Below are positions 1 through 64,000 of a stretch of DNA of 64,000 nucleotides, one piece after another. The stretch spans positions 1-64,000 of the forward strand of contig CANJYB010000022.1 in the NCBI GenBank assembly GCA_947479085.1, written 5' to 3'. The position numbers were made by a program, and so were the translations under genes. Source of the stretch: Bacteroidota bacterium. Its GTDB lineage: Bacteria; Bacteroidota; Bacteroidia; 2-12-FULL-35-15. The notes beneath the pieces are model-generated. The model was given only the letters and a program-made list of their open reading frames with translations. It did not search any database and was not told the DNA's origin. Position 1 is the first letter of the stretch, and the number at the start of each line of letters is the position of its first letter.

Positions 1-219
1 AAGAAATAATGAAAACAAAAGGCTATAAAAGCATAGGCGCCACCAAAACAGCCGTCAGCAAATGTTTTAAAACTTTTAAAGAAATAGCATTAAAACTGGG
101 GAGGGATTATTTTTATTAAAAAGTTTCTACCTAAGGGCAGCAGCAAAACAACCGAGGTATACACACATGTAAGTACCAAAAGTATTCAAAATGTAAAAAG
201 CCCATTTGATGATTTGTAA
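1..219 (+). pseudogene. Tyrosine recombinase (integron-integrase-like) C-terminal remnant
   Basis: The frame ending at TAA 217-219 reads SSKTTEVYTHVSTKSIQ followed by KSPFDDL, the usual C-terminus of Bacteroidota tyrosine recombinases and integron integrases, including the YTHVS stretch with the nucleophilic Tyr (about position 160). This frame is open only from about 94. The preceding part (3-119, ending GRDYFY then stop) is in another frame, and the two join well as RDYFY-IKKFLPKGSS if one base is missing in the T-rich run 110-117. The canonical LLGH His is replaced (FLPK), and no clear HxxR is seen upstream. The gene enters from the left edge, reads toward the cassettes and is presumably inactive. 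The family call is good; the integron-integrase subtype is inferred from the neighbouring attC-like sites. Confidence 0.68.
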
Positions 220-225
220 AAGTAG

Positions 226-233
226 TATATTTG
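226..233 (+). promoter_or_regulatory. -7 promoter element TATATTTG
   Basis: TATATTTG matches the Bacteroidota -7 consensus TAnnTTTG. It lies just downstream of the recombinase stop and would transcribe through the 241-306 hairpin into the first cassette gene, giving a structured leader of about 130 nt. It could act as the cassette promoter. Confidence 0.45.
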
Positions 234-322
234 ACAAAAATACCCGAAACAAACCTTCGGGTATCAATACCAATTTGGAGAGATAACCGAAGGTTTGTTT
301 CGGGTATAAACAAGTTAAGGGC
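229..322 (+). other. attI/attC-like recombination site ahead of first cassette
   Basis: Two 25-nt arms (241-265 and 282-306) are inverted repeats with one mismatch and a 16-nt loop. Each arm also folds on itself (ACCCGAA with TTCGGGT). Seven bases after the right arm comes GTTAAGGGC (314-322), the exact reverse complement of GCCCTTAAC at 1365-1373 at the far end of the first cassette. That is what an integron core site G^TT at the start of a cassette should show. Whether this is attI or an attC is not decidable here, and a simple leader hairpin is the alternative. Confidence 0.5.
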
Positions 323-373
323 AAGCTTAAGACAAAATTGCCCAATGGTTAAACAATTAAAAACAAACAAAAA

Positions 374-1360
374 ATGAAAAATTTACTAATGACAGCGATT
401 GCAGTTTTCGGGATTGCAACGACAACTTTGGCACAAGTGCCTTCTTATGTCCCTACCAATGGACTTGTGGGTTATTGGCCATTCAATGCTAACGCTAATG
501 ATGAGAGTGGCAATGGGAATAATGGTACTGTGAATGGAGCAACCTTGACAAGTGATAGGTTTGGAAGTACGAATGCAGCTTATAGCTTTAATGGTGTGAG
601 CAATTACATTCAATGCATGCAACCAGGCCCAATTGGTGTGCCATCAATAACTGTAGCATTTTGGACAAAAAATATCGGAAGTGGCTCAGGACATATAGTT
701 TCCTGGGGAAATAATGGAATCAGTGGTGAAGATTTTAGAGTATTGACAAACGCATATGGAACATGTGCATCATCTTTAGATTTTGACATTTACAACTCGG
801 GGATAGCATTTGATAATACTTTTTCATCAAACTCTTGGGATTTTTATGTAGTGATTTTTGATAGCTCAATTGGTACTAATATTAATGCTGCTAGCGTCTA
901 TAAAAACGGTGTTCAAATCGGATTAACTTGCTTTAACCAAAATAATTCATCAATCAATATCTCATCTGCTTTTCCCATATGTTTTGGAAAATATCACGGT
1001 ACAATACCAACCGATTATTTATCTGGTATAGTTGACGACATCGGCATCTGGAGCAGAGTTTTGACACAACAAGAAATAACAGATTTATATACTAATTCTA
1101 CTCTTGGAATCAGTGAAGTCTCCCAGAGCAATTTATTTTCAGTATTTCCATCCCCTGCTCAAAACTTAATTAATGTAGAGGCAGACAATAAACTTATTGG
1201 TGAAGTTTATACAATTTATGATAACAGAGGAAGAATTGTCTTGACAGGAAAAATTAACTCTAATAATACAATAATTGAATTGGGTAATTTATCAGGTGGG
1301 ATTTATATATTCAGAGTTGGAGAAAATATGAAGCAGACATTTAAAGTGATTAAGGAATAA
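374..1360 (+). CDS. LamG/concanavalin-like domain protein with T9SS sorting domain
   Basis: A 328-residue secreted protein. Residues 1-20 form a signal peptide (MKNLLMTAIAVFGIATTTLA). A LamG-like jelly-roll of the Laminin_G_3 type follows, with the typical GLVGYWPFN start at about residue 30, YSFNGVSNYIQ near 70-80, and a C-terminal IDDIGIWSRVL-like strand (VDDIGIWSRVLTQQEI) near 220-235. The last 75 residues are a T9SS type A sorting domain (VFPSPAQN, then GGIYIFRV and a final KVIKE). The likely role is a surface or secreted carbohydrate- or protein-binding module, exported by Sec and then T9SS. It is the only gene of the first cassette, and its stop is 4 bp before the attC-like site. Confidence 0.85.
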   Translation: MKNLLMTAIAVFGIATTTLAQVPSYVPTNGLVGYWPFNANANDESGNGNNGTVNGATLTSDRFGSTNAAYSFNGVSNYIQCMQPGPIGVPSITVAFWTKNIGSGSGHIVSWGNNGISGEDFRVLTNAYGTCASSLDFDIYNSGIAFDNTFSSNSWDFYVVIFDSSIGTNINAASVYKNGVQIGLTCFNQNNSSINISSAFPICFGKYHGTIPTDYLSGIVDDIGIWSRVLTQQEITDLYTNSTLGISEVSQSNLFSVFPSPAQNLINVEADNKLIGEVYTIYDNRGRIVLTGKINSNNTIIELGNLSGGIYIFRVGENMKQTFKVIKE

Positions 1361-1364
1361 GCCA

Positions 1365-1447
1365 GCCCTTAACAGCGTGCAAGCGCCATAACCCTGCCGT
1401 AGGCGCAACACAGGGTTACGAGCGCCTGCACGCAAACCGTTATGAGC
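1365..1447 (+). other. attC-like site 1
   Basis: The ends are GCCCTTAAC (1365-1373) and GTTATGAGC (1439-1447). Between them, the arms at 1375-1396 and 1411-1433 pair almost fully (GCGTGC..GCGC..TAACCCTG against CAGGGTTA..GCGC..GCACGC) with a one-base bulge, as in single-stranded attC folding. The stretch between the right arm and the core is AAACC, shared with site 2. About 83 nt, within the usual attC size range. The call rests on structure and end pairing, not on a covariance-model hit. Confidence 0.66.
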
Positions 1448-1589
1448 AATTGTGAGAGCGCTCCGAACGAACATCGGTAGCACAACACGCCTCGCAATAA
1501 ATGGTGTGAAGTTACAAAGAAATAATTTGGTTTGTCGGGACATATAAGTAGAAAATAGTTATTACGCAACAGTAGAAAACAGAAAGACA

Positions 1590-2057
1590 ATGAAGAAAAT
1601 ATTTATTACAGTTTTAATTTGTAGTTGTGAAATGTTTGCGCAAGCGCAAACATTAACACCAACAGTAATATCCACAGCAGGGACAAGTTTTGTAAACGGA
1701 ACTAATGTATTAGATTGGACATTGGGCGAACCCGCAACATTTACACTCAACAACGGTACAAACCTTTTAACACAAGGGTTTCATCAAAACGATTTACTTA
1801 TTACACAAGTAGAAAATTTAGACAACAGTTTTGGAGTTAATGTATTTCCCAACCCCACAGCCGACTTTGTACAAATACAATTTGACAAAGCAACAGATAA
1901 TAATGTAATAGAATTATTTTCAGTTGAAGGAAAACTACTTTTATCCGAAACAAAAAACGCAACAACTATTTCTCAAATTAATATGAGTAATTATGCAAAC
2001 GGAACATATCTATTAAAAATAAATAAAAACAAAACATATCAAATAATTAAAAATTAA
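1590..2057 (+). CDS. Small secreted protein with T9SS type A sorting domain
   Basis: A 155-residue protein with a signal peptide ending near AQAQ (residue 20). A short conserved beta module follows (VISTAGTSF..LDWTLGEPATFTL..LTQGFHQ), of a kind common in Bacteroidota secreted proteins ('WTIGEP...TQGF'). A complete T9SS sorting domain runs from about residue 80 (VNVFPNPTADFVQIQFD) to NGTYLLKINKNKTYQIIKN. It is the first gene of cassette 2, 20 bp ahead of the collagen-like gene and presumably cotranscribed with it. Since the downstream protein has no sorting domain of its own, this one could be its surface partner, but that is speculation. Confidence 0.82.
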   Translation: MKKIFITVLICSCEMFAQAQTLTPTVISTAGTSFVNGTNVLDWTLGEPATFTLNNGTNLLTQGFHQNDLLITQVENLDNSFGVNVFPNPTADFVQIQFDKATDNNVIELFSVEGKLLLSETKNATTISQINMSNYANGTYLLKINKNKTYQIIKN

Positions 2058-2077
2058 ACACTAAAACAAAATAAGAA

Positions 2078-3196
2078 ATGAAAAAAGTATTACTATTATT
2101 ATGTGTAAGTTTATTATTAAACTATACATTGAAAGCACAAGCACCGCAGGGATTTAATTACCAAGCAGTCGCACGCAATACAACAGGTATTGCAATCACA
2201 AACCAAAACATCGGTTTAGAAATTAGTTTGCGACAAGGGAGCGCAACGGGTACAATTGTTTATACCGAAACATTTAACACAACATCTAATAATATAGGTT
2301 TGATAAATGTAGTAGTTGGCACAGGCACAGTAACAGCAGGAACTTTTAATACTATTAATTGGGCAAGTGGTGTTTACTTCATAGAAATAAGTATGGATGC
2401 AACAGGCGGAACAAGTTATGCGTTAATGGGAACACAACAATTAATGAGTGTACCTTATGCTTTATACGCTTTAAGTAGTGGCGGAACAGTTGGCGCAACA
2501 GGCGCAACAGGAACAGCAGGTATAAATGGTACTAATGGAACAAACGGCATTAATGGAACTAATGGTTTAAATGGAACAAACGGAACAAATGGTTTAGTTG
2601 GTGCAACAGGCGCAACAGGAACTAACGGAACTAATGGAGCAGTTGGAGCAACTGGTGCAGCAGGAACAAACGGAACAAATGGAGCAGTTGGTGCTACAGG
2701 AGCTACAGGCGGTTACCCGGTTCATACCATTGGCGAAAGCTATGGCGGAGGAATTGTTTTTTATGTATACGATGGCGGACAACACGGCTTAATTGCAGCC
2801 ACAGCAGACCAAAGTACATCAATAAGATGGTACGGTGGCACTAATACTAATACTCGTGCAAGAGGAGATGGTATTGGTGCAGGGCTAAAAAACACGGCAA
2901 TTATAATAGCCAACCAAGGCTCCGTTGACGGTGCTGATTTTGCCGCTACTGTTTGTAATGAATATTCAGTAACAGTTGATGGAACTACTTATGGCGACTG
3001 GTATTTACCTTCAAAACACGAACTAAATCTTTTATACTTACAAGAAACTGTGGTTGGCGGTTTTGCTAGTTACGCCTATTGGAGTTCTACGGAGGACGGT
3101 TTCTTCGACGCGTGGTACCAGAATTTCAGCGGTGGTCTCCAGAGCAGCCTCAGTAAGAACCTCACATTCTATGTTCGTGCAGTTCGGGCTTTTTAA
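2078..3196 (+). CDS. Collagen-like protein with C-terminal Lcl/DUF1566 domain; likely DGR variable protein
   Basis: 372 residues. Signal peptide 1-20; N-terminal beta domain 21-132 ([14 protein letters not shown]..., found in many Bacteroidota fibre-like proteins); Gly-X-Y collagen-like stretch about 135-213, rich in GTNGTNG and GATGATG; C-terminal Lcl/DUF1566-type C-type-lectin-like domain about 217-372 ([35 protein letters not shown], ending VRAVRAF). That last domain is the classic target of diversity-generating retroelements. From 3095 the codons turn abruptly GC-rich and consist largely of NNC/NNT where homologues have Asn (see the separate VR entry). It sits in cassette 2, followed by a GC hairpin and an avd stump. 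Likely a displayed ligand-binding protein. Confidence 0.85.
3095..3163 (+). other. Putative DGR variable repeat (VR) core
   Basis: Reading in frame, the codons GAC GGT TTC TTC GAC, TAC, TTC AGC GGT GGT CTC, AGC AGC CTC AGT and CTC alternate with fixed GCG TGG, CAG AAT, CAG and AAG AAC. Almost every non-fixed codon ends in C or T, as expected when AAC/AAT codons of a template repeat are mutated at adenines. Related proteins carry the pattern AW.QNF..G.Q....KN with Asn at these positions. The block is much more GC-rich than the surrounding gene and is followed by VRAVRAF and the stop. The template repeat was not found in the window. Confidence 0.7.
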
Positions 3197-3225
3197 CAAT
3201 TTATCTATTTAACAATTTAAATATT

Positions 3226-3238
3226 ACCGCGAAGCGGT
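3226..3238 (+). other. GC hairpin downstream of VR (DGR-type homing hairpin)
   Basis: ACCGC-GAA-GCGGT, a 5-bp stem with a 3-nt loop, lies 30 bp after the stop codon of the target gene in otherwise A/T-rich DNA. DGR target genes often have such a hairpin just after the variable repeat, where it aids retrohoming. It has no T-tract, so it is a poor terminator. Its place between VR and avd matches DGR layout. Confidence 0.55.
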
Positions 3239-3259
3239 CGATTTTATTTTTTGAGAATT

Positions 3260-3382
3260 ATGGCTTTGTATTACGATTTACCGGTTTTTAAAGAGGTGTA
3301 TAAGTTAATACTCGTTTTGTTTGAAATAACAAAAGACTTTCGCAAAGAGTATAAGTACATACTAGGCTCTCTAAATTTGTAG
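3260..3382 (+). pseudogene. avd: Truncated avd (DGR accessory protein), N-terminal 40 residues
   Basis: ATG 3260 to TAG 3380-3382 encodes 40 residues beginning MALYYDLPVFKEVYKLI and continuing FEITKDFRKEYKYILG. This is the start of the Avd/bAvd four-helix-bundle family, which normally begins YYDLPVYK..Y.L and has a TK.F.REYKY.LG motif, but runs to about 110-125 residues. Here the match stops at LG and the frame closes five codons later, 18 bp before the attC-like site. It is therefore a 5' stump that lost its 3' part at or near the cassette end. Full-length Avd would assist a DGR reverse transcriptase; this piece should not be functional. Confidence 0.68.
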
Positions 3383-3400
3383 TAAAGAAAAAACAACGAA

Positions 3401-3534
3401 GGCATAACACGGGTTTGGCAAAAGTGGCGGTTCAGTGCTCCGCAAACACATTTGTGGTTAATCAAAGTTTGGTTCTCCGCATCAACATTTGTGGTGAAAA
3501 TCGCCACCTTCGCCAAGCCCGAAACCGTTAGCGG
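3401..3534 (+). other. attC-like site 2
   Basis: The left end is GGCATAAC (3401-3408) and the right end CCGTTAGCGG (3525-3534). The arms 3410-3429 and 3502-3521 pair at 17 of 20 positions (CGGGTTTGGC..GTGGCG with CGCCAC..GCCAAGCCCG). As in site 1, the right arm is followed by AAACC before GTTA while the left side has one base, an asymmetry expected of attC. Between the arms lies a near-repeat: CTCCGCAAACACATTTGTGGT and CTCCGCATCAACATTTGTGG appear about 38 bp apart. Confidence 0.68.
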
Positions 3535-3568
3535 TCAGCTTAAAACAGAAATCAATAAAAAAAGTAAA

Positions 3569-4201
3569 ATGAATATTACAATCATAGGAGCCTCAGCTGG
3601 AATAGGATTAGAAACGGTAAAAAGAGGATTAAATAGAAATCATAAGATAACGACCCTTTCTCGAACTGAAATTGAAATAGAAGAGAAAAAATCGTTAAAT
3701 ATGATACTTGGTGATGCAACAAATAAAGCTGACCTAATAAATTCTATCCAAAACGTAGGTGCGCTAATTGTAACATTGGGGACTGGTAAGAATATGAAAG
3801 CTACTACCCTTTTTTCAGATTTTGCAAAATTGATTGTTGAAATTCATAGGGAGAAAAAAATAGGTATTCCAATTATTTTTGTCACTGGATTTGGAGCAGG
3901 AGAAAGTAAGAATTATGTTTCTTGGATTGTAAAGATGTTTTTAAAATACTTTTTAAAAGATGTTTATGCTGACAAAACTAAAATGGAAGAAATTATCACT
4001 ACTTCCGATATGAATTGGACAGTTGTGAGACCAGGAAGGCTATTAGACAAAGAATTGACAGAGAAATACCGTATTGAAAACAAATTATTCAAAGGAATTA
4101 ATATAGGCGGTATTAATAGAGCAGATGTAGCGGACTTTTTAATAAAACAAGCTGAAAAACAAACTGAATTTAAAAAGTACATTGCTATATCTGAAAAATA
4201 G
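3569..4201 (+). CDS. NAD(P)-binding Rossmann protein (atypical SDR)
   Basis: 210 residues from ATG 3569. An in-frame extension to 3452 is rejected because it lies inside the attC-like hairpin. The N-terminus MNITIIGASAGIG is a dinucleotide-binding GxxxGxG loop, followed by a basic turn (LSRTE), GDATN, and VVRPGRL near residue 150, as in the NAD(P)H-binding (PF13460-like) NmrA/YwnB group. The atypical SDR Tyr-Lys pair is not obvious, so redox activity is uncertain; it may sense or bind NADP(H). It is the only gene of cassette 3 and has no functional link to its neighbours. A/T-rich codon use resembles the other cassettes. Confidence 0.8.
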   Translation: MNITIIGASAGIGLETVKRGLNRNHKITTLSRTEIEIEEKKSLNMILGDATNKADLINSIQNVGALIVTLGTGKNMKATTLFSDFAKLIVEIHREKKIGIPIIFVTGFGAGESKNYVSWIVKMFLKYFLKDVYADKTKMEEIITTSDMNWTVVRPGRLLDKELTEKYRIENKLFKGINIGGINRADVADFLIKQAEKQTEFKKYIAISEK

Positions 4202-4214
4202 AATAAAAGCCGAA

Positions 4215-4406
4215 CCGATAACATAAGATTTATGAAATAAAAAAAGGGGGGGGCGACCTGCCAGTATGAAGTTTCAAGCATTTAATAACGCTTGTCGCGG
4301 GGCGAAAGAGACGAGCTGCTATCACACAGGCTCGCTCAAATGTGCTTTGGCACATTTGCCGGCCCCACATTTTTTTTAATGAGTAAATCTTTGAAACGAT
4401 AGCAGT
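4215..4406 (+). other. attC-like site 3 (long form)
   Basis: The left box is CCGATAAC (4215-4222) and the right end is AAACGATAGCAGT (4394-4406). Arms pair in blocks: AAGATTTA (4225-4232) with TAAATCTT (4384-4391), the A-run near 4237 with the T-run at 4371-4377, and GGGGC with GCCCC (4362-4366). The interior holds a second hairpin CAAATGTGC-TTTG-GCACATTTG near 4337-4358. About 190 nt, longer than sites 1 and 2 and with a degenerate right box (GAT for GTT), so it may be decayed. Confidence 0.5.
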
Positions 4407-4421
4407 AATTTTAAGAACGAT

Positions 4422-4922
4422 ATGAATCCATATACAGACTTTACAAAACATTTCGGTAACTCTTTGAAAGCACCTGACTTTTCAAACTTCCTTGCCGAAA
4501 TATTTACTGACCTGACAGAATACGATATTTTACAAAGCGAATATATTTTATCCGTTAAGACAGGAATAGAATTAGGATTTAAGAATGAAGATGCAGAATA
4601 CGATGATGATGATATTATAATTTTTAAAAAAGGGACGCCAATATTTTCTCATTTTAATTTATTTCCGAAATCAGAAAGTATTATTTCTTCATTCCCTTTT
4701 GACATTAAATTTTCAGACACTAGGAATATGCTTCACAAGAAAATTGGTGAACCACTTAAAACAGTATATTTACAAGACAAATTATTCAATAAGACATTTT
4801 TGATTGACCATTATAAACTTGGGGACATTGCAATCAGTATAGACTATGATTCGGAAACAGAAACTATTAATCATATTCAAATTCGTGATAACAATTTGGT
4901 TATTGACGAACTTAAACTATAA
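4422..4922 (+). CDS. Hypothetical cassette protein, 166 aa
   Basis: I do not recognise this family. The product is 166 residues, acidic, with no signal peptide or membrane segment, so probably cytoplasmic. An Asp-rich stretch sits near residue 61 (AEYDDDDIIIF). The second half has a strand-rich layout with spaced motifs (IKFSDTR, KKIGEPLKT, ISIDYDSETETINHIQIRD), a pattern reminiscent of small immunity-type proteins but not a confident match. It is the sole gene of cassette 4. The ATG at 4422 follows the attC-like site by about 15 bp, giving a very short leader. Confidence 0.7.
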   Translation: MNPYTDFTKHFGNSLKAPDFSNFLAEIFTDLTEYDILQSEYILSVKTGIELGFKNEDAEYDDDDIIIFKKGTPIFSHFNLFPKSESIISSFPFDIKFSDTRNMLHKKIGEPLKTVYLQDKLFNKTFLIDHYKLGDIAISIDYDSETETINHIQIRDNNLVIDELKL

Positions 4923-4931
4923 TGAAAAACT

Positions 4932-4998
4932 ACTGATAACATAGCCCTTGAAACACTTGACACGAAAAAAAAGTGTCTATAGACTTCAGTGAGACCGA
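4932..4998 (+). other. Weak attC-like site 4
   Basis: ACTGATAACATAG (4932-4944) resembles the left ends of sites 3 and 5, and ACTGATAAC pairs 7 of 9 with GATAGCAGT at the start of the same cassette. A short hairpin GACAC..GTGTC follows. The right box would be around AGACCGAGCG (4991-5000) but lacks GTT. Reported mainly because of its position between two cassettes. Confidence 0.35.
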
Positions 4999-5001
4999 GC
5001 G

Positions 5002-5364
5002 ATGACAGGTGACAACGACATAGAATTGCAGACACGAATTCGGGAAAACATCCTGAATTGTTTAGACTTATGGACATCAAAGAACAAACAACTTGAATAT
5101 CAGAAACGTGTTTCTATTGCAGACGTTTCAGTGGAACTGTTTTGTGGTTGGGACGACTTTTATCATCCAGACAACATCGACTTCATGAAAACATTTAACG
5201 AACAAGAAAGACAAGCACTTGCCGACTTTGACAGAATATTAACTGAAATAGCAGACACGACACCGAAAGAATTACCTAACATTTTAGAGTTTGTGCAAAC
5301 AGAAGAATGGAAGAAATTAAATTTAGTGGCAACAGAAACACTAAATAAAATCCACAGCCTGTAA
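5002..5364 (+). CDS. Hypothetical cassette protein, 120 aa
   Basis: Unrecognised 120-residue protein, mainly helical, acidic and probably cytoplasmic. Visible features are an N-terminal amphipathic helix (LQTRIRENILNCLDLW), then SVELFCGWDDFYHPD at about 48-62, and FNEQERQALADFDRILTEIA near 71-90. No signal peptide or known catalytic motif was seen. It is the last gene of the array. ATG 5002 lies immediately after the weak site 4, so the leader is almost absent. Like its cassette neighbours it has a low-GC composition and no functional context. Confidence 0.68.
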   Translation: MTGDNDIELQTRIRENILNCLDLWTSKNKQLEYQKRVSIADVSVELFCGWDDFYHPDNIDFMKTFNEQERQALADFDRILTEIADTTPKELPNILEFVQTEEWKKLNLVATETLNKIHSL

Positions 5365-5404
5365 CGAAAAAAAAGCAGACATAATTAACACTAAAGCTAC
5401 TAAC

Positions 5405-5428
5405 GCCTAACATAAGTAGCCGTTGTAC
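5405..5428 (+). other. Short attC-like end site 5
   Basis: GCCTAAC (5405-5411) fits the R'' consensus RYYYAAC exactly and is followed by ATAAG, as in site 3. CCGTTG follows after only a few bases (5420-5425). GCTACT/AGTAGC forms a 6-bp stem around it. It looks like an attC collapsed by internal deletion, marking the right end of the array. Confidence 0.35.
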
Positions 5429-5485
5429 AACCCTCTTTAAAAATAAATAATTAAAAAAAACTGACTTCATCCAGCACTTGATATT

Positions 5486-5568
5486 CAACTCCTAAAGGAG
5501 TTGTGGAGGGATGGGTGTTTCGTTTACCCCCGGTTTCACCTTCGGCAAGCTCAGGCACCAACCGGGGG
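5486..5568. repeat. Two intergenic hairpins
   Basis: CAACTCCT-aa-AGGAGTTG (5486-5503) is a perfect hairpin. CCCCCGGTT (5527-5535) pairs perfectly with AACCGGGGG (5560-5568), and the copy of TTCGGCAAGCTCAG lies in its loop. No gene is seen between 5365 and 5890; the space holds palindromes and the composite repeat. Confidence 0.6.
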
Positions 5569-5789
5569 CTATTGAGATTTGACACTTCGGCACTTCGGCT
5601 GCGCTCAGTGACCGAAGCTCAGTGACCAGAGTCGGGGGAATTTGATTTTTTTTAAGAGCTTACTGAAACGAAAATAAAAGTGATACACTCTCCATCTGCA
5701 CCCGACCCGCGCGAAGTATCCTTTTTTTTTGATTGGACAGTTATTAAGGAGCTTTAACCTCCAAATCCGGAAAGGACCGGATTCGGAGG
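5503..5789 (+). repeat. Composite palindromic repeat, copy 1
   Basis: Three blocks occur in order: GTGGAGGGATGG (5503-5514); a CACTTCGGCACTTCGG element ending in GCTCAGTGACC (5583-5628); and a 32-nt hairpin 5758-5789 (CCTCC-AAATCCGG / CCGGATT-CGGAGG). The same blocks recur in the same order at 6813-7011 on the other side of the TPR gene. No transposase is nearby. Confidence 0.6.
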
Positions 5790-5890
5790 GAGAAGGTGAT
5801 TAAAAAAAAGATACCGTGCGAGGGCGGGAAGACTGGTGAAAAGATGAGATAAAGTATCTGCCCTAAAGATTTTTAATAAAAAGAAGCAAC

Positions 5891-6568
5891 TTACCGTTTC
5901 CTGAGCGAGAATAGCTCCTTGTTGTATTCCAGCAAAGCGAGGTTTTGAGTGGCTGTTGGGTTTTGTTCGGCTTTGAGCACCTGCTCGTAGAGCTGTTTGG
6001 CCCTGTTATAATACAAAATATTATGAGCAGCATTATTAACATATAAGCTGAAATACACCTGGGTGGCCAGGGCCATTTTAATAGCGTTTTCGTATTTCGT
6101 AAACTCGGTATGGTTGGCCGAAGCATCGGCAATGGGGTAGTATTTTTTGAACACTTCAAAATTCCGCAAGGCTACTGGGTAATTAATGGTGTCTATACTT
6201 GGCGAAAGGTCGTTATACAACAGAGAGATTAAATAACTGATGTTGGCTTTGCTTTTAGTTGCATTGGCTTTTGAGGTATCCAGTTCCATTGCTTTTTTAA
6301 AACATTCGAGGGCAGCCATGCGGGCAGGCGATTCGGGGTTTGTTTTTTCCTGTTCAAGGTAAATTTCCTTATTGGCGCAACCTTTATAGTACCATGCTTC
6401 GGCATCTTTGGCACCTTTTCCCTTTTTGGTGCAGGAATCGAGGCAGGCAAGTGCGGCTTTGTATTCCTTTGCCTGCATAAGGGTAAAGGCACGTGTTGTA
6501 CTTTCTTTTTGCGAAAAGCCATTGGCTGTTAAAAGCCATACGGTTGATATTATGAGGAGTTTTTTCAT
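5891..6568 (-). CDS. Secreted TPR-repeat protein
   Basis: 225 residues. The start is taken at the ATG complementary to 6566-6568, because the sequence from there is a clean signal peptide (MKKLLIISTVWLLTANGFSQ). A longer frame adds 15 non-signal residues. Helical repeats follow: AFTLMQAKEYKAALACLDSC (about 27-46), AWYYKGCANKEIYLEQ, ALECFKKAMELDTSKANA, and AKQLYEQVLKAEQNPTATQN near the end, all TPR-like. Probably a periplasmic scaffold or protein-interaction module. It stands alone between two copies of a composite repeat and does not share an operon with the rightward genes from 7147. Confidence 0.75.
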   Translation of the reverse strand: MKKLLIISTVWLLTANGFSQKESTTRAFTLMQAKEYKAALACLDSCTKKGKGAKDAEAWYYKGCANKEIYLEQEKTNPESPARMAALECFKKAMELDTSKANATKSKANISYLISLLYNDLSPSIDTINYPVALRNFEVFKKYYPIADASANHTEFTKYENAIKMALATQVYFSLYVNNAAHNILYYNRAKQLYEQVLKAEQNPTATQNLALLEYNKELFSLRKR

Positions 6569-6635
6569 GTTCCTGTCTTTTAATTTGGTTATTGATTTTG
6601 AACAGGGAAACAAATGTATGAAAAAAAGCAGATAG

Positions 6636-6800
6636 TTGGTGGTTGGTGGTTGGTTATTTGGGGTTGGTGGTGTGTAGATTGTTGTTGGTGGTTAGTTGTT
6701 GGTGGTTTGAGGTTGGTGGTTTGAGGTTGGTGGTTTGTTGTTTGAGGTTTGAGGTTTGTGGTTTGTGGTTTGTGGTTTGTGGTTTGTGGTTGTTGGTGGC
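6636..6800 (+). repeat. G/T-rich low-complexity tract
   Basis: About 165 bp built of GGTTGGTG, GGTTTGAG and GGTTTGTG words with a loose 7-9 bp period. The open frames over it are low-complexity artefacts. An A/C-rich tract of the complementary wording lies at 7016-7081, so the two could pair. Confidence 0.8.
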
Positions 6801-6812
6801 GCGAGGTTTAGT

Positions 6813-7011
6813 GTGGAGGGATGGTAAAAAAAACACACCCCCTACCCCCTCTCGCTTGCGCATTGGCAAACGCACAGAGGGGAATAGCTTCCGTGAAAAG
6901 AGGTGATAAAGTTGGGCACTGGGGCACTTCGGCACTTCGGCAAGCTCAGTGACCGGAGCTAAGTGATAGTGTTACGAAACCTCCAAACCGGCAAAGGAGC
7001 CGGTTCGGAGG
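6813..7011 (+). repeat. Composite palindromic repeat, copy 2
   Basis: The same three blocks as 5503-5789: GTGGAGGGATGG (6813-6824), CACTTCGGCACTTCGGCAAG with GCTCAGTGACCGG (6925-6956), and hairpin CCTCC-AAACCGGC / GCCGGTT-CGGAGG (6980-7011). Between blocks 1 and 2 lies a further hairpin CCCCTCT..AGAGGGG (6848-6884). The CCTCC hairpins differ between copies by paired substitutions. Confidence 0.6.
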
Positions 7012-7015
7012 GAGA

Positions 7016-7081
7016 AACCACAAACCACAAACTACAAACAACTAACAACTAACAACTAACATCTACCCACCACAAACTTGA
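7016..7081 (+). repeat. A/C-rich low-complexity tract
   Basis: ACCACAAACCACAAACTACA-type words continuing as AACTAACAACTAACAACTA. It is the reverse-complement style of the 6636-6800 tract and ends just upstream of the promoter for the 7147 series. Confidence 0.75.
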
Positions 7082-7111
7082 AACTTTCCCTCTGAAACCT
7101 TTAATTTTTAT

Positions 7112-7119
7112 TAGTTTTG
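7112..7119 (+). promoter_or_regulatory. -7 promoter element TAGTTTTG for the 7147-20936 series
   Basis: Matches TAnnTTTG. The transcript would begin near 7124-7126, so an ATG frame opening at 7117 cannot be the start; the ATG at 7147 is. Confidence 0.6.
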
Positions 7120-7146
7120 CACCCGAATATTAATACGAGTTTATAT

Positions 7147-7830
7147 ATGAACCAAATCAAGACATTTTTAGTAGATAACCTTTCGGGCTTTTCGTTAAAG
7201 GCTATTCCGGGTTTTATTTTCAGTTTTATTGTTTGTGCGGTGCTGTCTTTTATTTTGGGCAAGGTGTACACCAAATATGGCAATTCGCTGTCGAACCGTA
7301 AGGCTTTTGCGCGTAACTTTATAGTACTGGCCATTACCACCATGTTTATTATTTCGGTAGTAAAGTCGTCATTGGCCCTGTCGTTAGGGTTGGTGGGTGC
7401 ATTGTCCATTGTTCGTTTCCGGTCGGCCATTAAGGAACCTGAGGAACTGACCTATTTGTTCCTTACCATTGCCATCGGGCTGGGTTGCGGGGCAGGGCTG
7501 GCAGTACTTACAGTCATTGCTTTTGTAGGTTTTGTGGCAGTTATCTGGTTTACCAATACGTATCAGAAATCATTAGAATCACAGAATTTATATCTTACCA
7601 TTTCCAGCAACGAGCCGAAGGCAGTGAACCTGAAAGACATTGTGGAATTGCTGAAAAAACACTGCAGCGGCATAAAACTAAAACGTACGGACGAAACAAC
7701 TGCTACTATTGAGGCTTCTTTTTTTGTGGAGTTTGATGATTTTGAAAAACTGGAAGCAGCCAAAGGCGCTATCAAAGGCATGCACCCTTCGGTTTCGGTT
7801 TCGTTTATGGATAATACGAGGGATTTTTAA
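7147..7830 (+). CDS. DUF4956 integral membrane protein
   Basis: 227 residues from ATG 7147; an in-frame ATG at 7117 overlaps the promoter and is rejected. Three to four membrane helices lie in the first half (FSLKAIPGFIFSFIVCAVLS, FIVLAITTMFIISVVKSSLA, YLFLTIAIGLGCGAGLAVLT). The conserved DUF4956 motif LGLVGALSIVRFRSAIKEPEEL lies near residues 85-106, and the C-terminal soluble domain is about 150-227. Function is not known. The family typically travels with VTC-domain polymerase and CotH genes, exactly as here, which suggests a membrane partner of polyphosphate or surface polymer synthesis. First gene of a long rightward operon. Confidence 0.85.
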   Translation: MNQIKTFLVDNLSGFSLKAIPGFIFSFIVCAVLSFILGKVYTKYGNSLSNRKAFARNFIVLAITTMFIISVVKSSLALSLGLVGALSIVRFRSAIKEPEELTYLFLTIAIGLGCGAGLAVLTVIAFVGFVAVIWFTNTYQKSLESQNLYLTISSNEPKAVNLKDIVELLKKHCSGIKLKRTDETTATIEASFFVEFDDFEKLEAAKGAIKGMHPSVSVSFMDNTRDF

Positions 7831-7834
7831 ATGA

Positions 7835-7903
7835 CCGATGTCGGATGACCGAAGACCGATGAGTTCTAGGTTGACCAATCACCATTGACTAATGACTAAT
7901 CAC
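7835..7903 (+). repeat. Word-like intergenic repeat (GACCGATG / CACCAATGAC)
   Basis: The 75-bp gap between DUF4956 and VTC genes is filled with degenerate 7-9 bp words: GACCGATG three to four times, then TGACTAATGACTAATCACCA. It may extend the mRNA spacer; it holds no gene. Confidence 0.6.
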
Positions 7904-7905
7904 CA

Positions 7906-8592
7906 ATGACAAATAAACCAGAACCTTTACGTTATGAACGAAAATTCCTGATTACAGGATATTCGCACCGCGATGTGGAGCAGATGGTGAAATTTCATCC
8001 TGCCTGCTTTTCGGAGTTGTTTCATGAGCGGGTGGTGAACAATATCTATTTTGATACTGCCGGGTTGACGCATTATTTTGATAATGTGGAAGGTTCGCCC
8101 GAAAGGTTAAAGGTGCGTATCCGCTGGTATGGTGATACTTTTGGACCGATACAAAAACCGGTGCTGGAGTATAAAATCAAGAAAGGATTGCTGGGCAGGA
8201 AAGAGTCGTTTGTATTGCAGCCTTTTAAATTAACCAATGATTTTACAGAAATGGAAATAGCCATGGCGGTGAGTGATGAGGCCATTCCTGTTTCGGTTAA
8301 AAACGAAATGCGGTCGCTAAAGCCTACTTTGCTCAACTCTTACACCCGCAGGTATTATTTATCTGCTGATAAAAATTACCGGATTACGGTGGATCATCAC
8401 CTTACCTATTACCGGATAGGGGTGCATGGCAATACGTTTACCAATAAGTCAGTGGATTATAACACCACAGTGCTTGAATTAAAATACGATTCGTCACTGG
8501 AAGATGAATCGAAATTAATAGCAAATCAGTTTCCTTTTCCGCTTACCAAAAGCTCTAAATACCTGCAGGGACTGGAAAGGGTATTTATATAA
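7906..8592 (+). CDS. VTC-domain polyphosphate polymerase family protein
   Basis: 228 residues, nearly all one VTC (PF09359-like) tunnel domain. Hallmarks in order: RYERKFLI (9-16), VNNIYFDT (about 46-53), LKVRIRWYG (basic strand, about 68-76), VLEYKIKKGLLGRK (about 86-99), YTRRYY, YRITVDHHL, VLELKYDSS and SKYLQGLERV at the end. The Arg/Lys residues and the EYK/ELK acidic residues match the tunnel enzymes that make or bind inorganic polyphosphate. It is cytoplasmic and probably works with the DUF4956 membrane protein. Its stop overlaps the next start by one base, so translation is coupled to the CotH gene. Confidence 0.85.
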   Translation: MTNKPEPLRYERKFLITGYSHRDVEQMVKFHPACFSELFHERVVNNIYFDTAGLTHYFDNVEGSPERLKVRIRWYGDTFGPIQKPVLEYKIKKGLLGRKESFVLQPFKLTNDFTEMEIAMAVSDEAIPVSVKNEMRSLKPTLLNSYTRRYYLSADKNYRITVDHHLTYYRIGVHGNTFTNKSVDYNTTVLELKYDSSLEDESKLIANQFPFPLTKSSKYLQGLERVFI

Positions 8593-10361
8593 TGCAACCC
8601 ATATTACAACCCAAACGAACAACTTCCTTATCCATCAAACTGGCTGCAGTGGTGGTGTTTGTTATAGCTGTTATTGCCTTTGTTTTCAGTTTAAAATATG
8701 CCGGAGAAAGCAAAAAAGAATATCCCGATTTAACGTTTGATACCCAGATTCCCTTTCCTGAATGTGAACAAAAAGGTGGTTTTTATGCCGAACCGTTTGA
8801 CCTGAAAATGACCATCACCGGTGGTAATTACAAAATATATTATACCGTGGATGGTTCGGAACCATCTTTAAAATCTCCTGTTTACACCAAACCTTTAATT
8901 ATTACCAACCGGACAGGAGAAAACAATAATTTATCCAACATTCCCTCTTCTCCTCGCTGGAAACCTCCTGTGGGCGATGTGTTTAAGGGAACGGTGGTAA
9001 GAGCAATAGCTGTAACGGATGACAATAAAAAAAGCCTTGAGTTTACACGCACCTATTTTGTGGACCCTAAAGGCAGCAAGCGTTATAGTTTCCCGGTGGT
9101 GGCCATTACGGTTAATCCGGATGATCTGTTTGGTTACAAAACCGGGATTTATGTTTTAGGCAAAAACTATGATGATAAAAACGATTATGCAAAAAAAGAC
9201 ATTCCGCTTGATTTGCGATGGTGGAAATACCCGTCCAATTACCTTAAAAGAGGAAACAATGCCGAACGCCCTGCTTTTATAGAGTTTTATGAACCGGAAA
9301 ATAAACTGGCTTTTGAAAGCAAAGTGGGAGTTAGAATAAACGGAAATGCCACCCGGGGATACGCACAGAAATCGCTCAGGATTAATTTCAGGAAGGAATA
9401 CGATGCGGAAGAGTTGAATTATAAACTGTTTGCAACCAAAGAGGTAACAAAATTCAAATCGTTTATTTTAAGAAACTCCGGAAACGACTGGGATAAAACC
9501 ATGTTCAGAGATGCCTTTATGCAATCGCTGATGGCCGACTCAAAGATGGACATTCAGAGCAACCGGCCTGCAATTGTTTTTATAAACGGTGAATACTGGG
9601 GAATACATAACCTATGTGAACGGTTTGATGAAAATTATATTTCCTTTAAGTACAACTTACCCAAGGACAGTATCATTATCCTTGAAATGAGCGGGAATGT
9701 ATATTATGGCAAAAAGAGAGATGCGACTGATTTTAAAGAGTTGCTTGCGTTTATTAAAAGTAATGATTTGAGTATTAATGCCAATTACCAAAAGGTGAAA
9801 AACGAGATGGACATTGATAATTTTATAGATTTTGTAATTACCAATGTGTATTACTGCAACAGCGACTGGCCCAATAACAATGTAAAATACTGGAGATATA
9901 AAACCACACCAACAGGTAACGATTCGGCAGGAATAAAAGATGGCCGCTGGAGGTGGATGCTCTATGATACCGATTATGGATTCGGGTTTACCGGAAGCGA
10001 TGCCATACAGATGAACCTGCTTGAAAAGGCAAAAACAACAGGAAGTGTGGGCGTTCTGTTTTCAGGATTATTAAAGAACAAACAATTTACAGATAAATTT
10101 ATTACTGCATTTCAAACGCGGTTGAATACTTCCTTCCGTGAAACCTTTGTAATAAGCAAGATAAACGAGTTTGAAACCGCCTTTGCTCCTGAAATGGAAG
10201 AAAACATAAACCGATGGAGGTTTATGGGTTCATTTTCGAAATGGAAAAGCAATGTGCAGGACTTAAGAGATTTTGCAGGCAAACGTCCTGAAATTCAGGC
10301 CAAACAATTGAATGACTTTTTCAGGTTAACAGAGAAGAATAAAATTACTATTAAAAAATAA
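8592..10361 (+). CDS. CotH kinase-family protein with chitobiase-like N-terminal domain
   Basis: 589 residues. A single N-terminal transmembrane anchor (about 15-36) is followed by a chitobiase/beta-hexosaminidase C-terminal-type module (YKIYYTVDGSEPSLKSPVYT, about 80-100). The CotH kinase-like domain begins around 165 (YSFPVVAITVNPDDLFG), with VRINGNATRGYAQKSLRINF near 252, FILRNSGNDWDKTMFRDAFMQ near 298, INGEYWGIHNLCERFDENYI, and the metal-binding WRWMLYDTDYGFG near 455. CotH proteins are atypical secreted kinases. Known relatives phosphorylate spore-coat proteins; the substrate here is unknown. Start overlaps the VTC stop by 1 bp. Confidence 0.85.
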   Translation: MQPILQPKRTTSLSIKLAAVVVFVIAVIAFVFSLKYAGESKKEYPDLTFDTQIPFPECEQKGGFYAEPFDLKMTITGGNYKIYYTVDGSEPSLKSPVYTKPLIITNRTGENNNLSNIPSSPRWKPPVGDVFKGTVVRAIAVTDDNKKSLEFTRTYFVDPKGSKRYSFPVVAITVNPDDLFGYKTGIYVLGKNYDDKNDYAKKDIPLDLRWWKYPSNYLKRGNNAERPAFIEFYEPENKLAFESKVGVRINGNATRGYAQKSLRINFRKEYDAEELNYKLFATKEVTKFKSFILRNSGNDWDKTMFRDAFMQSLMADSKMDIQSNRPAIVFINGEYWGIHNLCERFDENYISFKYNLPKDSIIILEMSGNVYYGKKRDATDFKELLAFIKSNDLSINANYQKVKNEMDIDNFIDFVITNVYYCNSDWPNNNVKYWRYKTTPTGNDSAGIKDGRWRWMLYDTDYGFGFTGSDAIQMNLLEKAKTTGSVGVLFSGLLKNKQFTDKFITAFQTRLNTSFRETFVISKINEFETAFAPEMEENINRWRFMGSFSKWKSNVQDLRDFAGKRPEIQAKQLNDFFRLTEKNKITIKK

Positions 10362-10382
10362 TACATAATTTCTATTTAACTG

Positions 10383-10390
10383 TATCTTTG
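10383..10390 (+). promoter_or_regulatory. -7 promoter element TATCTTTG
   Basis: A clean TAnnTTTG match in the 50-bp gap after the first CotH gene, 22 bp ahead of the GTG start at 10412. It suggests an internal promoter, so 10412-20936 may be a second transcription unit. Confidence 0.6.
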
Positions 10391-10411
10391 AAAACTTATA
10401 ATTAACAGAGT

Positions 10412-11728
10412 GTGTTAGAATATTACAAAGAAAACGGCCAATTTTATTTAATCATACTTGTCTGGCTGCTGGCCGGAATGTTTGGAGGACCCGTAATTTT
10501 TCTTGTTCTTCCGGGTACCTTGGTTTTAATGCGACAAAAGGGAATGTGGGAAGAACTGTTCCTTGGTTTCTTTTTCATACTTATTATGTCCGACAGCGAG
10601 TTGTCTTATCTGGCCTTTGCCAAGAACATAAAAATTGTTTACTTGGTTATCCTAGCGGCCTTTTTTATCCTTGACATGGATGAATTCAGACCATTAAACG
10701 GTATTTACAAGCAATACATTCCGTTTTTTATAGTTGCCATTATTTGCTTGTTTTTTTCACCTTCTCTTTTTGTTGGATTTCAAAAAACGTTTTCCTACAT
10801 CCTCATGTTTATTCTTGTTCCCAACATTGTAACAAGGCTTTTTAGGGAAACAGGCCAGAAGTTTTTTAAAAACCTTATTTACTTTGGAACCACGATATGC
10901 CTTGCGGGTTTTATATTATACGCTATAAAAAAGGAATATGCGTTTAATGCCATAATCGGAAGATACAATGGGGTATTTGGAAATCCGAATGGTTTGGGGT
11001 TATATGCCTTCCTGTTATTTGCCCTGTTTTTTACCCTAAATGATATTTACGAAAACATGTTTACTAGGAACGAGAAAATACTGATTTATTTTGCCATTCT
11101 ATTTTCCATTGTTTTCTCCAATTCGAGAAATGCATTTCTTAGTGTTGTTATTCTTGTTTTGTTTGCCGCCATTTTCAAAAAGTCTTCTTTTCTCGGACTC
11201 ATTATGTCCATTGTTTTGTTTGTTGTCAATTTGTTAGTTGCAGATTATATCCCTATCCTTATAAAACAGTTAGGGCTGGAATCGTTTTTCAGGCTGCATA
11301 CACTTCAGGAATTAAGTGGAAGAGCGGTAGCCTGGCAGTTTGCCTGGACCAAGATTCAGAATAACTATTTTATTTCAAGAGGATTTGGATACGATGAGTT
11401 TACCATGCGGGCCAATTATCATATGTTGAGCAGAATGGGTACACAGGGAGGGGTGCATAGTTCCTACTTATCGCTATGGTTAAATTTTGGACTAGTAGGG
11501 GCCTTGTTGTATATGCGTTCCTTCTTTTTAGTATTTATTAAAGCGATTAAGATAAATCGAGTATCGTTTTCGATAATGTATGCTGTATTATTTTCAGCTG
11601 CCTTCGAAGGTTTGTTTATTGGTTCATTAAACCCACAAATGATTATTTTATTGATTACCATTACTATTATAAGCGACCCTGATTTTAAAACGGAAGAGGC
11701 CGAAATCGGGGAGCTACAGATTGCATGA
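10412..11728 (+). CDS. O-antigen ligase/polymerase-like membrane protein
   Basis: 438 residues from a GTG start, chosen because it follows the promoter at 10383 closely and the frame has no ATG before the first membrane helix. About ten to twelve hydrophobic helices span the protein. A periplasmic loop carries RYNGVFGNPNGLGLYAF (about 186-202) and FSNSRNAFLSV (about 235), the O-antigen ligase/Wzy (PF04932) signature, followed by the GFGYDEF..GGVHSSYLSLWLNFG segment (about 325-360). Role: polymerising or attaching a surface glycan at the periplasmic face. It overlaps the next gene by 4 bp. Confidence 0.8.
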   Translation: MLEYYKENGQFYLIILVWLLAGMFGGPVIFLVLPGTLVLMRQKGMWEELFLGFFFILIMSDSELSYLAFAKNIKIVYLVILAAFFILDMDEFRPLNGIYKQYIPFFIVAIICLFFSPSLFVGFQKTFSYILMFILVPNIVTRLFRETGQKFFKNLIYFGTTICLAGFILYAIKKEYAFNAIIGRYNGVFGNPNGLGLYAFLLFALFFTLNDIYENMFTRNEKILIYFAILFSIVFSNSRNAFLSVVILVLFAAIFKKSSFLGLIMSIVLFVVNLLVADYIPILIKQLGLESFFRLHTLQELSGRAVAWQFAWTKIQNNYFISRGFGYDEFTMRANYHMLSRMGTQGGVHSSYLSLWLNFGLVGALLYMRSFFLVFIKAIKINRVSFSIMYAVLFSAAFEGLFIGSLNPQMIILLITITIISDPDFKTEEAEIGELQIA

Positions 11729-12852
11729 GAAGTACAGTAAAACCGTTATTAAAATACAAAGGAATAATTGAATTAGTGATTTCATTTATTCTTGCCTTCA
11801 GTATCATAGTAGCTTATTTTCACGAAACTACCAATTTCGAAAATCTTGCATTGGGAGTTTATACACGTGCCTATTACGGTAAGATTAATAATGTACCGAT
11901 GCATTCCATGGGACTGAGAAAAAAGGAAGAGATACTAAAGGGAAACAAAGAAAGAGGAGCTAAAGATGTTGTTTTATTAATAGGCAATTCGCAAACCCAT
12001 TCCATTAATCAATACAAAGAAGGAGATGTTACTTTTCCTGAATTACTTGCCGATTCATTAGACAAAAAATCAATTGATATTATTGCCAGCAGCGTTCCAA
12101 ATGCTACCATGGAGGATTTTTATTTACTCTATCAATCCTGGAAAAAGGATGTGAATATTAAAATGGTGGTATTCCCTATTTTTCTTGATGATACCAGGGA
12201 AGAAGGAATTCAGCAGGGGTTTTACAATGATATTAAATCTTTCCGCATAGCAGATTCGAACGCGATAGCGAAAAAAATAAACGGAGAGCTAGAGAAAATG
12301 GAAAAAGTAACCGGAACAAATGATTTAGCAGCCCTGAATCAAACCTTCCAGGAAATTACAGAATCGAAACTGGACAATTATTTGAATACCCACTTTAACC
12401 CCTGGTTTTACCGTCCAAACATCAGGGGAGAATTTTTCAGCAATCTTTATAAATTAAGAAATACAGTATTGGGCATTGATGCAAAAACAAAAAGAGGAAT
12501 TATTAAAGATATTTATGAAGAAAATATTAAGGCGTTGAAAATGCTGTTGGATGATTGCAGAAAAAGTAATATAAAAGTTTTGGTTTACATTCCACCATTG
12601 AGAAATGATTACGAAATCCCCTATTACCGTAATGAATACATCACTTTTAAAAAGCAAATGGGAGAAATAACCAAAGAATACAATGCCGGCTTTATTAATA
12701 TCGAAAACTGCGTACCAAATAAATACTGGGGATTTAAAGGAACCCGCACTTTTAAAGGGCTGTTGGACATCGACTTTATGCACTTTCAATATCCCGGACA
12801 TATTATTATGGCGGATACGCTTCAGACCGAAATAGAAAAAATGATTAAATAA
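11725..12852 (+). CDS. SGNH-hydrolase-fold protein, partner of the MBOAT acyltransferase
   Basis: 375 residues. An N-terminal membrane anchor (about 14-31) precedes a periplasmic SGNH-like domain. Block I is VLLIGNSQTHS (about 88-98, Ser in GNSQ); the C-terminal DIDFMHFQYPGH (about 350-361) supplies Asp and His. Central NVKVLVYIPPLRN-like strand (IKVLVYIPPLRND) fits the fold. Proteins of this sort sit beside MBOAT acyltransferases and finish O-acylation of extracellular polysaccharides (as with AlgX/AlgJ or DltD). It starts 4 bp inside the preceding gene and ends 5 bp before the MBOAT gene. Confidence 0.75.
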   Translation: MRSTVKPLLKYKGIIELVISFILAFSIIVAYFHETTNFENLALGVYTRAYYGKINNVPMHSMGLRKKEEILKGNKERGAKDVVLLIGNSQTHSINQYKEGDVTFPELLADSLDKKSIDIIASSVPNATMEDFYLLYQSWKKDVNIKMVVFPIFLDDTREEGIQQGFYNDIKSFRIADSNAIAKKINGELEKMEKVTGTNDLAALNQTFQEITESKLDNYLNTHFNPWFYRPNIRGEFFSNLYKLRNTVLGIDAKTKRGIIKDIYEENIKALKMLLDDCRKSNIKVLVYIPPLRNDYEIPYYRNEYITFKKQMGEITKEYNAGFINIENCVPNKYWGFKGTRTFKGLLDIDFMHFQYPGHIIMADTLQTEIEKMIK

Positions 12853-12857
12853 ACTGT

Positions 12858-14324
12858 ATGATTTTTAATTCTGTTACATACCTTATTTTTCTTACGCTTG
12901 CTGTCATTTTGTATTGGCTATTGCCATTGCGTGCCGGACGCGCCATGTTATTTGGAGGAAGTTTATTATTCTATGGTTTCTGGAGGTTCGAGTTTTTGCC
13001 CTTGCTATTGATAGCAGCCATTGTGGATTATTGGTGTTCCATTGAAATTGAAAAAAGAGAAGAACCGAAATCACGTTTACGTTTTCTTATATTCAGTTTA
13101 ACCATTAATCTTGGAATTCTCTTTTACTTCAAATACTTAATCTTTTTCACCGATAACGTGGTATGGGCATTAAATGTTTTTGGTTGCAATATTGCAATAC
13201 CTCATTTGGATATATTACTTCCATTAGGAATCAGTTTTTATACTTTCGAAACAATAAGTTATACAGTCGATGTATATCGTAAACACATAAAGGCGGAACG
13301 TAATTTTTTAACCTATGCTACGTTCCTTGTATACTTTCCGCATTTGATTGCCGGACCTGTTCTGCGGGCTTCAGAAATATTGCCCCAGTTAAAAACTAAA
13401 AAACCGTTTGAAAATGAATTCATAATTACAGGTATGAAACGATTACTTCAGGGCCTTTTTTTGAAAGTGGTGCTTGCAGACAATATTGCTCCTTTGGTTA
13501 ATGAAGGTTTCGCTTTAAATGCCGGGTCATTAAGTGCTATTGATGTTCTGACATTGGCATTTATGTTCGGTATGCAGATTTATTTTGATTTCAGCGCCTA
13601 TTCTCATATTGCTATAGGAAGTGCAAAAATGATGGGCATTAATTTTCCGGAAAATTTCAATTTCCCTTACGCAGCAGCTTCTTTCAGGGAGTTCTGGAAA
13701 AGATGGCATATCTCCTTATCCAGTTGGATAAGAGATTATTTGTATTTGCCTATTATGAAAACGAAAGTGGTCAGCGATGGTTCTACCGGTATAGGAAACG
13801 TTTTGAATGATTCACAACCCAAACGAAATCGGAATGTTGCATTGTTTCTTACCTGGTCTATTATGGGATTGTGGCACGGAGCCAACTGGACATTTATCTT
13901 CTGGGGAGTATACCATGCAAGTTTTGTTTTTATTGAACGGATGATTAATAAGTTCAGAAAGAAAACTGCAACTAAAAATTGGTTCAAATTGTTTATGAGT
14001 TGGTCCATAGTAGTTCCTATTGCAATGCTAAGTTGGATTCCATTCAGAGCAACCAATATGACTATTGTCTGGGAAATGTATAGTAAACTCTTTTCGATGA
14101 AAGGATATACTTTTCTTGGAATGAAAGAAAACATCTACATCGTTTGTGCGCTTTTATTTGGTTTAACCACATTGATGTATGTTTATAAAACATTTATTAG
14201 TCAGAAGGTTCAAAAATCGGGCATCCTTTCTTCCATTATTAATATTAGTGCTTATACTGTAATGATAATATTAGTTTTCTGCTTTTTACGTCCTATCAGT
14301 CAGTTCATCTATTTCCAATTCTAA
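12858..14324 (+). CDS. MBOAT O-acyltransferase (AlgI-like)
   Basis: 488 residues with about ten membrane helices. The typical N-terminus (MIFNSVTYLIFLTLAVILYWLLP) is followed by PLGISFYTFETISYTVDVYRK (about 119-139) and YFPHLIAGPVLRASEILPQL (about 156-175). The catalytic region has FWKRWHISLSSWIRDYLYLP (about 278-297) and the invariant His in MGLWHGANWTFIFWGVYH (about 337-354). It transfers acyl, usually acetyl, groups across the membrane onto polysaccharide. The SGNH protein just upstream is the expected partner. Length and motif order match AlgI homologues. Confidence 0.9.
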   Translation: MIFNSVTYLIFLTLAVILYWLLPLRAGRAMLFGGSLLFYGFWRFEFLPLLLIAAIVDYWCSIEIEKREEPKSRLRFLIFSLTINLGILFYFKYLIFFTDNVVWALNVFGCNIAIPHLDILLPLGISFYTFETISYTVDVYRKHIKAERNFLTYATFLVYFPHLIAGPVLRASEILPQLKTKKPFENEFIITGMKRLLQGLFLKVVLADNIAPLVNEGFALNAGSLSAIDVLTLAFMFGMQIYFDFSAYSHIAIGSAKMMGINFPENFNFPYAAASFREFWKRWHISLSSWIRDYLYLPIMKTKVVSDGSTGIGNVLNDSQPKRNRNVALFLTWSIMGLWHGANWTFIFWGVYHASFVFIERMINKFRKKTATKNWFKLFMSWSIVVPIAMLSWIPFRATNMTIVWEMYSKLFSMKGYTFLGMKENIYIVCALLFGLTTLMYVYKTFISQKVQKSGILSSIINISAYTVMIILVFCFLRPISQFIYFQF

Positions 14325-14328
14325 ATCA

Positions 14329-16923
14329 ATGTTAATAACACCTCCTAACAATATTGCGAAGGCTGATAAAGGAAAAAAGAAAAGAAACAAAAAGAAATAC
14401 CTGTTTATTTTTTCTCTTCTTCTGATAACAGGTTTTATTGTTGGAAATCATTTCGCTTCTAAAACTTTACAAACTAAGGGCTATAGTAGTTTATGGGATT
14501 TTGTAAAAACTGTTTCATCTAACTATTGGAACGGACTAGATGCCAAGCCTGAAAAAGTATCTATTGAAATCAAGGAAAAGGATTATAAATTTCTGGAAAG
14601 AAACAGGGAAAGAGCATTAGAAAGAAATGTTATAATTAATAACATTGACGGTGATTATGTTCCCGCTACATTTGAATATCAAGGCAAAAAATTAAAAATA
14701 AAGTTGAGGCTTAAAGGTCACATGACCGACCATTTGCAGGAAAACAAATGGTCGTTCCGGATAAAAGTGAAAGACAAAGGTTCGTTTATGGGAATGAAAC
14801 GCTTCTCCATTCAACATCCCGGCACTCGAGGTTATTTGTATGAATGGATATACCATGAATTAATGAAAAGAGAAGGCATTATGGCTTTACGGTATAAATT
14901 TATTAATGTAACAGTAAACGGACGCGATTGGGGAATATATGCTGTTGAAGAAAATTTCGATAAAGAATTAATTGAAAATAATAACCGGATATTGGCGCCT
15001 ATTATTCGTTTCAATCCTGATATGTATTGGATAAACAGGTATAATGTTATGAAAGCGCAGGCCTCAGCAGACGAATTTGCAACTTACTATTCAGCTAATC
15101 CTGAAGCATACAATGAAGATGCAGTTCTTGCAGATTCAATTCAACGAATTTACTTTTTAAAAGCAATGGCATTGGTAGAAGGATTCAGAAGCAAAGCACT
15201 CTCTGCTGACAAGGTGTTTGACATTGAAAAACTAGCAAAATTTCATTCCATTATTGATTTGGTTGGCGGTGAACATAGCATTGACTGGAGTGATATCAAA
15301 TATTACTACAATCCTGTTTCAGCAAAGTTAGAGCCTGTTGCCTATGAAAGCTTTACTTTTCTTGCATCAAGAGACATAACAGGAAGCTATAAGTATGTTC
15401 AATTAGATAGTGAAAAGGATAATTATGAAGATTGGCATACTGCAATTTACAGCAACCCGGAATTTTTTAAAACCTATGTAAAAAATCTGGAAAGAATTTC
15501 TAAGTCAAGTTACCTCGACAACTTTTTCACATCTGTAAATTCAACTTTGAGTACTAATCTTAAAATTCTGAATAAAGAATTTCCTTATAAGAAATTTGAC
15601 AAAAAGGGGTATTATAAAAATCAACAAATGATTCAAAGAATATTGTCAACTCCAAAAGGAATACAAGCCTATTTTAATAAGGTTTCAGACAATATGGTTC
15701 AATTGCAAATAGGCGAAATCGAAAGCCTTCCGATAGAAATCAAATCAATTTCTTTGTCAGGAATAAAAGCGCTACCCTCCTCTCCTATTATTTTACCCGC
15801 TAAGCAAAAAAATGAGTATTTAAATTATAAAAATTACGAATTCAAACTGCCGGACAATTTCAAATGGGATAATTCACTAATCAAAACCATGAAAATTAAT
15901 TATTCCATTTTAGGAGCATCAGCAAATTTAGAAACAAACATTTATTCCTATCCACACACGGAAGATGAATTTATATCAGAAGATTTAAAAAGAAAAGAAT
16001 CTACTATTCATAACTTTTCTTTTTTAACGATAGACGAAAAAAATAAAAGCATTTTTATAAACAAAGGAAAACAAGTAATTAATTCTGATCTGATTATCCC
16101 CAGGGGATATAAGGTATTTGCCGATGCGGGAGTTCTGGTTGACCTAAAAAACAAGGCAAAAATAATCTCTTATTCAGGTCTAATGTTCTCAGGAAATGAG
16201 GAGGATCAAATCATAATCGAATCAAGTGATTCAACATCTGAGGGTATTGAAATTATTAATGCTTCCAGTTCAAAATTAAATTATGTAACATTTAAAAACT
16301 TCCCGAAAGTAAATGATGAGCAATGGCATAGATCCGGAGCAATAACCTTTTACGAATCTGCAGTTGAATTCAATAATTGCAGTTTCTATAATTGTAAAGC
16401 AGAAGATGAGGTAAATTTAATTCGTTCACATTTTTCGTTTAATGAATGTCTTTTCCAGAAAATGCATGATGATGCTATTGATGCAGATTATTCAGAAGGG
16501 AAAATAAGCAATTCGGTATTTGAAAATTGTTTGGAAAATGCTTTGGACATTTCAACTTCCAAAGTACATGTAAATTCAATTTACATAAATGGATCTAATA
16601 ATAAAGCTATTAATGTTAAGGCTGGCGGCCAATTAACAGGTACTGAAGTCAGAATAAAAAATTGCAACATTGCAATTTCTGCTGAAGATTTATCAAATAT
16701 TAATTTCCAAGCCTTAACGATTAGTGATTCTAAGGTTGGCGTTATTGCTTACAAAAATAAATCCGGAGGGGGACATCCAACTATTAATATTAAGAGAATT
16801 AGTCTATTGAACGTGAAGAAAAATTATTTAAAAGAACAAAAATCAACTATTACAATAAATGATAAAGAAATTGAAGAAGAAGTAAATGACGTAGAAAACA
16901 TTATTAAAAGTGATGGGAAGTAA
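14329..16923 (+). CDS. CotH-type protein fused to right-handed beta-helix
   Basis: 864 residues. A Lys-rich N-terminus and one membrane helix (about 25-43) anchor the protein. A CotH-like region follows: KLKIKLRLKGHMTDHLQENKWSFRIK (about 120-145), MKRFSIQHPGTRGYLYEWIYHELMKREG, VNGRDWGIYAVEENFDKELI (about 197-216) and, near 325, SDIKYYYNP. From about 590 to 830 it has parallel beta-helix repeats (LNYVTFKNF, FNNCSFYNC, SFNECLFQKM, ISNSVFENC). The helix could bind a polysaccharide and present it to the kinase-like domain. Second CotH gene of the locus; it overlaps the phosphatase gene by about 11 bp. Confidence 0.78.
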   Translation: MLITPPNNIAKADKGKKKRNKKKYLFIFSLLLITGFIVGNHFASKTLQTKGYSSLWDFVKTVSSNYWNGLDAKPEKVSIEIKEKDYKFLERNRERALERNVIINNIDGDYVPATFEYQGKKLKIKLRLKGHMTDHLQENKWSFRIKVKDKGSFMGMKRFSIQHPGTRGYLYEWIYHELMKREGIMALRYKFINVTVNGRDWGIYAVEENFDKELIENNNRILAPIIRFNPDMYWINRYNVMKAQASADEFATYYSANPEAYNEDAVLADSIQRIYFLKAMALVEGFRSKALSADKVFDIEKLAKFHSIIDLVGGEHSIDWSDIKYYYNPVSAKLEPVAYESFTFLASRDITGSYKYVQLDSEKDNYEDWHTAIYSNPEFFKTYVKNLERISKSSYLDNFFTSVNSTLSTNLKILNKEFPYKKFDKKGYYKNQQMIQRILSTPKGIQAYFNKVSDNMVQLQIGEIESLPIEIKSISLSGIKALPSSPIILPAKQKNEYLNYKNYEFKLPDNFKWDNSLIKTMKINYSILGASANLETNIYSYPHTEDEFISEDLKRKESTIHNFSFLTIDEKNKSIFINKGKQVINSDLIIPRGYKVFADAGVLVDLKNKAKIISYSGLMFSGNEEDQIIIESSDSTSEGIEIINASSSKLNYVTFKNFPKVNDEQWHRSGAITFYESAVEFNNCSFYNCKAEDEVNLIRSHFSFNECLFQKMHDDAIDADYSEGKISNSVFENCLENALDISTSKVHVNSIYINGSNNKAINVKAGGQLTGTEVRIKNCNIAISAEDLSNINFQALTISDSKVGVIAYKNKSGGGHPTINIKRISLLNVKKNYLKEQKSTITINDKEIEEEVNDVENIIKSDGK

Positions 16924-17974
16924 AACAAATAAATCAATTTTAATATTAAGCGGACTAACGTTGCTGTTGAATGTTTTAACAGCGCAGATTATTTCCCCCT
17001 TTAATAATCTTCCTGTTTACGATTCTTCCAAAAACTACTCTTTTATTGTTAGTGGTCATTTTCATGGAGCGTCAACCAACTCATCCACCTTTCCAGCTTC
17101 AAGCCTCCTGGCGAATATAGATTCCTTAAATTCATTAAAGCCGGTCTTTTTAATGAGTCTGGGGGATATGTTTTTAGATGTTAATGATACCTATATAAAC
17201 CATTACAAATATTGTTTATTTGACAAATTAAAAATGCCTTTATTTAATTCGGTTGGCAATCATGATTTAGCAGGTAATGTTTACGAAAAAAAATTTGGAA
17301 AAACATATTTTTCTTTTGTACATAATTCGGAACTATTCATTGTTCTTAATACCGAAATGAATGATGGCAGTATAAAAGATGAGCAATTGAAATTATTTAC
17401 ATTTTCAATTGACACTGCTTTGAAAAGCGAAATAAAAAATGTTTTCATTTTTACTCATCGTCCGATATGGGCAGAAAGAATAGAAAAATACAGTAAACTT
17501 TTCAGTGATAATACACGAACAGCTTTAGGAAATAATAACTTTATTGAGGACATTGAACCTCTTTTGAAAAAGGTTTCAAAAAATAAAAATGTATATTGGC
17601 TATCAGGTTCTATGGGTGGAATGGCCCCAGCCTCTTTTTTCTTTGATAAAGACGAGAAAACAAATGTAACATTTATGCAAACTTCTATTCGTGATTTGCC
17701 AAGAGATGCTATACTCCAGGTAAACATTAATAACGGAATTGCTACCTTAAAAGGCATTTCAATAACAGGACAAAAATTAACACCCGTTGAAGATTACAAT
17801 TTAGTCTACTGGAATAAAAATATGGCACCAGAACAGGCCTTTAATTTCAGATTGGTTCCATATTTAGCTAAACAAATGTTACTTCATCATTTCTTTTGGT
17901 TCGGGTTTTTCTTCTTTCTTTTAATAACTCTTACAATTACATTCATTAAAAAACGATGGAAAAGAAAAAAATAG
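16913..17974 (+). CDS. Membrane-anchored metallophosphatase (calcineurin-like)
   Basis: About 353 residues; ATG 16913 is preferred to the GTG one codon earlier. A signal or anchor sequence at the N-terminus is followed by the metallophosphoesterase motifs: VSGHFHG (about 47), SLGDMFLD (about 83), NSVGNHDLAG (about 117) and FTHRPIW (about 180). A C-terminal membrane helix (HFFWFGFFFFLLITLTITFI) precedes a basic tail. The canonical first D-x-H is not clear (SGHFHG instead), so the metal site may be altered. Likely acts in the periplasm on lipid-linked or phosphorylated glycan intermediates. It overlaps the neighbours at both ends. Confidence 0.72.
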   Translation: MGSKTNKSILILSGLTLLLNVLTAQIISPFNNLPVYDSSKNYSFIVSGHFHGASTNSSTFPASSLLANIDSLNSLKPVFLMSLGDMFLDVNDTYINHYKYCLFDKLKMPLFNSVGNHDLAGNVYEKKFGKTYFSFVHNSELFIVLNTEMNDGSIKDEQLKLFTFSIDTALKSEIKNVFIFTHRPIWAERIEKYSKLFSDNTRTALGNNNFIEDIEPLLKKVSKNKNVYWLSGSMGGMAPASFFFDKDEKTNVTFMQTSIRDLPRDAILQVNINNGIATLKGISITGQKLTPVEDYNLVYWNKNMAPEQAFNFRLVPYLAKQMLLHHFFWFGFFFFLLITLTITFIKKRWKRKK

Positions 17975-19041
17975 TTTTTCTTTATTCTGAACTTGCAACT
18001 TACTTTCTGGCCTGCATAAAACAGCTCCTATTGCATCCTGAAGTTGAGGTTCACATTGTACGTTGGGAAGTTAATAAGGAAGCTCCTTTTCAATTTTCAT
18101 TCTCAGAAAACCTGAAGACATACGAACGAAAAGATTATTCTTCTTCTCAATTACTTGGATTGGTAGGTATTATTGACCCTGACATTATCTATTCCAGCGG
18201 ATGGATGGATAAAGACTATTTAAAAATCTGCAAAAAATATAAAAACAAAATTCCTGTAATTGTTGGTTTTGATAACCAATGGAAAGGTTCCTTAAAACAG
18301 AAAATAGCTACAATTGTCAGTCCATTTAAAATATTAAATCACTTCTCTTATTGTTGGGTGCCCGGAGAATTACAATATAAATATGCTTTAAAGCTAGGTT
18401 TTAAAACATCTAAAATATTAACCGGATTTTATTGTTGTGATTTTGATTTTTTTTATAACCAATATCTTGCAAATAAAGATCTGAAACAAAAACAATTTCC
18501 TCACCGTTTTATCTATGTAGGACGATATGTAGAGCATAAGGGAATAATGGATTTATGGACTGCTTTTATCGAATTGCAAAAAGAGAATCCAAACGATTGG
18601 GAACTTTGGTGTATTGGTACAGGTGATGTTCAGCCGGTTATTCATGATAAAATTAAACATTTTGGGTTTGTACAACCCAATGATTTACATTTGTATATAG
18701 AAAAAACGGGAGTTTTTGTATTACCAAGCCATTTTGAACCATGGGGTGTGGTTGTTCATGAGTTTACATCTGCAGGTTTTCCAATAATTTGCTCTGATGA
18801 AGTAGGTGCAAGAACTACATTTGTAGAAAATGATTTGAATGGTTATGTTTACGAATCAGGAGATATTAAATTACTAAAAGATGCCATGATAAAAACAATG
18901 AGTCATTCCGATTCGGAACTTATATTAATGTCTGAAAAGAGTATCGAGAAAGCGAGGCAACTTACTCCTGAAAAATGGGCTGCAACACTTTTAAAAGTTT
19001 GTGGTTCGGCAATTACTAATGATATTACAAGTCAAAAATAA
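17956..19041 (+). CDS. Glycosyltransferase family 4 protein
   Basis: 361 residues with a GT-B fold. The N-terminal domain starts KKKIVFLYSELATYFLACIK. The C-terminal donor-binding domain has FIYVGRYVEHKGIMDLWTAF (about 191-210), WELWCIGTGDV, and the EX7E-type segment VLPSHFEPWGVVVHEFTSAG (about 255-274) followed by PIICSDEVGAR. These are GT4 hallmarks. It transfers a sugar from an NDP donor in the cytoplasm while the repeat unit is assembled. The gene overlaps the phosphatase by 19 bp and its stop overlaps the asnB-like start by 1 bp. Confidence 0.85.
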   Translation: MEKKKIVFLYSELATYFLACIKQLLLHPEVEVHIVRWEVNKEAPFQFSFSENLKTYERKDYSSSQLLGLVGIIDPDIIYSSGWMDKDYLKICKKYKNKIPVIVGFDNQWKGSLKQKIATIVSPFKILNHFSYCWVPGELQYKYALKLGFKTSKILTGFYCCDFDFFYNQYLANKDLKQKQFPHRFIYVGRYVEHKGIMDLWTAFIELQKENPNDWELWCIGTGDVQPVIHDKIKHFGFVQPNDLHLYIEKTGVFVLPSHFEPWGVVVHEFTSAGFPIICSDEVGARTTFVENDLNGYVYESGDIKLLKDAMIKTMSHSDSELILMSEKSIEKARQLTPEKWAATLLKVCGSAITNDITSQK

Positions 19042-20936
19042 TGTGTGGAATTAACGGAATACTTGGTTTATCTGATAAAAAAAATGCAGAACAAAAGGTT
19101 ATTGCAATGAATACTGCAATGAAACATCGTGGACCTGATGATCAGGGCTTTTTTATTGACAAAAAAATAGCATTGGGACACAGGCGACTTTCCATTATTG
19201 ATTTATCAGCAGCAGGACATCAGCCAATGCATTCTTTTGATGGTCGTTATCTAATTGTTTACAATGGTGAATTATACAATTTCAGGGAATTAAAATTTGA
19301 ATTACAACGCGTTGTTTCTGGTTCAAAAGAACAAGCCTATCTATTTCAAACAAATACAGATACAGAAGTAATTCTTGCTTCCTATATCCGTTGGGGAGCA
19401 GAATGCCTGAATCGATTTAATGGAATGTTTGCCTTTGCAATATGGGACAGTCATACTAAAGAGCTTTTTATTGCCAGGGACAGACTTGGAATAAAACCCC
19501 TATATTATTATTTTACTGAGGGTATTTTAGCATTTTCTTCTGAAATCAGATCGTTACTTGCAAGTGACTTAATTAAAAGAAAATTAGATGAAACCAGTTT
19601 GATTGATTACTTGCGATATCAAACCGTACATGCCCCGAACACCATGGTTAAGGGAGTAAAAATGTTAATGCCCGGCCATTATATGAAAGGATCTTTCAAT
19701 AAGGTTACAATACATAGCTATTGGAATATAAGCGAAACAATTAGCGATGAATCAAAAGGAAAGTCATATAAAGAAGTATGTAGTGATGTAAATACTCTAT
19801 TAACAAAATCAGTAGAAAGAAGATTAATAGCCGATGTCCCTTTCGGTGCATTTCTTTCAGGAGGAATTGACTCTAGTGCAATAGTTGGATTAATGAGCAA
19901 AGTATCTACAGAAAAGATAAAAACCTTTTCTGTTACGTTTGATGAAAGTGAATTTTCGGAAGCAAAATATGCTCAGTTAATTGCAAAAAAATTCAACACA
20001 GACCATCATGAAATAAAACTCAAACCTGCTGATTTCATTGAACAACTTCCTAATGCTTTAAAAGCTATGGACCACCCAAGCGGTGATGGACCAAATACAT
20101 ATATTGTTTCGAAAGCTACCAAAGAAGCAGGTATAACTATGGCCCTTTCCGGGTTGGGTGGAGACGAACTATTTGCGGGGTATGATGTATTTAAACGCTC
20201 TTTAGACTTAAATAAAAAAAATTGGCTTAATCTTTTTCCTTCATTCGCCCGAGGAATTGGAGGAGATATTTTAACTACACTAAAACCCGGAGTTGCGTCT
20301 GAAAAAATATCGGAATTATTAAAACAAAACAAAGTTAATTTTAACTCTTTCTATCCTTTATCCAGGCAAGTCTTGATGGATAATCAAATATTAGAAATAG
20401 TAAACCAAAAAGAGCTACCCATCAACAAAGTATTTGAAATTGTTAAGGAAACAAACACTTCGAATCTGCAATCAGAAATTTCAAAAGTTAGTATCGCTGA
20501 AATTTCAACCTATATGCAAAATGTCCTATTAGGAGATGCTGATCAGATGAGTATGGCTCATGCGTTGGAAGTTCGGGTTCCTTTCATCGATTATACACTT
20601 GTTGAATATGTATTGGGTGTGCCTGACAAATTTAAAATTCCAACTTCTCCAAAAAAATTATTGGTGGATGCTCTTGGTGATTTGCTCCCTTCGGAAATTG
20701 TAAATCGACCTAAAATGGGATTTACTTTCCCTTGGAAACAATGGATGAAGCAGGAATTAAAAAACTTTTGCGAAGAGAAAATTATATCCTTATCAAAACG
20801 TAAACCTTTTAATGAAAAAGGCATGATTAAACTCTGGAATGATTTTCTTTCAGACAAGCCAAACATTACCTGGTCAAGAATATGGTATTTAGTTGTTCTT
20901 GAAAATTGGTTGCAGGAAAATGATATTACTGATTAA
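19041..20936 (+). CDS. asnB: Asparagine synthase (glutamine-hydrolysing) family amidotransferase
   Basis: 631 residues. Cys2 after the initiator Met (MCGINGILG) is the N-terminal nucleophile of the glutaminase domain, with HRGPDDQG (about 30-37) and YNGELYNF. The synthetase domain has the PP-loop FLSGGIDSSAIVG (about 271-283) and LSGLGGDELFAGYD (about 370). Full length for the family. In a polysaccharide locus such enzymes often amidate sugar acids rather than make free Asn, so the substrate is uncertain. It is the last gene of the rightward series; its TAA overlaps the stop of the opposing peptidase gene by 3 bp. Confidence 0.88.
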   Translation: MCGINGILGLSDKKNAEQKVIAMNTAMKHRGPDDQGFFIDKKIALGHRRLSIIDLSAAGHQPMHSFDGRYLIVYNGELYNFRELKFELQRVVSGSKEQAYLFQTNTDTEVILASYIRWGAECLNRFNGMFAFAIWDSHTKELFIARDRLGIKPLYYYFTEGILAFSSEIRSLLASDLIKRKLDETSLIDYLRYQTVHAPNTMVKGVKMLMPGHYMKGSFNKVTIHSYWNISETISDESKGKSYKEVCSDVNTLLTKSVERRLIADVPFGAFLSGGIDSSAIVGLMSKVSTEKIKTFSVTFDESEFSEAKYAQLIAKKFNTDHHEIKLKPADFIEQLPNALKAMDHPSGDGPNTYIVSKATKEAGITMALSGLGGDELFAGYDVFKRSLDLNKKNWLNLFPSFARGIGGDILTTLKPGVASEKISELLKQNKVNFNSFYPLSRQVLMDNQILEIVNQKELPINKVFEIVKETNTSNLQSEISKVSIAEISTYMQNVLLGDADQMSMAHALEVRVPFIDYTLVEYVLGVPDKFKIPTSPKKLLVDALGDLLPSEIVNRPKMGFTFPWKQWMKQELKNFCEEKIISLSKRKPFNEKGMIKLWNDFLSDKPNITWSRIWYLVVLENWLQENDITD

Positions 20937-22174
20937 TTATTCGTGCTTTTGTAAAAAAGTGTAGAACAATTTTGTTTTCTAAAAATAATATTTGCCTGTT
21001 GCCGAATTTCTTCCGCTGATACAGCTAAGTACTTTTCCGTTTCGTGGTTTATTATCTCTGCATCTCCCATAAGCTCTGATATTGCAAGGTTAGTTGCTTT
21101 ACTTAAAACGTCTATCTCTCCAAATATATGAGTCGCCTCACTTTTATTTTTCACCTTAGTCAATTCTTTTTCACTTACTAATTCATTTTTAAATTTATCC
21201 AACACAAACTCAATTGACTCATTTGCCAGCATCAAATCAACCCCTTTAGTTAACTTACCTGAAATAACGAATAGCCCTTTATCCATATCCCCCATAACGA
21301 AAGCATGAATCTCACTGAATATCTTTTTTTCTTTAATAAGCTCATTATGCAACCTTGATGAATTGCCCTGAGATAAAATATCTGATAATAAATCTACCGA
21401 ATAGTATTCTTTGTCAAAACGCGAACACATATGATACACTTTATAAATCGCATCAAGCGGCACATCACGTTCGACAGTTAAAGTTCTTGCCTCGGTTTGA
21501 AATGGCTCCGCAGGTAGTTTTCGTTCTTCTTTCTTTCCTTTTGGAATAGGAGCAAACCACTTTTCAGTGAGTTGTTTTACATTTCCTAAATCAACATTTC
21601 CAGCTACCACCATAATAGCATTATCAGGGGTATAGAATTTTTTAAAGAAATTTTTCACATCATCCATTTTTGCATTTTCTATGTGCGAAATTTCTTTCCC
21701 AATAGTATCCCACTTGTAAGGATGAACCTTATAAGCTAATGGTCTCAATAAAAGCCAAACATCGCCATAAGGTTGATTAAGATAACGTTGTTTAAATTCC
21801 TCAATAACTACATTACGTTGAACCTCTAAACTTTTTTCAGAAAAAGCAAGATTCATCATTCTATCACTTTCCAACCAAAAACCAGTTTCCAGATTATCTG
21901 CAGGAAGCGTCAAATAGTAATTTGTAATATCATTGGTTGTAAATGCGTTATTCTCCCCTCCTACTCTTTGCAAAGGCTCATCAAAATTCGAAACATTGGC
22001 ACTTCCTCCAAACATTAAGTGTTCGAAAAGATGAGCAAAACCCGTTTGTTCAGGATTTTCATCACGGGCTCCGACATCATATAATATATTAATACAAGCA
22101 ATTGGAGTAGATTTATCCTGATGCACAATTACAGTTAATCCATTATCCAATTTAAATTTCTCAAATTTTATCAT
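20933..22174 (-). CDS. M16 (insulinase) family zinc peptidase
   Basis: 413 residues with the inverted zinc motif HLFEH (His48, Glu51, His52) in QTGFAHLFEHLMFGGS and the downstream Glu in VVIEEFKQRYLNQPYG (about 121-136). The second half is the inactive M16 repeat, and the length matches the bacterial single-polypeptide form. No signal peptide is evident, so the protein may be cytoplasmic or exported by another route. It is 2 bp from the flavin enzyme gene upstream (22177-23115) and presumably cotranscribed from the 23148 promoter. It converges on the asnB-like gene with a 4-bp overlap. Confidence 0.87.
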   Translation of the reverse strand: MIKFEKFKLDNGLTVIVHQDKSTPIACINILYDVGARDENPEQTGFAHLFEHLMFGGSANVSNFDEPLQRVGGENNAFTTNDITNYYLTLPADNLETGFWLESDRMMNLAFSEKSLEVQRNVVIEEFKQRYLNQPYGDVWLLLRPLAYKVHPYKWDTIGKEISHIENAKMDDVKNFFKKFYTPDNAIMVVAGNVDLGNVKQLTEKWFAPIPKGKKEERKLPAEPFQTEARTLTVERDVPLDAIYKVYHMCSRFDKEYYSVDLLSDILSQGNSSRLHNELIKEKKIFSEIHAFVMGDMDKGLFVISGKLTKGVDLMLANESIEFVLDKFKNELVSEKELTKVKNKSEATHIFGEIDVLSKATNLAISELMGDAEIINHETEKYLAVSAEEIRQQANIIFRKQNCSTLFYKSTNN

Positions 22175-22176
22175 TT

Positions 22177-23115
22177 TTACATTTTTAGTTCCTCTTTCAC
22201 ACTGTAATACTCTTTCATTATTTCATCTATTATATCCTTTGCAGGTTTAATTTCTCTAATTAACGAAGAAATCTGCCCGATTTCCAATTCCCCCTCTTCC
22301 AAATCGCCCTCAAACATACCCTTTTTTGATCGCCCCCGACCTAAAAGAGTTGACAATTCTTCTATTGAGGCCCCTCTTATTTCTGCTTTTTCAACTTCCT
22401 CATAAAATTTATTTTTCAAAAGTCTGACAGGAGTAAGTTGTTTTAACATCAACTTCGTATCGCCCTCATTTGAGCTGATTATTTTATTTTTAAAATTAAT
22501 ACTTGCGGAAGATTCGACAGAGGCGGCAAATCTACTACCAATTTGAACACCATCCGCTCCCAATGCCAATGCTGCCAGAAGGCCCCTTCCAGTGGCTATA
22601 CCACCTGCTGCTATAATTGGAATATTTACGGTTTGTTTAATTAATGGAATCAAACAAAAAGTAGTAGTTTCTTCTCTTCCATTATGCCCTCCAGCCTCAA
22701 AGCCTTCCGCTACAATTGCGTCCACTCCCGCTTCTTCTGCCTTTTTTGCAAATTTCGCATTTGAAATAACATGAACAACGACAATTCCATTATCTTTTAA
22801 TTTTTGTGTCCAAGTTTTAGGATTTCCAGCGGAAGTAAAAACAACCTTAACTCCCTCTGAAATAATTATTTCAATATGCTTTTCAATATCCGGATATAGC
22901 ATTGGAACATTAACCCCGAAAGGTTTATCGGTTGCATTTTTACATTTTTTTATATGTTCCTTTAAAGTCTCAGGATACATGCTTCCGCTACCGATAATCC
23001 CAAGACCACCAGCATTACTAACTGCAGATGCAAGTTTCCATCCACTACACCAAATCATTCCTGCCTGAACAAGTGGGTAACTAATATTAAAAAGTTTACA
23101 AATTTTGTTGTTCAT
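22177..23115 (-). CDS. Nitronate monooxygenase / FabK-like FMN enzyme
   Basis: 312 residues, one TIM barrel of the 2-nitropropane dioxygenase family. YPLVQAGMIWCSG (about 13-25) and AVSNAGGLGIIGSG (about 31-44) form the FMN phosphate region; FGVNVPML (about 66), VVFTSAGNPK (about 91), IVAEGFEAGGHNG (about 134-146), IIAAGGIATGRG and ALGADGVQIGSRF complete the site. The family includes nitronate-detoxifying monooxygenases and FabK enoyl-ACP reductase; sequence alone does not separate them here. Promoter TATCTTCG lies 33 bp upstream. Confidence 0.85.
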   Translation of the reverse strand: MNNKICKLFNISYPLVQAGMIWCSGWKLASAVSNAGGLGIIGSGSMYPETLKEHIKKCKNATDKPFGVNVPMLYPDIEKHIEIIISEGVKVVFTSAGNPKTWTQKLKDNGIVVVHVISNAKFAKKAEEAGVDAIVAEGFEAGGHNGREETTTFCLIPLIKQTVNIPIIAAGGIATGRGLLAALALGADGVQIGSRFAASVESSASINFKNKIISSNEGDTKLMLKQLTPVRLLKNKFYEEVEKAEIRGASIEELSTLLGRGRSKKGMFEGDLEEGELEIGQISSLIREIKPAKDIIDEIMKEYYSVKEELKM

Positions 23116-23147
23116 ATAGGATTTTTAATTATTTTTGTCCAACGTTG

Positions 23148-23155
23148 CGAAGATA
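23148..23155 (-). promoter_or_regulatory. -7 element TATCTTCG for the 23115-20933 pair
   Basis: Minus-strand TATCTTCG fits TAnnTTYG and lies about 33 bp before the oxygenase/reductase start. Confidence 0.45.
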
Positions 23156-23221
23156 AAATATTTTTCTTCACTTAAGTTTTTAATTTTAATACTATCACAT
23201 AATTAATTTAATATTTGTACC

Positions 23222-24154
23222 ATGCGTAAAATAATACTAGCATTAGCAATTTTCACCACTCCTTTAATAGGAGTCGCCCAATATAATTGGGATATAGGTA
23301 TTCAGGCAGGAGCATCTAACTACCTTGGTGAAATTGGAGGTAAATTTGATACCAGAAAAGATTTTGTTCGGGATATTAAATTAAATAAAACTCAATTTAC
23401 AGCTGGTGGGTTTGCGAGATATAAATTCACTTCTCTTCTTTCAGCTCAATTAGGATTGAATTGGGTTAGAATACAAGGTGCTGATAACGCCTCTACTAAT
23501 CCTGCACGTGTTGGACGTAACTTATCATTCAGAGACGATATTCTTGAATTGGCTTTAACCGCTCAAGTATTTTTTTATGAAATGCCGGATTTAGGTCATA
23601 CTTATCGTTATAAAAATGATTTTAAAATGTATGCATTTGGTGGAGTTGGTGGTTTTTATTATAACCCAAAAGCGTACACAAAAGAAGGGGATTGGGTTGC
23701 TTTAAGACCACTAAAAACAGAAGGGAAGAGCTATGGACCTGTAAATGTTTGTATTCCTTTGGGATTAGGCTTTCTTTTTACAGTTAATAAACGCCACCGT
23801 ATTGGTTGGGAATTTAATTGGAGAACTACCTTTACTGATTATTTAGATGATGTAAGCAGTGAGTATGTTGATCCTTCAACTTTAGAAAGTGACGAAGCTC
23901 GCGCTTTGGCAAATCGTAATCCTGAAATAAGTTATATGCCAACCGGTACAGATGAAGGTGAAGTTGCTACTCCTGGACAATATGGAAGAGCAGGGGAAAA
24001 ACGTGGCGACCCATCGCATAAAGACACCTATTTAACAACTTCTTTATACTATAGTTATGTTATACGTGGTAGAAGTAGTTTATATAAATCTAAATACGGA
24101 AGTATCTTTAGAAAATCAAAATCTAAAAAACGTAAGATTCGTGCTAAGTTCTAA
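23222..24154 (+). CDS. DUF6089 outer-membrane beta-barrel protein
   Basis: 310 residues. The signal peptide (1-19, ending GVAQ) is followed by alternating strands typical of an outer-membrane barrel: YNWDIGIQAGASNYLGEIGG at the start, FTAGGFARYKFTSLLSAQLGLNWVRI, FKMYAFGGVGGFYYNP and RIGWEFNWRTTFTDYLDDVSS. These match the DUF6089 family of Bacteroidota. The loop after the last DDVS motif is long, and the tail ends in a very basic SKSKKRKIRAKF. Role unknown, probably structural. A strong bidirectional terminator follows at 24172. Confidence 0.8.
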   Translation: MRKIILALAIFTTPLIGVAQYNWDIGIQAGASNYLGEIGGKFDTRKDFVRDIKLNKTQFTAGGFARYKFTSLLSAQLGLNWVRIQGADNASTNPARVGRNLSFRDDILELALTAQVFFYEMPDLGHTYRYKNDFKMYAFGGVGGFYYNPKAYTKEGDWVALRPLKTEGKSYGPVNVCIPLGLGFLFTVNKRHRIGWEFNWRTTFTDYLDDVSSEYVDPSTLESDEARALANRNPEISYMPTGTDEGEVATPGQYGRAGEKRGDPSHKDTYLTTSLYYSYVIRGRSSLYKSKYGSIFRKSKSKKRKIRAKF

Positions 24155-24171
24155 AGCAAGATTCTAAGATA

Positions 24172-24208
24172 AAAAAAGCGATGAAATTAATTTCATCGCT
24201 TTTTTTTA
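24172..24208. terminator. Bidirectional terminator
   Basis: AGCGATGAAATTAATTTCATCGCT is a perfect palindrome flanked by a run of As on the left and eight Ts on the right, between two convergent genes; it would serve both. Confidence 0.9.
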
Positions 24209-24221
24209 ATATACTAAAAAG

Positions 24222-24971
24222 TTAGTTTAAAAACTGTCCTGCTTTTGATAATGGCTTTAATATAAAGGTAAACATTCCGGGCTTTAAGCCATTTATAAGC
24301 CATGCTTTTTTATCCTCCCTATTTGCTCTTAAACGATTTAGTAAAGAAACATTGCTCTTGCCTCCTACTCTCATTTTAACAAGCACCTCAGGAATATAAG
24401 CAATTGAGCATTTTTGTTTCTCAATTAGTCGTAACATCATTTCATAATCAGCAGCGGACTTTAAAGAAGTGTTAAATGTTCCATATCTATCATAACAATA
24501 GCTCCTTACAAAAAAAGATGGGTGAGGAGGCATCCAGCCTTTAATAAAACATCCCTCCTTATATTCACCAGATTTCCAATTTCGAATTAGTTTTGAAGTA
24601 TCTGCTCTGTTAACATACTGCAAATCACCATAAACCGTATCCACCTCTTTTGCTTCAAAAGCTTTTACAATAGATGAAATTACTTTACTATTAGCATAAA
24701 AATCATCCGCATGAAGAATAGCAATAACTTCACCGGAAGCAAGGGCAATACCTTTATTTATTGCAAAATAAATACCCTCATCTTTTTCGGAGATTATTTT
24801 TTTAATCCTGTCTTTGTATTTCTCTATTATTGCTAAAGTTTCATCTGTTGATTTACCATCAACAATAATGTACTCTATTTCCTTATAATCCTGTTCAATA
24901 ACGGATTGGATTGTTTTTTCAATAGTATCAGCGCTATTGTAACATACCGTTATGATAGAAATCTTCAACAT
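24222..24971 (-). CDS. Glycosyltransferase family 2 protein
   Basis: 249 residues, GT-A fold. KISIITVCYNSADTIEKTIQSV (3-24) and EYIIVDGKSTDETLAIIEKY bind the nucleotide. LHADDFYANSKV (about 85-96) supplies the Asp-Asp metal motif, AADYEMMLRLIEK (about 162-174) the acceptor side. No membrane helix. Close to the colanic-acid WcaA/WcaE-like GT2 enzymes. It lies 3 bp downstream of the carbamoyltransferase gene, and with the GT4 at 26801 it forms a minus-strand glycan group. Confidence 0.87.
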   Translation of the reverse strand: MLKISIITVCYNSADTIEKTIQSVIEQDYKEIEYIIVDGKSTDETLAIIEKYKDRIKKIISEKDEGIYFAINKGIALASGEVIAILHADDFYANSKVISSIVKAFEAKEVDTVYGDLQYVNRADTSKLIRNWKSGEYKEGCFIKGWMPPHPSFFVRSYCYDRYGTFNTSLKSAADYEMMLRLIEKQKCSIAYIPEVLVKMRVGGKSNVSLLNRLRANREDKKAWLINGLKPGMFTFILKPLSKAGQFLN

Positions 24972-24974
24972 AGA

Positions 24975-26699
24975 TTACCTTGACACAATAAAATTTTCAA
25001 GTACGAGCATGTCCATTTTGGTACGAAGAAAACAATCTAAAGCATTGGCGGGTGAGTTTACAATTGGTTCATTTTCATTAAAGGAAGTATTTAACAAAAT
25101 TGGAACTCCTGTTTTTCTATTGAACGTGGAAATCAGAGCATGATACTTTGGTTCATATTCTTTATCCACAGTTTGCAAACGCCCTGTTCCATCGACATGA
25201 GTAACAGCAGGTATTTTACTTCGCATGTTTTCTTTTATCAAATACACTTTTTCCATAAAGGGAACATTATCCGCATCGGCAAAATAATCCGGAACAAACT
25301 CTTTTAAAATTGAAGGTGCAAAGGGTCGAAAGGATTCTCTACGTTTAATTTTCAGATTCAATATTTCTTTTGCATCTGCTCTGCGTGGGTCGGCAATGAT
25401 GGACCGATGCCCTAAGGCACGGGGCCCAAACTCTGCTCTACCTTGGAACCAACCCACTACCCCGCCATCTATAATACAATCTGTAACCTTATCGTAAAGT
25501 TCAACATCCGAATACTTTTGAAATTTTATATTCTGAGATTTCAAATAGGTTTCTATTTCACTGTCGGTAAAGTGACTTCCAAGTGAACCGGAATAAGTAG
25601 GAGCAATACGTTTTTGTTTTAAAATATGATTGTATAAAAATAACGCAGAACCCATGGAGGTCCCAGCATCGTGCCCCGCTGGAGGAATATAAACATTTTT
25701 GAAAGGGGTGTTTTTTAATACTTTTCCGTTGGCAACAGAGTTTTGTGCCACCCCTCCTGCAATACAAAGGTTATCCAGTCCGGTTTTTTTATGAAGATGG
25801 TTTAAAATATGAAATATCAATTCTTCGCACAATCGCTGAACAGATGCTGCCAAATCTTTATGATATTGGGTTAATTCATCTTCGCGTTTGCGGGCAGGTC
25901 CAAATTTCTCTTCCATGTATTCACTGAAAATACTTTCAATATCCGGTTCTCCACCTTCCCAACTCATCTTTACCCCATCCTTATGATGTTTAAAATACTT
26001 TAAATTCAATTCAAACAAACCATCATCAGTAAATTTCACAACGTCTTTTAATTTGTCAACATAAATAGCATTTCCATAAGGAGCAAGCCCCATTACCTTG
26101 TATTCATCACCATACTTCGGGAAACCAAGATATTGGGTGAAAGAGGTATAAAATATTCCGGCAGAATGCGGAAAATGAACTGCATCCAAAACTTCTATCT
26201 GATTCCCATTACCAATTGCAGTCATCGTAGAAGTAAAATCTCCAAAGCCATCAATAGAAAGTAACGCTGATTTTTCGAAAGGAGAAGCAAAAAAAGAACT
26301 TCCTATATGTGAACGATGATGTTCGATATTATGTATCTCTGCTTTTATATCACTCTCCAAAACACCTAATTCTTCTGCCAATGTAGCTTTCACTGATTTT
26401 ACTTTTTTTGAATTAGTGTATCTGTCTAAAATAGCAGAGAACGAAACTTTATTTTTAAGTGTATGTTTTATTTTTTTTAATACATTAGCTGAGGGGTCCC
26501 GGGAAATGGTAATGTAATCTATTTCTTTGATAGAGATTCCGGCATCTTGCAAACAATATTTTATCGCCTCGATGGGAAATCCTGCCCAATGCTTGATTCT
26601 TCTAATACGCTCTTCTTCCAAGGCTACTACCACTTCACCATCTTTCAAAATACATGCAGATGAATCTCCATGAAAAGCATTTAATCCTAATATGTACAT
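24975..26699 (-). CDS. Carbamoyltransferase (NodU/CmcH family)
   Basis: 574 residues. The N-terminal Kae1-like domain starts YILGLNAFHGDSSACILKDG (2-21) and has HNIEHHRSHIGSSFFASPF (about 121-139), whose His residues bind metal, and LSIDGFGDFTSTM. The C-terminal YrdC-like domain shows GWFQGRAEFGPRALGHRSI (about 411-429) and ADPR. It uses carbamoyl phosphate and ATP to carbamoylate a hydroxyl, usually on a sugar in an antibiotic, Nod factor or polysaccharide. Neighbouring glycosyltransferases point to the last of these. Full length for the family. Confidence 0.9.
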   Translation of the reverse strand: MYILGLNAFHGDSSACILKDGEVVVALEEERIRRIKHWAGFPIEAIKYCLQDAGISIKEIDYITISRDPSANVLKKIKHTLKNKVSFSAILDRYTNSKKVKSVKATLAEELGVLESDIKAEIHNIEHHRSHIGSSFFASPFEKSALLSIDGFGDFTSTMTAIGNGNQIEVLDAVHFPHSAGIFYTSFTQYLGFPKYGDEYKVMGLAPYGNAIYVDKLKDVVKFTDDGLFELNLKYFKHHKDGVKMSWEGGEPDIESIFSEYMEEKFGPARKREDELTQYHKDLAASVQRLCEELIFHILNHLHKKTGLDNLCIAGGVAQNSVANGKVLKNTPFKNVYIPPAGHDAGTSMGSALFLYNHILKQKRIAPTYSGSLGSHFTDSEIETYLKSQNIKFQKYSDVELYDKVTDCIIDGGVVGWFQGRAEFGPRALGHRSIIADPRRADAKEILNLKIKRRESFRPFAPSILKEFVPDYFADADNVPFMEKVYLIKENMRSKIPAVTHVDGTGRLQTVDKEYEPKYHALISTFNRKTGVPILLNTSFNENEPIVNSPANALDCFLRTKMDMLVLENFIVSR

Positions 26700-26800
26700 A
26701 TTTATTTATTCTAAGTATTAATTCCCGTTTCTGAAATTTTGAACGGGATTGCAAATGTAATTAAGATTAGGAAAGTAACAAGTATATTTAATTATCTTCC

Positions 26801-27940
26801 TTAAAGGAATAAATGTCGGTTCTGCTCAATTAATAAAGGATCCTTAATATACTTCTTTGCATAATCAAAAGCTGAAAGTGACATTTTGTTATAATCCTCC
26901 TGACTAATTAGAGCAACAAAATCAATTAACCTAGCAAACTCAGACATTTTATCCAAATCTATTTCCCAACCTATATTATGTTCAAATAAATGCTTCCATT
27001 GAGTTTTGTTGCTAATAATTACCGGGCAGCCTACTAATAGTGATTGTAAAATAATATGTCCGAAATTTTCGCCAGTAGTAGGCATAAACATAAATTCATA
27101 ATTTGAAATTATATCCAATACTTTATCACTTTCCAAACTCCCCTTATAAGTGGCTTTAACATTTGAGGGTAAATCTTTCAAAGCGTTTTGGCATTCTTTC
27201 CAATATTCCTGATTATAAATAGGCCCATAAAAATCAAAAAGGATGTTTTGTTTGGCAAGTTTTAATATTTGCAAGGCATATAATGTGTTTTTTTCAGGGG
27301 CTATTCGTGCCACGTTTACTAAACGAACTTCATTTTCTTTCTTATCTCGTGTCCGAAGCGCTCTATTATCCATAATTTGTGGGAGCACGGCTGCAGTTTT
27401 TATAGTTACTTTTTCTCCCATCACTTTCCTTATTTCATGCTTTTCTACTTCTGATGTGGCATGAAAAACGACCTTATCAAAAAACTGCAAAACCTTCACC
27501 ATTCTGATAAAAATCTGCTTTTTGGTTGATTTAACTCCTAACGAACCTTCCGAAAACATTCCCCTGACTGCAATTACCACAGTTTTATCATGCTTTTTCC
27601 TTAAATAAAACAGCGGAATTAAGGTAAAATATAAAGAATAAATTCCATTCAGATAAACAAAATCAAAATCCGTTTTCCGAATCAAGGTGCGCATGTTTTT
27701 ATGAGTTAATTCGTCATTTGAAAAATAATAAACGCGTATTCCATTAGGCAAAATATTCCATTCATTGCTTTTGACATTGCTGTATGGTAAGGTTTCGCAA
27801 TAATCTGTATCCCGGGTTATAATGGAAAATTCAAATTCTTCCTTTAAGTGCTCTACCAGATTAGCAACGGATTGTATCGGCCCCCCCGCTTTGTAGCCGG
27901 GCAAATACCAATCAATAAAAATGAGTATCTTCTTTTTCAC
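26801..27940 (-). CDS. Glycosyltransferase family 4 protein
   Basis: 379 residues from a GTG start (27938-27940). The longer ATG frame at 27976 lies upstream of the probable promoter TACTTTTG (27945-27952) and gives an unlikely N-terminus. The protein begins VKKKILIFIDWYLPGYKAGGPIQSV with the GT4 Gly-rich loop. The donor domain has VRLVNVARIAPEKNTLYALQIL (about 207-228), DFYGPIYN, and FMFMPTTGENFGHIILQSLL (about 294-313), the EX7E-like region, then CPVIISNKT. Cytoplasmic sugar transfer in surface glycan synthesis. Transcription would start at or next to the GTG, so the mRNA may be leaderless. Confidence 0.83.
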   Translation of the reverse strand: MKKKILIFIDWYLPGYKAGGPIQSVANLVEHLKEEFEFSIITRDTDYCETLPYSNVKSNEWNILPNGIRVYYFSNDELTHKNMRTLIRKTDFDFVYLNGIYSLYFTLIPLFYLRKKHDKTVVIAVRGMFSEGSLGVKSTKKQIFIRMVKVLQFFDKVVFHATSEVEKHEIRKVMGEKVTIKTAAVLPQIMDNRALRTRDKKENEVRLVNVARIAPEKNTLYALQILKLAKQNILFDFYGPIYNQEYWKECQNALKDLPSNVKATYKGSLESDKVLDIISNYEFMFMPTTGENFGHIILQSLLVGCPVIISNKTQWKHLFEHNIGWEIDLDKMSEFARLIDFVALISQEDYNKMSLSAFDYAKKYIKDPLLIEQNRHLFL

Positions 27941-27944
27941 ATTG

Positions 27945-27952
27945 CAAAAGTA
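27945..27952 (-). promoter_or_regulatory. -7 element TACTTTTG
   Basis: Minus-strand TAnnTTTG match only 4 bp before the GTG start at 27940; supports that start and a near-leaderless mRNA. Confidence 0.5.
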
Positions 27953-28087
27953 ATTATTTAAAATTTTACAGCCCAAATAAGATGAATATCAACTGTATTG
28001 TATGGTTATTTCAAGTTAAATTTTATTTGCCCAAAAGACATGTGGAGCACCTGAAATTTTATAAACGTATGCAAAGTATTAATCATA

Positions 28088-28281
28088 ATGGGCTGTAAAT
28101 CGATTTTTAAGCGAAAGTGAGTATTCAAAATGGGCTGTAAATCGATTTTTAATCGAAAGTGAGTATTCAAAACGGGCTGTAAATCGATTTTTAATCGAAA
28201 GTGAGTAATCAAAATGGGCTGTAAATCGATTTTTAATCCAAAGTGATTAATGAAGAGAGCTGAAAATCGATTTTTTTAGGT
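28088..28281. repeat. 42-bp minisatellite, 4.6 copies
   Basis: Units begin at 28088, 28130, 28172, 28214 and, degenerate, 28256. Each carries GGGCTGTAAATCGATTTTTAA with the palindrome AAATCGATTT and ends AAAGTGAGTATTCAAA. Unit differences are few (ATGGG/ACGGG, AAGCG/AATCG, GTATT/GTAAT). The minus strand reads as a 14-residue repeat (THFRLKIDLQPxLN), but that frame lacks any other gene sign. The gap 27953-28351 otherwise holds A/T-rich DNA with no gene. Confidence 0.9.
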
Positions 28282-28351
28282 AAATTAAAAATTCCAAATA
28301 GAAAAAAATAGATATTTTAGAAATTTCGACAAAATAAATTTCAAAAAATAC

Positions 28352-29041
28352 TTATTTAATCAGTTTAAAAACCTCTTCTTCGTAAAGGCTACCAATAGGT
28401 ATTTCTTTTCCATAAACTATCATAGTTTTTCCTTTTATATTTTCAATCCCTTTTATAGGAACAATAAAAGACCTATGTACCCGAATAAAATCTTTAGGTG
28501 ACAATTTTTCGTACACCGTTTTCGTGGTCATACGGGTGGTGATACGTTTAGCATTTTCCAGATAAATACAAATATAATCGCCCAGCGATTCTATATAATG
28601 GATTTCTGGAAAAGCAATCTTAACTAAACTATAATCCGCACGAACGTATATGTACTGTGGTTTTGCAGTTTCCTTTTGATTTTGATAATTGTAGTATTCA
28701 TTAGCCTTAATAACTGCTGATTCAAACCTTTCAAATGAGAATGGTTTTAGCAAAAAATCAATTGCATTTAGATTAAACCCTTCCAACGCATATTGGCTAT
28801 GAGCAGTGGTAAAAATAACCATTGTACTTTGTTCAATAGATTTATAAAATTCAACGCCAGACATTTTTGGCATGTGGATATCCAAAAACAATAAATCAAC
28901 AGGAAACTTTCGCAAATATTTTTGGGCTTCCACTATTTTGGTGAAAGTTCTTTCCAAACTTACTAATTCAGTTTTATCACAATACGCTTGCAGTATCTCA
29001 AGCGGCAATGGCTCGTCATCTATGGCTATAGCTCTTATCAT
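28352..29041 (-). CDS. LytTR-family response regulator
   Basis: 229 residues. Receiver domain 1-120: acidic pair Asp8/Asp9 (AIDDEPLP), phospho-acceptor Asp54 in LLFLDIHMPKMSG, Thr in IFTTAHSQYAL (about 78) and Lys in FLLKPFSFERF (about 98). The DNA-binding LytTR domain (about 128-229) has YIYVRADYSLVKI, IHYIESLGDYICIYL and FIRVHRSFIVPIKGIENI. It overlaps the upstream kinase gene by 4 bp, so the two form a co-translated LytS/LytR-type pair. Likely regulates a few envelope genes; no target motif could be identified. Confidence 0.92.
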   Translation of the reverse strand: MIRAIAIDDEPLPLEILQAYCDKTELVSLERTFTKIVEAQKYLRKFPVDLLFLDIHMPKMSGVEFYKSIEQSTMVIFTTAHSQYALEGFNLNAIDFLLKPFSFERFESAVIKANEYYNYQNQKETAKPQYIYVRADYSLVKIAFPEIHYIESLGDYICIYLENAKRITTRMTTKTVYEKLSPKDFIRVHRSFIVPIKGIENIKGKTMIVYGKEIPIGSLYEEEVFKLIK

Positions 29042-30096
29042 TTCCAGAAAATAATTAAATGTACTTTATAATAATGGTCGTTTTCGGTGATTTTAAATTT
29101 ATGACGTGAAGGATATAATAGATTTAACCTGCTTTTTGTTATCTCTATTCCAAATCCTGATTTTTCATGTGTTTCATTTGTATACGTTACTTTATTATTT
29201 TCAACAATCATCTGAATACTTCCTTTATTAATCTCAACACTGATCTGAATATTCGAATCTTCATCAGGGTTTACACCATACTTAAATGCGTTTTCTATGA
29301 ACGGAATCAAAATAATTGGAGCTATGATTTCTTCTCTTGCACTTCCTTTTACTGTATAACTAAGTTTAACGCTTTTATCTAATCTCAACTTTTGCAGTTC
29401 AACATAATTGCTTATATAATTTATTTCTTTTTCCAAAGGTACAAATTTGTTTGCTGATTCGGTTACCACATATCGCATCATCCCTGAAAGTTTTAACATT
29501 GCATCAGCCGTTTTCGGTGCGTTTTCTCTAACCGCCAAGGCGTATATACTATTTAATGTATTGAACAAGAAGTGAGGCTTTATCTGAGATTTGAGATAAG
29601 ATAATTCTACATTGTGTTTTTCCTTTTCGGTAACTCTTAAATGATAATTGGTTCGGATAAATAAACTAATAAAAAAAATAAGTAAAAATAAAAAGATGTT
29701 CTCTGTATACTCTATATGAAGACTAACAGGTGAAGTTGGGATAGAATCATTATTAAAATTGCCTGAATCGGAACCGGAAAATAATTCTGAATGAAGTTGA
29801 AAATAATAAGTTAAATAGATAAAGAGGGAAAAGAACACCAATGTTATTAAAACATAAACAGAATATTTTTTTTTAAAATAAATGAATGGCAACAAAACAT
29901 AGATGTTAAGGAAAAAGTATCCCATCATCAAAATATAAATTACAAATTCCGAGCGGTCATGAGCATTATGTAAAAGATCGGGCAGTACCAATAAATTGCC
30001 ATAAGTGAAAGCATAAGGAAGAGCGAAAAAAGCCAAAATTCCGAGTATGCGCACCAAATAGAATAAAAATTTGTTATTGATAAGCAATAAATTCAT
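29038..30096 (-). CDS. LytS/YehU-type sensor histidine kinase
   Basis: 352 residues. Four to five membrane helices (about 11-30, 50-72, 80-100, 134-150) with little extracellular sequence make up the sensor. The His_kinase (PF06580) domain has LKSQIKPHFLFNTLNSIYALA, with phospho-accepting His175, then YISNYVELQKLRLD and the ATPase lid PIILIPFIENAFKYGVNP, with SGFGIEITKSRLNLLYP near 320. It phosphorylates the overlapping LytTR regulator. The signal is not known. Confidence 0.92.
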   Translation of the reverse strand: MNLLLINNKFLFYLVRILGILAFFALPYAFTYGNLLVLPDLLHNAHDRSEFVIYILMMGYFFLNIYVLLPFIYFKKKYSVYVLITLVFFSLFIYLTYYFQLHSELFSGSDSGNFNNDSIPTSPVSLHIEYTENIFLFLLIFFISLFIRTNYHLRVTEKEKHNVELSYLKSQIKPHFLFNTLNSIYALAVRENAPKTADAMLKLSGMMRYVVTESANKFVPLEKEINYISNYVELQKLRLDKSVKLSYTVKGSAREEIIAPIILIPFIENAFKYGVNPDEDSNIQISVEINKGSIQMIVENNKVTYTNETHEKSGFGIEITKSRLNLLYPSRHKFKITENDHYYKVHLIIFWK

Positions 30097-30256
30097 TGTG
30101 TAAATATAAAAACTTACTCCATATAAGTAAAATTAAATAGATAAGACAACATCTATTTGCGATGGTTATTTATTCTTTCTAAAATCTTAATAACAAAGAC
30201 AAAAAAAAAGAACATTGCTATCAATGTTCTTTTTCTGTTTTATAAGTTTTGAAATC

Positions 30257-31255
30257 TTAGTTCTTCTTAGGTATCATTCCACGAACACCCATATCTACCA
30301 CATAATCTCCCATTTCGGGCTGGTAATACCCATCAACCAAAGTTTCGTGCCACTCAAAACTATTATTTATGGAAAGAGAAACAGTTATAACAATATCCTG
30401 AGTTTCGCTCCCGGTTATAACCAAAGGTGAATTTGCAAGGGTGTTATCAACAAACTGACCTGTTACCAAACAACTTCCCGCAGGAATTGGAGAATTGGTA
30501 AAATTAGGATTTGGAACTGTAGTAGCTCCTGCCGGTGCTTGACCATCATAAAAATAATTGGTTCCTAACACATTAGTTTCAAATCCCCAATACCCTTGCA
30601 GGTGATCTCCAGGTCCTCCTGCAGCTGCACTTGGTGCATAATCATGTCCGTTTATTTTATATCCTGTGATGTAAGTTTTATATCCAATAAAAGAAGCAAG
30701 TGTTCCTGTTCCTAATTGATTTCCTGGCAAATACTGGGATTTATAAACGATATTATAATTTTGCTCTGCAAGTGAAATACGCAACCATTTATAAGTTCCG
30801 GGTGTCATTGTACTTAGTTTTTTTGCAAAGAAAACAACATTCTGACCAGTAACAGTTGATGCGCAATAATCAATAGCCGCTGAACCACCACCTGCAGTGG
30901 TAGATGGTCCGGTATATAATACCTGCCCACTACCTACAGGATCAAAATCACCGGCCAATTCAATATAATGTTGACTGATACTAAAATTACGAGGGTTTTG
31001 AGCTGCGTTGCCCGAACCCACTCCTACAGGTACCCCAAAACTATTTAAACGTTGCTGTGTACTATCAAATACAAATTTAAAAACCAAATTAGGTCCCGTT
31101 CCAGGAGTATAAGAACTGGCGGGAACACAAGCACCGGAAGCTGGCGGATTTGTAGTTGAAGGAGGCGTTTCTTCCTGAGGCTTTTTACATGAATTGAATG
31201 CTAAAGCTACTCCAACTGTAAGGGTTAAAATTGAAAAAAATTTGTTTTGTTTCAT
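30257..31255 (-). CDS. Hypothetical lipoprotein
   Basis: 332 residues from the ATG at 31253-31255, where a lipoprotein signal begins (MKQNKFFSILTLTVGVALAF followed by NSCKK; lipid Cys at about 22). A Pro/Thr-rich linker (EETPPSTTNPPAS) follows. The rest is beta-rich and contains NLVFKFVFDSTQQRL, NFSISQHYIELAG and GHDYAPSAAAGGPGDHLQGYW. There is a weak resemblance to MbnP-type copper-associated proteins, which I do not assert. Probably anchored at the cell surface or outer membrane. It stands alone, minus strand, between the two-component genes and a T9SS protein. Confidence 0.65.
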   Translation of the reverse strand: MKQNKFFSILTLTVGVALAFNSCKKPQEETPPSTTNPPASGACVPASSYTPGTGPNLVFKFVFDSTQQRLNSFGVPVGVGSGNAAQNPRNFSISQHYIELAGDFDPVGSGQVLYTGPSTTAGGGSAAIDYCASTVTGQNVVFFAKKLSTMTPGTYKWLRISLAEQNYNIVYKSQYLPGNQLGTGTLASFIGYKTYITGYKINGHDYAPSAAAGGPGDHLQGYWGFETNVLGTNYFYDGQAPAGATTVPNPNFTNSPIPAGSCLVTGQFVDNTLANSPLVITGSETQDIVITVSLSINNSFEWHETLVDGYYQPEMGDYVVDMGVRGMIPKKN

Positions 31256-31339
31256 GTTTTTTTTAGTATTAAAATTATAATTTAACAAAAGTATGGATTT
31301 TATTTCAGATATTTACAATCGAAAAAACTCTCTTATTCT

Positions 31340-32440
31340 ATGAAAAAAATTACAATTATTGTATCCCTGTTAATTGGCTGTTCAGTTATTAATGCCCAGA
31401 TTACCATCGGACAATCTGATATGCCAAATGCTGGTGATTCTGTATTGGTTAGCATTACCAATTCTCTTGGTGGTATCGACCAGACACTTACCGGTGCAAA
31501 TTATAACTGGGATTATTCCACCTTGGTTTATAACAGTCAGCAGCAGGTTAAGTTTGATGCCCCATTAACGTTCCCAACCATTTTTGCACTTTTATTTAAT
31601 CCATTTAATACTTCTTATGGAAGGGAAAACAGGAATTTGACGAGTCTCCCTATTCCCGGTGTTTCCTTTACCGGTGCTTATGATTTCCTTAAAGAGTCAT
31701 CCTCTGCGTTAAAACAGGTTGGTGCTGGTTTTACCATTAACGGAACTCCTATTCCCTTTTATTATTCTCCTAACGATTTTATTTTTCGTTTCCCTATGAA
31801 TTATCTTAACATCGATTCATGTGACTATCAGTACTCCCTTTCGATTCCAACCATTGGCGATTATGGTGAAAAAGGACATCGCGTAAATATGGTAGACGGT
31901 TGGGGAACATTAATAACTCCTCTTGCTACTTATCAAACATTACGTGTAAAATCAATTATTACTGCCATTGATACCTTATATATAAGTGCTTTTGGTATTG
32001 GAAGCAATATCCCTGTACCTACTCGTGTTCAGTATAAATGGTTGGCTACTGCAAAACAAATCCCTGTGCTGGAAATTGATGCAAACATTGTTGGTGGAAA
32101 TGAAGTGGTAACCAACATTCAATATCAGGATACACTTCATCCTACTTCTTCCATTGGTATTGCTGAAAATTCTTCTTTAGATTTTAATGCAACCGTTTTT
32201 CCAAATCCTGGTCATGATTTTGCAGTGCTGAAATATAACCTGACCTCAGCTTCAAAAGTTAAAATTACATTGACAGATGTTTTGGGAAAAACAGTTTCTG
32301 TTATTGCTGATGAAAACCAAACCATTAGCACTTATATTAAAACTATAAATCTAAAAGAATTGAATCTTGAGAAAGGAATTTACTTTATTAATATTCAAAC
32401 CAATTCTTCCAAAGAGGTTCAGAAACTGATTGTAGAATAA
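31340..32440 (+). CDS. Secreted protein with T9SS type A sorting domain
   Basis: 366 residues. Signal peptide (1-19, ending INAQ). The 20-270 region is beta-rich with no recognised domain: ITIGQSDMPNAGDSVLVSIT at the start, YNWDYSTLVYNSQQQV, GHRVNMVDGWGTLITPLATY and TLRVKSII, a layout common in Bacteroidota secreted proteins of unknown role. The sorting domain occupies the last 85 residues (ATVFPNPGHDFAVLKYNL, VLGKTVSV, LEKGIYFINIQT, VQKLIVE). Exported by Sec, then T9SS. A terminator follows at 32461. Confidence 0.8.
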   Translation: MKKITIIVSLLIGCSVINAQITIGQSDMPNAGDSVLVSITNSLGGIDQTLTGANYNWDYSTLVYNSQQQVKFDAPLTFPTIFALLFNPFNTSYGRENRNLTSLPIPGVSFTGAYDFLKESSSALKQVGAGFTINGTPIPFYYSPNDFIFRFPMNYLNIDSCDYQYSLSIPTIGDYGEKGHRVNMVDGWGTLITPLATYQTLRVKSIITAIDTLYISAFGIGSNIPVPTRVQYKWLATAKQIPVLEIDANIVGGNEVVTNIQYQDTLHPTSSIGIAENSSLDFNATVFPNPGHDFAVLKYNLTSASKVKITLTDVLGKTVSVIADENQTISTYIKTINLKELNLEKGIYFINIQTNSSKEVQKLIVE

Positions 32441-32460
32441 ACTAAATAATTACACCTATT

Positions 32461-32496
32461 AAAAAGAGTTCCACCTATGTGTGGGACTCTTTTTTA
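32461..32496. terminator. Bidirectional terminator
   Basis: AAAAAGAGTTCCAC..GTGGGACTCTTTTTT, a stem flanked by A and T runs, between convergent genes at 32440 and 32526. Confidence 0.85.
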
Positions 32497-32525
32497 TTTC
32501 CGGCAATATTCAATGGGCTTGTTGA

Positions 32526-33671
32526 TTAAGAAAATTTAGATTTGAGTTTTAAAAATATCATTTCAAAATAATGATAACTCAATAGTGATACCATGCAGGT
32601 GGCAAAAAAAGAAGTAACCGAAATACTAACAAAAGCAAATTTATTCATTCCCGAAAGATTCATCCCTGCGATATGAAGAACGAATAAAACAGAGAAAAAA
32701 ACAATCATGTGGTAACAATACATACCATAAGTGTACTTACCAAGCAGTGAAATTGTTTTAAGCCTACTTATTTTATAAAAGGAATGTTCCGCAAAATTCT
32801 GTTCCATAATTATAAATGCAAAAAATGCAGAGAGCAATACAGGAACCAATGAAGCTAACAACACATAATGCACCCCAAACTTCCAGGTATAAAGGCGAAG
32901 TGGAATGCATCCAAATCCAACTAAATAAATAATAACAATTACATACTTAGGTAGTTTTCTCATTAGACTAATTATTTTTTCTTTTGTTGATAGATGTGCA
33001 ATAATAGCTCCCATGGCAAGGTAGGTAATGCACGATAACGAATGAAATTTCAAAATAATGGCGCTTCCTTCTGAATAAAAATAACGGAACGCAGTTGAAC
33101 CCATAATTATTAAAACAAAACAACTTAATAAATATTTTCTGGGCACAAAGACTATAACAAGTGGCCAAAACAAATAAAACTGTTCCTCTACCGAAACCGA
33201 CCATAGAACCCCAAGAATTACATTGCTTACTCCATTATACACATAATCAAAATTACCGGTAAAAGTTAAATAATACCATGAATTTAATTGTGATGTAGAA
33301 ATATTTAATGGAAAATTCAGGGGAACTTGGTTTATAGCGAAAGGAATAATATACAATCCTAAAACTACTACTAAATAATACAATGGAACTATCCTCAACA
33401 CGCGCCTGATGTAAAAATTCGTTATACTTATCTTTCCCGCTGTTTCTTTTTCCTTCAACAATAAATAAGTAATAAGAAAGCCACTTAAAACAAAAAAGAA
33501 ACTTACTCCTATATCTCCATTCTTGAGGAAGTTCTCTCTGATGAATTCAAAGTGCTTATCTCTATTATAATATCCCAAGCATACAAATGCATGATTTATA
33601 AAAACAGCAAAGAAAGCAAAAAACCTTAGCCCATCCAGGTTGGGGAAAAACACATTTGTGGATTCTTTCAT
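32526..33671 (-). CDS. Acyltransferase family 3 (OafA/YrhL-like)
   Basis: 381 residues with about ten membrane helices. The N-terminal FPNLDGLRFFAFFAVFINHAF carries the conserved LDGLR and catalytic His (about 26). The family R-x10-H-like block is followed by GVSFFFVLSGFLITYLLLKE (about 55-74) and FYIRRVLRIVPLYYLVV (about 86-102), and VLWSVSVEEQFYLFWPLVI (about 155-173). It O-acetylates an envelope sugar from a cytoplasmic acyl donor. No neighbouring gene is co-directional, so it is probably a single-gene unit. Confidence 0.9.
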   Translation of the reverse strand: MKESTNVFFPNLDGLRFFAFFAVFINHAFVCLGYYNRDKHFEFIRENFLKNGDIGVSFFFVLSGFLITYLLLKEKETAGKISITNFYIRRVLRIVPLYYLVVVLGLYIIPFAINQVPLNFPLNISTSQLNSWYYLTFTGNFDYVYNGVSNVILGVLWSVSVEEQFYLFWPLVIVFVPRKYLLSCFVLIIMGSTAFRYFYSEGSAIILKFHSLSCITYLAMGAIIAHLSTKEKIISLMRKLPKYVIVIIYLVGFGCIPLRLYTWKFGVHYVLLASLVPVLLSAFFAFIIMEQNFAEHSFYKISRLKTISLLGKYTYGMYCYHMIVFFSVLFVLHIAGMNLSGMNKFAFVSISVTSFFATCMVSLLSYHYFEMIFLKLKSKFS

Positions 33672-33754
33672 TGTTTTAAAAAATAACAGGGCGCAATTTA
33701 TTACTTTTTCCCCTTGGATTGATTTCCATCAGTTGCTCATTTCTATTTTAATCG

Positions 33755-33762
33755 TAAATTCG
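33755..33762 (+). promoter_or_regulatory. -7 element TAAATTCG
   Basis: TAnnTTYG match 28 bp ahead of the ferredoxin reductase start. Confidence 0.5.
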
Positions 33763-33790
33763 CACCTTTCAAAAAAAGAAATACTTAAAA

Positions 33791-34861
33791 ATGGCTAAAT
33801 TTCATTCGTTAAAAGTTAAAGATATTGTTAAAGAAACCGCTGATGCAGTATCGGTAGCATTCGAAGTTCCTGATAATTTAAAATCTGAATATACTTACAA
33901 ACAAGGGCAATACCTAACCCTTAAGCTTCCTGTTAATGGTGAGGAATTAAGACGCTCCTACTCTATTTGCAGCAGCCCAACTGCCGAAAACGAATTGCGT
34001 GTGGCTATTAAAAAGGTAAAAGAGGGAAAAGTTTCTACCTATATTAACGATACTCTAAAAGTTGGCGATACCCTGGAAGTAATGACACCGATGGGAACAT
34101 TTTTTACAGAAATGAACCCATCCAACAAAAAGAAATACGTTCTTTTTGCTGGTGGTAGTGGTATTACTCCAATGTTTTCCATATTAAAAACGGTATTAAA
34201 AGCCGAACCTCTTAGTTCCATCGTTTTACTTTATGGGAACAATGATGAAGCTTCCATCATATTTCAGAAACAAATAGAAGTACTTGCCTTAGCCAATTCC
34301 GACAGGTTAAATGTGGTACATGTTTTAAATGCACCTCCGGCCAATCATCCTCCTTTATTACAAGGATTGATGAGTAAGGAAAAAAACATTTCACTTATAC
34401 AGAATTACGTTGAACTTAGCGATTCGAATGAATATTTTATTTGCGGACCAGGGCCGATGATGGAAAATGTGGTGGCTGCTTTGAAAGAACTAAAAATTAG
34501 TGAAAATCAAATTCACATCGAATATTTTACTTCTCCGGTAAATCCAGAAGACATAAAACCGATAGAAAATGAAGTATCGGGTGCCAAAGCTACTATTATA
34601 ATAGATGGCGATGAGCATGAGGTGGTGATGGAAGAAAACGAAACAGTGTTGGAAGCGGCACTCCGTATTGGTTTGGATGCCCCTTTTGCATGCCAGGGAG
34701 GCTCCTGCTGCACCTGTCGCGCTTTGCTGGAAGATGGCAAAGTGGAAATGACTGTTAATTATGCACTTTCGGCATCTGAAGTAAAACAGGGATATATACT
34801 TACCTGTCAAAGCCATCCTACCACTGCTTCGGTAAAGGTAAATTACGATAAGGGGCTGTAA
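33791..34861 (+). CDS. PaaE-like ferredoxin--NAD(P)H reductase with 2Fe-2S domain
   Basis: 356 residues in three parts. FAD-binding barrel 1-105 with RRSYSICSSP (about 55-64); NAD(P)-binding domain 106-235 with FAGGSGITPMFSILKT (about 118-133) and YFICGPGPMM (about 216-225); C-terminal plant-type [2Fe-2S] ferredoxin domain 260-356 with Cys-x4-Cys-x2-Cys in FACQGGSCCTCRALLEDG (about 297-314) and the fourth Cys in YILTCQSHP. This is the layout of PaaE, which feeds electrons to the phenylacetyl-CoA epoxidase. No paaABCD genes are visible, so its oxygenase partner is unknown; many Bacteroidota carry such lone reductases. Confidence 0.88.
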   Translation: MAKFHSLKVKDIVKETADAVSVAFEVPDNLKSEYTYKQGQYLTLKLPVNGEELRRSYSICSSPTAENELRVAIKKVKEGKVSTYINDTLKVGDTLEVMTPMGTFFTEMNPSNKKKYVLFAGGSGITPMFSILKTVLKAEPLSSIVLLYGNNDEASIIFQKQIEVLALANSDRLNVVHVLNAPPANHPPLLQGLMSKEKNISLIQNYVELSDSNEYFICGPGPMMENVVAALKELKISENQIHIEYFTSPVNPEDIKPIENEVSGAKATIIIDGDEHEVVMEENETVLEAALRIGLDAPFACQGGSCCTCRALLEDGKVEMTVNYALSASEVKQGYILTCQSHPTTASVKVNYDKGL

Positions 34862-35230
34862 TTATTTTTATACCAAAACCCTCCATAAAGTTAAAAATGG
34901 AGGCATTAATTACTAAAAATACTCCCAAAAACTGTATTTCTGATTATTCCTTTCCAGAAAACTCATCCAATAACTGGTTCTTCAGTAAAGTTGGTTAACG
35001 TATTTCTAAAGTCTATTTTTTATTACGCCAATTTTACCACCATTATATATATAGTTAGAATTTTTTCCGGAAAAGTAATTTTCCCAGTACAACCCACTAA
35101 ACCTTTAGTTAGCCTAAAATCAATTTCAATACTCAAAAACCCATTTTATCGACCTAAAAATAGAATTATTCATTCTCCAAACTCACTTTTTGACCACAAT
35201 TTCCAAAAAAAGGCAACCCATTACTTACAT

Positions 35231-35440
35231 TCTCCCCAGCCTGAAGTCACTTCTCCCCAGCCTGAAATCACTTCTCCCCAGCCTGAAGTCACTTCTCCCC
35301 AGCCTGAAATCACTTCTCCCCTTCCTGAAATCACTTCTCCCCTTCCTGAAATCACTTCTCCCCAGCCTGAAATCACTTCTCCTCATCCTGAAGTCACTTC
35401 TCCCCAGCCTGAAATCACTTCTCCCCTCCCTGAAATCACT
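35231..35440. repeat. 21-bp minisatellite, 10 copies
   Basis: Ten head-to-tail units of TCTCCCCAGCCTGAAATCAC plus T, from 35231, with variants AGC/TTC/ATC/TCC and AAATC/AAGTC. The + strand could be read as SPQPEIT repeats, but the frame has no start context, signal or domain outside the array and I do not call a gene. The surrounding gap 34862-35803 otherwise holds only A/T-rich DNA, with a short hairpin CCTCCAT..ATGGAGG near 34882-34904. Confidence 0.9.
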
Positions 35441-35762
35441 TCTTCCTTCTTAAAATTCATATCATTTCCAATACCTGAATCTGTTTATACCGATGTTATT
35501 TTCGGAAACGCCATCCAATCTATTTTATACCAATGTTGTTCTCTGCAATCATATTCTGAATGTAAGTCCAACCATTATCTTTTTAGACAATAATATTCCG
35601 AAATTTATTTTGCAGCCTCCCGTTTTCTCCAAAAAATGATACAAAGAACGCCCCTCGATAATCAGAAATATCAGCACCTTTAAGCCAAATTTATTTTACC
35701 TCGTTATTTCTTACTTCTATCGACATTGGCAAAAATGATAGTGTTTGAAATGGTAATGTTTA

Positions 35763-35770
35763 TAAATTTG
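35763..35770 (+). promoter_or_regulatory. -7 element TAAATTTG
   Basis: TAnnTTTG match 34 bp ahead of the start of the giant T9SS protein. Confidence 0.6.
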
Positions 35771-35803
35771 CATCTTCAAAAAAATAAAATTTTAATCTAA
35801 ACA

Positions 35804-38800
35804 ATGAAAAAAGCGATACTATTTATTTTAGTTGCAATGTTAATGAGCAATTCATTTGCTCAAAAAAACAAACACGATAATGAAGTTACCGTTATCCGAT
35901 GCACTGATTTTCACATCACTCGTCCGCTCCGCGATTTGGTAAAAGAATTTCCGGTGGATGAAAGCAAACTTAAAAAAGGTGAGTCGGAAGACCGTTTTAA
36001 CCGTCACCCACAAAAGTTCCGCAAAACCGAAGAAAAAGACGGACCTGCTTATGGCAACGACCCTGCAAGTATTCAGCGTGAAATGGGTTCTACTCCCGGA
36101 AAAGCTCCTATAGCCAACTGGGCAGGGCAAACAGCATCGGGTTTCCGTCCTTTCGATCCTTCGGGAGCAGTAAGTACCACCAATTATATACAGATGATTA
36201 ATTCCACCACCTTTAAGGTATATAACAAAACCACAGGTGCGGTAACATTAACGGCTACCTTTGGAACACTATGGGCACCGGCAACACCTAATGACGGAGA
36301 TCCGATTGTGCTTTATGATAAAGCAGCTGACCGCTGGTTTTTATCGCAGTTCGGGCAAACCGGTAATAAAATGTATATCGCCATTTCGGCTACCAACGAC
36401 CCGTTAGGTTCCTGGTACACTTACACCTATACTTCTCCGCAGTTTCCGGATTATTTAAAATTTTCTGTTTGGCAAGACGGTTATTATATGACCTCTAATC
36501 AAACGCAGCGTGTATTTGCTTTTGAACGTACTGCTATGTTAGCAGGAAGTGCAGGAGCTCGTGCTTTATCCGTTACATTCTCACCACCACAGGGAACAGG
36601 ATTTTTTGTGCCATTACCCGGAGATGCTTCTGACGGAACATTACCACCAACAGGTACTCCTTGTCCGATTTTCTCTTATTCAGATAATGGCTGGGGTGCC
36701 GGATTTTCGGATGCAATAAATATTTATAAAATGGCTGTAAACTGGGCTCCTGCAACACCTACTGGAACAATAACCTTGGCAGCAAATGTCCCAACTGCTG
36801 CTTTCAACGGCCAGTACAATGCAAGCTGGAACGATGTATCTCAACCGGGAACAACTCAAAAGTTAGATGGAATAGGTGGAACATTGATGTTCAGGGCACA
36901 ATGGAAACCATGGAATTCAGGAGGGTATAATACCGTTGTTTTAAGCTGGGGAGTTTATATCAGTGCCACACAGCGAAGCATCAAATGGTGCGAATTACGT
37001 CAGAACCAAACCACCCTCGCCTGGACCATGTACCAGGAAGGGATATATTCACCAACTACTGATTACAGATGGATGAGCAGTATAGCGATGGACAATAATG
37101 GAGGAATAGCTATGGCCTATTTAAAATCCAATGCTACCAGCATCTATCCAAGTTTATGTTATACCGGTCGTATGTCCTGCGACCCGCTTGGTACAATGCC
37201 AATTGCAGAAATAGTTGCAAAAGCAGGTACCGGTTCACAAACCGGTGTAAATCGTGACGGTGATTATGCACAAACGGTTTTAGACCCTGATGGAGTTACC
37301 TTTTGGCATACCGGTGAATACATGGGAGCTGGAGGAGCAGCAGCCACACAGATATTTTCATTTCAACTACCTACCTGTGGCAATACAGCCTCAGTAATCA
37401 TTGCACAAACTTCAGGAACAAATCCTGAGTGTACAGGGGCTTCAGCCACCTTTACAGCTACTCCCACTAACGGAGGAACCACTCCTGTATATCAATGGAA
37501 GGTGAATGGAGTGAATGTGGGAACTAACAGTCCTACCTATACCACCACTGCTTTAACCACCGGTCAGATTGTAACCTGTGTTATGACATCTAACCTGGTC
37601 GGAGTTTTAGGAAGCCCTGCAACTTCCAATGCAATTACTATGTTAGTTAACCCTATTGTTACACCTGCTGTATCCATTGCATTAACTACTGGTACAAATC
37701 CACAGTGTGCCGGATCATCGGTAACATTTACTGCCACAGCTACTAACGGAGGAACAACTCCTGCTTATCAATGGCAGGTGAATGGAGTGAATGCGGGAAC
37801 AAATAGTGCTACGTTTACAACGACTACTTTAACTGCAGGGCAAATTGTAACCTGTATACTTACTTCCAATGTTGCCTGTGCAACAAGCACTACTGCAACT
37901 TCCAATGCCATCACCATGGGTGTAAATCCAAGTGTGGTTCCATCGGTAGTTATTGCACAAACTACAGGAACCAACCCAACCTGCACCGGTGCTTCTGTAA
38001 CTTTTACAGCAACACCTACTAATGGAGGAACACCTTCTTATCAATGGAAGGTAAACGGTGTAAATGCCGGAACCAACAGTGCTACTTTTACAACTACTGC
38101 ATTAACCAACGGACAAATTGTAACCTGTGTGATGACTTCAACAGCCGTTTGCGCTGTACCTGCCACTGCAACTTCCAATGCAATAACAATGGTTGTTTCT
38201 GCCAGCCTCTCACCTTCTGTTGCCATAGCTTTAACATCTGGTTCAAACCCGATGTGTACAGGGGCATCGACTACATTTACCGCCACCCCAACCAATGGAG
38301 GTGCTACACCTTCTTATCAATGGAAGGTGAACGGAGTAAATGCTGGAACTAACAGTGCTACATTTACTACTGCAGCATTAACCAACGGACAAATTGTAAC
38401 CTGTGTTATGACCACTTCTGTTGCCTGTGCATCTGCTCCTACAGCTACATCCAATGCCATTACGGTGGTTGTAGCAGCCAGTTTTACACCATCTGTTACC
38501 ATAGCACAGACTTCAGGTACCAATCCAATTTGTTCAGGAATATCAACCACCTTTACGGCAACACCTACCAACGGAGGCACACCTTCTTATCAGTGGTTGG
38601 TGAGTGGTGTAAACGCAGGTACTAACAGTGCCATATTTACCACCACCACATTAACCAACGGACAAATTGTAACCTGTGTTATGACAAGCAGTTTGAGTTG
38701 CGCCAGTTCAACAACTGCCGCTTCAAATGCGATTACCATGGTGGTTAACCCTAGTGTTACCCCTACCATCACCATTGCAATAACTGCCGGAACCAATCCT

Positions 38801-41503
38801 AAATGTTCAGGTGCATCTACTACTTATACTGCTACCATTACCAATGGAGGAACAGCAACCTATCAATGGCAACGAAACGGGGCAAATGTGGGAACAAACA
38901 GTGCTGTTTACACCACTACCAACAATACCAACAATGCAGTTATTACCTGTATTTTAACATCCACAGCACCATGTGCTAATCCAACTACAGTTACTTCTAA
39001 TGCTATTACCATGATAGTAGCAACAACTCTTGTTCCTTCAGTAACTATTGCACAAACAGCAGGTACCAATCCGATGTGTGCCGGTTCATCCGCTACCTTT
39101 ACAGCTACTCCAACCAATGGAGGAACAGCACCTGCATATCAGTGGAAAGTTAACGGGGTAAACGCTGGAACCAATAGTCCTACTTTTACTACTACTACTT
39201 TAACCAACGGACAAATTGTTACCTGTGTGCTTACATCGAGCCTTACCTGTGCCAATCCAACCACTGCAACATCCAATGGTATTACCATCAGTATTACTGC
39301 AAGTCTTACCCCTTCAGTGGCTATTGCTTTAACATCAGGAACCAACCCGGAATGTACAGGAGCTTCGGCTACATTTACTGCAACTGCAACGAATGGTGGA
39401 GTTACACCTTCTTATCAATGGCTGGTTAACGGTGTAAATGCCGGTACTAACAGTGCTACATTTACAACAACTACTTTAACTAACGGACAAATTGTAACCT
39501 GTGTAATGACCAGCAGTATTACCTGTGCTTCAACACCTACTGCCACTTCCAATGCCATTACCATGTTAGTAAATACTGCCTCCACTCCTTCCATTGCCAT
39601 CGCGTTAACATCCGGAACCAATCCTGAATGTGCAGGTGCTGCGGCTACATTTACAGCCACCATCACCAATGGAGGTACTACACCTTCCTATCAATGGATG
39701 GTGAATGGAGTTAATGCAGGAACCAACAGTTCAACTTTTACATCTGCCACATTAACCAATTCGCAAATAGTTACCTGTATGCTGACTTCTAATGCTGCAT
39801 GCATCAGTACTTCTACAGCAACTTCCAATGCTATTACCATGGTGGTGAATGCAAGCCCTGCAACTCCTGTAGCAAACAGCAACTCCGCAATATGTGCAGG
39901 AAATGCAATTAACTTATCCACTGCAACTGTTGCTAATGCTACTTACGCATGGTCAGGACCTTCCTTTACTTCGGCTTTGCAAAACCCTGTCATTCTGAAT
40001 GCTACACCTGCAATGTCGGGAACATATTCAGTAACAGAAACAGTTGCCGGTTGTACTTCAGCAGCCGGAACTGTGTCGGTGGTGGTTAATGCAATTCCTG
40101 CTGTAACAAACAGCACTTTTACACAAAGCATTTGTTCAGGAGGCACAGCTGCCATAGTTCCGATTTCAACTGTTGCTAATACCACTTATAGCTGGACAGC
40201 CAGCAGTTCAGGAACTATTACAGGTTTCAGTGCAACAGGTACAGGAAACATCAATGATATTTTAATTAATACAGGAGCTGCAGCAGGAACAGTTATTTAC
40301 ATTGTTACCCCGACAGGACCTGCCACTACTTTATGCCCGGGAAGTCCTACCACTTTTGTGGTAACTGTAAATCCTTCACCATTGGTAACAGCTACAGATT
40401 CTACTATCTGTGCTGGACAAACAGCAACTCTTACAGCTAACGGAGCAACCTCTTATACCTGGAGTGCAGGGGCTACTTCATCAGGGGTAAACACCGCAAC
40501 TGCAAGTCCAACTAGTACCACTACCTATACCGTAACAGGAACTGCAGCAGGATGTACCGCTACTGCTACCTCTACAGTTACTGTAAATGCTTCTCCTTCC
40601 GTTGCAGTTAATTCCACTTCAATATGTGAGGGACAAACGGTGACCTTAATTGCAAATGGAGCGGCTTCTTATACCTGGAGTGCAGGACCAATTGTTACGG
40701 GAACCAATACTGCAACTGTAACTCCTGCCACTACTTCCAGCTATACAGTTACAGGTACTTCAGGAGGATGTTCTGCTTCAGCAGTAGCTGTTATCACAGT
40801 TAATCCTTTACCTGTGGTTACTGTCAATTCTCCTTCCATTTGTGAAGGACAAACAGCTTCACTTCTTGCGAACGGTGCTACTAACTATACCTGGTCGAGC
40901 GGAGTAGTTGTTACCGGTTCCAATTCAGCTTTTGCTTCTCCGGTTCTAACCACCACTTATACAGTTTCGGGAACCACGGCTGGCTGTGCAGGCTCTGCTG
41001 TTTCTACCGTTACTGTTACGGCAGTACCTCCTACTCCAACCATTACAATAAATGGGAATGTACTTACCTCGAGTGCAGCAACAGGAAATCAATGGTACTG
41101 GAACGGTACAATCCTATCGGGTGCTACCGGTCAAACTTATACTGCTACTCAAAGCGGAAACTATTCCGTTATTGTTGGTATCAATGGATGTTTTTCACCG
41201 GCTTCTGCTGACATGCCTGTAATTGTAACAGGTATTGCTGATGTATCTGTAACTTCTTCTTTCGATATTTATCCGAATCCAAATAACGGAGTGTTTACCG
41301 TTAATCTGACTCTTATCAAATCTTCTGATATCAGAATAAGAGTTGTAAATGTTCTTGGTCAGGAAATTATCAATAAAAATATTGGTAACAGTGCAGGCGG
41401 ACACTTTGATATGGACCTTTCTTCCAAATCAAGCGGAATTTATTTTGTGGAAGTAAAAGTGAACGGGAACAGCATCGTAAAAAAAGTAAATGTTATAAAA
41501 TAA
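35804..41503 (+). CDS. Giant T9SS-secreted adhesin-like protein with nine tandem Ig-like repeats
   Basis: 1899 residues. Signal peptide 1-19 (SNSFAQ). The N-terminal domain, about 100-525, has repeated blade-like segments (WFLSQFGQTG, KFSVWQDGYYM, MTSNQTQRVFAFERT). Nine near-identical repeats of about 90 residues run from about 528 to 1350, each with CxGxSxTFTATPTNGG, SYQWKVNGVNAGTNS, TFTTTTLTNGQIVTC and ATSNAITM. Further Ig/PKD-like domains follow, the last three being ICEGQTxTLxANGAxxYTWSxG modules at about 1525-1745. The end is a T9SS sorting domain (FDIYPNPNNGVF .. GIYFVEVKVNG .. KKVNVIK). Conserved Cys pairs suggest disulfides. Likely a surface adhesin or matrix protein. Confidence 0.9.
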   Translation: MKKAILFILVAMLMSNSFAQKNKHDNEVTVIRCTDFHITRPLRDLVKEFPVDESKLKKGESEDRFNRHPQKFRKTEEKDGPAYGNDPASIQREMGSTPGKAPIANWAGQTASGFRPFDPSGAVSTTNYIQMINSTTFKVYNKTTGAVTLTATFGTLWAPATPNDGDPIVLYDKAADRWFLSQFGQTGNKMYIAISATNDPLGSWYTYTYTSPQFPDYLKFSVWQDGYYMTSNQTQRVFAFERTAMLAGSAGARALSVTFSPPQGTGFFVPLPGDASDGTLPPTGTPCPIFSYSDNGWGAGFSDAINIYKMAVNWAPATPTGTITLAANVPTAAFNGQYNASWNDVSQPGTTQKLDGIGGTLMFRAQWKPWNSGGYNTVVLSWGVYISATQRSIKWCELRQNQTTLAWTMYQEGIYSPTTDYRWMSSIAMDNNGGIAMAYLKSNATSIYPSLCYTGRMSCDPLGTMPIAEIVAKAGTGSQTGVNRDGDYAQTVLDPDGVTFWHTGEYMGAGGAAATQIFSFQLPTCGNTASVIIAQTSGTNPECTGASATFTATPTNGGTTPVYQWKVNGVNVGTNSPTYTTTALTTGQIVTCVMTSNLVGVLGSPATSNAITMLVNPIVTPAVSIALTTGTNPQCAGSSVTFTATATNGGTTPAYQWQVNGVNAGTNSATFTTTTLTAGQIVTCILTSNVACATSTTATSNAITMGVNPSVVPSVVIAQTTGTNPTCTGASVTFTATPTNGGTPSYQWKVNGVNAGTNSATFTTTALTNGQIVTCVMTSTAVCAVPATATSNAITMVVSASLSPSVAIALTSGSNPMCTGASTTFTATPTNGGATPSYQWKVNGVNAGTNSATFTTAALTNGQIVTCVMTTSVACASAPTATSNAITVVVAASFTPSVTIAQTSGTNPICSGISTTFTATPTNGGTPSYQWLVSGVNAGTNSAIFTTTTLTNGQIVTCVMTSSLSCASSTTAASNAITMVVNPSVTPTITIAITAGTNPKCSGASTTYTATITNGGTATYQWQRNGANVGTNSAVYTTTNNTNNAVITCILTSTAPCANPTTVTSNAITMIVATTLVPSVTIAQTAGTNPMCAGSSATFTATPTNGGTAPAYQWKVNGVNAGTNSPTFTTTTLTNGQIVTCVLTSSLTCANPTTATSNGITISITASLTPSVAIALTSGTNPECTGASATFTATATNGGVTPSYQWLVNGVNAGTNSATFTTTTLTNGQIVTCVMTSSITCASTPTATSNAITMLVNTASTPSIAIALTSGTNPECAGAAATFTATITNGGTTPSYQWMVNGVNAGTNSSTFTSATLTNSQIVTCMLTSNAACISTSTATSNAITMVVNASPATPVANSNSAICAGNAINLSTATVANATYAWSGPSFTSALQNPVILNATPAMSGTYSVTETVAGCTSAAGTVSVVVNAIPAVTNSTFTQSICSGGTAAIVPISTVANTTYSWTASSSGTITGFSATGTGNINDILINTGAAAGTVIYIVTPTGPATTLCPGSPTTFVVTVNPSPLVTATDSTICAGQTATLTANGATSYTWSAGATSSGVNTATASPTSTTTYTVTGTAAGCTATATSTVTVNASPSVAVNSTSICEGQTVTLIANGAASYTWSAGPIVTGTNTATVTPATTSSYTVTGTSGGCSASAVAVITVNPLPVVTVNSPSICEGQTASLLANGATNYTWSSGVVVTGSNSAFASPVLTTTYTVSGTTAGCAGSAVSTVTVTAVPPTPTITINGNVLTSSAATGNQWYWNGTILSGATGQTYTATQSGNYSVIVGINGCFSPASADMPVIVTGIADVSVTSSFDIYPNPNNGVFTVNLTLIKSSDIRIRVVNVLGQEIINKNIGNSAGGHFDMDLSSKSSGIYFVEVKVNGNSIVKKVNVIK
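37387..39855 (+). repeat. About 270-bp coding tandem repeats inside the T9SS protein
   Basis: Nine tandem units of roughly 267-276 bp that keep DNA as well as protein similarity, e.g. ACCAACGGACAAATTGTAAC recurs nearly unchanged. The family is prone to unequal recombination and to collapse in assembly. Confidence 0.85.
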
Positions 41504-41531
41504 GAATCATTTAATCTCATTATCAGTAGAT

Positions 41532-41563
41532 AAAAAAGGGACAACAAATGTTGTCCCTTTTTT
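41532..41563 (+). terminator. Rho-independent terminator
   Basis: AAAAAAGGGACAACA-aa-TGTTGTCCCTTTTTT, a perfect stem with a T-run, 29 bp after the stop at 41503. Confidence 0.92.
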
Positions 41564-41649
41564 ATTTATCAAAATTGACATCTCTACTGTTAATTGTATT
41601 TGCTATAGCAATCTTATTCTATTGAATAGTATTATACATTCATGGGCAC

Positions 41650-41672
41650 AAAAAAGCCCCTTCCGGGGCTTT
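41650..41672 (-). terminator. Rho-independent terminator for the barrel gene
   Basis: AAAGCCCC-ttcc-GGGGCTTT with the A-run on its left, i.e. a T-run on the minus strand, 25 bp past the stop of the gene at 41697. Confidence 0.88.
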
Positions 41673-41696
41673 CCTGGTTTGTATATGCATAAACTA

Positions 41697-42362
41697 TTAA
41701 TGGAACTTAAACATGAAACCTAATCCCACGTTTGCACCATCAGCTTTTAATTTAAATTTATAATTGATGATATTATAAACATTAGTATTGTCAGACAAGG
41801 TAAGGTTTGGATAATTATATCCCATGTAGCCCACATTAAAAAACATCCCGAAATGTTTACCAAAATAAATACGTGGTACCAAAGCTATTCCATAATTCAA
41901 CCCTCCCCCGGCAACAATACCATTTCTTGTATCAAGTGCAAGGTACTTAATATGCGAATAACCAAACGTAAATTGAACAGGCATATCAAAGTGTACCGTT
42001 TTTATTAAATGCAATCCAAGAGTTAAATCACCATCCCAACCGTTAACATATGGTTTAGTACCAGTTGCTTTATCCGTTTCTGCATAATATTTCGAATAAC
42101 CAAACCTCCCTCCTATTCCAAGCCAGTTATTAACGGCATACTCTAAATTTAAAGCATACACACCCGAAGCTGCGCCACTGTTTGTATCATGGGCCTCATG
42201 GATTGATAAATAATCCCATTCCGAATTAATTTTGGTTGCATATACCCCCAATGAGGCACTTGCACTTATAATTACTTTACCTTTAATAAAGGCTTTTTCC
42301 TGGGCTTTTGTTTGCAGCCCCATACATGCTGCTACTACTAATAATAGAATGATTTTTTTCAT
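41697..42362 (-). CDS. Outer-membrane beta-barrel protein (OmpA/W-like fold)
   Basis: 221 residues. Signal peptide (MKKIILLLVVAACMGLQTKA) then alternating amphipathic strands: VIISASASLGVYATKI, LNLEYAVNNWLGIGGRFGYSKYY, GDLTLGLHLIKTVHFDMPVQFTFGYS, GGGLNYGIALVPRIYFGKHFGMFFNVGYMGYN, ending VGLGFMFKFH with a C-terminal aromatic residue flanked by His, close to the outer-membrane signature. Probably an eight-stranded barrel. Single-gene unit with its own terminator. Function not known. Confidence 0.75.
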   Translation of the reverse strand: MKKIILLLVVAACMGLQTKAQEKAFIKGKVIISASASLGVYATKINSEWDYLSIHEAHDTNSGAASGVYALNLEYAVNNWLGIGGRFGYSKYYAETDKATGTKPYVNGWDGDLTLGLHLIKTVHFDMPVQFTFGYSHIKYLALDTRNGIVAGGGLNYGIALVPRIYFGKHFGMFFNVGYMGYNYPNLTLSDNTNVYNIINYKFKLKADGANVGLGFMFKFH

Positions 42363-42554
42363 GGTTACGTTTTTAGTTTGAATTTGGTTATATGTTGTTT
42401 ACAGCGATAAAAGTATATTTTTTTTTCAATATCAAAACACAGGTTTGACTTTATTTATCAAAACTCAAGGTTTGCATTGTCAATAAAATTAAATTATTGT
42501 AGTTCTATTTATTTATAGTTTTACGGCTCACATAGCTTATTAACTATTTCGTTT

Positions 42555-43514
42555 ATGAAAATAATTTTTATGGGTACCCCCGAATTTGCAGTGGAATCGC
42601 TGGATATACTGGTAAAAAACAATTATGATATTGTGGGGGTAATTACGGTGCCCGATAAACCTGCCGGCCGCGGACAACAACTACACCAATCGGCAGTAAA
42701 AAAATATGCACTCGAAAAAGGCCTTACCATTTTACAACCGGAAAAATTAAAAGACGAAACTTTTTTAAATCAGCTGCGCGAACTGAAAGCCGATTTACAG
42801 ATAGTGGTCGCTTTTCGTATGTTGCCCGAAGTGGTCTGGAACATGCCACCCATGGGCACTGTTAACCTTCATGGTTCTTTATTACCTCAATACCGGGGAG
42901 CTGCTCCCATCAACTGGGCTATTATTAATGGTGAAACAGAAACAGGTGTTTCTACCTTTTTTCTGCAGCAGGAAATAGATACAGGTAAAATCATCTTCCG
43001 CGAAAAAACACCCATCAATGAAACAGACGATGCAGAGACCATTCACGACCGGCTGATGCACATAGGTGCTTCACTTATATTAAAGACGGTACAGGCCATC
43101 GAAAAGAACGATTACCCGCAAACGGACCAGTCTATATTAATAGGTGAAAACGAAGAAATAAAAACAGCGCCCAAAATATTTAAGGAAGATTGTGCCATTA
43201 ACTTTAACCGTCCGCTCCATCAGGTATATAATTTTATTCGCGGACTTAGCCCCTACCCTGCTGCCCATACCACCTTATGTGCACCCGATGGTAAACAGAT
43301 TTCATTAAAGATTTTCAAATGCACCAAAGAGCCCATGCATATTGACTTTTCGCCCGGATCTATAAGTACCGATTCGAAAACATATTTAAAAATTGCCTGC
43401 ACCGATGGATACCTTTCAGTAACCGATTTGCAACTGGCAGGAAAAAAAAGAATGCTGACAGGCGATTTTCTTCGCGGTTTCCCGATGGATACGAACTGGA
43501 AAACACTTATTTAA
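42555..43514 (+). CDS. fmt: Methionyl-tRNA formyltransferase
   Basis: 319 residues. The N-terminal formyltransferase domain starts MKIIFMGTPEFAVESLDIL and has the active-site strand VNLHGSLLPQYRGAAPINWA with Asn104 and His106; Asp142 in QQEIDTGKIIF completes the triad seen in the family. The folate-binding SLLPQYRGAAPI motif is intact. The C-terminal tRNA-binding OB-like domain (about 208-319) contains VYNFIRGLSPYPAA. It formylates Met-tRNA(fMet) from 10-formyl-THF for translation initiation. Full length. It is on its own, and its usual partner def is not visible. Confidence 0.95.
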   Translation: MKIIFMGTPEFAVESLDILVKNNYDIVGVITVPDKPAGRGQQLHQSAVKKYALEKGLTILQPEKLKDETFLNQLRELKADLQIVVAFRMLPEVVWNMPPMGTVNLHGSLLPQYRGAAPINWAIINGETETGVSTFFLQQEIDTGKIIFREKTPINETDDAETIHDRLMHIGASLILKTVQAIEKNDYPQTDQSILIGENEEIKTAPKIFKEDCAINFNRPLHQVYNFIRGLSPYPAAHTTLCAPDGKQISLKIFKCTKEPMHIDFSPGSISTDSKTYLKIACTDGYLSVTDLQLAGKKRMLTGDFLRGFPMDTNWKTLI

Positions 43515-43728
43515 AAACACTATAAATTACAACCCTGCAAATGCACCCTGCTATACCGTACAGCCTTATCTGTGGCTGTATCTACGCCTAAGGTAACGGT
43601 TCAAACTATTACTTTTCTGTAACATAACCACAGGTGCCCTTACAGACCAAGTTATTAACAAAATGGCTACTTATCAACAATTTTGAACATTTTTGGCTCT
43701 GAACGTACCGTTGTATATGAATAGTATA

Positions 43729-43736
43729 TATCTTTG
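43729..43736 (+). promoter_or_regulatory. -7 element TATCTTTG for HU
   Basis: Perfect TAnnTTTG element 43 bp ahead of the HU start; a structured leader is not evident. Confidence 0.65.
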
Positions 43737-43779
43737 TGCCGATAATTAAATTAATATTAACAATTAAAACCAAAACAAA

Positions 43780-44055
43780 ATGAACAAAGCAGAATTAGTA
43801 GACGCAATCGCTTCTGAAGCGAAATTGACAAAAGCTGATGCATCTAGAGCATTAGAAGCATTCGTTAACGCTACAACAAAATCACTTAAAAAAGGTGACA
43901 GAGTTGCGTTAGTAGGATTTGGATCTTTCTCTATCTCTAAAAGAGCAGCGAGAACAGGCCGTAACCCTCAAACAGGAAAAGCTATTAAAATTGCAGCTAA
44001 AAAAGTTGCTAAATTTAAAGCTGGCGCTGACTTAGCTAAAACTGTTAACAAATAG
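43780..44055 (+). CDS. hup: HU family DNA-binding protein
   Basis: 91 residues, the standard HU length. [20 protein letters not shown] (1-20) forms the helical dimer base. [29 protein letters not shown] (about 38-66) is the beta-arm signature with the Pro-containing RNPQTGK tip that intercalates in DNA. A C-terminal [13 protein letters not shown] helix closes the fold. It bends and compacts DNA in the nucleoid. Single-gene unit: a strong promoter lies upstream and a terminator immediately after. Confidence 0.95.
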
Positions 44056-44073
44056 TCGTTAACACGTTTAAAT

Positions 44074-44106
44074 AAAAAAGTCTCACAGTAATGTGGGACT
44101 TTTTTA
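44074..44106 (+). terminator. Rho-independent terminator of HU
   Basis: AAAAAAGTCTCAC..GTGGGACTTTTTT, stem with one G-T wobble and a T-run. Confidence 0.88.
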
Positions 44107-44147
44107 TTTTATAACAGTTCCATGTATTTATATAAGCTCCTCTTTCC

Positions 44148-44257
44148 ACATAGGCATATAGTAACATAGGAACTCACATAGAAAAAACAAAATACCTTTA
44201 ATTTTTTATCCCTACTGTGTTTTATCTATGTTTCTATGTGCCTATGTGGTAAAAAAT
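44148..44257. repeat. Inverted CTATGTG word repeats
   Basis: CACATAGGCATATAGTAACA (44148 onward) faces TTTCTATGTGCCTATGTGG near 44231-44250; the latter wording recurs at 46379-46411. The gap 44056-44449 holds the HU terminator, these repeats and the next promoter, and no gene. Confidence 0.7.
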
Positions 44258-44422
44258 AAATTCCTGAAAACGGTAAACACATCATAACTGGCGAAGCCTG
44301 TCATCATAACTCCAATCTTAAATCATTTTTCAATCATCACTGATAAGTTAAATCTGCGTTCCATTTCTTTTACAAAAATTTAATTCTGCCTTCTCCTTTT
44401 TTCACCCTACCTTTTATTTTAT

Positions 44423-44430
44423 TACTTTCG
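44423..44430 (+). promoter_or_regulatory. -7 element TACTTTCG
   Basis: TAnnTTYG match 19 bp ahead of the ureohydrolase start. Confidence 0.5.
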
Positions 44431-44449
44431 CAACTCAAAAAAATAAACC

Positions 44450-45505
44450 ATGAGCAAACAGGATAAAATAAACAATTTCGACCCGAACGGTTTGGGTGAC
44501 GAAAACAATGATATTTACGGATTACCTTTTACTACCGAAGAAGCCGAAGTAGTAATTGTTCCCGTTCCGTGGGAAGTGACCGTATCCTACAGTGCCGGTA
44601 CAGCCCTTGGTCCGCAGGCCATTTATAATGCTTCGTTCCAGGTCGACCTGTTCGACCCTACCATTAAAGATGCATGGAAAATCGGTATTGCCATGGAACC
44701 TGCCTCTGACGACATCGCCAGCAAAAGCGAAAGCCTCAGAAGAAAAGCAGAAACCTATATCGGTTTGCTAGAAGAAGGAGATTCGCCCGAAACCAACGAT
44801 GAAATGTCCAAAATACAGAAGCTCATCAATGCCGAATGTGTTACCATGAATGCCGAAGTAAAAGAAACCTGCCTCAACCTGTTAAACAAAAATAAAATTG
44901 TTGCCCTCCTGGGTGGCGACCATAGCACACCATTGGGGTTAATGCAGGCGTTGGCCGAAAAAAATAATTCTTTCGCCATTTTGCAGATTGATGCTCATGC
45001 TGATTTGCGCGATGCCTACGAAGGGTTTGATTTTTCGCATGCCTCCATCATGTTCAATGCACTAAAAATTCCGCAGGTATCCAAACTGGTGCAGGTAGGT
45101 ATTCGCGATTATTGCGAAGCGGAATATGATTTGATTCAAAATTCAAACGGACGTATTGTTACCTTTTTCGACCGTGATATAAAACATCAGCAACTGGATG
45201 GCGCCAAATGGACCACCATTTGCAATAACATCATTGCTACCCTTCCAAACGAAATTTATTTAAGTTTCGATATTGACGGGCTCGACCCAAAGCTTTGCCC
45301 AAGCACAGGAACCCCTGTTGCCGGTGGTTTCGAGTTCGAACAGATATTAATGCTCGTGGAAAAAATAGTAGCAGCCGGCAAAAAAATCATTGCTTTCGAC
45401 ATTAACGAAGTTGCTCCCGGTGGTGATGAATGGGATGCCAACGTTGGCGCTCGTTTATTATACCGCATTGCCAACCAGGTTGCAAAATCGAATGGGAGAA
45501 TTTAA
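44450..45505 (+). CDS. Ureohydrolase (agmatinase/arginase/formimidoylglutamase family)
   Basis: 351 residues. The binuclear manganese site is intact: LLGGDHSTPLG (about 152-162), LQIDAHADLRDAYEGFDFSHAS (about 177-198) and YLSFDIDGLDPKLCPSTGTPVAGG (about 270-293). The N-terminal insert of about 100 residues before GGDHS and the AGTALGPQAIY motif fit the 'agmatinase family protein' group of Bacteroidota. It hydrolyses a guanidino group (agmatine, arginine or formimidoylglutamate); the specificity is not decided by sequence and no spe, hut or arg genes are near. Single-gene unit. Confidence 0.85.
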   Translation: MSKQDKINNFDPNGLGDENNDIYGLPFTTEEAEVVIVPVPWEVTVSYSAGTALGPQAIYNASFQVDLFDPTIKDAWKIGIAMEPASDDIASKSESLRRKAETYIGLLEEGDSPETNDEMSKIQKLINAECVTMNAEVKETCLNLLNKNKIVALLGGDHSTPLGLMQALAEKNNSFAILQIDAHADLRDAYEGFDFSHASIMFNALKIPQVSKLVQVGIRDYCEAEYDLIQNSNGRIVTFFDRDIKHQQLDGAKWTTICNNIIATLPNEIYLSFDIDGLDPKLCPSTGTPVAGGFEFEQILMLVEKIVAAGKKIIAFDINEVAPGGDEWDANVGARLLYRIANQVAKSNGRI

Positions 45506-45508
45506 TTA

Positions 45509-45534
45509 TGAGTTATGAATTATGAATTATAAGC
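45509..45534 (+). repeat. TTATGAA word repeat
   Basis: ATGAGTTATGAATTATGAAT-type 8-9 bp words immediately after the ureohydrolase stop, followed by hairpin CCCGCCCGTGCGGG (about 45542-45555). Part of the 1.5-kb repeat-rich region. Confidence 0.6.
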
Positions 45535-45665
45535 TGTAAGTCCCGCCCGTGCGGGATTTGTAGTTTATAATTTGTACTTAGCTAATTCACGCGTGCGTCA
45601 TTGAGAGGTACGAACCAATCTCAATAATTAGAATTAACCCCAACCTCATAAAAACACTAAAAAAG

Positions 45666-45807
45666 AGATTCCTCATTCCATTCGGAATGACAGACTTTAT
45701 GGGCATAAAAAAGGAGGAGAGAAAAACGGCTTTGCCGTTTTTCTCTCCTCCTTCCCAAACAAATTTCCAACCTTGTCATTCCGATTCGCCTGGGCGAAGA
45801 GGAATCT
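45666..45807. repeat. 142-bp nested palindromic element (MITE-like)
   Basis: The outer arms AGATTCCTC..TCGGAATGACA (45666-45692) pair with TGTCATTCCGA..GAGGAATCT (45774-45807). Each outer arm contains its own small hairpin (ATTCC-GGAAT; TTCGCC-GGCGAA). The centre is a perfect 20-bp inverted repeat (45711-45730 and 45734-45753) with a TTT loop. The GTCATTCCG..GAGGAATCT wording is a widespread bacterial interspersed repeat. No open reading frame inside is credible. Confidence 0.75.
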
Positions 45808-46164
45808 ATAACAAAACCCTACTTTTCATTCCCAAATCTTCCCACTTAATAAAAAATCCAAAACAATCCCGCACGAGGGAGCCACAAACCACAAACCCTC
45901 CCCCTGAACTCGTAATTACTTACAAAACAGCCACTTAAAAACAATATTTATTTTGTCCCAAATTTGGGAAACATGATGGCTCAAAACGCCCTGTTGATGA
46001 GGTATTTGCTTTTTGCCTGAAAAAATTTACTTCCTAAATTTCAGGATAAAAAACCGGGAAACTCCCTGCCAGTATAGTTTATATGGGAAAATAAAAATTG
46101 CATGTTCAGGGAAATGAAAAATAGTTACATTCCGCCCTGAAAAAAATCAAATAAGACGTAAATA

Positions 46165-46286
46165 GTGAAAAGTGAACAGTGAACAGTGAACAGTGAATAG
46201 TGAATAGTCAATAGTTAAACTTCAAACCAAAAACCACAAACTATAAACTACAAACCATAAACTACAAACCATAAACTAACTCCCCA
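46165..46286 (+). repeat. GTGAACA and CAAACTA word tracts
   Basis: A run of about eight GTGAACA/GTGAATA heptamers (46165-46214) is followed by ACCACAAACTATAAACTACA-type words to 46286. Similar A/C wording occurs at 7016-7081. Confidence 0.75.
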
Positions 46287-46347
46287 CCACCACTCTTCTG
46301 AAATCTTTCCCCAGTTGGGCGTAGGGTCCCCCTACGTCCAGTTTAAC

Positions 46348-46367
46348 CGGCCTCAGGCCGTTTTTTT
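46348..46367 (+). terminator. Orphan terminator-like hairpin
   Basis: CGGCCT-c-AGGCCG followed by seven Ts. No + strand gene ends nearby, so its role is unclear. Confidence 0.5.
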
Positions 46368-46509
46368 CTATGTGAATTCCTATGTTTCTATGTGCCTATG
46401 TGTTAAAAAAGAAAACCACACCTCTCAAACCTCCAAAACTGCATTTTAGCCCCCGATTTTCACAAAATCATACTCAAAATCAAGGAAATCATAACCAAAA
46501 ACCCATAAA

Positions 46510-46647
46510 ATGGCAGACCCGTTCAAACCCAAGCCCCTTTTTGAGCCAAAAAACACTTGGCAGTTAATCCTCCTTATTATTTCCATAATTGTAATCATAG
46601 AAGGGCTAAATATGCTGGTCGGTTTATTCTTCGAAATGGCTACCTAA
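46510..46647 (+). CDS. Putative small membrane protein, 45 aa
   Basis: ATG 46510 to TAA 46645-46647 encodes 45 residues: a polar, Pro/Lys-rich N-terminus (MADPFKPKPLFEPKNTWQ) then one hydrophobic helix (LILLIISIIVIIEGLNMLVG) and a short end (LFFEMAT). The design, a cytosolic proline-rich lead followed by a single transmembrane span, is typical of small membrane proteins and unlikely by chance in this A/C-rich stretch. No family is recognised and no clear promoter was found. It is the only credible gene in 45506-47031. Confidence 0.5.
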   Translation: MADPFKPKPLFEPKNTWQLILLIISIIVIIEGLNMLVGLFFEMAT

Positions 46648-46749
46648 TTCCCCTCCCCTCCCTCCTCTTTTTTTACACAATATGCTGATTTTCAGAAAAC
46701 AATACATTTAAAGCCCCTTATTGGGCATCCATAATCCCCTTACCATACC

Positions 46750-46920
46750 CCCATAATCGGCTTACCATCTCCCATAATCCCCATACAAGGTTCCCATAAT
46801 CGGCATACAAGGTTCCCATAATCGGTATACAAGGTTCCCATAATCGGCATACAAGGTTCCCATAATTGGCATACAAGGTTCCCATAATCGGCATACAATA
46901 CTCCCATAATCGCCATCCTG
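46750..46920. repeat. 22-bp minisatellite, about 8 copies
   Basis: CCCATAATCGGCATACAAGG plus TT repeats at 46771, 46793, 46815, 46837, 46859, 46881 and 46903, with a 21-bp first unit at 46750. Since 22 is not a multiple of three, any open frame over it changes phase, arguing against coding. Confidence 0.9.
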
Positions 46921-47001
46921 GATATTTATAAAAGCCATACAAGGCAACTAAGGAAAACATACAACCCAATTAAAAAACAATTTCTAAAACTCATTTTATT
47001 C

Positions 47002-47009
47002 TAACTTTG
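47002..47009 (+). promoter_or_regulatory. -7 element TAACTTTG
   Basis: TAnnTTTG match 22 bp ahead of the lipoprotein start at 47032. Confidence 0.55.
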
Positions 47010-47031
47010 GCTTATCAAAATTCATAAACCA

Positions 47032-47634
47032 ATGAAAAAAACTATTCTAATAAGTATAGTGGTTTTTATAACCGCCTGCCAACCTATACTTATGAAAATA
47101 TATGGCATAAAACAACCCAAGGTAGAAAACCAAGCAAGCATACAAAAGCAGGCCCTTAAATACGGCTTAGATAATGCTAATATAGTTACCGTAGCTGCCA
47201 AAGACTTCCTTCATGAATTTTGGGGTAAAAACATTCCCGATTGTGCCGTGTATGATAAAGACCAACGATACATAGAATACCGCCAGACAGATACTTCCTG
47301 CAATGCAGGGCTGTTTGCGTTTATTCCCGCTTTAAATGCAACCACCACTTACCACCAGCCCCCTGCCCCATCGTTAAAAGAAGAACTGAAAAAGTTTCGC
47401 GATATGCAGGGAAAGGAATTAGGTGAACTAAAAAAAGCAGATTTTTACCTCCTCATTTATTTTACCGTATGGACCGGGAAGCTGAACAAAGACCATGTGA
47501 AAGCCTGGGAAGACCTTGCAAAAGCAAATAAAAATGCCAACATCCACATCATTAAAGTAAACCTGGACTTCCAGGAGTACTGGAACGAAACCGAACGAAA
47601 CGACATTATAAAGGCGTTAAGTAAAAAGAAATAA
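47032..47634 (+). CDS. Hypothetical lipoprotein, thioredoxin-like C-terminal half
   Basis: 200 residues. The N-terminus is a lipoprotein signal with lipobox ITAC (Cys16). The central part is not recognised (IVTVAAKDFLHEFWGKNIPDCAVYD). The C-terminal third (ADFYLLIYFTVWTGKLNKDH, then NANIHIIKVNLDFQEYW) reads like a thioredoxin fold but lacks CxxC, so a redox role is not supported. A second copy of the last 53 bp of this gene, without the rest, lies at 48224-48276, evidence of a past duplication. Probably anchored in the inner or outer membrane. Confidence 0.7.
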   Translation: MKKTILISIVVFITACQPILMKIYGIKQPKVENQASIQKQALKYGLDNANIVTVAAKDFLHEFWGKNIPDCAVYDKDQRYIEYRQTDTSCNAGLFAFIPALNATTTYHQPPAPSLKEELKKFRDMQGKELGELKKADFYLLIYFTVWTGKLNKDHVKAWEDLAKANKNANIHIIKVNLDFQEYWNETERNDIIKALSKKK

Positions 47635-47800
47635 GGCAAGTAGCTATAACAGCTAATACTGAATAAGTTTTTACTTAGTTAGTAAGCCTGGAATATAAGT
47701 AGCATTAAGAAAAAACAGTATGGGGGAAATCCCCTATCTTAAATAATTAATAAGAATTCCTGTTCTAGCTTTATTGGCAATGGCTTGCAGTAAATTAATA

Positions 47801-47833
47801 AAAAACAGCCCCGATGAAAATACTTCGGGGCTG
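47801..47833 (-). terminator. Terminator (duplicate copy)
   Basis: CAGCCCCGA..TCGGGGCTG with an A-run on the left (T-run on the minus strand). Counterpart of 49815-49849. Confidence 0.8.
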
Positions 47834-47840
47834 TTAAATT

Positions 47841-48216
47841 TTAGCGCAGTTGATTTAAGGCACTGTTTTCAGTGCTTCGTATAGCCACTTCCATACGGTT
47901 GAGGTTAAAGACAACCAATGGCACCGGCAGTCGGTCAAAATTAGAAATTTCCCAGGTGGTAGGTTCGCCCCAAACCACCAATGCTCCTGTTTCAAGCATG
48001 GATAAATCTACTTTCGGAGTCATGCTTTTTATCAGACTTTTGTAGCTTTCAATATTTTCTTTCAGCTTGGCTACAGAAAGCTTAGGATTTTGATTGTGCA
48101 GTAATTCCCTGACCACTTGCTCTCCAACTGAAGTCCTGAGTTCATCTATCTTCATTTTCCTTGCCTGCTCTTCGGTTACTTGCTCCGAAACTGCAATCAG
48201 GTAAATTTTTATTGCC
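47841..48216 (-). pseudogene. Truncated duplicate of the GldL/GldM-like gene (C-terminal part)
   Basis: The minus strand from 48155 encodes MKIDELRTSVGEQVVRELL and on to STENSALNQLR, about 104 residues, closely matching the C-terminus of the protein at 49857-51104 (KIDELRTSGGEQVV..ENTALNQLR). Homology continues upstream to 48216 and then stops: the 5' two thirds are gone and the sequence is fused to a 3' remnant of the lipoprotein gene. It has its own terminator but no promoter was found, so it is treated as a relic. Confidence 0.78.
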
Positions 48217-48223
48217 CCAGCAA

Positions 48224-48276
48224 TACTGGAACTAAACCGAACGAAACGACATTATAAAGTTGTTAAGCAAAAAATA
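48224..48276 (+). pseudogene. 3' remnant of the 47032 lipoprotein gene
   Basis: TACTGGAACTAAACCGAACG and on through ACGACATTATAAAG matches 47578-47634, the last 17 codons of the lipoprotein gene, with only a few differences. It abuts the truncated GldL/GldM-like relic at 48217-48223, marking the junction of a duplication followed by deletion. Confidence 0.8.
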
Positions 48277-48296
48277 AAAAAGGCAGCCGCCCTCTT

Positions 48297-48683
48297 TTAT
48301 TTTTTGGGGCAAACCTGCTTTTTATAAGAAACAAAAAGATTAATCCAGATGATACGGGCTAATCTGTAAAAGACAGGCAACAACAGTATAGAGAGTATAG
48401 TAAAGGTTAATAAATAGGGTACTGTATCAATATCAAATAACAGACTCAAGGCAATGTACAATGCACCACCAAATGCTACTGTCATTGCATAACTTACATA
48501 GGTGGCGCCAAAATAATAACCCGGTTCGCGTCTGTAATCCTCATTACAAACAGGACACCTGTCGTTCATGGCACTGAAATTTTTTAAGTTGTAAAAATTA
48601 TCTGTTTCAAAATACTTGCCCTGATGACAATGAGGGCAACGGTTATTAAGAATACTATATAATTTTGATTCCCGGTAGTTCAT
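48297..48683 (-). CDS. DUF983 membrane protein
   Basis: 128 residues from ATG 48681-48683; a longer frame adds nine residues without support. Two CxxC-type zinc-finger pairs (RCPHCHQGKYF at about 14-24 and RCPVCNEDYRREPGYYFGATYVSY at about 40-63) are followed by two membrane helices (MTVAFGGALYIALSLLF, YLLTFTILSILLLPVFY). This is the DUF983 layout, including the PGYYFGATY motif. Function unknown. It lies on the minus strand downstream of the AraC gene. Confidence 0.85.
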   Translation of the reverse strand: MNYRESKLYSILNNRCPHCHQGKYFETDNFYNLKNFSAMNDRCPVCNEDYRREPGYYFGATYVSYAMTVAFGGALYIALSLLFDIDTVPYLLTFTILSILLLPVFYRLARIIWINLFVSYKKQVCPKK

Positions 48684-48768
48684 ACTTTTTGTTTTTAGTT
48701 TACGCAACAAAATTAATGGTTTGCGGCCTGCCGGGTGTGGTACTATTTTATGCTTTTGTGGTACTTTA

Positions 48769-49632
48769 TTAAAACTTTTTGCGAAACTGATCAGGAGTAA
48801 GGCCTTCCTCTTTTTTGAAAAAACGATTGAAATACGAATTGTCCTTAAAATTAAGTTCGTATGCTATCTCACTCACCGTAAGCGAAGAATACACCAACAG
48901 GCGCCTGGCTTCAGCCATCACTCTTTCGTGAATTAAATCCTGAACGGTTTTATCAAGATAGTTTTTGGCTGTTGCATTTAGCTGTTGCGAAGTGGTGTGC
49001 AACTTTTCTGCATAAAATAAAACAGAATGATGTTCTTTATAATACAGCCCTATTAATGTTTCCAATTCGGGAAGCACAGAACCCATCGTTTCCTGCTTCA
49101 GCGCATCAGCCTTTATTACGCTTGCTAACTTATAAAGCAATACATCCATATACGAACGCATAATAAAGGGCAGATATTTTGAATCAAAGGAATTTTCGGT
49201 AAGCATTGATTTGAAAATGTTGCTCGTTTGTTTCAAATCTTTTTCGTTTAATAAAGCATAACTTATTTTATTTTTTGTTCTGAAAAAAGGGAGGTTAAAA
49301 AGCTGCCTGGACAAGGCTTCCATCAAATGAAACGAAGAGTTAAAAAATAATATATATCCATCAGCATCATCGCTTAGTTTCCATGAATGCACTTCGGAAG
49401 GGGACATAAAAAACATAGCCCCGCGGCTTATTTTATATTCATTAAAATCGATAGTGTGAGAACCACTGCCTTTGGTAAACAGCATAACTAAATAAAAATC
49501 GTGAGCATGAGCACTCATCACAAAAGGATGATCTGCCTTATGTTCCTGAAACGTCCGGATATATACTTCCGCTTTGGGGTTGTTCCTTTTAAAATTACTA
49601 ATTTTCAGAACTGTGGGAGCTTGTTTGGGCAT
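48769..49632 (-). CDS. AraC family transcriptional regulator
   Basis: 287 residues. The N-terminal cupin-like sensor domain (about 1-160) has HKADHPFVMSAHAHDFYLVM and GAMFFMSPSEVHSWKL, as in AraC_binding families. The C-terminal HTH (about 190-287) has the two helix-turn-helix motifs: HTTSQQLNATAKNYLDKT and the signature ARRLLVYSSLTVSEIAYELNFKDNSYFNRFFKKEEGLTPDQFRKKF. It is a single-gene unit between the two halves of the segmental duplication. The ligand is unknown. Confidence 0.9.
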   Translation of the reverse strand: MPKQAPTVLKISNFKRNNPKAEVYIRTFQEHKADHPFVMSAHAHDFYLVMLFTKGSGSHTIDFNEYKISRGAMFFMSPSEVHSWKLSDDADGYILFFNSSFHLMEALSRQLFNLPFFRTKNKISYALLNEKDLKQTSNIFKSMLTENSFDSKYLPFIMRSYMDVLLYKLASVIKADALKQETMGSVLPELETLIGLYYKEHHSVLFYAEKLHTTSQQLNATAKNYLDKTVQDLIHERVMAEARRLLVYSSLTVSEIAYELNFKDNSYFNRFFKKEEGLTPDQFRKKF

Positions 49633-49704
49633 AGGCTTTCATTTTTTGTAAATGTAATAATTGCTTTATAAATTTAAAGCAATGAATTCTTTTTTATAAA
49701 ACAT

Positions 49705-50232
49705 TGGAATATAAGTAGCAATACCAAAAAATAGTATGGGGGAAATCCCCTATCTTTAGTATTTCCACTTTTTTCCATTTTAGCCTTTATTAGAAATGGT
49801 TTGAAGTACTTTAATAAAAAACAGCCCCGATGAAAACACATCGGGGCTGAATGTTTTTAGCGCAATTGGTTTAAGGCTGTATTTTCGCTGCTTTTAATAG
49901 CAAGTTCAATACGGTTGAGGTTAAAGATAACCAGCGGAACAGGCAGTTGTTCAAAGTTAGCCACTTCCCATGTGGTGGGTTCGCCATATACGGTCAGCGT
50001 TCCTGTTTCCAGCATAGTCAAATCTACTTTCGGAGCCAGGCGCATTATCAAACCCTTATAGCTTTCAATACTTTCTTTAAGCTTGTTTACAGAAAGCTTT
50101 GGATTTTGATTATCCAGTAAATTCATTACCACTTGCTCTCCACCCGAAGTCCTGAGTTCATCTATCTTCATTTTCTTTGCCTGCTCCTCGGTTACTTGCT
50201 CCGAACCTGCAATCAGGTAAATTTTTATTGCC
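49705..50232. repeat. Segmental duplication, copy B
   Basis: Counterpart of 47689-48216. It begins TGGAATATAAGTAGCA, includes GGGGGAAATCCCC and the terminator, and covers the 3' part of the intact GldL/GldM-like gene. Confidence 0.85.
49815..49849 (-). terminator. Terminator of the GldL/GldM-like gene
   Basis: CAGCCCCGAT..ATCGGGGCTG, loop GAAAACAC, with the A-run at 49815-49821 giving a minus-strand T-run. The stem is one pair longer than in the duplicate copy. Confidence 0.85.
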
Positions 50233-51104
50233 TCTATATAATCGGTCAGTTCATTCGTTTTAGCATGAACCAGCTTAAGGTTGGCAATGGTAGATGAATC
50301 GGAACCGGAAGCAAAATTAGCTTCCCTCTCGTAAATGGCTTGGTTGGTTTTTGTGATAATAGCAAGTGAACTCTCACTCTCTGTTACCCCTCTCCAAAAG
50401 CTATCCGATACTGGTCTGGAAATACCTGTACTCAATTCGGGAACTAACAGGCCTACACCTGCAATGATGAGTATTACGGTAGCCGTTGCATTTATTTTAT
50501 CTGTGGTATTTTTATACACACTTAAAACATATACCGGCAAATAGCCCAAAACAAGCAATACAGCACCAGTTATGGCTGTAATTCTGGCTCCCGGCCAATG
50601 CATGATTCTGAATAATACACCTACACAAATAAGTAAAGCTGATACAAACCCAATAATGCTTAGCAATACACTTCTGTTGCTTTCTGCCGTGGATTTGAAT
50701 TTGAGAATAAACAGCAAAGGAAGAAACAGCACAGTAAGAAAGAAGGTTCCGACAATGAGCAACATGCTTGCACCCGGCCAATGTTGGAATTTAAAAATAG
50801 CACCAAACAGTATCATCACAGATGATACGTAACCCGAAATTTTCATTGTTTTGTTCATAATATAATAGTGTTTAAATGTTAATAGTCGATTTGTCTCGTC
50901 CTGTATTTCCTTCAACCCCTTTTTGCCAAAGAGCAATAGTGTTTCCTGGTAAACAGAATCGAAGTTCCTGTATCCATCGGAGCTATTTTCAATTATACAA
51001 CATATATGATCCAGCAAATCGACACTTAAGTCAGGAGAAGTAATTCCCCTGACTTTGATGTCGTTTTCAATAAAGGCAATTTGTTCTTCGGTTAAACTAA
51101 ACAT
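49857..51104 (-). CDS. GldL/GldM-like fusion protein with HAAS-type N-terminus
   Basis: 415 residues from the ATG at 51102-51104, whose first 8 bases overlap the PadR stop. The N-terminal 1-85 is helical (SLTEEQIAFIENDIKVRGI .. LDHICCIIE), like DUF1700/HAAS domains next to PadR genes. Two GldL-like helical pairs follow, each with a WPGA motif (FKFQHWPGASMLLIVG, LFRIMHWPGARITAITG), then two more helices. A soluble GldM-N-like domain (about 225-415) ends in ENTALNQLR. GldL and GldM form the proton-driven motor of T9SS; this standalone fusion is probably a paralogue, perhaps a sensor, not the core motor. Confidence 0.62.
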   Translation of the reverse strand: MFSLTEEQIAFIENDIKVRGITSPDLSVDLLDHICCIIENSSDGYRNFDSVYQETLLLFGKKGLKEIQDETNRLLTFKHYYIMNKTMKISGYVSSVMILFGAIFKFQHWPGASMLLIVGTFFLTVLFLPLLFILKFKSTAESNRSVLLSIIGFVSALLICVGVLFRIMHWPGARITAITGAVLLVLGYLPVYVLSVYKNTTDKINATATVILIIAGVGLLVPELSTGISRPVSDSFWRGVTESESSLAIITKTNQAIYEREANFASGSDSSTIANLKLVHAKTNELTDYIEAIKIYLIAGSEQVTEEQAKKMKIDELRTSGGEQVVMNLLDNQNPKLSVNKLKESIESYKGLIMRLAPKVDLTMLETGTLTVYGEPTTWEVANFEQLPVPLVIFNLNRIELAIKSSENTALNQLR

Positions 51105-51441
51105 AGTTAACGCCCGGCTTGAGATCAAGCAAAATGTTCATGGTATTAATGAAATCGGCAAATTCGTAAATCTTTTCTTTAGCCCGCTCCTGTCCGGAAG
51201 AAGTAAGCGTATAGTATTTCCTCACTCGTTTACCAATGCTCACCGATTCTGTTGTTACCACACCTTCTGCTTCCAGCTGGTGAAGCAAAGGGTAAAGGGC
51301 GCCCTCCGTGATAACAATTTTAGAGCCGGTAAGCTCTTTTACTTTTTGTGTAATCTCGTACCCGTACATTTGTTTGGTGTCGGATAACAACTTTAAAACA
51401 ACTGTTTTTAAAGTACCTTTTATTAGCTCTGATGAATACAT
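51097..51441 (-). CDS. PadR family transcriptional regulator
   Basis: 114 residues from the ATG 51439-51441. Longer frames reach into the promoter. The winged helix shows ELIKGTLKTVVLKLLSDTKQMYGYEIT (about 4-30), VKELTGSKIVITEGALYPLLHQLEAEGVVTTE (about 33-64) and RKYYTLTSSGQE (about 76-87), all PadR hallmarks. PadR regulators dimerise on a C-terminal helix and usually repress the operon they open. It overlaps the GldL/GldM-like gene, which is the likely target. The -7 element ends just 4 bp before the ATG, so the mRNA is likely leaderless. Confidence 0.88.
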   Translation of the reverse strand: MYSSELIKGTLKTVVLKLLSDTKQMYGYEITQKVKELTGSKIVITEGALYPLLHQLEAEGVVTTESVSIGKRVRKYYTLTSSGQERAKEKIYEFADFINTMNILLDLKPGVNYV

Positions 51442-51445
51442 AAGG

Positions 51446-51453
51446 CAAAGATA
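51446..51453 (-). promoter_or_regulatory. -7 element TATCTTTG of the PadR operon
   Basis: Minus-strand perfect TAnnTTTG element ending 5 bp before the PadR start; it decides the start and implies a leaderless transcript. Confidence 0.6.
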
Positions 51454-51686
51454 CATAAGATTATTATGTATTAGCAAATTTATTTTCACATTTCTTAATA
51501 ATACACTGATAATCAATGAAATTATTTTTAATAGAAAAAGTAAAAAGATATAAAAATGTTAAGGAAGAATGAAAATTACTCAATTTTATAAAGCAAACTT
51601 CTTCCAAAAAGGATAGCTATTAAGTTGAGAAATTTGTTATTCCTATTAAATAGTTATTAATGACAATTAGAAAAATTTACTCTTTA

Positions 51687-52649
51687 TTAAGGGGCATCAA
51701 AACTGATTAGTTCAATATCAAAAACAAGTGTAGTATAAGGTTCTATTGGTCCGCCTCCATTTTCACCATAACCAAGATAGGGAGGAATAATCAACAGCGC
51801 TTTGGTTCCGGGATTCATTAACAGCAAAGCTTCTTCAAAGCCCGGAATCACCATCCCTTGCCCCATTGGAATATCAAGCGGTTCGAAGGGACGACCTTCA
51901 ACATCCATCCCTCCTTTCCGAGCAATTTCCTTATCTGAACTATCAAGTACTTTTCCGTCCATGGTGCGAAGTGTATAATTAACCTTAGCCTTGCATCCTT
52001 TTACCGGTTTACTTCCTGTACCCTTGGCTTGCTCAATATAATACAAACCACTGGTGGTAGGAGGAGTTGTAATATTATTCTTTAAAAGATACTCTTTACG
52101 TTGCAAGCTATCGGCCAGCTGGCGTGCTGCCAGGTAAGCTTGTCTTTGCTGGTCCTGCTCTGCCGATGCCTTGGCTGCAGAATCTTTGGAAATGATGTGA
52201 AGTAATTTGACATTGAAATTCAGTAATGAACCTTTCTCAAGGTAGTTCGGCATAAAAGGAGCACGAAAAGAAAGAAGGAAAACCGAATCAGTTGAAACAA
52301 GAAAACTCGCACTATCTCCCACAGTCATCATTCCCAGCCCTTGCTCAAAACTCCCTTTAAACTGAGACTTTTCGAGTGGAAACTCGATATAATTCTGTCC
52401 ATTGCGACTATCTCTTACAGAAGAATATAAAACAGAATCCTTATTTGTTTTATACCACATCGCTACTCTTACCACATCCCCTTCTTTAGGTTTTGTGCCG
52501 GTTTTGTTCTGGCTGTAAAAACGGTAAATCATCCCGTCTGTTGATTCAATATAACCCTGATGTAGTTTACTTTTCTTCGATTTGATTCCTTTTTGTCCAA
52601 AGGCTAACATCGATGTTATAATAAACAATAGTGTAAAAATGTTTTTCAT
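51687..52649 (-). CDS. FKBP-type peptidyl-prolyl cis-trans isomerase, exported
   Basis: 320 residues from ATG 52647-52649, where a signal peptide begins (MKNIFTLLFIITSMLAFGQ); the longer frame starts with non-signal residues. An N-terminal FKBP-like domain (about 35-150, YRFYSQNKTGTKPKEGDVV .. EQGLGMMTVGDSA) precedes a linker rich in Gln/Ala. The C-terminal FKBP domain (about 205-320) has KGCKAKVNYTLRTMDGKVLDSS, VIPGFEEALLLMNPGTKALL, IPPYLGYGENGGGPI and TTLVFDIELI. It catalyses prolyl isomerisation of periplasmic proteins. Single-gene unit. Confidence 0.9.
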   Translation of the reverse strand: MKNIFTLLFIITSMLAFGQKGIKSKKSKLHQGYIESTDGMIYRFYSQNKTGTKPKEGDVVRVAMWYKTNKDSVLYSSVRDSRNGQNYIEFPLEKSQFKGSFEQGLGMMTVGDSASFLVSTDSVFLLSFRAPFMPNYLEKGSLLNFNVKLLHIISKDSAAKASAEQDQQRQAYLAARQLADSLQRKEYLLKNNITTPPTTSGLYYIEQAKGTGSKPVKGCKAKVNYTLRTMDGKVLDSSDKEIARKGGMDVEGRPFEPLDIPMGQGMVIPGFEEALLLMNPGTKALLIIPPYLGYGENGGGPIEPYTTLVFDIELISFDAP

Positions 52650-52845
52650 ATTTTTTCTTTTAAGACACAACATTAAGAAATATTTAATTACCAATTATAA
52701 AATTATCAAATTCAATACCATTTATTACCGAAAAACTTTTTCCTTAACAAATCGCATTACTACCATCTAAGAATGGTTTAAAATAAATAACTTTACTTAA
52801 ATGGCATTCTATTGGATATGATTAAAAAAATCTAAACTTATAGCT

Positions 52846-53259
52846 ATGAAAATACTTTCACTATCTTTATTATTAACTTTTGTTCTTACCTTCTCTGTAT
52901 TATCATCAATCACTGCACAAACAAAAGATTCTGCAAAAATGGAACTGAACGAAATGGTCCATGATTTCGGAACCATTCACCAGAATGACGCCTGCACTTA
53001 CAATTTAAAAGTTACCAACATTGGAAACATTCCTTTAATCATTTTGAATGCAAGTACAACTTGTGGCTGCGATATGGCTACCTGGCCAAGAGAACCAATA
53101 CTGCCGGGCAAATCTGCATTTGTAAAGTACATATACGATTCGAACAGAATTGGTCACTTTGAAAAAACAATGAGTATTACCTCTAATGCTACTATACCCT
53201 CTATAATTGTTAAATTCAAAGGAATTGTATTACGCGCATCAGAGAAAGCAGAAGAATAA
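52846..53259 (+). CDS. DUF1573 domain protein
   Basis: 137 residues. Signal peptide 1-25 (SSITAQ). The core is one DUF1573 Ig-like (HYDIN/ASH-type) domain: VHDFGTIHQNDACTYNLKVTNIGNIPLIIL (about 38-67), then ASTTCGCDMATWPREPILPGKSAFVKYIYD (about 69-98) with the TTCGC cysteine motif, and GHFEKTMSITSNATIPSIIVKFKG. Exported, role unknown; these proteins are very common in Bacteroidota. Single gene between two A/T-rich gaps. Confidence 0.88.
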   Translation: MKILSLSLLLTFVLTFSVLSSITAQTKDSAKMELNEMVHDFGTIHQNDACTYNLKVTNIGNIPLIILNASTTCGCDMATWPREPILPGKSAFVKYIYDSNRIGHFEKTMSITSNATIPSIIVKFKGIVLRASEKAEE

Positions 53260-53330
53260 AAAGAATTTATTATTAATATTGGGTATTATATTGTTCTACA
53301 AGGTTGATTTATTTGCTTTCTGATAATTAT

Positions 53331-53338
53331 TATCTTTG
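53331..53338 (+). promoter_or_regulatory. -7 element TATCTTTG of the LtrA-like gene
   Basis: Perfect TAnnTTTG element 21 bp before the TTG start at 53359. Confidence 0.65.
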
Positions 53339-53358
53339 AAAACAAAATTTCAAAGCCA

Positions 53359-54561
53359 TTGAAACATAGTAAAACACCGGTATGGTGGGGAGCGCCAAAA
53401 AAGTTTTCGGAGAAAAGAGAAGAACGAAAAATAAGCTGGCTGGAATTATTTTATGACCTGGTATATGTTATTGCCATATCAAGAATAACTCACCACCTGG
53501 CTGTACACCATACCCTTTCGGGCCTACTTGACTATACTTATTTTTTCGGGATGATTTTCTGGGGTTGGGTAAATGGGAGTCTTCATCATGACATGCATGG
53601 CACCAGCGGGCTTCGTACCAGCCTGATGACGTTATGGCAAATGATGATAGTAGCTGCTTTGGTTATTACCGTTAGCAGTTCGCCCGAACATTTGGTATTT
53701 AATGCAACCATTGCAGTTATGGCTATGCAACTATTCATCACCTACCTCTGGTGGAGTGTTGGCATTTACGATAAAGAACACAGGAAACTAAACACACCCT
53801 ATACCGTTTTTTACCTTACCTCTTTTGCTTTGATGTTTCTTACTTTGTTCTTGCAACAGCCGTATGTTCGCATTGTGTTTTATATTGCTTTGCTATTAAA
53901 TTATCTGCCTCCCTTCATGTCTTTCTTTACTATGCGAAAAAGGGATATAGAATTTAATCTTTCTTCGAGCATGACGGAAAGACTAGGTTTGTTCACCATT
54001 ATTATTTTTGGTGAAGTGGTACTTGGAATAGTAAATGGGGTTATCGATCTGAATATTTTAAATCTTGATATATGGCTTTGTTTCGGGCTGGCGCTGCTTA
54101 TTGTTTTTGCTTTATGGTGGCTTTTCTTTACGCTTATCTCCGACCAATCCTGCAAAAAAGGAATCATTAAAAGTAGTTTGATGGAAATAATTTACATACC
54201 TACTTTAATGGCTTTGGGAATTATAGCTTTATCCTTTAGTGGTTTATTCCAAAGTTTCCTTCCAGTGCAAAACATTCCTATGAATTTAGTAAAAATGGGA
54301 TTTGGAATTTCTACTGCTGTGTTTATTGGTGGTATTACGCTTTTGTTATCACTCCTGGAGTATCCGCCTCATTATCTTGCTTTCAAAAAGAAAATTCAAC
54401 AACTCTTATTTGCTTCCATTGCATTGTTACTGACAATTACCTTCGCTGAATTACAACTTTCTTTGTTTGCCTATTTGTTCATCATTTTATCCATACTGCT
54501 TATTGTTATTGGATTATTAAACATGATATGGTATACCAAAATGAATAAGATAAAAGAGTAA
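53359..54561 (+). CDS. LtrA family (low temperature requirement) membrane protein
   Basis: 400 residues from a TTG start. The frame has no Met before the conserved N-terminus and the promoter lies 21 bp upstream, so TTG is preferred. WWGAPKKFSEKREERKISWLELFYDLVYVIAISRITHHLA (about 9-48) is the LtrA signature, followed by about twelve hydrophobic helices, including WGWVNGSLHHDMHG and TERLGLFTIIIFGEVVLGI (about 203-221). The biochemical function of the family is not known; it was named from a cold-growth phenotype in Listeria. Single-gene unit ended by a bidirectional terminator. Confidence 0.88.
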   Translation: MKHSKTPVWWGAPKKFSEKREERKISWLELFYDLVYVIAISRITHHLAVHHTLSGLLDYTYFFGMIFWGWVNGSLHHDMHGTSGLRTSLMTLWQMMIVAALVITVSSSPEHLVFNATIAVMAMQLFITYLWWSVGIYDKEHRKLNTPYTVFYLTSFALMFLTLFLQQPYVRIVFYIALLLNYLPPFMSFFTMRKRDIEFNLSSSMTERLGLFTIIIFGEVVLGIVNGVIDLNILNLDIWLCFGLALLIVFALWWLFFTLISDQSCKKGIIKSSLMEIIYIPTLMALGIIALSFSGLFQSFLPVQNIPMNLVKMGFGISTAVFIGGITLLLSLLEYPPHYLAFKKKIQQLLFASIALLLTITFAELQLSLFAYLFIILSILLIVIGLLNMIWYTKMNKIKE

Positions 54562-54575
54562 TGTAAGTATATGAA

Positions 54576-54609
54576 AAAACTCCTTCCTGTTTTACTAGGA
54601 AGGAGTTTT
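54576..54609. terminator. Bidirectional terminator
   Basis: AAAACTCCTTCCT..AGGAAGGAGTTTT between the LtrA gene and the convergent T9SS gene. Confidence 0.9.
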
Positions 54610-54648
54610 CATTTCAGTCTTTCTTTCGAAAATTAAAAAATTACTGTT

Positions 54649-57600
54649 TTATTGTTTCACTAAAGTTTGTGAATAAATAGTATTAGCATCGTTATCAATC
54701 AATCTCACGAAATACATTCCTGCTTCGTAATTTGAGATAGAGTTTGTTAGGGTGCTGGTACCTTTTGTCATTTGATGTTTTTCGTTGATAATTAAATTTC
54801 CGATAACATCATATACCTGAACAGTTATTACCTCATCTACATCAGTAGTTACATCAATTTTAAATTCTGATGAAGTCGGGTTAGGATAAACAGCTGAAAT
54901 TGTGTTTGCTCCTGTTTCTGTTAAAGTAAACATTGCACTTGATGTATGGCAATAAGTAATTCCCGTAGATCTATAAGCACTGGTATCATTGCAGGTATTT
55001 GAAGACCTAACTTTAACAATTCCTGAACCAGATGTTCCTGTAGCAGGTCCTGTAACAGTAATTGAAGATGTTCCTTGTCCACTGGTGATGGTCCAGCTGG
55101 TTACAGCAAGAGACCAGGTATAAGTATAACCTGCACCTAATGAAGGAACAGAATAGGTTGCAGTAGTCATTCCGCAAAGATTAGAAGGACCTGTCATTAA
55201 TCCTGGTTGAGCAGCACCTGTAGTAACAGCAAGTGTTTTATAAGCACCTGTTCCACAAGCATTAACTGCTGCTGCTGAAATGCTACCACTTCCACCGTTT
55301 AAAGCAACGGTAACAGAAGTTCCTGTATTTGAACCTATAATAGTTCCTATGCCGGATACTGTCCAGTTATATCCTGTTACATTTGTGAATGAAGGAATAG
55401 AATAAGTTGCAGTTGACATTCCGCATACACGAGTCGGCCCGGAAATAGATACCGGTTTTAATGGAGCTGAACCTGTTACAAATAAAGTTTTTCCCGGTAC
55501 ATAACCACAATTATTAATTCCTGTTACCTGAATTTTTCCTGAAACAAAAGTACTTGCAATAGCAACAGTAATGGCTGTTGTTCCCGCTCCTGATGTTACT
55601 GTCATTCCGGCTGGAACATTCCACACATAACTTGTTGCACCATATAAAGCGGAAATAGAATAGTTTGCAGTATTCAAATTACAAACAGTTACAGGACCAT
55701 AAATTGTATCGGCCTGTTGTGGTTTAAAGGTAACATACAAATTGCTTGATGAACTTGTTCCGCAAGAATTAGTTGCTGTTGCAGTTATGTCGCCCACAGG
55801 ACCACCTAACACATGAACATTAATTGAAGTAGTACCTTGTCCTGAAAGTATTGTCATACCATTTGCTCCTGTAGGAACTGTCCAAGTGTAAGAAGTAGCG
55901 GTTGCTACAGCAGCAATAGAATAAACAGCATCTGTCATTCCGCATACCACGCTTGGTCCGGATATACTTCCCGGAGTTGCAGGAGCAGCATTACACAATA
56001 AAGAACAACCCATTGATGGCTGAAAACCATTGTTTGCATTTCCACCTAAGTCAGTACCACTTGTTAAAAATGGACTGTAAACAAAATTTGCAGAACCTAG
56101 TCCAAGAATTTCTGGTTGTCCTCCTGGTGCAGCAGCTGTGCCACCATATGCAACCGGAATTTGAGCAGCATAACCTGGCTCAGTGCTATTTGCAGTACTT
56201 ACAGTTGGAGGATTAGATCCAAACCAATTGCAGGTAAAGTTTTTCATGTTAGTTGTTCCCGGAGTTGGTAATGAACCACCAGCCTGACGGTCTACTATTT
56301 CTCCGTACCAGTTACCACTTAAATCATTGCTGCTGAAATCGCTGTTTAAAGCTGATTGTACTGGTATGTTTGTTCCACCGCTTGCATCAAGAAATAAGAT
56401 TCCCACTGTCCAGTTATTAGTAATGAAATTTTGCATAGCCAAAGTGCTATCTGTTTGATTTCTGAAAACAAGACCTGTTCTGTTAGAAGTAATAGTGTTG
56501 TTATGGATGTTATTTCCATTACTATTATTAATATCGATACCTGTTCTGTTTCCTGTAATTTGGTTATTTCTTATTTCCGCATTGTTAGTTTGACCTTGAA
56601 TAGAAATTCCAGCCGTATTTAAATTTGGATTGTTCCAATCAGTAGTATTATTGCCATCACGAGTGATAGTGAAACCATCAATTATTACGTTACTTGCTGC
56701 AACCGAAATTGCCGAAGTGCTTCCCCCTATTGGTCCGCTGATGGTTGTAGAAGTCATACCTGCGCCCATTAGTGTTACTTGTTTGTTAACAGTAATATCC
56801 TCATTATAAGAACCTGAATTAACATTTACTGTGTAACCTGCAGAAGCAGCATCTATACCACGCTGTATGCTCGCAACTGTTGTTGCAGGAGATACAAAAC
56901 TATTCATTGTTACGTAATCATTATTTGCTTTAACCATTACATATCCTAAACCACTTGCATCAATGCTGTGTGTGATTTTATCTCCTAATGAAAATAAATT
57001 AGTAAGAGAAAGTACAGTAGGCAATTGCAAACCTGCACCCATATCGTATTTATTATTTCTTGCATCCAGATTAGGAGTCCAATACGCCATAGTGGTTAAC
57101 GACCCTGCACCTGCTCCAATTATTGAAGTATATGCCGGAAATGTTGCACCACTGCTTGTTCCGGTTTGAGAATCCAAATAAATAACCTTTGCTATTCCAG
57201 CATTAAAATTATTTTCGTTAGATAATGAACCAATAACAAATGTTCCGAAAGAAGCATTATCATTGTCGTGATTATAGAACCCCAACGCTGTACCTCCAAG
57301 AGTTCCTGAAACATTGAATGTATTGTTGATAATTGTTGCATCTATTGGAATTTGAAGCACCACACTTGAACTGGTAGCAATTACTTTCGTATTCACAGTA
57401 ATGTGATGATAAGTAGTTGAGTTAGCCAATGGAGTAAATGTATTATTGTTGATAGATACATTTTTGTAATTCTCCAAACTGATTCCCCAGTTGTGTCCGG
57501 TAAAGGTATTTCCCGAAACAACAGTAACTTTGTTTTCCTGGTTATCTAATAACCTTAATGCGGAAGTATAAGAACTACCGAAAGTTCCATTAAAAGTATT

Positions 57601-58437
57601 ACCTGTAACAGTAATATTTCCTGCTCCTGCATTATAATCAGCTAAATCTACACCACCACCGTTAATGTTATTATTCGTAACATTGATATCTCCGGCTCCG
57701 CCAAAACGTGCTTCTATATCCTGGCTGATAGATTGAATAGTGTTCAGCGTAAATGTACCCCCACCTTCATCTGTAGCTATACCATCGCGAAATCCGGCAT
57801 CATCAGCAGTACCAGGAGTATTATCTACACCATAATTGTAGGTAATAATATTTCCATGGATTAACACAACCGGATTAACAGAATTTAATCTGTAAGCACC
57901 ATAGTTAATATTAATAGCATTACGTAATCCAAAAGCTACGGTAGTAGGCGCAGATCTGTAAGGATTAATGTTATTGTTTCTAACCGTTAAGTTGTTAAGT
58001 GTTGCTGAACTTGCAACAATGGCACTACCTATGTTAGTTACATTCACTTCAAAGTCCAATCCTTCTATTGTAACATTTGGCGATACAATTTCAAACTCTG
58101 TTTTTTTACCACTTACTAATGCACTTACTCCAGTAAAATTAATAATCGGTTTCGGTCCGATTAAATTTTTGATGGAGACTTCTTTGTTGACAAGTACCTG
58201 CTCGTTATACGTGCCGGCATCCACAAAAATAACATCTCCGTTGCTAGCCATAGCAATGGCATGAGTAATACTTGCAAAGGGGGTCGCAGAACTTCCCGAA
58301 TTGCCATCATTTCCAACAGCCGTGGTGTACACATCGCCTGTCATGTTGTTGTCGTTCACATACCACGTGGTGGCACCAGCACTTGTTGCAAAAAGCAACG
58401 CAGCGGGAACGATTAATTTTCTTAAATTTTTCTTCAT
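54649..58437 (-). CDS. T9SS-secreted protein with two beta-helix domains and Ig/PKD-like repeats
   Basis: 1262 residues. Signal peptide 1-22 (TSAGATTWYVND cleavage region). Two right-handed parallel beta-helix domains: about 25-500 (SSATPFASITHAIAMASNGDV, IEGLDFEVN, INNNTFTPL) and about 535-745 (TTVASIQRGIDAASAGYTV, NAEIRNNQITGNRTGIDINN, GNNIHNNTITSNRTGLVFRN). Four or five Ig/PKD-like repeats follow (about 835-1170), each with ISGPxxVCGMTxAxYSI and YTWTV. The C-terminus is a T9SS sorting domain (SAVYPNPTSSEFKIDV .. AGMYFVRLIDN). The beta-helices resemble pectate-lyase-like or adhesin folds, so a glycan-binding or -cleaving surface role is plausible. Confidence 0.88.
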   Translation of the reverse strand: MKKNLRKLIVPAALLFATSAGATTWYVNDNNMTGDVYTTAVGNDGNSGSSATPFASITHAIAMASNGDVIFVDAGTYNEQVLVNKEVSIKNLIGPKPIINFTGVSALVSGKKTEFEIVSPNVTIEGLDFEVNVTNIGSAIVASSATLNNLTVRNNNINPYRSAPTTVAFGLRNAININYGAYRLNSVNPVVLIHGNIITYNYGVDNTPGTADDAGFRDGIATDEGGGTFTLNTIQSISQDIEARFGGAGDINVTNNNINGGGVDLADYNAGAGNITVTGNTFNGTFGSSYTSALRLLDNQENKVTVVSGNTFTGHNWGISLENYKNVSINNNTFTPLANSTTYHHITVNTKVIATSSSVVLQIPIDATIINNTFNVSGTLGGTALGFYNHDNDNASFGTFVIGSLSNENNFNAGIAKVIYLDSQTGTSSGATFPAYTSIIGAGAGSLTTMAYWTPNLDARNNKYDMGAGLQLPTVLSLTNLFSLGDKITHSIDASGLGYVMVKANNDYVTMNSFVSPATTVASIQRGIDAASAGYTVNVNSGSYNEDITVNKQVTLMGAGMTSTTISGPIGGSTSAISVAASNVIIDGFTITRDGNNTTDWNNPNLNTAGISIQGQTNNAEIRNNQITGNRTGIDINNSNGNNIHNNTITSNRTGLVFRNQTDSTLAMQNFITNNWTVGILFLDASGGTNIPVQSALNSDFSSNDLSGNWYGEIVDRQAGGSLPTPGTTNMKNFTCNWFGSNPPTVSTANSTEPGYAAQIPVAYGGTAAAPGGQPEILGLGSANFVYSPFLTSGTDLGGNANNGFQPSMGCSLLCNAAPATPGSISGPSVVCGMTDAVYSIAAVATATSYTWTVPTGANGMTILSGQGTTSINVHVLGGPVGDITATATNSCGTSSSSNLYVTFKPQQADTIYGPVTVCNLNTANYSISALYGATSYVWNVPAGMTVTSGAGTTAITVAIASTFVSGKIQVTGINNCGYVPGKTLFVTGSAPLKPVSISGPTRVCGMSTATYSIPSFTNVTGYNWTVSGIGTIIGSNTGTSVTVALNGGSGSISAAAVNACGTGAYKTLAVTTGAAQPGLMTGPSNLCGMTTATYSVPSLGAGYTYTWSLAVTSWTITSGQGTSSITVTGPATGTSGSGIVKVRSSNTCNDTSAYRSTGITYCHTSSAMFTLTETGANTISAVYPNPTSSEFKIDVTTDVDEVITVQVYDVIGNLIINEKHQMTKGTSTLTNSISNYEAGMYFVRLIDNDANTIYSQTLVKQ

Positions 58438-58606
58438 TTTTTTTGTTTTAAGGGTTAATAATTTATTTTAGTTTCTGAATTAATTTTCAGGGTACAAAAG
58501 TCCGTTCATTTAATTTTTAAGGTATTGTATAATAAAATAAAAATATTGCATCATTTTTTATTGAGCGTATAAAGCATCGATTTAAAGCATGTTATGCCAA
58601 AACATT

Positions 58607-58614
58607 TATCTTTG
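58607..58614 (+). promoter_or_regulatory. -7 element TATCTTTG of the SpoU-family gene
   Basis: Perfect TAnnTTTG element 25 bp before the TTG start at 58639. Confidence 0.65.
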
Positions 58615-58638
58615 CGTTTTATAACTTATATTTAAAAT

Positions 58639-59328
58639 TTGAAAACTATTACATTAACCAACGAACTCATTAATTACCTTTCTCAATTTATCTCTGAATC
58701 ACGAAGAGCTAAGTTTGATGAAGTACTTAATTTCCGCACACGACATATTACCATTGTTTTAGAAGATTTATATCAACCACATAATGCCTCTGCAGTATTG
58801 CGTTCATGCGATATTTTTGGTATACAGGATATTCACATCATCGAAAACAAACATGCTTATACCGTTAATAAAGACATTGCCATGGGATCTCCCAAATGGC
58901 TGAACCTGCATAAATACCGAAACAAGGAAAATAACTCGCTTGCATGTATTAACACCTTAAAAGAAAAAGGATACCGAATCATCGCTACCTCTCCCAACGA
59001 AAGTGCCTGCACCATTGATGATTTACCGGTAGATAAACCATTGGCTTTATTTTTCGGAACTGAATTAACCGGTATTTCGGAAACAGTGGTGGACCATGCC
59101 GAAGAGCTGGTAAAAATACCTATGTATGGCTTTACCGAAAGTTTTAATATTTCTGTTTCTGCCGCATTGTGCCTACGCTCGCTGACGGAAAAACTTCATA
59201 AATCGGAAGTGAACTGGCACCTGAATGATGATGAAAAGGAGGAGTTGTTGTTAAGATGGTTGCGAAACAGCATCCGGAAAGTAGATTTAATTGAAAAGGA
59301 TTTTTTAGAAAAGAAGCAGCAGGGTTAA
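58639..59328 (+). CDS. SpoU/TrmH-family RNA 2'-O-methyltransferase
   Basis: 229 residues from a TTG start; the first in-frame ATG is at about residue 81, inside the conserved domain. The SpoU fold has its three motifs: ITIVLEDLYQPHNASAVLRSCDIFG (about 33-57, motif 1 with Asn and Arg), PLALFFGTELTGISE (about 132-146, motif 2) and PMYGFTESFNISVSAALCL (about 157-175, motif 3). A C-terminal helical extension (HLNDDEKEELLLRWLRNS) matches TrmH for tRNA Gm18. The substrate, tRNA or rRNA, is not proven by the sequence. It precedes the THX gene on the same strand. Confidence 0.88.
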   Translation: MKTITLTNELINYLSQFISESRRAKFDEVLNFRTRHITIVLEDLYQPHNASAVLRSCDIFGIQDIHIIENKHAYTVNKDIAMGSPKWLNLHKYRNKENNSLACINTLKEKGYRIIATSPNESACTIDDLPVDKPLALFFGTELTGISETVVDHAEELVKIPMYGFTESFNISVSAALCLRSLTEKLHKSEVNWHLNDDEKEELLLRWLRNSIRKVDLIEKDFLEKKQQG

Positions 59329-59381
59329 CACTTAAAATTCAAGTTTGAGTTGTTAAGTTTTGTAGTTATTTAAATTTAGCG

Positions 59382-59389
59382 TACGTTTG
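59382..59389 (+). promoter_or_regulatory. -7 element TACGTTTG of the THX gene
   Basis: TAnnTTTG match 36 bp before the THX start. Confidence 0.6.
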
Positions 59390-59424
59390 TAGTCGAAATT
59401 AACTAATAAAAACAAAAATACATT

Positions 59425-59631
59425 ATGGGAAAAGGTGATAAAAAAAGCCGCAAAGGTAAAATAACAATGGGTTCTTACGGAGTTTCAAGACCCAGAAAAA
59501 AATCAACTGCTAAAGTTGCTCCAAAAGTTGCTGCCCCAAAAGCAGCTAAGGCAGAAGGTGCAACAAAAGTAGCTCCGAAAAAAGCAGCTAAAAAAGCAGC
59601 TAAAAAAGCAGCTAAAAAAACCGAAGAATAA
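59425..59631 (+). CDS. 30S ribosomal protein THX
   Basis: 68 residues. The core, MGKGDKKSRKGKITMGSYGV followed by SRPRKK (1-26), is the THX (Thx/S31e-like) signature that lies at the 30S head. Thermus THX is only about 26 residues long; here it is followed by a 40-residue Ala/Lys tail (KAAKKAAKKAAKK near 52-64), common in Bacteroidota. The tail could contact rRNA. Own promoter upstream; a strong terminator follows, so it is probably a short, highly expressed transcript. Confidence 0.9.
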   Translation: MGKGDKKSRKGKITMGSYGVSRPRKKSTAKVAPKVAAPKAAKAEGATKVAPKKAAKKAAKKAAKKTEE

Positions 59632-59652
59632 TAGTTTTCTTTTTATTGAACT

Positions 59653-59690
59653 AAAAACCCTTTGCATTAATAATGCAAAGGGTTTTATTT
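59653..59690. terminator. Terminator between THX and the TamB-like gene
   Basis: CCCTTTGCATTA-a-TAATGCAAAGGG, a 12-bp perfect stem flanked by an A-run and TTTTATTTT. It serves both strands; the stop codon of the minus-strand gene (59685-59687) lies in its T-rich edge. Confidence 0.92.
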
Positions 59691-62600
59691 TGAAATCTCC
59701 TCCTTTTTCTTCTTTTTAGGCTTAACCGCATTCAAATAACGAAGAAACAAATCTCCAATAAAGTCAAACTCTTCCCTGTAAAATATACCAACACCTTGCG
59801 TATACGGTCCGGAGGCATATTGATTACTTGAATTATCGTTTGCTTTATTAAATGCCTTCACCCTTATCTTTCCATCATCTGTTAATTTATATTCCACATT
59901 CACATCCCCGATGATGTTATTCGTATTCTGGTTATTGGTACTTTGGCTATTACTCACATTTCCGTCAATCGTAAGTTTATCATCAAATAACTGGGTGGAA
60001 AGGGCAAGGCCCAATTCTTCTTTACTGATGGCATCTCCCGGGCGATAATTTACCCCCACATCAAAATCCTTACTCACTTTACTTAACATATTGCTTAGTT
60101 GATTTGACAACAACTCACTGCTGTTAGCACCAGCTGCAGAACCCACAGTAGGCCCTCCAACCGAATTGGTCAACTGATAAGGAGTAACGAAACTATTAAG
60201 AATAAGCAATGAAAACACCTGACGGTTTCGCTCTGCATCTGTATTGATATAACTTAGTACCGTTTGTCGTTTGTCAGCATCTACAGTTGGCAGACCAATA
60301 TCAAAATTAATTTCAGGAGATAATAAATCACCGGTCATTAATAGTTTTAAATCAACCGGAAATCTTTTTTTCATGTTACTGGTCGAATCTTCCGGGAAGA
60401 AAGGTTTTAATGAAGCACGCGCTTTGTACACAGCAGATAAATTCATATCGGCTTTGTAAGGTATTCCGCTCCAGCGAATGGTTCCTCCTTTTTCCAGTTC
60501 AAATCGTTTATTAATGATGTTCTGAAGAGTAAATAAATAATCCCCGTTATCAATTACGTAATCACCATACATTTTAAAATCACCTTTGGAACTGATGTTT
60601 AAGTTAATCGTTCCTGTTCCTCTTGCTTTAATAATATCTCCCACCTTCTGATCAAAAATTAATTGAACTTCGGCATCGGGAGTAACATCCAGGTCGAAAT
60701 TCAAAGTAAGACCACCTAACTTAACTTTATAGTCATCTTTAATTTTAATGGTGCTATCTTTTTTAACATACGTAACAAAATTACTTTCGCTTATTTCTGA
60801 TTGTTTAGAAAGAGGAATATAAAACTTGGTTAATTCCGTTTTCGAATTCAGCCTGAATTTATCCGCTCTGTCACCTGGAGTTATTTTTTCGGTCCTTACA
60901 TTTGCATCTATCCGGATGTTATCGGTATAACCAAATATATTCACTATACCTGTTATGTAGGCCTTTCCGTAATAAGAACTGTTATCTGCCTCGCTAGTAT
61001 TCAGACACATAAACTTGTTTGCCTGAATGTCAAAATCAAGCTGAAAGTTCTTGAAATTATCATGATATACCTTTCCTCTCACCAATGCTGTATTTCCGTT
61101 ATCATCATACACTGTCATGTTTTCGACACCAAATGAATTATTATTAACCACTACATTTTGTGAGAAATTATATTTTGTATTCAGGTAATCAACTGTAATA
61201 TTCTTTGCATTTACATTTACAATTCCTGACAACTCCGGCTTTTTTAATGAACCTTTTATTTTTAGTTTTCCTGCAAAGAAACCTTTGAATTTAGAACAAT
61301 ACTGCTTTACAAAAGGCTCGAACAAATCCATGCGCAATGCTTCCATGTTTATATCCATGTCCAGGTTATTTTCCTCTTTTTTAGGATAATAATATCCTGA
61401 AAAAACAATATTGGGAACAATGCCTAAGGTAAATGAGCCATTCATTTTCAAAGCCTGTGTAGGATTATCCCAAGTAGTTTTAATGTTTCCATCTCCCAGT
61501 TCGTTTTCGTTTATAAATACGGATTTAAAAACATTATCACTCGAGAAAACAAGATCATGATAAAAATCGGTAAAGGTAGAAGCTCCGTCAATTGTTCCTT
61601 TTAGTGTTACTCCTTTACCCTTAGTAAATAAATTTGCATTGGCAAGGTTGAAATTGGTAAGCAGCAATTTCAATTCATCCATTTTATTTTGCGATACAAT
61701 TCCATTCAAAGAAAAGGATTGATTCCCATGCTCAAATGTTACAGAGTTCACCGCAATATGACTGGTATCAATTAATATCTCGTTGTCTTTATCAATGGCC
61801 CATGCCGAATCGGCCACAATAAATACAGAAGGGAGTATTTTAAACTTTATCGATTTATCAGTGTGGATATTCAGAAATGCTTTTATATCTCCTTTGTAAT
61901 TGTTCTTTGTTTTATTATCCCACGTTAAAGCCAGATTTACACTATCGGCATGCGTTTGAGTGCTGATATTAAAATCGGTTAACCAGCTGCTGTCAGAAGT
62001 ATATAAGCGTGCACAGCCCGTTTCGAAATCCATCAGTCCGTTTGTTTTCAAATCCATGTGCCAGTCTTTTATTTCAAAACCTTTTACCATCAACTTATCC
62101 GAATTTCCCTTTATTACCAAGTGATTGGTTGCCGAGTTAAAATTCCCTTTAATTAAAGTGGAAGGAGCTATTTTTATATCAGGAGCAAACAGGCGGGTGA
62201 CTGCATCTGTTTTTTTAAACAGGAAATTATAATCAAAATTCTGTGGAATAATTGTTTTGGCATACACTGTGCTTCTGAAATAGGAAGGCAAGTATTTACT
62301 TAATAAATATTCTATAGAAAGTGGCATGTCCAGAATTTTAAATGTTCCGTTTATTTTAGCATCCAGGAAATCTGAATTCAATCGTATGGATTTGCTTCCC
62401 TTTTCTTCTTCCGTAACAAGGTTAAACACCGACATTTTATACACTTCATTTTTTCGTTTATAGATGGTATTATCAAAGTTTATCTGACCTATCAGGTTAT
62501 CAATGTTATTTCCAGTTACATCTACTATTACCTGGGTCGAAAGGTTGGTTCTTGTTGTATCTTTTATAAAATGCAAAGCACCGAGGTCCGCATTATTTAC

Positions 62601-64000
62601 TGTTGCCACAAAATCAAGGTGAGGAAGTTTATGCGTAAAATCAACTCCCCCGATAAAATTCAAATCAATATTATCATCTGCTACATTTAATTTTCCTTTA
62701 AATATTTTATTCGCAATAGTTCCTTCCACCGCAATATTCTGATAGGTATAATTATTAATATTTATGCTGTTCACTGTTCCTTTTAAATTAGCAGCCACAT
62801 CTGACAACGTAAATCCGGAACCATCCACATCCACATTCATGGTTACTTTTCCAAGTGATGCAACACCAAAGAATTTACCAAAATCAAATTCCGCAGATTT
62901 CAGTTTCCCTTTATAGAATTCCTTTTTCTTTAATGTATCATGCCTAACAGAAAGGTCGGAAGAAAGGTTGCCCAAGGCAGAAGTAAAATCACCATAGGCA
63001 TAAAAGTCGTTGTACAAACCTGTAAAAGTTCCTTTAAATTTCATGTTTCCCAGCTTTGCAAAAGCATAAGGCACATCCAGTGTTTTATGGTCGGTAAAAG
63101 GAGGAACAGGAATCAGTTTTAAATCTCCGTAATTGGTACTCAGGTTTTTTACATTCAGATAAATGGAAGTTTCATCCAGGTGAGGCAGACCGGTTAACGT
63201 TACATCACCCGTAAAACGGGTATATCCGCCCAGGTAGATATCCATATCCTTTCCACGCAAATCGTTTATCAACCCTTTAATTTTTCCGGAAACGGTTAGG
63301 TTCTTATAAATCCCTTTCAGTGCAGGAGCAAAATAAGCAATGTCGGCCATTTCCACACGGGAATGATCAAAATCTGCCTTGATGGTTACCTTGTTTATAA
63401 AATCCTTAAAGTCGCGATAATGGTCGTATTTAAACGTTAAGTCGGTAGCAATATTGCTTTCGGGAGTTTTTATTCTCAACTCATCCAGCTGTATCCCCAC
63501 AGGGCTTATTTTTACATAACTGCTCAGGTTTTGAATAATAAACCCAGACCTTTCCTTAGCGGATAAATAATCAATGGTGGACCGGATGGTATCTTTATCA
63601 AACCGGATGTCGGAAATTTCGGTATTGATGCGCCTTGCATTTACGTCAAAATAATTTACACCGGTGGTTATTAATGTATCGTGTTCGCTGCGGAAAACAA
63701 AAGCGGAGTTGATTAATGTTACCGATTTAAATTTTACATCCCAGGGTGCATTATGGGTAGCGGTGGTATCCGTATTTTTAAAAGAATCCAATATAAACTG
63801 AAAATTAAAATCGTCCTCGGCCTTGTATTTAATAATTTTGGAATTGCAGTTCAATAATATCACATCTGCAATATGCAACTGATGTGCTTTAAAATCAATC
63901 CTGTTGATACTGATTTTTAATTTTTTGGCATACAGCAATGTGTCCTTGTGCAAATCCTGCACATAAACATCCTGCAATACTATTTTCCTGAAAAATTCGA
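59685..64000 (-). CDS. TamB-like translocation/assembly module protein, 5' end beyond window
   Basis: At least 1437 residues; the frame stays open to the right edge (the segment before LQDVYVQDLHKDTLLYAKKL is EFFRKIV), so the N-terminus, with its membrane anchor, is missing. The protein is a long run of repeating beta segments, e.g. ITLTGLPHLDETSIYLNVKN-like and KLRLNSDFLDAKINGTFKI. Near the C-terminus lie the TamB/DUF490 motifs DVTPDAEVQLIFDQKVGD, TINLNISSKGDFKMYGDYVI and KGGTIRWSGIPYKADMNLSAVYKA. The family forms a periplasm-spanning hydrophobic groove for lipid or protein transport to the outer membrane. It ends in a Lys-rich tail (PKKKKKEEISK). Confidence 0.85.
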   Translation of the reverse strand, partial: EFFRKIVLQDVYVQDLHKDTLLYAKKLKISINRIDFKAHQLHIADVILLNCNSKIIKYKAEDDFNFQFILDSFKNTDTTATHNAPWDVKFKSVTLINSAFVFRSEHDTLITTGVNYFDVNARRINTEISDIRFDKDTIRSTIDYLSAKERSGFIIQNLSSYVKISPVGIQLDELRIKTPESNIATDLTFKYDHYRDFKDFINKVTIKADFDHSRVEMADIAYFAPALKGIYKNLTVSGKIKGLINDLRGKDMDIYLGGYTRFTGDVTLTGLPHLDETSIYLNVKNLSTNYGDLKLIPVPPFTDHKTLDVPYAFAKLGNMKFKGTFTGLYNDFYAYGDFTSALGNLSSDLSVRHDTLKKKEFYKGKLKSAEFDFGKFFGVASLGKVTMNVDVDGSGFTLSDVAANLKGTVNSININNYTYQNIAVEGTIANKIFKGKLNVADDNIDLNFIGGVDFTHKLPHLDFVATVNNADLGALHFIKDTTRTNLSTQVIVDVTGNNIDNLIGQINFDNTIYKRKNEVYKMSVFNLVTEEEKGSKSIRLNSDFLDAKINGTFKILDMPLSIEYLLSKYLPSYFRSTVYAKTIIPQNFDYNFLFKKTDAVTRLFAPDIKIAPSTLIKGNFNSATNHLVIKGNSDKLMVKGFEIKDWHMDLKTNGLMDFETGCARLYTSDSSWLTDFNISTQTHADSVNLALTWDNKTKNNYKGDIKAFLNIHTDKSIKFKILPSVFIVADSAWAIDKDNEILIDTSHIAVNSVTFEHGNQSFSLNGIVSQNKMDELKLLLTNFNLANANLFTKGKGVTLKGTIDGASTFTDFYHDLVFSSDNVFKSVFINENELGDGNIKTTWDNPTQALKMNGSFTLGIVPNIVFSGYYYPKKEENNLDMDINMEALRMDLFEPFVKQYCSKFKGFFAGKLKIKGSLKKPELSGIVNVNAKNITVDYLNTKYNFSQNVVVNNNSFGVENMTVYDDNGNTALVRGKVYHDNFKNFQLDFDIQANKFMCLNTSEADNSSYYGKAYITGIVNIFGYTDNIRIDANVRTEKITPGDRADKFRLNSKTELTKFYIPLSKQSEISESNFVTYVKKDSTIKIKDDYKVKLGGLTLNFDLDVTPDAEVQLIFDQKVGDIIKARGTGTINLNISSKGDFKMYGDYVIDNGDYLFTLQNIINKRFELEKGGTIRWSGIPYKADMNLSAVYKARASLKPFFPEDSTSNMKKRFPVDLKLLMTGDLLSPEINFDIGLPTVDADKRQTVLSYINTDAERNRQVFSLLILNSFVTPYQLTNSVGGPTVGSAAGANSSELLSNQLSNMLSKVSKDFDVGVNYRPGDAISKEELGLALSTQLFDDKLTIDGNVSNSQSTNNQNTNNIIGDVNVEYKLTDDGKIRVKAFNKANDNSSNQYASGPYTQGVGIFYREEFDFIGDLFLRYLNAVKPKKKKKEEISK

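Follow-up and report, generated by a model that had tools for sequence, protein, structure and literature searches.

The window, the whole stretch of 64,000 nucleotides analysed here, carries near its beginning a surface protein gene of DGR target type, set among genes and repeats typical of an integron cassette array. The features on which the argument depends are the following.

374..1360, + strand: upstream cassette gene, LamG-type lectin domain (Laminin_G_3, E=2e-11) and T9SS tail (Por_Secre_tail)
1367..1444, - strand: attC site of 78 bp, left boundary, recombination point G1439^T1440
1440..3527, + strand: gene cassette of about 2.1 kb, as delimited by the two attC recombination points
1590..2057, + strand: small secreted protein with a T9SS (type IX secretion) C-terminal sorting domain (Por_Secre_tail, E=1.4e-13), companion of the DGR target
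2078..3196, + strand: DGR target gene, whose product has a signal peptide, an N-terminal domain, a collagen-like stalk and an Lcl/C-type-lectin domain (Pfam Collagen, Lcl_C)
3061..3196, + strand: variable repeat (VR), hypermutated where homologous templates have A
3226..3238, no strand assigned: DGR target-site hairpin ACCGC-GAA-GCGGT, 29 bp past the target stop, its position matching homologous DGRs
3260..3382, + strand: avd stump, the first 37 codons of Avd (3260-3370) by Avd comparison, then a short unrelated tail and stop
3367..3408, + strand: possible relic of an RT-gene 3' end, LSKFVVKKKQRRHN against IAKFILKVRPIKKQRNAN of L063 (p about 0.003-0.007)
3402..3532, - strand: attC site of 131 bp, right boundary, recombination point G3527^T3528
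3569..4201, + strand: downstream cassette gene, NAD(P)-binding protein (NAD_binding_10, E=1.6e-29)
4218..4409, - strand: decayed attC of a 148-bp family (left 100 bp 98% identical, the right arm having diverged); third attC where the array begins on the window contig

The target gene is intact, with 372 codons, and its predicted product is a secreted or surface protein in which a stalk of Gly-X-Y collagen repeats (Pfam Collagen, E=8e-13) carries a C-type-lectin tip formed by the Lcl_C domain (E=1.4e-8). It gives partial matches to NF046116 (adhesin_Lcl) and NF053851, and may act as an adhesin. The two-gene order, with the T9SS protein preceding the target, recurs at C18 in the same genome and at L045, L062 and L116 in other genomes.

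Complete DGRs for comparison were fetched by means of the full Avd of the same genome, and the window VR was aligned to the template repeats (TRs) of 13 homologous complete Bacteroidota DGRs, that is, to heterologous templates. Against the TR of L044, mismatches fall at 29 of 58 template adenines and at 5 of 81 other bases (p=3e-9), and none of the 29 adenines in the VR is itself a mismatch; the TRs of L057 and L048 give 30/57 at adenines and 6/82 elsewhere, and the other ten show the same adenine bias with p between 2.6e-5 and 2.5e-7. Judged by this pattern, the 3' block of the target is a true DGR VR made by adenine mutagenesis, and its NNC and NNT codons are mutated AAC and AAT codons. Beyond the VR, the hairpin has a 5-bp stem and a GAA loop that differs from the GRNA tetraloop of phage. 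A DNA hairpin just downstream of the VR is needed in cis for DGR homing (PMC3240598), and the persistence of stem pairing in L096 and L100, where stem bases have changed and are still complementary, is what would be expected of such a structure. The avd stump is 89% identical over residues 1-37 to the full Avd of the same genome, which is encoded as a 117-aa ORF in the C18 cassette; only these 37 codons of Avd are present in the window. The sequence between the stump and the right attC is at most suggestive of a relic of the RT C-terminus, as might be left by an internal deletion from avd into the RT gene, and this reading is weakened by a CAACGAA-like sequence that also precedes one attC unconnected with any DGR.

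The left attC displays R boxes (TAAC/GTTA), L boxes and a 6/2 unpaired spacer, and folds as DNA with z=-5.8. The 131-bp family to which the right attC belongs is also found on C44-C48 and C50 and at L116 and L117; across its members, the L116 and L117 sites included, double changes are seen in 15 of 24 pairs, and the covariation score of 0.395 compares with 0.131 for shuffled alignments (0/500) and less than 0.08 for slid structures. The 148-bp family comprises many copies that are 97-99% identical, as in large sedentary arrays. A scan by duplex energy alone was too loose, with many matches in the non-array part of the window, and was replaced by a strict architectural pattern (YAAC core, 4-7 nt spacer, 9-bp L box, 2-nt spacer, GTTR). 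About 75 kb of array sequence (C18, C22, C40, C42, C44-C48 and C50) contains 34 matches to this pattern; the rest of the window (58 kb) and eight non-array stretches besides contain none, and Markov-shuffled sequence about zero. The array is an integron-like one spread over about ten contigs of the genome, with attC sites that have the R and L boxes, unpaired spacer and conserved structure of integrons, and the window target sits inside an integron-type gene cassette whose gene order is the same in other DGR cassettes. An initial annotation, made from the letters of this stretch, had described adenine mutagenesis of the VR, the canonical order of target, hairpin and avd, a truncated avd and an integron-like cassette around them; each of these readings has held, the first against L044 and twelve further TRs and the last through the attC sites at 1367-1444 and 3402-3532. 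Around the Lcl_C genes on C23 and C26, attC-like sites were not found in the surroundings examined.

We use the term 'integron-like' with some care. The array on C44 begins with a recombinase gene, and this gene together with the next 208 bp is identical in another species of the genus up to a GTTAT, beyond which identity falls to 24% and unrelated cassettes follow in the two species; such a junction indicates an attI site, which here adjoins the recombinase gene. An additional domain defines IntI (PMC9668308), and the recombinases of C42 and C44 match TIGR02249 in two pieces that skip the IntI-specific region, with bit scores of 180 and 135, below the cut-off of 265. They are, as predicted proteins, XerA/IntI-like recombinases that lack the IntI-specific domain, for which 'integron-like' is the safer term. 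They may act on the attC sites described here, and excision and integration of cassettes would account for the boundaries that cassettes share. Recombinases of this kind head attC arrays with an attI-like site adjoining at L033:2-704 (C44 of the same genome, G000), L032:8806-9975 (C42) and L202:355-1995. The last is a full-length representative of the C44 type, with 546 aa and a long N-terminal extension, and its six nearest relatives (80-100% identical) all lie near a contig end. Further TIGR02249 matches, on C6 and C33, were set aside, being XerC/D-sized and having no attC-like sites nearby.

Further evidence comes from complete DGRs in related Bacteroidota. At L045 the T9SS protein, target, avd, TR and RT stand in that order between two attC sites, the right-hand one of which overlaps the 3' end of the RT gene; here a comparison of the VR with the TR of the same element shows changes at 22 of 52 adenines and at 4 of 94 other bases. 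L062 has the same layout, with a partial left attC (the contig begins inside it, and there is a run of N in the target) and a full right attC that again overlaps the RT 3' end and is followed by a further cassette and attC. Overall, an attC in the correct orientation lies at the RT 3' end in 6 of 36 complete DGRs (L045, L051, L062, L063, L073 and L088), compared with 5 of 1,516 control windows (p=4e-8). A decayed attC remnant occurs at L042, and L068 has an attC on its 5' side; an inverted repeat after the TR of L053 does not have the attC spacer pattern and was left out of the count. One could argue that these hairpins are a terminator or other 3' structure belonging to the DGR itself, which would suit the constant position that they occupy at the RT 3' end of several DGRs and the CAACGAAACGCTAAC motif that they have in common. 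However, the same architecture flanks unrelated genes, among them a metallopeptidase at L062, a toxin-antitoxin-like pair at L116 and dozens in the genome of the window, and it stands upstream of the DGR in L045 and L068, so that we regard this reading as very improbable indeed. Five of the six attC-bearing RTs fall in one well supported Bacteroidota group that spans several families, with L045 outside it; this suggests that the association of attC with DGRs is old, although 84 of 500 label shuffles give as good a result, the attC-bearing RTs are not strictly one clade and scattered gains may also have produced the distribution. The initial annotation had raised a coupling of DGR and cassette from the window copy, and this is better supported than it could have known, because in related Bacteroidota attC sites terminate complete DGRs that have a TR and an RT of their own.

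The left ends of cassettes point the same way. The left end of the C18 cassette recurs in other Bacteroidota. At L116, whose genome has no RT, likeness to it sets in precisely at G|TTATGCC, with a different attC in front, and the same cassette start is found at L096 behind a chromosomal gene interrupted at CTTG|TTAT. In all three genomes the left boundary is at the attC recombination point. The start at L096 looks like an insertion at a secondary site: the DGR-target cassette (L096:8481 and 10195) lies at a GTTAT in the chromosomal gene, with a copy of one repeat on either side, possibly as an off-target insertion. Its left end is a cassette end; its right end was rejected as an attC, since the 65-codon avd stump there ends in the chromosomal repeat, and a weak 64-bp inverted repeat at the stump of L115 was likewise rejected. 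L116 and L117 both have target, hairpin and avd with a common internal deletion, followed by an attC-type repeat (that of L117 fails the strict scan), and their VRs differ. The cassette that follows the DGR-target cassette at L116 (1948-2584) contains, by eye, a toxin-antitoxin-like pair (RelE/HigB-like and HTH). Most comparison loci are contigs of MAGs, and their labels may be wrong.

These boundaries bear on the possibility that the window holds a remote DGR target, in which target, hairpin and a bit of avd were duplicated by chance into an array, the cassette being a mere address and DGRs not being cassettes at all. DGR genomes are known to contain remote variable-protein genes, and hairpins acting in cis have been suggested to activate them (PMC7517822); the avd stump of L096, with no attC after it, would also fit. 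Chance duplication is nevertheless distinctly unlikely in our view, given that attC also terminates complete DGRs, TR and RT included, with one of these flanked on both sides, and that left boundaries correspond to the attC recombination point, at L096 as elsewhere.

The initial annotation had noted that TR and RT are missing beside the target, and this extends to the genome: in the assembly, which is 99.4% complete, Pfam RVT_1 found no RT and a DGR-RT query none at E<=10, while the same RT query detected RTs in eight relatives, and no complete TR was found. TR and RT are both present in L045 and L062, and an RT also in L063; the RT query found none in genomes G014 and G136. The sole near-copy of a TR is at C18, where a second cassette (C18:6216-8390) contains the T9SS protein, a target with VR, the hairpin, full avd, the start of a TR and an attC; the TR remnant, TATTGGAGCAGTACCGAGTATAACGCAAC, keeps the initial ~35 bp up to the point where the attC cuts it off, and its alignable part differs from the C18 VR at two positions, both template adenines. 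The suggestion that the target can still be diversified is not supported, since in a genome with no RT and no usable TR the window VR is probably frozen. An RT and TR on an unassembled cassette, plasmid or phage in the same cell might yet diversify it in trans. The assembly consists of 50 contigs whose breaks fall exactly within arrays, and so a cassette bearing TR and RT could be absent from it; the hairpin, the VR 3' end and the ORF have been kept intact, and the Avds of C18 and G014 differ at 11 codons, all synonymously, which implies that avd was under selection until recently. Against this stand the lack of an RT in so complete a genome and in G014 and G136, and the searches of phages, plasmids and viral contigs, in which only distant relatives of Avd were found. 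We consider continuing diversification in trans unlikely.

Our preferred reading, which we hold to be very likely, is that the window element is the decayed remainder of a DGR gene cassette, derived from it by deletion. We propose that, in a lineage of Bacteroidota, whole DGRs bounded by attC move as single cassettes in integron-like arrays, each comprising a companion secreted protein, a C-type-lectin target with VR, a hairpin, avd, TR and RT. With TR and RT aboard, mutagenic retrohoming would rewrite the lectin tip, and attC recombination would carry the target or the whole element between genomes. Two cassettes in the genome studied here would have lost their 3' part, that of the window everything beyond avd codon 37 and that of C18 by a cut inside the TR, such internal deletions leaving target-only cassettes with mutated, probably frozen surface lectins and their hairpins. 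More generally, we think it probable that a clade of Bacteroidota DGRs has adopted the gene-cassette format, moves through recombinase-driven arrays and sheds TR and RT to yield libraries of pre-mutated lectins, with hypermutation and shuffling brought to bear on the same gene. Movement and mutagenesis are both read here from sequence.

The structure of these elements has analogues in several known systems. Cellular Bacteroidota DGRs with Lcl/C-type-lectin targets (in the order target, avd, TR, RT) share the adenine-directed VR, the 3' hairpin and avd, and keep TR and RT, whereas the elements described here are bounded by attC within cassette arrays and the window copy has lost TR, RT and most of avd. 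The likeness to integron cassettes and CALIN arrays lies in the R and L boxes, the asymmetric 6/2 spacer, the folded bottom strand, the uniform orientation, the attI-like junction and the mostly single-function cassettes, including the toxin-antitoxin-like pair; here, however, the recombinase lacks the IntI-specific domain and cassettes of 3.7-4.8 kb hold a whole retroelement. Remote variable proteins, or dispersed DGR targets, also have the target, with its VR and hairpin, at a distance from the RT, but dispersal in the present case would be by cassette recombination and not by transposases, and no RT was found in the genome itself. Group IIC-attC introns are reverse-transcriptase elements linked to attC, into which they insert; here, by contrast, the retroelement is the content of the cassette and ends in attC. 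A full-text literature search, with most subscription papers and all bioRxiv preprints outside its scope, returned no description of DGRs as integron cassettes, and a large DGR survey does not mention integrons (PMC8144416); novelty is therefore likely, not proved. Bacteria have few systems dedicated to diversifying genes, DGRs and integrons being two of them, and where relatives carry a whole DGR, RT included, as a cassette, the two are physically joined. The finding also points to an integron-like platform in Bacteroidota with a recombinase lacking the IntI hallmark domain.

Three further observations concern the same genome. A cassette on C42 (L032:14804-16657) has the same order of a T9SS protein and a target-type N-terminus, with a C-terminus that has no obvious VR. 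Seven more genes for four-helix bundles (23S_rRNA_IVP, Avd-like) exceed the Pfam cut-off on C1, C2, C5, C12, C14, C28 and C31, without linkage to a DGR as far as seen. Finally, positions 240-307 of the window form a near-perfect 26-nt inverted repeat, ATACCCGAAACAAACCTTCGGGTATC, and CGAAAC palindromes like it occur in the attI regions of C44 and L208.
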